Of a DNA stretch of 28,060 bases, positions 1 through 28,060 are shown one piece after another. Position numbers and translations under genes: made by a program. Origin of the DNA: a virus. How positions within the stretch are numbered: position 1 is the first letter of the stretch; each line of letters begins with the position of its first letter. A model generated the notes under the pieces. The model was given only the letters and a program-made list of their open reading frames with translations. It was not told the DNA's origin and did not search any database. Location: IMG/VR virus record IMGVR_UViG_3300028844_003317, positions 1 through 28,060 of that record; one strand, written 5' to 3'.

Positions 1-171
1 CATACTGACTGAAGCTAAAGGCTTCTCACGTAGATAACCTTCTACGATTACACGCTGAAACTGTGGAGTATCTAACAGCCAAATAAGGTCTTCACCTGTT
101 TGTAGGTACTGTTCCACTTCCGCAGTTTCTAATTCAATTTGATCTTTTTCGTCTTGAAGGTTGCTCGACAT
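1..171 (-). CDS. Conserved phage protein next to portal (partial, N-terminus only)
   Basis: An ATG at 171-169 on the minus strand opens a reading frame that stays open for 57 codons to the window edge. It is preceded at good spacing by AGGACT. The peptide starts MSSNLQDEKDQIE and is acidic, then contains LLDTPQFQRVIVEGYL. That resembles small acidic proteins found between portal and scaffold/capsid genes in N4-like phages, but I infer this from position and general look rather than a firm match. It lies just downstream of the portal in the same leftward run. The rest of the gene is outside the window. Function unknown. Confidence 0.75.
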   Translation of the reverse strand, partial: MSSNLQDEKDQIELETAEVEQYLQTGEDLIWLLDTPQFQRVIVEGYLREKPLASVSM

Positions 172-223
172 AATGAGTCCTGTAGTTAAGTTATGTAAAT
201 AAGTTTTATATTTATACTATAAT

Positions 224-2176
224 CTAGTTGTTTTGTAAACTATCAACCGATTTTAACGCTACTTGTGTGCCTCTGTCATGGTCTTTCTTGGCAAGTTCAT
301 CTGTAAGAGACTGACCACTTGATTTATGTACGAAATCTAGGTCTTTAATATCTTTATCAGAATTAGCTAGTGCAGCTTTAGCTTCTGCAAGAACAGCGTT
401 AGCAGTTTTAAGTCTAAGATCAGCTTGGTTCTCAATAGCTCTCGATCTACGTTCCATGATCTCAACTTCTTTAAGTTGGAGTTCAAGTTCTTTCATCTTC
501 TCTACGTAAGGGTCAGGTTGTGGCTGATACTCTTCAAGCATCTTAGCAACATCTGGCATCTTATGTAGTTTCATGATTTGAGACATTAACATCTTTCTTA
601 CACCTGGGTCTTCATTTGGCCCATTTGTCTGCAGTAAGAACGTTAGCTCTTTACTCTTGGCTGAGTTATCCTCTGCAGTAGAAACCTCTACCTCTATGTC
701 AATACTGCCTGATAAGTCATCACGTCTGATAGGTACGAATTCTTCATCCGTTATACGGATAATTTCTTCTTCTCCTAGCCACTCAGAGTTGTATGCCATC
801 CACTTACGCATAAGAGGTTTTACTAGGTTCTCAGAGATGTTTCTTACAATGTCTAACCTACGTACAGAAACAGCATCTAATACACCACCAGCAGCTCTAG
901 CAGTAGATCCTAAGCCTTGTCCATTAATACCACCAGAGAATCCTTTGATACCTGTAATGGAGTCAGTTTCGTTGTTATTAATCTCCAGCATACTAAAAAC
1001 ACTAGAAGGTATGTTGTTATATGACCCTTCAAAAAAGTCAGATGGTTGACCGTTAAACTCAAAGTTCTTACCACTTAAAAATCGTTTTTTGTTTAGAGTA
1101 TCTAGTGAACCTTTCCTGATACCCTTCTGTCCATTATTAGAGTTAGCCATGTTGTCTACCAAACCACGTTTTATAGCAGTAGACATCTTCTGGTTATCAC
1201 CTATCATTTCAGCGTTAGCTTCACCAGTCAGCTGGAAAGGTATTGAGTTGTGTGACACAACCAAGAAGGGTATTTTCTTGTCAGGGTAAGGGTTAGATTC
1301 TAATCTAATCATTACACCTTCAACCCAAGCACCGACGATAGGTATTGCTATACCTGTACCTTCAATGTCATAGTTGCCCCAATACTCAGTAACAATTATT
1401 TTCTTACGAGCTACATCCGTAAACTCAAAGTTATTGCCGTCCTTTTCACGTTCAGGTACATAGTCTGTATCCGTTCCTGACATCAATGCAGCTACTTTAT
1501 CTAAAGCTTTCTTGTTGTATTTTTTACTTGTACGTAGTGAACTTAGGTCTGTTTCGTACTTATGACCCATAAACTGAGCTTTATCTAAGTCACCTTGACA
1601 AGTAGGATCCATGTACATGTCTTCTATACGGCACACTTCAGCGTAAGGCTTGTTAGTAAGAACCTTGAGCTGTTTCACTAGTTTAACACCAGACTGGTAA
1701 GGTCTGTTGTTCTGATCTAGTGAGTAAACAGGCATCTCTACCTCTTCTACTTCATCACTGTAATCCCATGAAGTTTTTACAACTAAGGTACCTTCTATAG
1801 TTAAAACTTTTATAGCTGACGTTATGAAACTATATCTATCGAACTTACGTGTGAACTGGTAGTTTAGTATAAGCTGATTTTGAACTGCAGCTTTTCTGTC
1901 GTTAGCAGTTATAGGGATACATTTAACTATGTCGGTAGTAGATAGGAACGGGTCTTTTAGTGAAGCATGTTGCCACTCGTCTTGACGTTTTATATCACGA
2001 GAGACTACTCTTGATTTACCTTTTTGTTCATTTCCGTAAGGTTCACCGTTGTACTCTTTTCTCCACGTCTCAACCTTAGCCATTGTATCTAAACGCAATG
2101 AGTCAGCACTGTCCATGTCTGCTTTAAGACTTTTCAATACTGCTTCTTTGCTTGGCTTTTTTATATTGTCGTCCAT
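224..2176 (-). CDS. Portal protein
   Basis: A 650-residue protein that I call the portal, the dodecameric ring at the capsid vertex through which DNA is packaged and ejected. Support is its length, its position in the virion cluster, and its composition: a mixed alpha/beta body, a Gly-rich stretch near residues 420-430 (GFSGGINGQGLGSTARAAGG) of the kind seen before the portal stem, and a long charged helical C-terminus (about 560-640) likely to form coiled coil. N4 gp59 is longer (about 760 residues), so this is a shorter relative if the N4 link holds. The start is ATG at 2176 with AAGG upstream. It follows the holin gene after a 42-base gap. The exact family was not verified. Confidence 0.8.
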   Translation of the reverse strand: MDDNIKKPSKEAVLKSLKADMDSADSLRLDTMAKVETWRKEYNGEPYGNEQKGKSRVVSRDIKRQDEWQHASLKDPFLSTTDIVKCIPITANDRKAAVQNQLILNYQFTRKFDRYSFITSAIKVLTIEGTLVVKTSWDYSDEVEEVEMPVYSLDQNNRPYQSGVKLVKQLKVLTNKPYAEVCRIEDMYMDPTCQGDLDKAQFMGHKYETDLSSLRTSKKYNKKALDKVAALMSGTDTDYVPEREKDGNNFEFTDVARKKIIVTEYWGNYDIEGTGIAIPIVGAWVEGVMIRLESNPYPDKKIPFLVVSHNSIPFQLTGEANAEMIGDNQKMSTAIKRGLVDNMANSNNGQKGIRKGSLDTLNKKRFLSGKNFEFNGQPSDFFEGSYNNIPSSVFSMLEINNNETDSITGIKGFSGGINGQGLGSTARAAGGVLDAVSVRRLDIVRNISENLVKPLMRKWMAYNSEWLGEEEIIRITDEEFVPIRRDDLSGSIDIEVEVSTAEDNSAKSKELTFLLQTNGPNEDPGVRKMLMSQIMKLHKMPDVAKMLEEYQPQPDPYVEKMKELELQLKEVEIMERRSRAIENQADLRLKTANAVLAEAKAALANSDKDIKDLDFVHKSSGQSLTDELAKKDHDRGTQVALKSVDSLQNN

Positions 2177-2218
2177 AGTTAACCTTAACTGTATAATTAG
2201 TGACTGTACGAATAGTCG

Positions 2219-2593
2219 TTACAAAGATTTTCTGTAATCTTCGTCGTTGTCATCAAGGTCTTTAAACGAGTCTACACCTTTGATCGACGAGTTAACTTTT
2301 TTGTTCAGTAAGCTCAGTGCTATAGATCGTATGGTTTGTGATCCTACGAAACCTATAAAACCACCGATGAACATATACCAGTGTACACCGTAGCCTAATG
2401 CCATAGCTCCGCTGGACACCGTAACTGTCAGAGATCCACAGATAAGACCTTCCATTGCCATACGCATTTTAGAACTTTCTTTTCTATCATATACAACACG
2501 TAGTACTGCGATAAAAATTGCCATAAGCATAGCTCCAAACCACGGTGGAGCCATGTCAATAATTTTCAAAGCTTGATCAATAAAACTATCCAT
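2219..2593 (-). CDS. Holin (three-TM, phage holin 3 superfamily-like)
   Basis: A 124-residue membrane protein with three predicted transmembrane segments at about 18-35, 47-68 and 72-94, then a charged, acidic cytoplasmic tail ending DDNDEDYRKSL. The short N-terminal amphipathic stretch, GFIGFVGSQTIRSIA near residue 80 and the basic patch between TM1 and TM2 (YDRKESSKMR) resemble holins of the LydA/lambda-type superfamily. It would open the inner membrane at the end of infection and release the endolysin encoded immediately upstream. The gene lies between endolysin and portal, as lysis genes do in N4-like phages. The membrane topology is clear; the holin family name is from resemblance. Confidence 0.75.
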   Translation of the reverse strand: MDSFIDQALKIIDMAPPWFGAMLMAIFIAVLRVVYDRKESSKMRMAMEGLICGSLTVTVSSGAMALGYGVHWYMFIGGFIGFVGSQTIRSIALSLLNKKVNSSIKGVDSFKDLDDNDEDYRKSL

Positions 2594-2636
2594 GAACCCT
2601 ACCTATAGTTAATTTAATAGGTAATATTAGCTATAA

Positions 2637-2669
2637 GTACCTAGTTATAAGATAGTATCATCTAGGTAC
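2637..2669. repeat. Inverted repeat between endolysin and holin genes
   Basis: GTACCTAG at 2637-2644 is matched by a perfect inverted copy CTAGGTAC at 2662-2669, with 17 bases between. The spacer has a further GATA/TATC symmetry. It falls in the 94-base gap between the endolysin and holin genes, and TAGGTA-like words recur around it. No U-run follows on either strand, so it is more likely an operator or mRNA stem-loop than a terminator. Confidence 0.45.
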
Positions 2670-2687
2670 CTAATTTTAAACTATTTT

Positions 2688-3071
2688 CTAACTGTAAACC
2701 TTTCTAGACAGTTGAAAGTGAGGGCCATCTTTGAATGTCTTCCAATCACCTCCCCACTCTAAAGCTACATCTAACTCTTTAGCAGCCTGTTTCATAGCAT
2801 CAGCAATCTTGTAGTATAAAGGCCAATCCCAACGAACAGAACTATCAACATAGGCACCTAAGTCGACAGCATGACCTGTTATATGTCTACTGTTCATAGT
2901 AGTAGAAGCACCAGAGGTGTACAGTTTACGTTGACGTTCTTTAGTACGCTTACCTTCAAGTACTGTAAAGTCTACTTCTGTTATTTCTATAGCACGTACA
3001 ACAACCTTTATTAAGTCTTCATGAACACCTATAAGGTGTTTTTTAGACCTTTTACCTAGTACATAACTCAT
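2688..3071 (-). CDS. Endolysin, M15-family L-alanyl-D-glutamate peptidase
   Basis: A 127-residue VanY/M15C-type zinc peptidase that cleaves peptide stems of peptidoglycan; T5 endolysin, of similar size, is the model. The zinc motif SxHxxGxAxD is present as SRHITGHAVD (H63, D70). A third ligand is in GPHFQL (H118), and the catalytic acidic residue is probably in LEWGGDW (E105/D109). No signal peptide is seen, which fits export through the holin encoded just downstream. The ATG at 3071 has AGGATAT upstream. An intrinsic terminator sits 26 bases upstream of the start, so the lysis genes may be transcribed separately or by readthrough. N4's own endolysin (gp61) is a different enzyme type, a muramidase. 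Confidence 0.9.
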   Translation of the reverse strand: MSYVLGKRSKKHLIGVHEDLIKVVVRAIEITEVDFTVLEGKRTKERQRKLYTSGASTTMNSRHITGHAVDLGAYVDSSVRWDWPLYYKIADAMKQAAKELDVALEWGGDWKTFKDGPHFQLSRKVYS

Positions 3072-3096
3072 ACTTGATATCCTGTTTTAGAGGTAA

Positions 3097-3119
3097 GAAA
3101 AAACCCTCACTAGGAGAGT
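3097..3119 (-). terminator. Intrinsic terminator upstream of endolysin
   Basis: Read leftward, the sequence is ACTCTC-CTAGT-GAGGGT followed by a run of T. That is a six-base-pair stem with one G:T pair, a five-base loop (3109-3113) and the U-run opposite A3098-A3103. It would end transcripts arriving from the lipoprotein and DUF1353 genes just before the endolysin ATG at 3071. Confidence 0.7.
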
Positions 3120-3141
3120 GTTTGTACTATTTAAACATTAT

Positions 3142-3537
3142 TTAGACAGTACATATTTTTTGTTTATAATCAGGGTGTGCATACTTACCTTTCATTATTG
3201 CAAGACCCTTCATATCAGCCCATATAGTAATCTGCCATGCACCATCTGTTGCTAGCTGCTTAGCATACTCCAAATCAGCTAAATGCCATAAATTGTGATC
3301 AAGTAAACCTTTACGCATTAATCGATACAATCCATCATGTTTAGCACCACCTTTAAAATTGGTAGCTCTATCTACAGCACCAGTTACACCATCCCAAGCA
3401 AACCCTTTAAGAAGCTCTAAAACACCTGTAGTACGAAGTATTACGAAATCGGTAATAAGATCAGCCTTAGGTCTAAAATCTGTTTGGAAGTTATACTGCT
3501 CAGCTAGTTGATAACTAAAACCTTTACGGTACCTCAT
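3142..3537 (-). CDS. DUF1353-like phage protein
   Basis: A 131-residue protein beginning MRYRKGFSYQLAEQYNFQTD. The pattern of an N-terminal beta region, a central GFAWDGVTG, and HDGLYRLMRKGLLD followed by helices matches the DUF1353 family found beside lysis genes in many tailed phages. The conserved His-Asp of KHDGLYRL and the Asp of FAWDGVTG suggest a hydrolase-like fold, but no activity is established. It overlaps the end of the upstream lipoprotein gene by 14 bases, so the two are probably translationally coupled. A terminator follows it. The family call is from motif resemblance. Confidence 0.7.
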   Translation of the reverse strand: MRYRKGFSYQLAEQYNFQTDFRPKADLITDFVILRTTGVLELLKGFAWDGVTGAVDRATNFKGGAKHDGLYRLMRKGLLDHNLWHLADLEYAKQLATDGAWQITIWADMKGLAIMKGKYAHPDYKQKICTV

Positions 3538-3778
3538 TTAAGTATGCCTCACATTTGTCACCTTTATAGCTTACTTTCCAAGAACTAACGTCACCGTATA
3601 CTGATACTTTACATGCAGTAGATCCTCCAACTAAACTAGATGCTAGACCTTCTGCTTCACTCTCAGACACTATAGCGTAACTAGTACATTCACCTCCATC
3701 TTTACAGCTGTTTACAGCTTGGTATGTACCACAACCTACCGCAAAAATACTCAATAAAACTACTACCAGTATCTTCAT
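3524..3778 (-). CDS. Small lipoprotein
   Basis: An 84-residue protein with a lipoprotein signal: a short basic start (MK), hydrophobic ILVVVLLSIFAVG and then Cys16 in a lipobox (FAVGC). It would be lipidated at the cysteine and probably sorted to the outer membrane, since the +2 residue is Gly, not Asp. Five further cysteines suggest periplasmic disulfides. Its place near endolysin and holin makes an outer-membrane spanin (Rz1-like) worth considering, but it is not proline-rich and no partner Rz frame was seen, so I do not call it a spanin. The ATG at 3778 has TAGGAGAT upstream, and a possible TATAAT -10 box lies near 3790. Confidence 0.75.
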   Translation of the reverse strand: MKILVVVLLSIFAVGCGTYQAVNSCKDGGECTSYAIVSESEAEGLASSLVGGSTACKVSVYGDVSSWKVSYKGDKCEAYLNEVP

Positions 3779-3810
3779 AATATCTCCTACTATAATTATA
3801 TATACTAGTT

Positions 3811-3833
3811 AAAAAGCACCATAAGGTGCCTTT
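3811..3833 (-). terminator. Intrinsic terminator after the tail-fibre operon (possibly bidirectional)
   Basis: AAGCACC-ATAA-GGTGCCTT forms a seven-base-pair hairpin with a four-base loop. Read leftward it ends in GGTGCTTTTT, a standard U-tract. Read rightward it is followed by the T-rich TTTATCTTTTT. It lies between the fibre-assembly gene (ends 3850) and the lipoprotein gene (starts 3778). Confidence 0.8.
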
Positions 3834-3849
3834 ATCTTTTTATATTTAC

Positions 3850-4437
3850 TTACACAGCAGCAATATCAGCTATAGCATTGGCACTAGATAAATCTATCTC
3901 ATCTAGAGCAACCATCTGGCTTTGTTTTGCAGCAAACTTTTGCTGGTAATCAACACCAATAGCAGCAGCTACTTGAGTGGCATCAGAAATACTTAAAATG
4001 TGTGGTTTGTTATCATCACTATATAGAGTCACCTCAGTTAGGCCTGTTGCTTGAGCTATTCTTGCAGCACCATCTATTGATAATGAAGAGTTAAAACCAG
4101 CACTCCAAAGTAAGTTAAGAGCCTCAACAGGGTCATTAAAACTATTTACTAGCTCTGCTCTTATTTCATCTTTTTTAATTCTAGCGTGTTCATCTGCTGT
4201 TAAATCACGTACAGAGTACTCTACTTTAAATACGTTATCTTCAAGCTTGCTAGAAACAAACTGCTGAACTTGAAGATCTGAATTGTACTCTAAATTTGTG
4301 TACTCGATAGGGTACCATTCTTCTAATGCTCTACGCTCATCAGTGAAGGTATGCCAAGCTCCTATATTGTTAAAGCGTGACCTCATCGCTACAGGCCATA
4401 CAAATTGACCGTTTTCTTTATATGCGTAATGACTCAT
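3850..4437 (-). CDS. Putative tail fibre assembly / chaperone-like protein
   Basis: A 195-residue protein encoded directly after the large tail fibre, with its ATG overlapping the fibre stop by four bases (ATGA). The N-terminus reads like a display or cap protein (SHYAYKENGQFVWPVAMRSR). The middle (about 80-110) is charged and helical with RDLTADEHARIKKDEIRAEL, similar in layout to the DUF4376/tail-fibre-assembly group, where a helical segment follows a variable N-terminus. The C-terminus is Ala-rich and helical. Function is inferred mostly from position: such partner genes usually encode chaperones or accessory tip proteins. Other possibilities are a structural baseplate or appendage component. 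Confidence 0.55.
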   Translation of the reverse strand: MSHYAYKENGQFVWPVAMRSRFNNIGAWHTFTDERRALEEWYPIEYTNLEYNSDLQVQQFVSSKLEDNVFKVEYSVRDLTADEHARIKKDEIRAELVNSFNDPVEALNLLWSAGFNSSLSIDGAARIAQATGLTEVTLYSDDNKPHILSISDATQVAAAIGVDYQQKFAAKQSQMVALDEIDLSSANAIADIAAV

Positions 4438-7400
4438 TGTGGAAATCCTGTGTTAGAGAAAGCGCTAGAGGAACCAAAGTACTCTGGCAAAAAAGATGGA
4501 GTAGGTAACTTATAGTAACTATCATATCCGTTATTTTTATATATCGCTATTCTAGGGGCAGTGTTAAAACATAGTGAGATATACTGTCCATCAGGGCTTA
4601 TACTCATACCACTTGCTGCGCCTGAGCTTGTGCTTATTACTGATAACTTCGTTAAAGAATCACCGTATCTTTTGCACACCGTTATGGTTGAGTGTTGATC
4701 AGAAAGTAAAACGTAGTCCGAGCCTGTTGATGCGACTATTTTTCTTACTAAGTGGGTTATCGTATTAATGTCTGGAAGCCTAGTAAAGGTGTCTCCATCT
4801 CTTTTGTACACCCCTACATAAGGGGATGCCGAAGTACCTGTATACAAGTACTCACCGGTACTATCAAAAGATATTCCATAATGCTTTTCTGCTTGTACTC
4901 CGGGAAGTATAGATTGCTTGGTAAGCGTGCTTCCTGTTCTTTTATACACGTTTATGTACGGACTAACATTTAGTGTGAGTATGAAATAAACACCATCTGA
5001 GCTTACAGAAATTCCGTTGACAGTTCCATTCGGTAACGCTGAAGGTGTTGCTAGTTTAGTAAGATTTCCTCCTGTCCTGCTATAAACAGCCATATAAGGT
5101 GAAGCTCTAAGGTCCATGAGCACATAGTTACCATCTCCGCTAATAGCTAAGTTATTACCAAAGTTACCTGGAGTTGGTGGAGTAGACAACTTAGTAAAAG
5201 TGGAAAGATTGCGATAATATATGTGCAGAAAAGGAGAATTACCTTCCACAGCTATTAAGTAATTGTCATCAGGAGTAAATAGAATGTCATTTACAGTATT
5301 AGTTGGTGTTACCGTATTCGATGCTATTCTAGTAAACGTATCTATATCTTGATCATAAACAGTTATAGAGTCGTATGACCCACTACTTCCCCAAGAACCT
5401 GCAACTAGTATAGGTACCGTGTAAATCTTAGAGCCTGTTGTTGCTGTGACTGAATCATAGTCACTGTAAGATAAATTTATTCCTTTAAACCTTACTTTGA
5501 ACGTATACTCTGTACTATTTTGTAGAACACCTGACGGTATATAAATACTGAGTAAGTTCGAAGTGCTATCTAATACTTCGTATACCACTACACCATTTTC
5601 ATAAACTACCCAATCCGTAGACTCGTGTGTGTCTGTTCCATTGAACACACTAAAAGCAGTAGCTGAGAGTAAAGGTTTTGATTGCACACTGCTAGGAGAG
5701 CCTTGTACTGTAAGCGTAGGTGTTTCTATGAAATCCGGTGAAGTGTTAAAAAACTGTTCTTCTGACCACTCACTGTTTTCATAGCTAGTTTCGTCTCTAC
5801 ATCTCCACTTAAAGTCTGTATCAGTGTTTAGCGGCGTAGCAATTGTGTGTGTATCTACATCTTCAGCATGCTCATAAACAGGGTCAGAGAAATCACCTGT
5901 GGCTAAGTCTACTTGAAATCTACGGACAACTCTAGCTTCATCAAACGCATTACGAAACGCTGTTGCAGATAGCTCAGGAACAATACTTAAACCTGTTGAA
6001 CCTTCTAATGGTGAAATTGCTGTTGGAGCTGTAAACGTAGTTGTTGATGAACCAAGTGCTACTTCCACAAAAGCTGTAGTAGCTAACTGTCCTGTATTAG
6101 TACCAGGAGGAGCAGTAGGGGCAGTAGGAACATTAACAAAATCAGGTGAGTCCAAATCAGCTTTATCTAATAAACTAGCGGATACCGTTTGATCTAAGGT
6201 ACCTAGAGCTTCATTAAGTAGTTTACCTTGGTTTGCGCTTAATGGTTTATCCGCTGATGTATCAGTAAGGTTATCCTGAATATCAATGATATTTACCTTC
6301 TTTGCAAGCTCATCTGATATCTGTTGACTTGACCACACACTAACAGAATTAACTAAACTATCTTCTATAGATAAATCTAAGCCGTTGTAGACATTGAAAG
6401 TATCAAAGGTTGTATCTGTATAGGTGATCTTGTAAGTATCAGTAGCACCTGATTTAGAAGGTAAATTAGAGGCATCAGTAGTACTAAGCCAAGAGGTACC
6501 AACTACACCTTTACCAGCATCCCCTTCCTCTCCTTTATCACCTTTACCAAATGGAGCACCTTCTGACCAGTCACCTGAAGTAGCTGATAATTTAAAGTAG
6601 ACAATAGAGCTATCAGTAGCAAGAAAACTAAAACCAGCTATCTGTGTATCATAGAGAGGTCTACTTGCAAATAGTCCAACTGAGTTAACCTGAAAAGCAT
6701 CACCCTTGTCTCCCTTTGTGCCTTGAGGTATTACGAAGTTAAAACTTCCTGTAAGTGAATTGTAAGTTACAAGTGCGTTACCTCCTGCTACCCCAGTAGA
6801 GGTATTACCAACAGTCACACCTTTAATTTCATCAGCCTTATCTGCAGCAATAACAGCTTGCTCCGTTGCTAGAACTACTTGATCAGTAGCTAAGCTAGAC
6901 TGCGTTGCGGCTATACTAGCACTACTAGCTGCTTCTGCTGCTTTAGCTGTTGCTGTATCTGCATTGTCTTGTGCATTTTGTATTGCTACGATGTTATTAG
7001 CTACAAAATTTATATCAGCTATACTAGCAGCAGCGCTGTTAACGTTATCTATGCTATCAGCAGTTAAAGTTACGTTACCTAATGAAAAGAACACATCACG
7101 TAACTTATCCAGCTCAGAGTAGATACTGTCTGTAGGGCCAGTTAACTTTGCTTGGTCTGCATACAGTGCTAAGATTTCATCAATGACCTCACTTAAACCT
7201 ACAAGACCTACCAAGTTTAAATGTATATCTTGTATCTTACTAAGTTCACTGTAAAGACTACCTGAATCACCAGTAAGCTTATCCCTATCAGTATACAGGT
7301 AGCCAATTTCATCTGTCTGAGAAGCCAATACAATAATACTATCAATGTCATTACCTAAAGCAATTACGTCACCTACCCGGTTAGCTAGTGTCTGTAAAGC

Positions 7401-8075
7401 AGAGGTAGTTTTAGCCCAAAAGTACGTAGGAGCAATTTCTACAGCACTACCAGAGAATACCTGTAACTGTATTCTATCTATACTTGATGCACTTCCGTCT
7501 GTATCCCTGAAACGTATCATTGTAGGTAGATCTGCAAACGTACTGTTTATAATGTCTATTTCAGTATTAACAATGTGTTTTTGTGGGTCAGGTTCAGATA
7601 AGTTAAACGCATCTATACCGTCACTTATAGCATTATATATAGCAGTGAAAGAAGCCAGTTCTTCTACTACTTCGTTGCCTTCACCATCAGTTGATGTAAA
7701 ATCAATCTGAATTACTGAACCAGTATTAGTAGTTAGTGTTGCACCTCTATACGTAACCTCTACAGTAGATGAAGTGTTGTTAAGTGCTAGATCAATGTCT
7801 ATTTTACGGTTGCCTAAGTAGTTACCTTTTACAAGGTCAGCACTTATTGCCACTAAGTCTGCTTGAGCTAATGCAGCTAGGTCACTGACTGAGTCGCCAA
7901 GCTTATCAATTACTTGTGCCATAGCATTAAAGTCGGTGTTTGCATCAATAGCTGCAGCTAATGACTGTACACTTTCTATCTGGTCTGCTACCTTTTTAAC
8001 TGTAGCATAACCATCAGGTGTTATCTCCCGTTGTATGGCAGCAGTATTAGATCTGGTTACTGTTGTTTCTCTCAT
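4434..8075 (-). CDS. Tail fibre / appendage protein with collagen-like, FN3-like and C-terminal propeller-like repeats
   Basis: At 1213 residues this is the largest gene here and the likely host-binding fibre. In order: a phage-attachment N-terminus; alternating helices and LYTDRDKLTG/LYADQAKLTG repeats (about 270-330); an Ala-rich coiled coil (about 370-420); two short collagen-like Gly-X-Y runs near residues 457 and 515 (GTKGDKGD, GKGDKGEEGDAGKG); the LSANQGKLLNEAL and NTGQLATTAF motifs common in fibres (about 608 and 660); two FN3-like domains (about 687-785 and 788-878); and seven tandem repeats to the end (about 880-1213). Each repeat carries a strand like YINVYKRTGSTLTK, as expected for a seven-bladed beta-propeller. 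The start overlaps the adaptor stop by one base (TAATG). It occupies the slot of N4 gp65/66 but is not recognisably either. Confidence 0.85.
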   Translation of the reverse strand: MRETTVTRSNTAAIQREITPDGYATVKKVADQIESVQSLAAAIDANTDFNAMAQVIDKLGDSVSDLAALAQADLVAISADLVKGNYLGNRKIDIDLALNNTSSTVEVTYRGATLTTNTGSVIQIDFTSTDGEGNEVVEELASFTAIYNAISDGIDAFNLSEPDPQKHIVNTEIDIINSTFADLPTMIRFRDTDGSASSIDRIQLQVFSGSAVEIAPTYFWAKTTSALQTLANRVGDVIALGNDIDSIIVLASQTDEIGYLYTDRDKLTGDSGSLYSELSKIQDIHLNLVGLVGLSEVIDEILALYADQAKLTGPTDSIYSELDKLRDVFFSLGNVTLTADSIDNVNSAAASIADINFVANNIVAIQNAQDNADTATAKAAEAASSASIAATQSSLATDQVVLATEQAVIAADKADEIKGVTVGNTSTGVAGGNALVTYNSLTGSFNFVIPQGTKGDKGDAFQVNSVGLFASRPLYDTQIAGFSFLATDSSIVYFKLSATSGDWSEGAPFGKGDKGEEGDAGKGVVGTSWLSTTDASNLPSKSGATDTYKITYTDTTFDTFNVYNGLDLSIEDSLVNSVSVWSSQQISDELAKKVNIIDIQDNLTDTSADKPLSANQGKLLNEALGTLDQTVSASLLDKADLDSPDFVNVPTAPTAPPGTNTGQLATTAFVEVALGSSTTTFTAPTAISPLEGSTGLSIVPELSATAFRNAFDEARVVRRFQVDLATGDFSDPVYEHAEDVDTHTIATPLNTDTDFKWRCRDETSYENSEWSEEQFFNTSPDFIETPTLTVQGSPSSVQSKPLLSATAFSVFNGTDTHESTDWVVYENGVVVYEVLDSTSNLLSIYIPSGVLQNSTEYTFKVRFKGINLSYSDYDSVTATTGSKIYTVPILVAGSWGSSGSYDSITVYDQDIDTFTRIASNTVTPTNTVNDILFTPDDNYLIAVEGNSPFLHIYYRNLSTFTKLSTPPTPGNFGNNLAISGDGNYVLMDLRASPYMAVYSRTGGNLTKLATPSALPNGTVNGISVSSDGVYFILTLNVSPYINVYKRTGSTLTKQSILPGVQAEKHYGISFDSTGEYLYTGTSASPYVGVYKRDGDTFTRLPDINTITHLVRKIVASTGSDYVLLSDQHSTITVCKRYGDSLTKLSVISTSSGAASGMSISPDGQYISLCFNTAPRIAIYKNNGYDSYYKLPTPSFLPEYFGSSSAFSNTGFPQ

Positions 8076-8698
8076 TATACGAAGCCTCGTTGTTCAAAAT
8101 TGTATGATTCCATATCATCAGGGAGTATTAAACCTTTTTCTAGAACTCTATTACAGCTCTGGTCGAATCTGATGTAGTGTGTGTTGTTCTGGGCTTTAAC
8201 ATCAGCAGATATACTGCTGTGACCTCTATACCCTATGTAGTGCAATAAAGCTTCAAGCAACTGAGGAGGTAAATCCAAGTTATCGGTTACAGATGTATAA
8301 AAGTCAGGTGCTGCTTGGTAGTGTACTGTAAGAATTTCACCATCATTTATACTAGGAACTTGTATCATGTTGTATGTTGGTGTCATTATACCTAGTGGAT
8401 CATTTTCGTCATTAATTGTTACAGGATCACCCTGCTCATCAAAACAATTAGTAATGACCAGTAAATTTGTAACCGAGTCAGTATACATACTTACTGCATC
8501 GTCTGTACCGTCTAGCTTATATGCAGATTTACCATTACGCAGCGTTATGATTGCTTCTTCAGTCCTAAGAGGAAATCTCTTGTATAGCTCTAACATACCA
8601 AGATTTATGAAACCTATTATAGCTTCATCGTCATCTTTTACAGCTAACTGTCTCAGTTCAGAACTTTTTGCTAAGCTTATAACGTTGCTTACCAGCAT
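8075..8698 (-). CDS. Head-to-tail adaptor / tail accessory protein (N4 gp67 position)
   Basis: A protein of about 207 residues between the large terminase and the tail fibre. It has helical ends (ELRQLAVKDDDEAIIGFINLGMLELYKRFPL) around a beta-rich middle, then LEALLHYIGYRGH with a helical tail. This layout resembles adaptor or neck proteins that bind below the portal. N4 gp67, in the same map position, is a similarly sized virion protein, so structural is the best call. A GTG at 8701 directly precedes the ATG at 8698. The Shine-Dalgarno AAAGGTG is better spaced for the ATG, so I start there. The exact family is not confirmed. Confidence 0.65.
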   Translation of the reverse strand: MLVSNVISLAKSSELRQLAVKDDDEAIIGFINLGMLELYKRFPLRTEEAIITLRNGKSAYKLDGTDDAVSMYTDSVTNLLVITNCFDEQGDPVTINDENDPLGIMTPTYNMIQVPSINDGEILTVHYQAAPDFYTSVTDNLDLPPQLLEALLHYIGYRGHSSISADVKAQNNTHYIRFDQSCNRVLEKGLILPDDMESYNFEQRGFV

Positions 8699-8739
8699 CA
8701 CAACACCTTTAAGTGATCAATTAATTTGTGAAGTATACA

Positions 8740-10347
8740 TTAAAATACCGTACTGTTGAAATAATCATCGTCATCATCGTCTTCAAACTGTATAAATGTA
8801 CCATCTTCACTCTCTATGTAGGTAGTTGGTGTCTCTTCACTAGGTGCAAAAGGCTCAAGCTCTGTTAACATAGAGAACGTATCAGCTACATCATCGTGCT
8901 TAGACTTAAATCCTTTTTTAGTGACGTACTTCAGTTCTTCAAGACATTCTACCATGTACTTAGAACCTTGCATCTCTTTAGGAAGCATCAGTTTCTTAGA
9001 CCTTATCACCGGAAGAAACAACATGAATCTTGAGATCTTCTTGGCAATTGGTCTAATACCTTCTTTATTGCTGTCGAAACCTTTAGCTAGGTTAAAGTAA
9101 ACACGCTTAGATATCATTTCAGCCTTGATCCAAGCAATGAATCCACCTTGCTGACCACTAGCTTCTACACCTACTTCTAGAGGCTTGTACATAGACACAT
9201 ACCTGAACAAATCTGCCAGAGTTTTATCTAGTAGCTGCTGTGCAATCATACCGTCTACCAGTAACCAATCTCCGTTATTACTATAAGCCCATACTGAAAT
9301 TACAGAGTAGTCTGAAGTACTTGTGTCACTGGTTGCAAAATCGGTAGTTATGTAGAAGTTATAACTGCTTTTGTTCTTTAGAACTTCTTCTCTACTGTAC
9401 CATACTAGGTCATCGTCATTAACTAGTCTGTCTTCATCACTTGTTATTCTCAACATCAACTCCTGATCGAATGCTGGTAACTCACCACTTTCTTTAAGGC
9501 TGTAGTACTCGTGTCTTACGAATGAGTATGGAAATCTATCTTCCCAAGCACCACGAAATTCTTCTTCTGAACACGGAAACTTTTCACACAGTGGGTATAT
9601 TTTAGTGTTCCAAGAGGTAGACTCAGTAGCACCATATAATGGGTCTTGCTTGTTGAACGGTGTACCTGTCCAATTCATCATACGCTTCTTAGGGTGTAAA
9701 CACTGCCTTGCAGCACGGTATAAAACTTTCTTTATATCCTCAACGATAGTAGCTGACTCAGCATTCTTATCAGACATTAAATCATCTAGACCTAACCAAG
9801 TAGGACGTTTGCCATATTTCTTAAATCCACGAACACCTGTATTAGCACCAAAACCTTTTACGAAAAATCTTTTACCGTCAACGTTCTCAAATTCCCATTC
9901 TGAGTCAATGAACTTAGTCCAAGGCACATACTTTTGAAGAAAGTCAGAATGCTCCCAACGATACTGCAAGTTTTGACGCATAGACTTTATACCATTGTCT
10001 ATTGTGTCAGCCACATACATTGCTACATCAACGTCACCAAATCCGTCTATCTCACCGTACACTGCAATATATAAAAACATATACTCATGTATTACAGATG
10101 TTTTAGCACCACCACGAAAGCATACGAATAAGTTCTGTCTAGACTCAGTTAGTGTATCCAACATGTCATAATGAAACACTGGTGAAGTATTCTCCTCACC
10201 TAATGACCCATTCACAAGCTTTATAAAAGCTATAAATTTTAATGCGAATCTAGTAGGTACATAACCTTCAGAAAATCTAGAGTAGTCAATATGTTTTAAC
10301 TGCTCCTCTAAGTCCATCTTAGATTCTTTAGTTATAGTAGTAGCCAC
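8740..10347 (-). CDS. terL: Terminase large subunit (packaging ATPase-nuclease)
   Basis: The motor that pumps DNA through the portal and cuts concatemers. The ATPase domain shows Walker A as CFRGGAKTS (about residues 77-85) and Walker B as WLGLDDLM (about 184-190), followed by the coupling-type NWTGTPF. The RNase H-like nuclease has its acidic residues in ITTDFATSDTSTSDYS, EVGVEASGQQ and KHDDVADTF. Length (about 535) fits N4 gp68. The start is uncertain. GTG at 10347 overlaps the upstream stop as TAGTG, like other junctions here, and is suitably spaced from GGGGAG. GTG at 10359 sits too close to that site, and ATG at 10317 has a weaker one. The C-terminus is strongly acidic (DDDDDD). Confidence 0.93.
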   Translation of the reverse strand: MATTITKESKMDLEEQLKHIDYSRFSEGYVPTRFALKFIAFIKLVNGSLGEENTSPVFHYDMLDTLTESRQNLFVCFRGGAKTSVIHEYMFLYIAVYGEIDGFGDVDVAMYVADTIDNGIKSMRQNLQYRWEHSDFLQKYVPWTKFIDSEWEFENVDGKRFFVKGFGANTGVRGFKKYGKRPTWLGLDDLMSDKNAESATIVEDIKKVLYRAARQCLHPKKRMMNWTGTPFNKQDPLYGATESTSWNTKIYPLCEKFPCSEEEFRGAWEDRFPYSFVRHEYYSLKESGELPAFDQELMLRITSDEDRLVNDDDLVWYSREEVLKNKSSYNFYITTDFATSDTSTSDYSVISVWAYSNNGDWLLVDGMIAQQLLDKTLADLFRYVSMYKPLEVGVEASGQQGGFIAWIKAEMISKRVYFNLAKGFDSNKEGIRPIAKKISRFMLFLPVIRSKKLMLPKEMQGSKYMVECLEELKYVTKKGFKSKHDDVADTFSMLTELEPFAPSEETPTTYIESEDGTFIQFEDDDDDDYFNSTVF

Positions 10348-11204
10348 TAGAAAGTCCACTCCCCAGGTTTAATAGATTCTGTATTCTGCACAACTTTTAC
10401 CGGTTCAGGTGATAGGGTAGGTTCTTCCTTATCTAGCGTAATATCCTCAAATTCACCATCTTCAGGAAAATCTTCATCATCGTAAGCAGTCTCATCTTCA
10501 TCAACTACTTTATTGACTATCTTAGCCTCAATAATGCTTTTTATAGGTATACCAGCTTGTATGCTTTGTTGTTCTCTAACTACCAGACGCTCTGTAGCTT
10601 CCTGTAGTGATGCTATTGCAGACTTAGCACCATCTTCAACTTGGATACTGATAACGTTCTCTTCAAGTGGTTTAAGTTCTTTAATAAGTACTTCACTTGC
10701 TTTCTGTCTAACAAACTCAGACTTACCGTGACGCATTATGTCTGCTTGTTCTAATATCGCTTCATGAAGAAGATGCCTGTGAATTAACTGTACAGGAATT
10801 GTAGCTACTTTGCGTATTTCGTTAACTAGAGCTGTAGCATTGTACCTTGAAGCTTCACCTGTAATATCCTTCTTTTCTTGTCCTCTATCTACACGAGCTT
10901 TGAACCTTTCAGGGAATACTGTTATGTAAGAGTCAGTTATGCTATTACCAGCTTCCATTAGAGAGAAGAACTTAACTGCAGACATATAACCCTTAGAGGT
11001 ATACTTACTATTGCTGCTCAGTATGTTTAAGTGATCTCTATACGTATCAAGAAATTCTTCACCGTAGTCAGGGTCTTCAGCCAACTTAGCAAGTTCTTCT
11101 ACAGTGTCATCACTTATCATGTTGCGTTGTTTAGTACTTAGCTGAGATCGAAGAACGTCTATACTTAGCTTAGGGTTTGTTGCTTTGCTTATTTCTGTTG
11201 TCAT
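10347..11204 (-). CDS. Putative terminase small subunit / packaging partner
   Basis: A 285-residue, largely helical protein immediately upstream of the large terminase and coupled to it. Residues 1-180 are a series of charged helices (for example DDTVEELAKLAEDPDYGEEFLDTYRDH). The last 70 residues are very acidic and low-complexity (DEDETAYDDEDFPEDGEFEDI). The position matches N4 gp69, and small terminases commonly sit here and recognise packaging sites. I see no clear helix-turn-helix, so the assignment rests on location, size and helical content. An alternative is a DNA-packaging accessory protein. Confidence 0.55.
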   Translation of the reverse strand: MTTEISKATNPKLSIDVLRSQLSTKQRNMISDDTVEELAKLAEDPDYGEEFLDTYRDHLNILSSNSKYTSKGYMSAVKFFSLMEAGNSITDSYITVFPERFKARVDRGQEKKDITGEASRYNATALVNEIRKVATIPVQLIHRHLLHEAILEQADIMRHGKSEFVRQKASEVLIKELKPLEENVISIQVEDGAKSAIASLQEATERLVVREQQSIQAGIPIKSIIEAKIVNKVVDEDETAYDDEDFPEDGEFEDITLDKEEPTLSPEPVKVVQNTESIKPGEWTF

Positions 11205-11213
11205 CGTGTTAAC

Positions 11214-11687
11214 CTAAAAAGGAACGTCTTCATCAAAACCACCACTATCAACAGTTGATGGCATTCTTGTAATTATGTATTCGTAGTCTACGCTGTCTAT
11301 GGAGGTACCCTTTAACAGTATACTGTAATCGAAGTTCTTAACGTAGGATATTACTTCATCTACGTCTATATTGCTAAACATCTCCTGTGCACCATCTACT
11401 TTTTTATCTGGTACCCATTTAAACTCTTTAAGCAGACTATGTAGATGTTTCTCTAGCAGTAAAGGAACACCAGTCTCATAGTCCATTCTACATCTAGTAT
11501 GTGGAACATACCGATACTTCATGAACCAAGATCTAAGTATCTCCATCATCCTGTCTGCAGATCGTGGTGAGTGAGTCATACCTATTTTGTATATGACATC
11601 ACCACTCTGTAAGGTTATCTCAAGAACGTAAACTCTACCATTACTGGCAGAGTGTTTTAGTGCTTTCGAATTCCTTTTAGCAAACAT
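11214..11687 (-). CDS. GIY-YIG-like (T5orf172/MUG113-type) protein
   Basis: A 157-residue protein whose N-terminal half fits the T5orf172/MUG113 branch of the GIY-YIG superfamily. GRVYVLEI (about 17-24) and VIYKIGMT (about 31-38) correspond to the two strands carrying GIY and YIG, followed by a helix with Arg in SPRSADRMMEILRSW. A conserved Glu is expected later; LLEKHLHSLL is the candidate. This branch is often found in phage and is only sometimes an active nuclease. The C-terminus ends acidic with a hydrophobic tip (DEDVPF). Its ATG overlaps the stop of the Tad2-like gene by one base (TAATG) and it is nine bases from the small terminase gene. A role in DNA processing is inference. Confidence 0.65.
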   Translation of the reverse strand: MFAKRNSKALKHSASNGRVYVLEITLQSGDVIYKIGMTHSPRSADRMMEILRSWFMKYRYVPHTRCRMDYETGVPLLLEKHLHSLLKEFKWVPDKKVDGAQEMFSNIDVDEVISYVKNFDYSILLKGTSIDSVDYEYIITRMPSTVDSGGFDEDVPF

Positions 11688-12385
11688 TAGTTTTTGTTTA
11701 TATTAAGATGGTAGATTCGTCGGCCTAAAGTTGATAGGTATGAGTTCATATCACCTAACTGCTGGTGCAAGTACAGTTGTTGAGTGTTATCTATACCAGA
11801 AAACTTTTCACTGTGCGTGAATGCTGTCAGTTTATCGACTTTATCTTGCAATGTACTTTCTTCTTCTTTCAGTCTGTCTTCGAAAGTGGCTTCTTCATAG
11901 ATACACCAATCTTCAGCTAAAGCATCACCACAACTTGGAGACCATGTCGCTATAGTACCTTTAGCAGTTCTAATGGCTAGGTATCCATCGTAAGGAACCA
12001 TATCGTCAGGGAACATACCGCTAACAGGAGAATTAGGGTTCTGTGCAGCAAAGTAAGAATTTGGCTGTACAAGATACACAAACATGTCTGCTCCATTCCA
12101 GCCTTTACGTGAAACTTTTAAACCATTCTTAACTAGAACTATCGCATCACCTAGAGACATGCTACCAGATGTTTTAAACCCCTCATAAAACACGTTAGTA
12201 GGTACCCAGGATATGTAACCAATCTCACCTTCTACGTTAGTTTCGCTGCTGTTAAGGTCTTGTATGAGAAATCCACTATCACTACCATTCTCATCTGAAG
12301 GAAGCTCCCAGCCACGAAATTCATTGTACTCAGACCTTGTCATAGGCTTTGACGATACTGCTTTACTTACTACAGCTAAACTCAT
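11687..12385 (-). CDS. Three-part phage protein with central Tad2-like (DUF2829) domain
   Basis: A 232-residue protein with three segments. Residues about 10-75 (MTRSEYNEFRGWELPSDENG, then GYISWVPTNVFYEGF) match an N-terminal module often seen before DUF2829 in phages. Residues about 76-164 match DUF2829, now also called Tad2-like: MSLGDAIVLVKNGLKVSRKG, the RKGWNGADMFVYLV core, then YLAIRTAKGTIATWSPS and LAEDWCIYEE. Tad2 proteins bind the cyclic-ADPR-type signal of Thoeris defence and so block it. Residues about 170-232 form a helical tail common to phage proteins of this group. The ATG at 12385 has GGAGA seven bases upstream and overlaps the previous stop as ATGA, so the longer frame from 12415 is rejected. 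Anti-defence activity is inferred, not shown; the middle of the domain has a longer insertion than minimal Tad2. Confidence 0.8.
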   Translation of the reverse strand: MSLAVVSKAVSSKPMTRSEYNEFRGWELPSDENGSDSGFLIQDLNSSETNVEGEIGYISWVPTNVFYEGFKTSGSMSLGDAIVLVKNGLKVSRKGWNGADMFVYLVQPNSYFAAQNPNSPVSGMFPDDMVPYDGYLAIRTAKGTIATWSPSCGDALAEDWCIYEEATFEDRLKEEESTLQDKVDKLTAFTHSEKFSGIDNTQQLYLHQQLGDMNSYLSTLGRRIYHLNINKN

Positions 12386-12720
12386 TTGCAATTCTCCATT
12401 TCGGCTAAGTGGCACTTAAGGCGATAACCTTCAAGCTTATACAGTTCATCTTTTGCAGAGTTAAGACATTTAGCTTTACCATATTTAACACCTAACTCAG
12501 CGTTAAAGTTAGCTGGGTCTGCACAGGCCATTACTTCAGTGCACAAACTAAAACCGTTACGATCGAATGCAGTCACTATGGTAGAAGTTGTACCTTCAGG
12601 TTGGCTGATATGGAAAGTTACATCTAGCAATAACTCTTCTATTGCTTCAGGAGTCACACGAGGAGCAGTTAGTTCTAGTTTACCGATGTCTGCTTCCATG
12701 TCGTTATCGTATTCTTTCAT
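12382..12720 (-). CDS. N4 gp49 / Sf6 gp66 family protein
   Basis: A 112-residue protein. The signature of the N4 gp49/phage Sf6 gene 66 family is clear in the C-terminal half: FSLCTEVMACADPANFNAEL, then GVKYGKAKCLNSAKDEL and LYKLEGYRLKCHL (about 57-105). Family members are small cytoplasmic phage proteins of unknown function. The ATG at 12720 is preceded by AAAGGA at good spacing; a longer frame from 12783 has no ribosome site and crosses an inverted repeat, so I reject it. The stop overlaps the next ATG (ATGA), coupling it to the Tad2-like gene. The N4 family link supports the phage assignment. Confidence 0.85.
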   Translation of the reverse strand: MKEYDNDMEADIGKLELTAPRVTPEAIEELLLDVTFHISQPEGTTSTIVTAFDRNGFSLCTEVMACADPANFNAELGVKYGKAKCLNSAKDELYKLEGYRLKCHLAEMENCK

Positions 12721-12758
12721 GTTAAATCCTTTAGTAAGGTTATTTAAAAATATGATGC

Positions 12759-12790
12759 TACAGTATGAAATTTTCTTAGTCAATACTGTA
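12759..12790. repeat. Inverted repeat upstream of gp49-like gene
   Basis: TACAGTAT (12759-12766) and its perfect inverted copy ATACTGTA (12783-12790) are separated by 16 bases. They lie in the 116-base gap between the RepL-like gene and the gp49-like gene, about 40 bases upstream of the latter's start on the minus strand. The half-site spacing of 24 bases suits either a dimeric operator or an mRNA stem-loop. Confidence 0.5.
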
Positions 12791-12836
12791 ACATTTCCTC
12801 AAACTGGTACGTAAATCTAGGGGTTACTGAGGGTGG

Positions 12837-13232
12837 TTAGTTCTCTTCCCATTGTCTGAATAGTACGGCACCTTTGTTTTGATTTCCGTGTCTCAGTAAA
12901 CTAGGGGATAACATGTACACACCATTATGTACTTTCTTTAACAAATCCTTTTTATATAGTTTTTGAAACAGTGTCGATACTGTAGGAACTGTGGTGTTGC
13001 ATTCTTTAGCTATAACAGCAAAAGTACCTATAATCCTGTTGTTAGAATCTTTGTTACTAATCAACCAAGCTAATATTGTGCTGGTAGCTGTACCAGTAAC
13101 ACCAATATACTCAGCTAATACTTTAGCATATGCTCTTTCCCAGTACGCCTTAGGTATCATTTCAATGAACATATCGACTGGCACTGCTTCACCAGTACGG
13201 TTGTTTACCATTGTGTAAGTATCTTCAGTCAC
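12837..13232 (-). CDS. RepL-like winged-helix replication/regulatory protein
   Basis: A protein of about 131 residues with the outline of the RepL family (replication proteins of small plasmids, also found scattered in phage). It has an N-terminal NRTGEAVPVDMFIEMIPK, helices KVLAEYIGVTGTATSTILAW, then a winged helix with NRIIGTFAVIAKECNTTVPT (recognition helix VSTLFQKLYKKDLLKKV) and the wing NGVYMLSPSLLRHG. Such proteins bind DNA at an origin or operator. The start is uncertain. No ATG precedes 13211, yet the conserved NRTGE segment follows it almost at once, so GTG at 13232 is chosen; it also overlaps the end of the upstream 58-residue gene. In this phage it could act as a transcription regulator instead. 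Confidence 0.6.
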   Translation of the reverse strand: MTEDTYTMVNNRTGEAVPVDMFIEMIPKAYWERAYAKVLAEYIGVTGTATSTILAWLISNKDSNNRIIGTFAVIAKECNTTVPTVSTLFQKLYKKDLLKKVHNGVYMLSPSLLRHGNQNKGAVLFRQWEEN

Positions 13233-13401
13233 TTTCTTTAACCATTGATTCGTAGTTAGCCATAGTAACCATACATTCTGCAATCACCTTGGCATTGTGT
13301 ACCAGTACTGTAGCATACTCCTCCTTATCAGTTATTTCAGCTCTTGATATAAAGCTGTTTACAATACGTTTTGCGTTATCTACATCGAATTCTGTTTTCA
13401 T
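13225..13401 (-). CDS. Small hypothetical protein upstream of RepL-like gene
   Basis: A 58-residue frame starting MKTEFDVDNAKRIVNSFISR with ATG at 13401 and AAAGGG nine bases upstream, ending TGA at 13227-13225. It is probably helical throughout and acidic at its end (YESMVKESD). It overlaps the start of the RepL-like gene by a few bases in another frame, the coupling pattern used all along this arm. No family is recognised. It could be a partner or regulator of the RepL-like protein, but nothing in the sequence proves that. Confidence 0.65.
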   Translation of the reverse strand: MKTEFDVDNAKRIVNSFISRAEITDKEEYATVLVHNAKVIAECMVTMANYESMVKESD

Positions 13402-13597
13402 ACTACAATACCCTTTAGTGTTTATTTAAATATCATTTTAGCAGTTATGTAACCTAATTGCTAATTACTTATGTAGTTACTAAAATAGAATTTTAATAAA
13501 CTCTTATTTATACAAATATTCTTTAGTAAAAACTAATGAATATTATAGTGTTTAAAAAAGTACTTACTGCTAAATCAATAACTTAGAAATAGTTCCT

Positions 13598-13987
13598 TTA
13601 TATATCTGTTGGGTTTGAGAGCCGCTTACGATCGTTACGGTATAATTCCTCCTTAAATTTCACCAATTGGTCTGAAGTAAGTACACCACATACAGCTGAA
13701 TAATCTTTACCATCAGCTAAGTCTATACCAGTAACATAGCTACCTTGTAGTTCGTCAAAAACAACTGTCTTCACTTCTGTGCCTATAACCTTACCGTCAT
13801 CTTCCATCACACTACATTCATCTCCTTCAGTGCGATTCTCTATGTAATCAGCTATAGCCGATCTAATCTCATTCTTAGCACTACCTCTAATCGGTGTCCT
13901 TAACTCACTAATCTGTTCTTTACAGACATCACAGTCTTTGGCCTTGTGTCTTTTATCTTGCCTAAAAGTTTTATTGTACGGCTTCAT
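13598..13987 (-). CDS. Hypothetical protein, first gene of the leftward arm
   Basis: A 129-residue protein of unknown function. The N-terminus is strongly basic with Cys-x2-Cys (MKPYNKTFRQDKRHKAKDCD then VCKEQ), followed by an acidic middle and a basic end (ELYRNDRKRLSNP). Only one CxxC is seen, so a zinc finger is not certain. The ATG at 13987 has a strong GGAGAG ribosome site. It is the first gene left of the divergence point and so would be the first made from a leftward promoter in the AT-rich DNA at 13,990-14,050. About 196 bases of AT-rich non-coding DNA (13,402-13,597) separate it from the next gene, with no clear feature. Confidence 0.8.
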   Translation of the reverse strand: MKPYNKTFRQDKRHKAKDCDVCKEQISELRTPIRGSAKNEIRSAIADYIENRTEGDECSVMEDDGKVIGTEVKTVVFDELQGSYVTGIDLADGKDYSAVCGVLTSDQLVKFKEELYRNDRKRLSNPTDI

Positions 13988-14202
13988 AATTCTCTCCTTA
14001 AATTTTTTATATATAATATATTAAAATAATTTTTTAGTAAAACGTATAGTGTCAACCACGCTAGTACTAAAACTCTATTTTATAAAATGATTGGGGAAAA
14101 TTATAATGTAAGTTCTGGGGCAGTATATGTGTATGTAGCACATACTAACCGGGATACCCCCCTACACTTCGTATGGGACCCATTATAAAAGGAAATAAAA
14201 TC
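13988..14202. promoter_or_regulatory. Divergent intergenic promoter region
   Basis: The 215 bases between the leftward and rightward arms. The left part is very AT-rich with TATATATAATATATT near 14,010, a plausible leftward -10 zone. TATAAT is at 14,102-14,107, but its -35 region (TTTATA) is weak. The right part has three compact symmetric elements: GTATGT-AGC-ACATAC (14,131-14,145), GGG-ATA-CCC (14,151-14,159) and ATGGG-A-CCCAT (14,173-14,183). The last lies just before the AAAGGAA ribosome site of the first rightward gene. This is where early promoters would be expected. Confidence 0.65.
14131..14145. promoter_or_regulatory. Candidate hairpin promoter with three-base loop
   Basis: GTATGT-AGC-ACATAC is a perfect six-base-pair inverted repeat around a three-base loop. 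N4 virion RNA polymerase recognises hairpins with a 5-7 base-pair stem and three-base loop centred at -11 on the template strand, preferring a purine at the loop centre. Here the central purine (G) is on the plus strand, which fits leftward transcription better than rightward. The call is structural inference. Confidence 0.4.
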
Positions 14203-14640
14203 ATGTCTATTAAACAAATCGCATCAAACCTAGCAGCAGCATTCAACAACACAGCAACAGCAGCTTCAGAGTTAACGCTAGTCTCTTCAGAGATTGTGGC
14301 TGATTCAACTGGCTTCATTGCTAACAACGTTAAGGACTTCGTACCTGCGTGCAAGGAGGTGGTTCTGGCTGTACCTACTGCTACTGCTGTAGTCAGATCA
14401 CGTAATAACGGTACAACATTCGAAGAGGAAGAAGCTAAGCTTTACGCTTCTCTGCCTAGTTCAATGTCTGAAGGTGTTAAAGCTTCAGTTATAGCTTCTG
14501 CTAATACTATCATGGATTTATTCGAATCAATGGAAATGGAGATCGAAGAAGTTAACGCTATATCGAAGGAAATAGAGGGAGATGCAGCTATTCCTTCAAC
14601 TCAAACCAAATCAGTTAAGAAGTTTGCACCAAAGTCTTAA
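14203..14640 (+). CDS. Hypothetical early protein
   Basis: A 145-residue protein starting MSIKQIASNLAAAFNNTATA. The ATG at 14203 is chosen because AAAGGAA precedes it at the right spacing; an upstream in-frame ATG at 14173 lies inside a palindrome and lacks a ribosome site. The protein is Ala/Ser-rich and mostly helical, with an acidic helix at about 110-130 (FESMEMEIEEVNAISKE) and a basic C-terminus (KSVKKFAPKS). It is the first rightward gene, so probably an early-expressed host-interaction protein. No family is recognised. Confidence 0.8.
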   Translation: MSIKQIASNLAAAFNNTATAASELTLVSSEIVADSTGFIANNVKDFVPACKEVVLAVPTATAVVRSRNNGTTFEEEEAKLYASLPSSMSEGVKASVIASANTIMDLFESMEMEIEEVNAISKEIEGDAAIPSTQTKSVKKFAPKS

Positions 14641-14927
14641 TAAGCACGTTAAGCACAACCAGCAGGGGTATACATTCCGTATACCTCTATAACCATTAGA
14701 TCTACTAACCAGCTTAAGGAAATGTATCACTAAAACTCCACCAAATAACCCTACAAACGTCTCTAACACAGCGTTACAAAACCTTACTGCTACGTATACT
14801 AACGTAGTAACGTCTGTCTACTGATCTACTAAGTACGTATAAGTGGACAGGTATAATAATATATGCGCTTGGTTACTACATAAGTAGTAGCTATTAGCGT
14901 TACCAACTTAGTCAAAGGAATAATAAA
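14641..14927 (+). promoter_or_regulatory. Non-coding early leader with several hairpins
   Basis: There is no gene in these 287 bases. Structures seen: AGGGGTATAC-ATTCC-GTATACCTCT at 14,664-14,688 (ten pairs, one G:T); CTACGT-ATACTA-ACGTAG at 14,790-14,807, overlapping the alternative TACTA-ACG-TAGTA at 14,797-14,809 (five pairs, three-base loop, purine centre on the minus strand); and TACTAC-ATAA-GTAGTA at 14,874-14,889, nested in TTGGT/ACCAA. No strong U-run follows, so they read as promoter hairpins or mRNA structures rather than terminators. A ribosome site AAAGGAAT precedes the next gene at 14,928. Confidence 0.55.
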
Positions 14928-15179
14928 ATGAGTAGAATAATGAAGCACATAGAGTATGTATTGGCTACTAACGGTTGTAATACCTTAGTACAAGAACGTG
15001 AGTTCGATAGACTTACTGAACTACTGAATCAGCAATGTATTCAAGAGTTTGGTATGACTTTAGATGAACGTAACCTACTATTAGTAGCCGAACTAAGGGC
15101 TGAACGTCAGGCTCTTTGTGACCCTACAAATGATAGTTATGTATCAGTATGGTTATCTACTGATTCAGTAGATTATTAA
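14928..15179 (+). CDS. Small hypothetical early protein
   Basis: An 83-residue protein starting MSRIMKHIEYVLATNGCNTL, with AAAGGAAT well placed upstream of the ATG. It is predicted helical in the middle (QEREFDRLTELLNQQ and LDERNLLLVAELRAERQAL) with a short polar end. It sits between the hairpin-rich leader and a weak terminator just before the RNA polymerase gene, so it is probably an early product. No family is recognised. Confidence 0.75.
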   Translation: MSRIMKHIEYVLATNGCNTLVQEREFDRLTELLNQQCIQEFGMTLDERNLLLVAELRAERQALCDPTNDSYVSVWLSTDSVDY

Positions 15180-15200
15180 TACCTCAAATTTACATTAATT

Positions 15201-15221
15201 GCACAATAATGTGCTTGTTTT
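15201..15221 (+). terminator. Weak intrinsic terminator / attenuator before the RNA polymerase gene
   Basis: GCACA-ATAA-TGTGC followed by TTGTTTT: a five-base-pair stem, four-base loop and U-rich tail. It lies 22 bases after the 83-residue gene and about 19 before the RNA polymerase ATG, so it could attenuate readthrough into that gene. Confidence 0.55.
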
Positions 15222-15239
15222 AACATACGGAGAAATACA

Positions 15240-17249
15240 ATGAAAAACTTACAGCTAGCAACATCAAAAACAGACGATTCTGAGTACACTGCTAACACTC
15301 TGAAGGCAGCTCTTAAAGAGGTACTTTCAGGTGAGTTAAAGACACGTATTTTGTGGGATAGTCTTAAGGATACTAAGACTTTTGATACATGGACTGAATC
15401 AGTACATAAGTATGTTTTAGAGGTTATGTTGGTTAACAATGTTGATCAGATAATCGATGCTCTTACCGATACAGCTAATAGCTGTGACAAAGTATTGCTT
15501 AGTGCGTTTAGAGGTAAATTGAGCAATAAGTTACCTCAACTACGTATGAAGGTTACTCAAACAGAAGGACAGAAACGTAGAGCTTCTATCTTAGCTGCAA
15601 ACATTATATCTAATGTGTTAATAGATGAAGGTCTTATTGTTGTTGATAAGGTGGTAACAACTACTGCTGAAGGTAGTACTACTCAGATGTATATCCATTT
15701 TAAGCGTACTAACGTTAAGGACAAGAAGCGTGGTATATGTGATGAGCCAAGTGTTGTAATGCAACGTACAGTTGGGTTACGTAAGATTAGTGGTGATCAG
15801 AAGGCTTTTATTAAGCTACTGTCAGATCAGCCTATGGCACTACATTCTGAGTTATCTAAGGAGGTTATTAATCACTTTCATACTCTTAAAGATGATTGGA
15901 ACAAGACTCTTGATAAGGACGGTAGAGAAGTAATGTGGAAGGGTACTCTTAAGCGTGAGCATTATAGAGATACTACTGATCAGATATTAGGAATGAAAGG
16001 TACACCTTATTACTTGCCTTACAAGTTTGATCATCGTTTACGTGTTAGTCCTGAAGCTCATAGGCTTGAAGGTATCAATGCACACGGTAAGACTTTTGAA
16101 ACTCTTCAACATTGTAGTGCTGAAGGTCACATCATTGATGATGAGGGTATGAAGGCTATAAACCAGCAGCTGTATTCTGCAAGAACTAAGCGTACTGGTC
16201 TTGAAGATGCACAGAGTTTGCTTAAACCAGCTCACTTTAACGAAGTTGGTGATAATGAATTGTTGAGTTCAACTAGTCATAAAGATATGGCTAATCTAAT
16301 GGTGTGCAGGAAGGCATTAGAGTCTAGGGATCTTCATAAGTCAGGACTTGCATGTAACAATCTTTACGGTTGGGACTTAACGTTTAGTGGTGCTATCATG
16401 GCTGGTTTGCTGTTTAAGAGTCCTGAGTTCTTAGTAGCTGGCAACCTTTACGGTAGAGATACTATCACTGATGCACATAACAACTTTGGTCTGTTGTTCG
16501 GTTTAGATGGCCTAGATAGAGATATAGCTAAGACTATGCAGCAACCTATTATGCATGGTGGACATATCAGTACCTTGGTCAATTTACTGGCTGATCACGG
16601 TATTGAGTTACCTGCAGACGAAGTTAAAGCTAAGGTTATCAATGTTTACGGTGAGAGTGTTACCAATATCAATACTATTGCTGACTGGGGTGTTGCACTA
16701 TCTCGTAGTGAGTATTCTACTATGACTTGGACTTTGCCTGACAAGATGATAGGTGCTCATAATGCTTACCAGAGTGGTGTTGCAGTTGATAACTATGTTA
16801 TCAGTTGTGGTCACAAGAATGGTTATGCTCATACTGTTCAGTTAGCTAACTTGCCTTATGAGACTACCTCTACAGGTAAACCTTTGTACGCTAAAATGTC
16901 TACTGTAGGTAAGAAGTCTTACAAGGTTTCTACTCATTTACGTGGACTGTTTGCAGATATACTACACTCAGTTGATGCTTATGTGTTGCGTTGTATTGTT
17001 CGTGCTGTACGTGCTGAAGGCCATACTATACTGGTTAAACATGATAACTTCTATGTTCATCCTAGAAGCTACTCATTGCTTATGCGTGCAGCTAAGGATG
17101 TATTTAAAGAAATACTTCATAGCAATCTGCTTGAAGATATTCTTAAGGAAATAGCTGAACGTTCACCGTTTCCAGCTAACGCTCCTGAAATGATTTACGG
17201 TGGTGCTGAAGATAAGATCGAAGAAAGTAACTTGTTCTTATTACCATAG
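15240..17249 (+). CDS. Single-chain T7-superfamily RNA polymerase, N4 RNAP1+RNAP2 length
   Basis: A 669-residue DNA-dependent RNA polymerase, expected to transcribe phage genes in the cytoplasm. Motif A is in GWDLTFSGAIMAG, with catalytic Asp379. Motif B is RDIAKTMQQPIMHGG, with Arg427 and Lys431 placed as T7 R627 and K631. Motif C is LVKHDNFYVHP, with catalytic Asp602 (T7 D812). HSVDAYVLR precedes motif C as in T7-like enzymes. It is shorter than T7 RNAP (883) and close to N4 RNAP1 (269) plus RNAP2 (404), which form one enzyme from two chains; here they would be joined. At the position of T7 Tyr639 the residue is His439. The ATG at 15240 has GGAGAAA upstream. N4's enzyme reads middle genes, and a similar role is inferred. 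Confidence 0.9.
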   Translation: MKNLQLATSKTDDSEYTANTLKAALKEVLSGELKTRILWDSLKDTKTFDTWTESVHKYVLEVMLVNNVDQIIDALTDTANSCDKVLLSAFRGKLSNKLPQLRMKVTQTEGQKRRASILAANIISNVLIDEGLIVVDKVVTTTAEGSTTQMYIHFKRTNVKDKKRGICDEPSVVMQRTVGLRKISGDQKAFIKLLSDQPMALHSELSKEVINHFHTLKDDWNKTLDKDGREVMWKGTLKREHYRDTTDQILGMKGTPYYLPYKFDHRLRVSPEAHRLEGINAHGKTFETLQHCSAEGHIIDDEGMKAINQQLYSARTKRTGLEDAQSLLKPAHFNEVGDNELLSSTSHKDMANLMVCRKALESRDLHKSGLACNNLYGWDLTFSGAIMAGLLFKSPEFLVAGNLYGRDTITDAHNNFGLLFGLDGLDRDIAKTMQQPIMHGGHISTLVNLLADHGIELPADEVKAKVINVYGESVTNINTIADWGVALSRSEYSTMTWTLPDKMIGAHNAYQSGVAVDNYVISCGHKNGYAHTVQLANLPYETTSTGKPLYAKMSTVGKKSYKVSTHLRGLFADILHSVDAYVLRCIVRAVRAEGHTILVKHDNFYVHPRSYSLLMRAAKDVFKEILHSNLLEDILKEIAERSPFPANAPEMIYGGAEDKIEESNLFLLP

Positions 17250-17328
17250 GATTAACTGCACAAGGAAGAGTTAGGTAAGCATGTAATAGTTTATCGCTAC
17301 TAGAACTTTATTAGCGTGAGTAAGGCGT

Positions 17329-17361
17329 AGTAGTCACATATACCCGTTGTATGTGTCTACT
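17329..17361 (+). terminator. Stem-loop downstream of RNA polymerase, possible terminator
   Basis: AGTAG and CTACT frame CACATA and TATGTG, giving 5+6 base pairs separated by a single T:T mismatch, with a nine-base loop. It is followed by TTT then AAG. The U-run is short, so termination would be weak; an RNA processing site is equally possible. Confidence 0.4.
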
Positions 17362-17390
17362 TTTAAGTCTTGTTCGCGCTATTGTTCGTT

Positions 17391-17405
17391 AGGTACTCTG
17401 TACCT
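17391..17405 (+). promoter_or_regulatory. Candidate rightward N4-type hairpin promoter
   Basis: AGGTAC-TCT-GTACCT is a perfect six-base-pair inverted repeat with a three-base loop. On the template (minus) strand the loop is AGA with a central G, matching the known preference of N4 virion RNA polymerase for a purine at the loop centre. If the centre is -11, transcription would start near 17,409, about 140 bases before the 116-residue gene. The virion polymerase itself is outside the window, so this is an inference from shape. Confidence 0.45.
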
Positions 17406-17550
17406 ATAATTATCCACCTGATTCGACATTCTGCATGGCTCAAGTATTCGCTTATGTGAATAATCAGACGTTGATTCGTCTTAGTTCATATCTACTGTAA
17501 AACCAACTAAGACCTAGCTTAACTAGGATAACTAAATATAGGAATTAAAA

Positions 17551-17901
17551 ATGAATACTACAGATACAGATGTCACAGACATCATGCGTACTGATGCGCC
17601 TGAATTGCGCTCTGCTGCGTTTAAAGAAGCGTTTAACCGTAAGACTCAAGTTGCGTTACTCGGTATTACACCGGACATGACTGAAGAAGAGCTTGATAAA
17701 AAAGTCATGGAATTGGCTACAGCTAAGGCTGCTAAAGTTGATCAAGCTGTAAACTCTTTAGTTGCAGGTCAAGAATGGTACGTTAAAGAACTTATTGCCT
17801 TTGCTGGTATGACTTCTGGTGAACGTTACCTTTGGGGTCGTTCTCAATCGTTTGCTGACACAGCTAGTGATAATGAGCTACTAGACGCATTAATGGACTA
17901 G
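17551..17901 (+). CDS. Hypothetical protein in its own transcription unit
   Basis: A 116-residue acidic protein starting MNTTDTDVTDIMRTDAPELR. It is mainly helical, with FKEAFNRKTQVALLGITPDM, an EEELDKKVMELATAKAAKV helix and the conserved-looking ISEL-type segment YVKELIAFAGM near residue 77. Upstream are a candidate promoter hairpin and leader; the stop codon lies inside a strong terminator stem. Codons such as CGT, GGT, GTT and GCG are used more than in neighbouring small genes, which fits high expression. No family is recognised. An abundant early protein, for example a DNA-binding or transcription factor, is a reasonable guess only. Confidence 0.8.
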   Translation: MNTTDTDVTDIMRTDAPELRSAAFKEAFNRKTQVALLGITPDMTEEELDKKVMELATAKAAKVDQAVNSLVAGQEWYVKELIAFAGMTSGERYLWGRSQSFADTASDNELLDALMD

Positions 17902-17918
17902 TCTTCGGACTAGTTTTT
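17897..17918 (+). terminator. Strong intrinsic terminator
   Basis: ACTAGTC-TTCG-GACTAGT followed by TTTT: a seven-base-pair stem closed by a stable UUCG tetraloop, then a U-run at 17,914-17,918. The stop codon of the 116-residue gene (17,899-17,901) lies within the left arm. This is the clearest rightward terminator in the window. Confidence 0.9.
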
Positions 17919-17933
17919 ATTGGGTACATTGTA

Positions 17934-18137
17934 ATGCAATTAAATAAAACTGAAGATGATAAGGGTAATCTAGTACCTTGTGTATGGGTTATATTGATGG
18001 ATGAAGAGTTCAGTTATTTTGGTACGTTTATCGATGTTTACGTAGATGAGTCCAAAGCGCTATCTGCTTGTAATCTGCTTAACTCTACTAGAGAAATAGA
18101 TATATCTTATCGTGTAGAAGCTAGACCTGTTTTATAG
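17934..18137 (+). CDS. Small hypothetical protein
   Basis: A 67-residue protein starting MQLNKTEDDKGNLVPCVWVI, with alternating strands (WVILMDEEFSYFGTFIDVYV) and a short helix. It may form a small beta-sheet fold like peptides that sense or bind host factors, but no family is recognised. The ribosome site (GGGTA) is modest, and it sits just after the strong terminator, so its transcript must start nearby or come from readthrough. Next is a gene with a strong AGGAGGT ribosome site, 10 bases away. Confidence 0.65.
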   Translation: MQLNKTEDDKGNLVPCVWVILMDEEFSYFGTFIDVYVDESKALSACNLLNSTREIDISYRVEARPVL

Positions 18138-18147
18138 GAGGTTAGGT

Positions 18148-18474
18148 ATGTTTGAATGTGTAAATTATAAAAGCTCGTTAAAAGAATTAAAGTCACTACT
18201 TGCTAGAGCTAAAAGTGGCAAATGTGAGTTTATGGATTTAGGTATCTGCCATAATACTCATTATTATACCCGTAGATTGTTTAATGAAATTATACGTACT
18301 TGGCCTAAATACTCAGGTCATAACGTTTATCCTATTCCTGGTTACAGAACTACTAGCTGTCCTAAACGGGCTTACCATAGAGGCAATTTGTGGACTGGTT
18401 ACAAGCTTAAACTACGAATTGAAGCACTAGAGTTTGCTATCAGTGAACTAGAGTACAGATCTAGTTACGAGTAA
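18148..18474 (+). CDS. Hypothetical protein
   Basis: A 108-residue basic protein starting MFECVNYKSSLKELKSLLAR. It has helices at both ends (KELKSLLARAKSG; YKLKLRIEALEFAISELEYR) and a middle rich in aromatic, His and Arg residues (CHNTHYYTRRLFNEIIRTWP). A strong ribosome site, AGGAGGTTAGGT, precedes the ATG. The basic, aromatic middle suggests nucleic-acid or protein binding, but that is speculation. A six-base-pair, three-base-loop hairpin overlaps its stop codon. Confidence 0.75.
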   Translation: MFECVNYKSSLKELKSLLARAKSGKCEFMDLGICHNTHYYTRRLFNEIIRTWPKYSGHNVYPIPGYRTTSCPKRAYHRGNLWTGYKLKLRIEALEFAISELEYRSSYE

Positions 18475-18484
18475 AAGTTTTACT
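18470..18484. promoter_or_regulatory. Three-base-loop hairpin over a stop codon
   Basis: AGTAAA-AGT-TTTACT is a perfect six-base-pair repeat around a three-base loop, overlapping the stop at 18,472-18,474. The shape matches the other candidate promoter hairpins, but the central purine is on the plus strand, which suits leftward transcription less usefully here. It may simply be an mRNA 3' end structure. Confidence 0.3.
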
Positions 18485-18563
18485 TAATTGTGTCATTAAA
18501 CTCTAATGGTGTAACTGGTGCTTATCACGTTTTTGATCAGATATAAGAAGAGGTAAATGAGTC

Positions 18564-19001
18564 ATGAATAATAGAAATAAAAGAAATCTAGTTAGGTTAG
18601 CTCAGTATTTAATTGAGTTAAGTTATGTAGACTTTTCTATGCATACATATCTTGACTACGAAGGTTATAGTTTAGAATTTATAGAGTTTGATGACAAGAA
18701 GCATGAATGTGGTTCTGTCGGGTGTTGTATTGGTCATTCCGTATTGGTACATGGTATGGAGTACGAAAAGGTAAAGGGTTTATCGGCTACTTGGCGTGGG
18801 TATTCTACTAACCTATTTGGATTTGATGAGCTGGACTCAGAATACGGTAACTATCTATTCTCACCTGATTGGGTAGATGAGGATAATACGCCTATAGGTG
18901 CTGCTAAAAGAATCATAGCAGTGCTTACAGATAGTGACAGGAGTGATTATTTATCTCTTGATGTATCTATGTTGCCTTCAATCGAATCATACAAGGACTA
19001 A
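18564..19001 (+). CDS. Conserved phage/bacterial protein with CGSVGC motif
   Basis: A 145-residue protein. The pattern AQYLIELSYVDFSM, then HECGSVGCCIGHSVLVHGM, FSPDWVDEDNTPIGAAKRII and a helical end is a family I recognise from many phage genomes, where CGTxGC-x-GH and the Trp plus TP-GAA-RI segments are conserved. No function is established. The clustered Cys/His (HECGSVGCCIGH) could bind metal. The ATG at 18564 is used; an ATG at 18557 opens only a four-codon frame. It lies in the small accessory gene run upstream of thyA. Confidence 0.7.
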   Translation: MNNRNKRNLVRLAQYLIELSYVDFSMHTYLDYEGYSLEFIEFDDKKHECGSVGCCIGHSVLVHGMEYEKVKGLSATWRGYSTNLFGFDELDSEYGNYLFSPDWVDEDNTPIGAAKRIIAVLTDSDRSDYLSLDVSMLPSIESYKD

Positions 19002-19021
19002 TTAAGTCAGGTAGGTTAAGT

Positions 19022-19567
19022 ATGTACAGCACTTGGTTAAACAGTAAAGGTGTTCGTGTACCTGGAATACTTACAGATGCTAAAGTTTTAGCTATGGATG
19101 AGATATCTAAACACTACGAAGGTATGGAGTCGTCTAAAGGTGTGGTTCACATAAAAGATGGTGTTAAAATTTTAGAGAAGTTAGGCGCATCTAGTGACAC
19201 TATAGTAGCTTATATACTTCATCCATTATTTCAGTCTGCTGATGAGTTACGTAAAGCTGTTAACTCTAGTGATCTACTATACAGTTACAGTCCTAGAGTT
19301 ATTGTGCTTCTTATGGAGTACAGGAATAAAGCTAATAGTTATCTGTGTCGTACTGCTACTGATAATTATACTATTTCAGACTTGCCTTACATAGTTCTCG
19401 AAGAGACTAGGCAAATGCTAATAGCTGATAAAGTTCAAAACTTCAGTAACTTCAGTAAACATTACCGTGACCATCCTAGATGCAGTCAATTACAAAAATA
19501 CTTTAAACAGTGGTTAGAGCATCTAGAGGTTACACCTGCTGTATTTAAAGGTTTAACAGAAACATAA
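19022..19567 (+). CDS. RelA/SpoT-like HD-fold protein lacking the HDxxED catalytic motif
   Basis: A 181-residue protein whose sequence can be laid along the (p)ppGpp hydrolase domain of SpoT. VVHIKDGVKILEKLGASSDT (H43) follows SpoT's first His region. IVAYILHPLFQSADEL matches LLHDVIEDT, with His67 kept but Asp, Glu and Asp replaced by Pro68, Gln71 and Ser72. MLIADKVQNFSNF (Asp136, Asn140) matches LADRLHNMRTL. The metal and catalytic carboxylates are therefore missing, so hydrolysis is unlikely. A role in binding (p)ppGpp-like alarmones or host Rel/SpoT is inferred. Real N-terminal residues GVRVPGIL precede the domain. It sits between the CGSVGC protein and small membrane proteins. The family link is from my alignment by eye. 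Confidence 0.55.
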   Translation: MYSTWLNSKGVRVPGILTDAKVLAMDEISKHYEGMESSKGVVHIKDGVKILEKLGASSDTIVAYILHPLFQSADELRKAVNSSDLLYSYSPRVIVLLMEYRNKANSYLCRTATDNYTISDLPYIVLEETRQMLIADKVQNFSNFSKHYRDHPRCSQLQKYFKQWLEHLEVTPAVFKGLTET

Positions 19568-19580
19568 ACTAGAGGTGTCT

Positions 19581-19763
19581 ATGAAAGAATATCTATACAT
19601 ACTAAAAGTTGTAGTGGTGACTGTACTATTTATTTTACTGATATCTTCTGCATTACACTTTACCGTATTAATGCTAACTAATGGTCACATATTGTATGGT
19701 CTTGTATCAGTTATAGTAACTACTATGATTATATCTTGGGCTATCTACTGTACACCTAAGTAA
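19581..19763 (+). CDS. Small two-TM membrane protein
   Basis: A 60-residue protein starting MKEYLYILK. Hydrophobic stretches at about 10-32 and 38-56 are predicted membrane segments, separated by a short loop (TNGHIL). The ATG at 19581 follows AGAGGTGTCT, a good ribosome site; an in-frame GTG six bases upstream lies inside that site. Another small membrane protein follows 17 bases later. Function unknown; phage peptides of this size may alter the inner membrane or exclude other phages. Confidence 0.7.
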   Translation: MKEYLYILKVVVVTVLFILLISSALHFTVLMLTNGHILYGLVSVIVTTMIISWAIYCTPK

Positions 19764-19780
19764 CACGCAGAGGTAACACA

Positions 19781-19957
19781 ATGGATAAAGTTATATGTAT
19801 TTTTATAGTTGTTCTGGTGTACTTAGCTACATTTACTGTTTACAGCAGAACTGTAGACAACTATACAATGGGTGATTCTTGCAGATCTAAAGGTAAGGTT
19901 TATCTTCTTGTCAGTCTAGAGCCTTTGATAGAGTACTGCTTTGAAGGTAAAAACTAG
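19781..19957 (+). CDS. Small single-TM protein
   Basis: A 58-residue frame starting MDKVICIFIVVLVYLATFTV. One N-terminal hydrophobic segment (about 4-21) is followed by a soluble part with two Cys (DSCRSKGKVY, EYCFEGKN), which could pair in the periplasm. AGAGGTAACACA precedes the ATG. It probably forms a pair with the upstream two-TM gene. No family is recognised. Confidence 0.65.
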   Translation: MDKVICIFIVVLVYLATFTVYSRTVDNYTMGDSCRSKGKVYLLVSLEPLIEYCFEGKN

Positions 19958-19976
19958 AGGTGGTACTTACCGCCTT

Positions 19977-20016
19977 TAGAGGTTATCCAAATAACTGATT
20001 ATTTGAATGCCCTCTA
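19977..20016 (+). ncRNA. Long mRNA stem-loop upstream of a 103-residue gene
   Basis: TAGAGG and CCTCTA close an outer stem; CAAATAA-CTGA-TTATTTG is the inner hairpin (seven perfect pairs, four-base loop). The five-base internal segments TTATC and AATGC can make three more pairs. The result is an almost continuous stem of about 16 pairs with two mismatches. It ends 22 bases before the ATG at 20,039 and has no U-run, so an RNase III-type processing or stability element is more likely than a terminator. Confidence 0.55.
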
Positions 20017-20038
20017 CTAGATAACTAAAGGAGTTGTT

Positions 20039-20350
20039 ATGAGTAACACTAACACAGAAAAAGGTATCAGTGCTGAACAACTAGATCATATAGTTTTCGG
20101 TACTATTACTTCGTGTATCAAAGGGTATATAGACGATACTGACATCAAAATCTTGATTGAAGTTGAGGATGTTCGTCATGCCTTTTGTTTACTAGATGAA
20201 AATGTACCATCATATATGCTTGTAGATGAGCTGTTCGACTATTTTATAGACGTAGAAGCTTACAAAGCTGAAAAATTATCTCGTGAATTAGCAAATGCTG
20301 TTATTCGCATTAAAAAAGAAATAGGTAGGAGTAGTCAGTATGAGCAGTGA
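20039..20350 (+). CDS. Hypothetical protein
   Basis: A 103-residue acidic protein starting MSNTNTEKGISAEQLDHIVF. It appears largely helical (SYMLVDELFDYFIDVEAYKA; LSRELANAVIRIKKEI) with a short beta region (IKILIEVEDVRHAFCL). A strong AAAGGAG ribosome site precedes the ATG and a 40-base stem-loop lies just upstream. It overlaps the next gene by 11 bases in another frame. Unknown function. Confidence 0.75.
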   Translation: MSNTNTEKGISAEQLDHIVFGTITSCIKGYIDDTDIKILIEVEDVRHAFCLLDENVPSYMLVDELFDYFIDVEAYKAEKLSRELANAVIRIKKEIGRSSQYEQ

Positions 20351-20477
20351 AACAGAACAACATCATGTAGACGCTGTAGGTAAGTGTGTAGATGATCTAA
20401 TAGAGGCCGCTGATGCTACTAGTTTATTTTACCCGTTATGTGAATATTCTTCTCCTGAAGACGAAACTAAACACTAG
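20340..20477 (+). CDS. Small hypothetical protein upstream of thyA
   Basis: A 45-residue acidic protein starting [20 protein letters not shown], with a GGAG ribosome site 9 bases before the ATG. Its start lies within the end of the previous gene and its stop is 8 bases from the thyA ATG, so it is probably translated as part of the same message. It has two Cys and one His pair, with no recognised fold. Confidence 0.6.
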
Positions 20478-20485
20478 GAGCTACT

Positions 20486-21337
20486 ATGTTACAGTACTTA
20501 GATCTATGTAGAAGAATTATAAACGAAGGTGAGTGGGTCAGTAACGTACGTACTGGAAAGTCTTGCCTTACATTAATTAATCATGACTTAACTTATCATG
20601 TTGATCGTGGTGAGTTTCCTTTAGTGACTACCCGTAAGAGTTACTGGAAACCTGCACTAATGGAAATGCTAGGTTATCTTCGTGGTTACAGTAGTGCTGC
20701 ACAATTCCGTGCTATTGGCTGTAACACTTGGAATGCTAATGCCAACGATAATAAAGCTTGGTTACGTAATCCTAATCGTTCTGGTGTAGATGACATTGGT
20801 AGAGCTTATGGCGTACAAGCCCGTGAATGGACTAACAGCAAAGGTGAAGTATTTGACCAGCTTAGAAAGGTTTACAATAACCTTAAGCAAGGTATCGATG
20901 ATCGATTTGAGATCATTAACTTCTATAACCCAGGTGAAATTGAAGAAGGTTGCTTACGTCCTTGCATGTATAGTCACCACTTCTCACTTGTTAACGGTAC
21001 TCTTCACTTAAATAGTACTCAACGTAGTTGCGACGTTATGTTAGGCCTCAACTTCAACATGGTTCAGTGTTATTTCTTGTTAGCTGTAATGGCTAAGATA
21101 ACTGGTAATAAGCCCGGTAAGGTTTATCACAAGATCGTTAATGCTCACATTTATGAAGATCAAGTTGATCTAGTGAAGAACGTACAGTTAATGCGTACTC
21201 CTTACGGTATTCCGTCATTCCATATATCTGATAAAATCGATAATCTTGATTACCTTCTTAATGAAGCTACGGTAGATGATTTTACAGTAAGTGGTTATGA
21301 ACATCATGAACCTATTAAATACCCTTTCTCAGTATAA
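20486..21337 (+). CDS. thyA: Thymidylate synthase
   Basis: Converts dUMP to dTMP with methylene-tetrahydrofolate, giving dihydrofolate. The 283-residue protein has the catalytic Cys160 in [10 protein letters not shown], the phosphate-binding [12 protein letters not shown], Asn191 in LGLNFNM (the Asn that selects dUMP rather than dCMP), and the C-terminal [13 protein letters not shown]. Slight length over E. coli ThyA (264) comes from loops. AGGAGCTACT precedes the ATG. The DHFR gene two genes downstream regenerates the folate cofactor, so the two make a dTMP supply cassette for DNA synthesis. The dUMP-type Asn argues against a hydroxymethylase making modified bases. Confidence 0.95.
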
Positions 21338-21355
21338 CAATTTGGAGACATTATT

Positions 21356-21610
21356 ATGCCAGTTAAAAATTTATTAGAAAATATACGCAAACTAGTACCT
21401 TTGACAGTAGAGTGTAAAAACTTTATTGATGAAGTTAAACCCGAAGAAGCTACTTTAACAATCTCTTTAAGTAAGCCTGATGGTACGTTGTTTACCTCTG
21501 AGATCGAAGGCCATACTGCTCAACTGGTTGCAGCTAACATCGGAAGATCTACTTCTGAAATGCTGCTAGAAGTTGCTGACATGACAGAAAAAATGTCTAA
21601 AGACTTGTAA
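21356..21610 (+). CDS. Small hypothetical protein between thyA and DHFR
   Basis: An 84-residue protein starting MPVKNLLENIRKLVPLTVEC. A beta hairpin-like middle (EATLTISLSKPDGTLFTSEI) is framed by helices (LVAANIGRSTSEMLLEVADM). The ribosome site TTTGGAGA precedes the ATG. It is in the thyA-folA operon with 18-19 base gaps on each side. No family is recognised; its place suggests a link to nucleotide metabolism, but that is inference. Confidence 0.75.
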   Translation: MPVKNLLENIRKLVPLTVECKNFIDEVKPEEATLTISLSKPDGTLFTSEIEGHTAQLVAANIGRSTSEMLLEVADMTEKMSKDL

Positions 21611-21629
21611 ATAACTTAGGAGATAATCT

Positions 21630-22394
21630 ATGAGTGCTCTTGATTCGTGTAACATAAAATTGTCTGCAATAGCTGCTATTGGTATCAATAATGAGATTGG
21701 TGTTAACGGTGAGCTATTGTGGCACTGTCCTGAAGATCTAAAGATTTTCAAAGAGTTTACTATGGGTAAGGTTCTTATCTGTGGAAGAAAGACATATGAC
21801 AGTATGCCAGAACTTAAAGGCAGAACTGTATGTGTAGTATCTGACACCATCAAAAGCTGTGATCTTCACTGTGGAGATGTGACTATGGCTACTACTGTAT
21901 CACCTCAAGAGTTACTTGTTACCCTTAATGGTGTATTTGGAGGTAAAGAGCTAGTTGTTATAGGTGGAACATCTGTTTACAAATCGTTTGCCAAACTAGT
22001 TACTAACCTTCAATTGACACATATTAATCGTAAGTTTCCTGAAGCTGATACGTTTTTTCCTATCGAAAGATACAGAAATGTTATGTCAGTTAGCAAGGTA
22101 ACTCACATATTCGATGATAATGTATCTAGTAATTATGGTACGCATAACTTAAAGGTAGGTACTCGTTTATGTACTAAAGACGGTAGAGTCATAGGTAATG
22201 CTGTTTTAAGCAGTAGACTGCCGGACGATAGATACACTATTATTACAGATTTCGGTAATAAAATTGAAATGAATAGCTCTGACATAGTAAAGCATTTTTA
22301 CCCTATCAATGACATGGATGGTATGGATGATACGGATCGTTTAAAGAACTGGATAATTGACAGATCTATTCTTATTAATGTTCCTAAAAGTTAG
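21630..22394 (+). CDS. folA: Dihydrofolate reductase with extra C-terminal domain
   Basis: Reduces dihydrofolate to tetrahydrofolate with NADPH, closing the cycle opened by ThyA. Residues about 9-155 form the DHFR domain: NNEIGVNGELLWHCPEDL holds Trp31 and Asp36 (E. coli W22 and D27), KVLICGRKTYDSMPEL the NADPH-binding GRxTxxS, and VIGGTSVYKSFA the GGxxVY loop. Usual length is about 160. Another 90 residues follow: VGTRLCTKDGRVIGNAVLS and ITDFGNKIEMNSSDIVKHFY look like a small beta-barrel unit also seen in other phage proteins. AGGAGATAAT precedes the ATG. The extra domain's role is not known; nucleic-acid or partner binding is plausible. Confidence 0.92.
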   Translation: MSALDSCNIKLSAIAAIGINNEIGVNGELLWHCPEDLKIFKEFTMGKVLICGRKTYDSMPELKGRTVCVVSDTIKSCDLHCGDVTMATTVSPQELLVTLNGVFGGKELVVIGGTSVYKSFAKLVTNLQLTHINRKFPEADTFFPIERYRNVMSVSKVTHIFDDNVSSNYGTHNLKVGTRLCTKDGRVIGNAVLSSRLPDDRYTIITDFGNKIEMNSSDIVKHFYPINDMDGMDDTDRLKNWIIDRSILINVPKS

Positions 22395-22402
22395 GAGATA
22401 TT

Positions 22403-23065
22403 ATGAAAGCATTACTTGAATATCGAACTGATGTTAACGTTAATGAAGGTTGGGCTGAAAAAGGTTCTGATCCTGAAAGAGTTTGGAGTACTAATAATCC
22501 TATACAACTGTGTCACGATATATTTGAACATCTTAATGGACATATCAAGATAGGTGGCTACTTTGATGAGCATGAGGCATTCGGTGCTATGTGGTTTATA
22601 AGAGGCAGGCATGGGGTTTTGGATGTTCATAACAGCTATAGCGAGTATACTGAGCAAGATTTTCTGCAAGAAGTTGCAGTTAATACAGCATACCAGTTAT
22701 CGGATAACGTAGTAGGTAAAGACAATTATAAGTTATTCCCCGCGAATAAAGTATCAAAGTGTCTTCCTTATCAGCCAGACTATGTGACTAACGTTGTTGC
22801 TGATAATATTGCCTATAAAGAAAACTCTGAGTTCACAGACAAATCTCGTATATACGAAGAAGTAGAGAAAGTCTACTTGGCTATGTACCACGGCTATAAA
22901 GCTGCTGAGCTAAAGTATAAACGATGTGATCCTTTCTCATTGTTTATGGACTCTTCTTTCGTTATAAGAGAGGTTATGGAAGAAGCAGAAGAGTTCGAAT
23001 GTTATATAGAGCTGAAATATGATCTGTGTGATAAAAAACCTGCAGAAGCTAAGATTGTTTACTAA
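22403..23065 (+). CDS. Conserved hypothetical protein with HDIFEH motif
   Basis: A 220-residue protein. The segment LCHDIFEHLNGHIKIGG, then DEHEAFGAMWFIRGRHG (about 36-70) is rich in His, Asp and Glu and resembles a conserved pattern I have seen in phage proteins of unknown function. It could bind metal but is not a standard HD domain. Helical segments with EEVEKVYLAMYHGYKAAEL and REVMEEAEEFECY follow, ending in a short basic tail. AGGAGATATT precedes the ATG and the gap to the DHFR gene is only 8 bases, so it is in that operon. Confidence 0.75.
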   Translation: MKALLEYRTDVNVNEGWAEKGSDPERVWSTNNPIQLCHDIFEHLNGHIKIGGYFDEHEAFGAMWFIRGRHGVLDVHNSYSEYTEQDFLQEVAVNTAYQLSDNVVGKDNYKLFPANKVSKCLPYQPDYVTNVVADNIAYKENSEFTDKSRIYEEVEKVYLAMYHGYKAAELKYKRCDPFSLFMDSSFVIREVMEEAEEFECYIELKYDLCDKKPAEAKIVY

Positions 23066-23138
23066 AATGTAAAAGTAAACCTTTCCAATCCATTACCGAG
23101 GCTGTTTCGTAAATCTAGGTATTAGCAATGAGGTTAAC

Positions 23139-23426
23139 ATGAGAAACCATAAAGTTAAAACAGACCCACATCTATTTAGGATGACATGGGCTGGTATGAG
23201 AAATTTTGAAATTAGACGTGACGACAGAGGATACCGTTTAGGTGATACCATGACTCTTCGTGAAACTGTCAGAGACGATGCAGAACTTGCTGAAGGTGAG
23301 TCTCATGATTTTACAGGTAGAATGATAAAACTAAACATTGATTATGTTTTACTTGGCCCAGTTTACGGTTTAATGAATGGTTGGGTAATAATGTCTACAA
23401 CTGTCACCGAACTTATTGACGTTTGA
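23139..23426 (+). CDS. DUF3850 / ASCH-like small protein
   Basis: A 95-residue protein matching the DUF3850 (ASCH/PUA-like) pattern: HKVKTDPHLFRMTWAGMRNF, then FEIRRDDRGYRLGDTMTLRE (about 23-42), FTGRMIKLNIDYVLLGP and GWVIMS. Family members have a beta-barrel fold linked to RNA or modified-base binding, with the FEIR-x-DR and GD-x-L-RE residues conserved. Which nucleic acid it binds is not known. AGGTTAAC precedes the ATG. Confidence 0.75.
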   Translation: MRNHKVKTDPHLFRMTWAGMRNFEIRRDDRGYRLGDTMTLRETVRDDAELAEGESHDFTGRMIKLNIDYVLLGPVYGLMNGWVIMSTTVTELIDV

Positions 23427-23490
23427 TTGTGTTTGTTCATGTATTTTATGTACAATGTCCATCCCAAAAATATAATCTAATAGGTGTCCA

Positions 23491-23655
23491 ATGAAAGATT
23501 TCAACTCAGAAGAACTAAAATCAATATTGCATGTAACTGCTGGATTCAAATCTATGCAGTCAGTAAATGAGAAGCTAAAAGAAGTTATCGCTGAAAAAGA
23601 AGAAGTTGAATCTCTCTCTTTTGAAGATGATGACTGTGTCAGCTGTAAACTTTAA
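23491..23655 (+). CDS. Small acidic hypothetical protein
   Basis: A 54-residue frame starting MKDFNSEELKSILHVTAGFK, with a long helix containing VNEKLKEVIAEKEEVESL and a C-terminal DDDCVSCKL with Cys-x2-Cys. AGGTGTCC precedes the ATG. The CxxC could contribute to metal binding as a pair but is too short alone for a zinc finger. It is followed by a small membrane protein gene. Confidence 0.6.
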   Translation: MKDFNSEELKSILHVTAGFKSMQSVNEKLKEVIAEKEEVESLSFEDDDCVSCKL

Positions 23656-23734
23656 TCTAGGTTTACTTCCTACGTGGAGGTATTACCTTCACTGTAAGGT
23701 TCAATCATTTTGGTACCTTGCCAAGGAGTTGATT

Positions 23735-23902
23735 GTGAATAAGAATAGAACGTTTGGAGTACTTTGTTTAACTATAATACTTGTACTGTTAATACTTGGT
23801 GTGTCCTACATGTTTACACTGTCATGGATTGCGGGTTCTATTGTCATTGGAGTAATTTACGGATTATTCCTAGTCCTTACAAAAAAGTCTAAAGCGAACT
23901 AA
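23735..23902 (+). CDS. Small two-TM membrane protein (GTG start)
   Basis: The best start is GTG at 23,735, because AAGGAG lies six bases upstream; a longer reading from 23,606 overlaps the previous gene and has no ribosome site. The 55-residue product is basic at its start (MNKNRTFG) and end (KKSKAN), with two hydrophobic stretches, LCLTIILVLLILGVSYMF and WIAGSIVIGVIYGLFLVL. It is likely an inner-membrane peptide. Function unknown. Confidence 0.65.
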   Translation: MNKNRTFGVLCLTIILVLLILGVSYMFTLSWIAGSIVIGVIYGLFLVLTKKSKAN

Positions 23903-23912
23903 TTTAATTTTA

Positions 23913-23931
23913 GGGTTGCTTATAGCAGCCC
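23913..23931 (+). terminator. GC-rich hairpin, possible terminator or promoter hairpin
   Basis: GGGTTGCT-TAT-AGCAGCCC is an eight-base-pair stem (one G:T) with a three-base loop, just after the small membrane protein gene. Only CTCT follows, so a standard U-run is missing. The three-base loop recalls N4 promoter hairpins, but the stem is longer and the central purine is on the plus strand. The end of a message is the simpler reading. Confidence 0.45.
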
Positions 23932-23989
23932 TCTAGACGCGGATGAGTGTGTAAAAGGTTTAATTGAACCAGGAAACCAAAATACAATC

Positions 23990-24145
23990 ATGAACAACAA
24001 AGTTATAGATTGTGCTGTTCAACAAAACTACCCGTATGCTGATCGTTGTATTTTCTGCAATGAAATTCGTATTGATTTTGGCACTGTGCAGCATAGGAAA
24101 GATTGCGTTGTTGTAATAGCTAAAGAGCTTAAGGCTCAAAACTGA
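23990..24145 (+). CDS. Small CCHC zinc-finger-like protein
   Basis: A 51-residue frame starting MNNKVIDCAVQQNYPYADRC. The segment CIFC-x11-H-x3-C (Cys20, Cys23, His35, Cys39), ending HRKDCVVVIAKELKAQ, resembles small zinc-knuckle phage proteins seen next to accessory genes. It probably binds one zinc ion. The ribosome site (AGGAA) is about 15 bases from the ATG, longer than usual, so the start is less certain. No function is known. Confidence 0.6.
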   Translation: MNNKVIDCAVQQNYPYADRCIFCNEIRIDFGTVQHRKDCVVVIAKELKAQN

Positions 24146-24158
24146 ACGAGGTGGAAAT

Positions 24159-24446
24159 ATGAAAAGACACGTAGTATGCGCGGCTAATAAATTTGAATTA
24201 GATGGTGAAGAAATACTAGTAACTGGTGCTCGTCATTGTGATGGATTGATGCACGCAACAGTTAAAGCTTTATCTAATTGTGGTGACCTTGTTGCAATTC
24301 CTAACTGTATAGATAACCAAGGGTTTATAGACCAATTTGGCAAATGGTTATCTAGAGAAGACGCTAGAGAGTGTGTGCTTAATAACAAGCAAGCCCTACG
24401 ATCACAGCCAGACAGTTATGAGCTTTTTTCAGAAAACTTGTACTAA
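24159..24446 (+). CDS. Conserved phage protein (VCAAxx...GARHxD...GFIDQFG)
   Basis: A 95-residue protein in a family common in phages of Gram-negative bacteria. Conserved features here are RHVVCAANKFE, LVTGARHCDGLMH, QGFIDQFGKWLSREDARE and the closing ELFSENLY. No function is established. The cysteines and His of the GARHCD segment are usual in the family. The ribosome site GAGGTGGAAAT precedes the ATG at 24,159 and follows the zinc-finger stop by 13 bases. Confidence 0.8.
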   Translation: MKRHVVCAANKFELDGEEILVTGARHCDGLMHATVKALSNCGDLVAIPNCIDNQGFIDQFGKWLSREDARECVLNNKQALRSQPDSYELFSENLY

Positions 24447-24472
24447 ATCACAAACCTAAACTAGGAAAGACT

Positions 24473-24913
24473 ATGGAATACGTAATTGATCAAGAAAAAT
24501 TAAAGGCGTCTTTGAAAGACATTATATCTGATATGACAGGGTGCTGTGAGGAATCTTATGTGTGTATTTTTGAAACTACCAACTCTGTGGGAACCAAAAT
24601 TCAGGTTCATTTAAAAGCCACCTGTGACGATTACAACTTTATTGATAAGCCTAAACCAGAAGACTTTTCAATAACTCAAACTAGGTATAGTGAGAGATTA
24701 GGTATACTAGATAATATACTTGAAGAGTTTCATCACAGAGCTAGTTTAAAAAGTGATCACGATAATCATATTGATAATAGTGATACTCAAATCGGTATTG
24801 AGTTTTGCTTTGAAAAGTTGATGAATGGTAATCAGTTGATTAGTGAAAAGGCTATTAGCTATTTGTATGATCATCATCCAGACGCATACAAAGATTTTTA
24901 CGACAACCTTTAG
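24473..24913 (+). CDS. Hypothetical protein
   Basis: A 146-residue acidic protein starting MEYVIDQEKLKASLKDIISD. A beta-rich N-terminal half (SYVCIFETTNSVGTKIQVHL) is followed by a helical half with many His and Asp residues (LEEFHHRASLKSDHDNHIDN; YLYDHHPDAYKDFY). The His/Asp clusters could bind metal but fit no known motif. The ribosome site TAGGAAAGACT precedes the ATG. No family is recognised. Confidence 0.7.
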   Translation: MEYVIDQEKLKASLKDIISDMTGCCEESYVCIFETTNSVGTKIQVHLKATCDDYNFIDKPKPEDFSITQTRYSERLGILDNILEEFHHRASLKSDHDNHIDNSDTQIGIEFCFEKLMNGNQLISEKAISYLYDHHPDAYKDFYDNL

Positions 24914-24956
24914 CCAGCTAATGGTTATAAACTGAACATTAACGGAGAATTTTAAA

Positions 24957-25073
24957 ATGGTTAGTGATGTAGATATAAAAACGTTAGCTGAGAAAGTTAT
25001 AGATATCGAAGAAGGTGAAATGCCTCATAATGAGATCATTGAGGTTCGACCTACTTATCGTACAAGGCCATAG
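24957..25073 (+). CDS. Very small hypothetical protein
   Basis: A 38-residue frame starting MVSDVDIKTLAEKVIDIEEG, with CGGAGAATTTT before the ATG and a clear stop at 25,071-25,073. It is acidic and helical at first, basic at its end (RPTYRTRP). Its size makes it less certain than its neighbours, but the ribosome site is good and it fills an otherwise empty gap. Confidence 0.5.
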   Translation: MVSDVDIKTLAEKVIDIEEGEMPHNEIIEVRPTYRTRP

Positions 25074-25108
25074 CCATTGTAGCTAGTCATTAGATCTAGG
25101 GGATATAT

Positions 25109-25513
25109 ATGAGTCCTGAACTACAGAAGTACTACGAAGGTGTGTCACTTAAAGTTTTAGCTGAAGATAAAGGTACTACTGCAAAAAACATTAGTACGAT
25201 ACTATCAAAAGAGAGACATAGATTAGGTCTTTCACCTAGATCTGGTAGACCTGATGGTGTTGTAGCTGAATTTATAGAGGATAGAGATATAGTTGTTGAC
25301 CTGTATCTAGGTGGTATGGAACAAAAAGTTATTGCTGATAAGTGGGATGTATCTACTGCAACAGTGAGTAACTACCTATCTTTATGGGTACAAGACACTA
25401 TATTAGGTGAGTCTGTAAAGATGTCAGATATGGAGCATGTATGGAAAGACTTACCTGATGAGTTCACTATAACAGTGAGGGGTAAGCCAGTGTTTAAAGT
25501 GGTGAGAGTTTAA
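25109..25513 (+). CDS. Putative DNA-binding protein with two HTH-like segments
   Basis: A 134-residue protein with two candidate helix-turn-helix stretches: SLKVLAEDKGTTAKNISTIL (about 13-32) and QKVIADKWDVSTATVSNYL (about 72-90). They are joined by a basic linker (RHRLGLSPRSGRPDG). The pattern of alpha-turn-alpha followed by a basic stretch resembles transposase or resolvase-like homeodomain folds and phage regulators. The C-terminus is beta-rich (FTITVRGKPVFKVVRV). It is likely a transcription regulator of the accessory genes. Two adjoining hairpins span its stop. Confidence 0.65.
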   Translation: MSPELQKYYEGVSLKVLAEDKGTTAKNISTILSKERHRLGLSPRSGRPDGVVAEFIEDRDIVVDLYLGGMEQKVIADKWDVSTATVSNYLSLWVQDTILGESVKMSDMEHVWKDLPDEFTITVRGKPVFKVVRV

Positions 25514-25537
25514 TATTCTCACTGATTGTTTATCAGT
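25502..25537 (+). promoter_or_regulatory. Tandem hairpins over the end of the HTH gene
   Basis: GTGAGA (25,502-25,507) pairs with TCTCAC (25,517-25,522). Immediately after, ACTGAT (25,521-25,526) pairs with ATCAGT (25,532-25,537) across a five-base TGTTT loop. The two stems share AC at 25,521-25,522, so only one can be complete at a time. They span the stop codon and are followed by AT-rich DNA. A switch between two mRNA 3' structures, or a terminator, are both possible. Confidence 0.45.
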
Positions 25538-25595
25538 TAATATATAAGCAAATTATTTTAGTTTGTTTTTGTATTAAATAATCAATAGGTGGCTT

Positions 25596-25820
25596 ATGAG
25601 ACGTGATAATGAAAGAGCTTTAAAGTTTGAAGAAATAAAGAAACAGTACCAAACCATGAAGGATATTGAGTATATAGAGAAAAGACTACTTATTATCAGT
25701 GGTATGAAAAGCACATGTAAATTATTCTTTATTGAAAGAGATGCATCAATTGTAGCTTTAACTAACTATAGAAATAGGTTACTTAAAGGTTTAGGTATTA
25801 CTGTGGATACGTATGCTTAA
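25596..25820 (+). CDS. Small basic helical protein
   Basis: A 74-residue protein starting MRRDNERALKFEEIKKQYQT. It is basic and mostly helical (DIEYIEKRLLIISGMK; ALTNYRNRLLKGLG). Basic helical proteins of this size often bind RNA, DNA or a host enzyme, but no family is recognised. TAGGTGGCTT precedes the ATG. Confidence 0.65.
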   Translation: MRRDNERALKFEEIKKQYQTMKDIEYIEKRLLIISGMKSTCKLFFIERDASIVALTNYRNRLLKGLGITVDTYA

Positions 25821-25859
25821 TGTGTATTATGTTGTTTTTAATTTAATTAGAGGTGTTCA

Positions 25860-26054
25860 ATGGCAGATCCAGCAGACAGAGCTGAAGTAGAGGAATTTGT
25901 AACTACGGCAGCTATTCAAAATATTAGAAGTAGAGGCAGAGAGCTATACCCTATAGGTTCCTGTCATTATTGTTATACTGAGTTTGAAAGTAGTGATAGC
26001 CCTAAGCTATTTTGTGATGCAAATTGCGGCATTAGACATGAGCAAAGCAAGTAA
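25860..26054 (+). CDS. Small CxxC...CxxxC zinc-finger protein (DksA/TraR-like size)
   Basis: A 64-residue protein starting MADPADRAEVEEFVTTAAIQ, with CHYCYTEFESSD (Cys35, Cys38) and FCDANCGIRHEQS (Cys52, Cys56). Phage proteins with this acidic MAD-x-DRA start and paired cysteines are common and sometimes classed near TraR/DksA, which act on RNA polymerase. The CDANC spacing is closer to the FCDxxC variants of unknown role than to classical DksA. AGAGGTGTTCA precedes the ATG. Zinc binding is likely; an effect on host transcription is only a possibility. Confidence 0.7.
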   Translation: MADPADRAEVEEFVTTAAIQNIRSRGRELYPIGSCHYCYTEFESSDSPKLFCDANCGIRHEQSK

Positions 26055-26068
26055 TTAGGAGTAACCAT

Positions 26069-26218
26069 ATGATGTACTTTTACATTGTGTGGGTAGCATT
26101 ATCAGTTTATGTTGTTATGGTAGTAGTAGCACTCTACTACGTGTGTGTAGGCAATTTAGTGCCTTCAGTGGTTGAAATCGTTTACGGTTTTAAGCCTTAC
26201 CCAATACCAGACATCTAG
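26069..26218 (+). CDS. Small membrane protein
   Basis: A 49-residue frame starting MMYFYIVWVALSVYVVMVVV, with AGGAGTAACC upstream of the ATG. One strong hydrophobic segment (about 4-27) precedes a short tail with FKPYPIPDI. It is probably an inner-membrane peptide. The first two codons are both ATG, so the product may start at 26,072. Confidence 0.65.
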   Translation: MMYFYIVWVALSVYVVMVVVALYYVCVGNLVPSVVEIVYGFKPYPIPDI

Positions 26219-26310
26219 GTGTGTTACCTATAAAAACAGAAAATTGTTACTAAAAGCGAAGTCAGCATATGACGCATGTTCTGGTAGCCAGTCCATTGTA
26301 GTGATACAGT

Positions 26311-26338
26311 GATGGTTCGACTCCATTATTTACCTCCA
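26311..26338 (+). pseudogene. tRNA-like T-arm with 3' CCA, remnant
   Basis: GATGG-TTCGACT-CCATT gives a normal T-stem and T-loop (one G:T pair), then ATTTACC, T and CCA, as at the 3' end of a tRNA. No GGTAAAT 5' partner lies within 100 bases upstream, and CATTG...CAGTG is too close to serve as an anticodon arm with a variable loop. I see the 3' end of a tRNA, not a whole one. Confidence 0.35.
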
Positions 26339-26349
26339 ATCAAATAAAT

Positions 26350-26421
26350 CACTCTTTCGTCCAGCGGTCAGTACACTACCTTTTCACGGTAGTAACACAG
26401 GTTCGAATCCTGCTGATGGCA
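26350..26421 (+). tRNA. tRNA-Glu(UUC)-like gene with unpaired acceptor
   Basis: The core matches bacterial tRNA-Glu: TCGTCCAGCGGTCAGTACA (D-arm), CTACC-TTTTCAC-GGTAG (anticodon arm, five pairs, anticodon TTC at 26,383-26,385), TAAC variable loop and CAGG-TTCGAAT-CCTG (T-arm). The seven bases at 26,350-26,356 (CACTCTT) do not pair with 26,414-26,420 (TGATGGC), and CTA rather than CCA follows the base at position 73. It is either a decayed tRNA-Glu or one whose acceptor is altered by recombination or editing. An active tRNA is not proven. Confidence 0.5.
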
Positions 26422-26512
26422 CTATTCAAAATTTAAAAAATTACTTATAACAGTTCCACCCTTGGTATGATGCAAAACTACCTTCAAAATTAACCTAACT
26501 AAAGGAAACAGT

Positions 26513-27493
26513 ATGATTAGTGATATTGAAATTACACCAAAAAACAAATTGATAGCTGGTATATGTATGGGTATATTGGCTTTTTTTACTTTTATACTAG
26601 TTATTAACACTTTCACGGTGGTAGACGCTGGTACAACTAAAGTTCAGACAACACTCGGCACTGTCAACATGACACCTTACAGCGAAGGTTTACATTTTCC
26701 TGTAAATCCTTTTTCAAGTTTTGATTCTATGGATACTCGTAACAGTAAGTATGAAGTAGACGGTCTTAACATTCCCACTCAGGATAGATTTAATTCTACA
26801 GGTAATGTCACTGTTCTATACAGAATACAAGCTGCTAAAACACCAGCTATTAAAAAAGACTATGGCACTGTTAAAGAGTACATCGCTAAAACTTTAAGAC
26901 AACATCTCAGATCAATTATTAGAGATGAAGGTCGTAAGTTGCTGGATAGTAGAAGCTTATCTAGTTCTAGTCATGTCACAAATATGCAGGTAAATAGTAA
27001 GCTACGTCTGTCTGAAGCTTTAGTTGATACCGGTATAATTGTGCAAGATGTACTTATACAGGACATTGTATTTGATCCTCGTATCGCTGCTCAGATACTT
27101 CAAACACAAATTCGTATTCAGGAAGAAGAGGCTACAATCTCTAAGAAACGTATTACTATCACTAATGCAGAAATAGCATTAGAGACAGCTAAAGGTGTAT
27201 CTGATGCTAAAGAAACTGCAGCTGATGCTGAATCTTACCGTGTAACTAAGTTAGCTGAAGCGGATAAGCAATCAGCTATACTTCGTGCTGAAGGTGAGGC
27301 TGAAAGTATAAAACTTATTGCTGATGCTAATAATAAGTTGTCACTTTCACTAACCCCTGAAATTATCGAAAAGTACAGATTAGAGAATGAAGCTATTCTG
27401 TACTCTAAGTCGGTAGGTAACGTGCCTACTACAATAATTGGTGATACTAATTTACGTGCTATCGGTATCCCATCAGCAATTCTAAGTGAGTAA
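26513..27493 (+). CDS. SPFH (stomatin/prohibitin-like) membrane protein
   Basis: A 326-residue protein with an N-terminal membrane segment (about 13-32), then an SPFH domain. VDAGTTKVQTTLGTVNMTPY and YSEGLHFPVNPFSS match the opening of prohibitin/stomatin proteins, as do RFNSTGNVTVLYRI and VLIQDIVFDPRIAAQI. A long coiled coil (about 200-280; QIRIQEEEATISKKRI, ADAESYRVTKLAEADKQSA, LRAEGEAESIKLIADANNKL) precedes a short C-terminus. SPFH proteins assemble into rings at membranes, often with proteases such as FtsH/HflKC. In phages they are accessory and of unknown role. AAAGGAAACAGT precedes the ATG. The MazG-like gene follows after 8 bases. Confidence 0.88.
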   Translation: MISDIEITPKNKLIAGICMGILAFFTFILVINTFTVVDAGTTKVQTTLGTVNMTPYSEGLHFPVNPFSSFDSMDTRNSKYEVDGLNIPTQDRFNSTGNVTVLYRIQAAKTPAIKKDYGTVKEYIAKTLRQHLRSIIRDEGRKLLDSRSLSSSSHVTNMQVNSKLRLSEALVDTGIIVQDVLIQDIVFDPRIAAQILQTQIRIQEEEATISKKRITITNAEIALETAKGVSDAKETAADAESYRVTKLAEADKQSAILRAEGEAESIKLIADANNKLSLSLTPEIIEKYRLENEAILYSKSVGNVPTTIIGDTNLRAIGIPSAILSE

Positions 27494-27501
27494 CTTATAA
27501 C

Positions 27502-28059
27502 ATGACAAATTTTGATGATGTAGGCGTATTCCACAAGTTAGCAGGTCATCCTGTAAATAACAGTCGAAATGCTGAAATGCCACCTCTAAAAACAGTACGT
27601 TTCCGTGAAGACTTCAAAATTGAAGAGCTAGCTGAAGGTATTGAAGCATTAGGTGATTCTGAAAGTATTCGTATACAGGAAACCTTGTACTATTTAAAAA
27701 AAGCCAAAGCATGCTGGAACCGTATTGAAGAAAGTGATCTTGATCCTGATCTAGTGAAGTACGCTGATAGTGTAGGTGACTTAATCTACGTAAGTCATGG
27801 TGCTGCACACTGTTACAACTTCAATGCATCTGATGTATTTGATGAAGTTCACTATAAAAACATGACTCGATTTCCTGAGAACATGGATGAAGTTGAATTA
27901 ACAATTACAAAGGCTGAGTCTGAAGGCGTCAGTGTTGGAGTTAATGAAATACGTGACAGTAATCGTTATGTTGTTAAGCGTATTGATAATGATAAGGTGT
28001 ACAAGAGTGCTATGCACTTATTGCCTGATCTGCATCCAATATTATTTCCTAATAAATAG
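27502..28059 (+). CDS. MazG-like / phosphoribosyl-ATP-pyrophosphatase-like NTP pyrophosphatase
   Basis: A 185-residue protein of the all-alpha NTP-PPase fold. VGVFHKLAGHPVN opens the domain. EELAEGIEAL (E41, E42, E45) is the first metal motif, and YADSVGDLIYVSHGAA (D89, D93) the second, followed by CYNFNASDVFDEVHYKNMTR. Such enzymes hydrolyse NTPs or dNTPs to monophosphates, and phage versions may adjust nucleotide or alarmone pools. It is only 8 bases after the SPFH gene, so the two are probably co-expressed. The ribosome site is weak. The residues after about 130 form a separate small part (ITKAESEGVSVGVNEIRD). The stop (28,057-28,059) is one base from the window end. Confidence 0.85.
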   Translation: MTNFDDVGVFHKLAGHPVNNSRNAEMPPLKTVRFREDFKIEELAEGIEALGDSESIRIQETLYYLKKAKACWNRIEESDLDPDLVKYADSVGDLIYVSHGAAHCYNFNASDVFDEVHYKNMTRFPENMDEVELTITKAESEGVSVGVNEIRDSNRYVVKRIDNDKVYKSAMHLLPDLHPILFPNK

Positions 28060-28060
28060 T

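Follow-up and report, generated by a model that had tools for sequence, protein, structure and literature searches.

Closest described systems

Among the closest known relatives of the locus considered here are stand-alone Tad2 proteins. ModTad2, from a Myroides odoratus prophage, is a protein of 88-89 aa with two deposited structures (PDB 8v3e, and 9eib with hisADPR); for MoTad2, binding of His-ADPR and thereby inhibition of type II Thoeris have been reported (PMC13299392). Phage SPO1 encodes another stand-alone Tad2, gp34.65 (PDB 8sme-8smg), as well as Acb4, an anti-CBASS sponge of family PF13876 (structure 9E4W; PMC11722364). All eight Acb4 homologues that were tested bound 3'3'-cGAMP (PMC11722364). 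Both SPO1 proteins have experimental support, and they are unlinked, lying about 108 kb apart on the SPO1 record. According to a review of the family, the Tad2 pocket is built by the β1-β2 loop, β4, the β4-α3 loop and α3 of different protomers, and binding of cyclic dinucleotides depends on an insertion between β2 and β5 (PMC12043709). We found no report linking Acb4 and Tad2 among the open-access papers searched, and earlier reports elsewhere are possible.

The window analysed here is a 28,060-nt stretch of viral DNA (IMG/VR record IMGVR_UViG_3300028844_003317, positions 1 to 28,060). Within it, an Acb4-family gene (12382-12720, minus strand, 112 aa) overlaps the downstream gene for a three-module protein with a Tad2-like domain (11687-12385, minus strand). 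Taken together, the two genes probably form a counter-defence cassette in an N4-like phage. The same order is found in Escherichia phage N4, in which a PF13876/Acb4 gene is followed directly by an RGW+Tad2 gene (gp48-gp49); unlike the window protein, N4 gp49 has no fused C48 module, and the N4 pair adjoins the gene for the virion RNA polymerase, which lies on the opposite strand.

A Tad2-like domain between two recurrent modules

Read from an inner ATG, the three-module protein has 232 aa, and this ATG overlaps the stop of the upstream gene as ATGA, which couples the two genes; an alternative GTG start at 12415 gives an ORF of 11687-12415 (minus strand). A reading of the sequence alone had described three parts, the middle one Tad2-like, and this layout proved real. 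The middle domain (11900-12160, minus strand) matches PF11195 at 71.7 bits, the cut-off being 25 (E 7e-20; residues 86-172 if counted from the GTG, 76-162 if counted from the ATG), and its homology to Tad2 is strongly supported by PDB sequence and fold matches as well. It is followed by C48 (11714-11887, minus strand), a helical hairpin related to crAss001_48, which matches PF21825 with 52.1 bits against a cut-off of 24.8 (E 6e-14; residues 177-234 of the GTG form, 167-224 of the ATG form). The N-terminal module, here called RGW (12176-12373, minus strand), has the motifs RGW.LP..E and GY[IV]SWSP. It corresponds to the N-terminal part of phrog_872, a phrog that covers residues 15-172 and so holds RGW and Tad2 together, and it is shared with N4 gp49.

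In an AlphaFold monomer model (pLDDT 91.7, pTM 0.71, from a 75-row alignment), the Tad2 fold lies between a small α/β domain of order β-α-β-β-α, which is RGW, and a hairpin of two long antiparallel helices, which is C48. The roughly 70 N-terminal residues matched no Pfam family and no PDB entry. Neither RGW nor C48 had a convincing match among PDB sequences; in fold searches C48 matched generic helical hairpins only and the RGW part was hardly probed, and PADLOC returned no result for the whole protein. In a profile comparison with the Acb2/Tad1 hairpin (PF24729), C48 gave neither a Pfam match nor an hhalign signal against T4 Acb2. C48 also stands alone in other phages: it is found in T4-like phages, for example at 166086-166256 of phage UFV-AREG1, where it is annotated denB.1, and K4MPY1 of the N4-like phage IME11 is a C48-like protein of 67 aa.

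Several known proteins come close to this layout. In Achromobacter phage Axy13_069 and Pseudomonas phage inbricus, RGW is likewise N-terminal and C48 C-terminal, whereas the domain between them is Acb4 (PF13876) and not Tad2; both proteins are encoded directly upstream of terS/terL. A Tad2-like protein of Podoviridae sp. ctzeq1 (BFVD A0A8S5M092, 270 aa) aligns with the window protein over 264 columns (E 5.9e-15, 24% identity), and this whole-protein alignment suggests that it possibly has the same three parts. The flanking parts, a separate module and a helical C-terminus as the sequence-only reading described, are not peculiar to this protein; both are recurrent partners.

Fold, clade and likely ligand of the Tad2 domain

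Structure prediction returned the Tad2 fold for the middle domain, with Z 12-13 to SptTad2, SPO1 Tad2 and ModTad2, far above unrelated matches to this part, and with the motifs of the pocket loops kept. Hgm/AcrIIA7 Tad2 structures were among the fold matches in the same range (Z 12-13). ModTad2 with hisADPR is the nearest solved structure by both sequence and fold: 9eib was the best PDB match in phmmer (E 6.9e-17), 9eib_B was matched by Foldseek (E 4.5e-8), and identity over the domain is about 43-46%. In a tree of 91 Tad2 domains, in which many forks stay open, the window domain and ModTad2 share a clade of 33 rows (support 99/98), and SPO1 Tad2 and 8kbi fall outside it. SPO1 Tad2 therefore shares fold and family with the window domain but belongs to a different clade.

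In the regions that line the pocket, the window domain keeps the invariant motifs, with GWNG, W148, S151, D154 and LAEDW present, and the motifs GWNG, W.PS and LAEDW are common to it and ModTad2. Over the pocket loops, as taken from the review's description, it is identical to ModTad2 at 18/26 positions and to SPO1 Tad2 at 16/26. The segment from GWNG to the W-S motif has 47 residues in the window, compared to 43 in ModTad2 and SPO1 Tad2 and 61 in 8kbi, and its shortness argues against the long insertion that is tied to cyclic dinucleotide binding. Given the kept motifs, the short segment, the kinship with ModTad2 and the report on MoTad2, the likeliest ligand would be an ADP-ribose signal, perhaps the His-ADPR of type II Thoeris. 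The ligand first proposed, 1''-3' gcADPR, is less likely than His-ADPR since the domain groups with ModTad2. The tip branch of the window domain is long (1.03), so its ligand may have shifted.

It is unlikely that the domain binds cyclic dinucleotides as SptTad2 and HgmTad2 do, in which case both genes would be directed against CBASS and Thoeris would be left untouched. One of the best structural matches is indeed SptTad2 with cGG (Z 13.0), and redundancy against CBASS would fit the pairing of a Tad2 with an anti-CBASS Acb4. The short segment between the motifs and the placement with ModTad2 speak against it, as does SPO1 Tad2, which has a segment of similar length and does not bind 3'3'-cGAMP (PMC11722364).

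The overlapping Acb4-family gene

The sequence-only reading overlooked the Acb4-family gene next to the Tad2 gene. That gene matches PF13876 (Phage_gp49_66) with 47 bits against a cut-off of 27 (E 3.8e-12). On its own, the window gene retrieved no PDB chain with phmmer and no relatives in a single-sequence search of viral contigs. The profile of the Acb4 family matches 9e4w (E 1.4e-8), and a model of a homologue (L029), made from an alignment that includes the window gene, has the order H-E-E-E-H with Z 7.1 to 9e4w_N; this α-β-β-β-α order is dsRBD-like and the same as that of 9e4w. Among the residues with which SPO1 Acb4 contacts cGAMP, F48, F62 and N63 are kept in the homologue and I66 is present as L; the two residues that contact guanine, K36 and E49, are replaced by T and S in the alignment. 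Given the Pfam match, the profile and the topology, the two overlapping genes of the window are predicted to encode sponges against two signalling systems.

Genomic setting

The terminase large subunit gene (8740-10359, minus strand; phrog_38, E 1e-76) is preceded by a candidate for the small subunit (10347-11204, minus strand; phrog_2109, E 1e-46), named after a gene beside terL in phage Philippe that carries this annotation. Between terS and the cassette lies a T5orf172/GIY-YIG-like gene (11214-11687, minus strand; PF10544, E 4e-5), which is conserved at this position in Alteromonas phage R22Y and is probably not part of the cassette. The genes for terL, terS, portal and adaptor resemble those of N4-like phages (Schitoviridae). 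The giant virion RNA polymerase gene was not seen within the 28-kb fragment, no clear short-loop GC-rich hairpin promoter of the N4 type was evident, and promoter-like and terminator-like sites were no more frequent than in shuffled sequences. In Vibrio phages 1.238.A and 1.238.B the terL region carries the annotation 'hint domain protein', suggesting that terL contains an intein there.

The Tad2 gene does lie in the leftward arm beside packaging genes, as had been described from the sequence, 0.5 kb upstream of terS/terL, but such a place is common and not odd for the subfamily: a terminase gene is found within about 2.6 kb in 6 of the 9 annotated Tad2-carrying records that were examined, the exceptions being N4, AP1 and SPO1. 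In two of the closest relatives the content of the slot differs. Related phage R22Y has Acb4 and a C48-like gene upstream of terS, in PT11-V19 Acb4 lies where the record ends, and both are without Tad2. From these differences, the slot seems to be an accessory position whose content varies, situated where the leftward arm begins and near its divergence from the rightward arm.

The neighbourhood of terS/terL, here and in several phages, could also mean that the Tad2 domain is a structural remnant in a protein that serves some other late function, for instance in packaging or lysis, and the long tip branch would fit such a remnant. We regard this as improbable: the motifs lining the pocket are kept, the cassette is also found far from terminase genes in N4, and its partners change freely.

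Upstream of the cassette, 12837-13283 (minus strand) encodes a RepL-like winged-helix protein, RepL being normally a replication family of Firmicute plasmids; R22Y has two similar small helix-turn-helix genes in this place. Further along, a thymidylate synthase gene (20486-21337) adjoins one for a dihydrofolate reductase (21630-22394, plus strand) with an extra C-terminal stretch that matches phrog_9905, and at 26513-28059 (plus strand) an SPFH/Band 7 protein is directly followed by a MazG-like nucleotide pyrophosphohydrolase.

Recurrent linkage of the modules in viral contigs

Profiles of five modules (RGW, Tad2, C48, Acb4, the last labelled G49, and HLP) were run over loci from separate scans. 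The samples were similarity-ranked and contain redundancy, so that the proportions are not population frequencies: among 93 contigs anchored on Tad2, 31 had a partner ORF in the fetched flanks, and of the 32 partner ORFs in these contigs 30 abut Tad2 (at most 122 nt away) and every one shares its strand; for Acb4, after removal of contigs shared with the Tad2 set, a partner was present in 13 of 75 contigs. All 80 Acb4 loci together had 14 partner ORFs, 13 of them within 150 nt and all 14 on the same strand, and included two direct Acb4+Tad2 fusions. Under an idealised binomial, the odds for adjacency are vanishingly small, though the same limits of sampling apply.

In the 80 loci anchored on RGW, this module was fused to Tad2 in 53, to Acb4 in 8, to C48 in 7 and to two of these in 6; it was adjacent to Acb4 in 1, and 5 had none of the four other modules. 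RGW is therefore fused or adjacent to Tad2, Acb4 or C48 in 75/80 loci, or in 76/80 if a fusion to Acb2 is counted. In this fusion (L311, 1613-2116), one of the five, the partner is a true Acb2, matching PF24729 (E 3e-16) and p26 of the Acb2 structure PDB 8h2j (E 3e-8), and in another locus (L076, 5420-5752) there is a gene for Acb2 (E 1e-16) that overlaps one for RGW+Tad2. With Acb2, the network of fusion and adjacency takes in a third sponge family.

In viral contigs Tad2, Acb4, RGW and C48 are repeatedly joined, by fusion or as abutting genes, and their order varies widely. Phage Philippe has Tad2 alone and then Acb4+RGW+C48, Vibrio phage 1.205.O has C48+Tad2 and RGW+HLP, and phrog_32732 appears to combine Tad2 with C48. 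The order RGW+Tad2+C48 occurred only in the window among the loci examined. HLP itself is a module of about 54 aa (HLPPHLQ...RKLLEAKD) fused to C48 or RGW (L039, 5478-5984; L022, 4327-4749; L080, 6006-6239) and is also present in 364 phage records, actinophages among them. A suspected kinship with Acb2 found no support, since HLP neither matched PF24729 in Pfam nor gave an hhalign signal with T4 Acb2.

That the Tad2 domain is instead an anti-CRISPR of the AcrIIA7 type and not a signal sponge is very improbable: some Tad2-family structures are deposited as AcrIIA7, an inhibitor of type II CRISPR-Cas, and some phage homologues are annotated as anti-CRISPR, but structures named AcrIIA7 also bind cADPR and cGG, and the fused partners are sponges, not Acr proteins.

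A proposed modular counter-defence kit

In the two-sponge cassette that we favour, and by analogy with what is known of the two families, the Acb4 protein would sequester CBASS cyclic dinucleotides, and the Tad2 domain of the fusion, oligomerising probably as a tetramer, would sequester an ADP-ribose-based Thoeris signal, with His-ADPR a likelier ligand than either gcADPR or cyclic dinucleotides. RGW and C48 would be accessory modules that are attached interchangeably to Tad2, Acb4 and Acb2 sponges. That they are common to three unrelated sponge folds suggests a general role in assembly, localisation or extra ligand binding; our best guess is that they make sponge subunits assemble or co-localise, or else bind ligand themselves. 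A bolder and more tentative proposal, which we would not yet favour, is that they serve as general assembly or ligand modules building mixed Tad2/Acb4/Acb2 complexes against several signals. If this were true, a single locus would block Thoeris and CBASS together.

Tad2, Acb4 and Acb2 have so far been described singly. That the same small modules repeatedly link them, fused or side by side, suggests a shared kit, and the shuffling of these modules among three sponge families points to counter-defence that is modular. N4, a standard phage of the laboratory, carries the Acb4/RGW-Tad2 pair as gp48-gp49, which makes the idea of a kit directly testable. The modules also provide a handle for searches: unknown domains found fused to RGW or C48 would be candidates for new counter-defence proteins.
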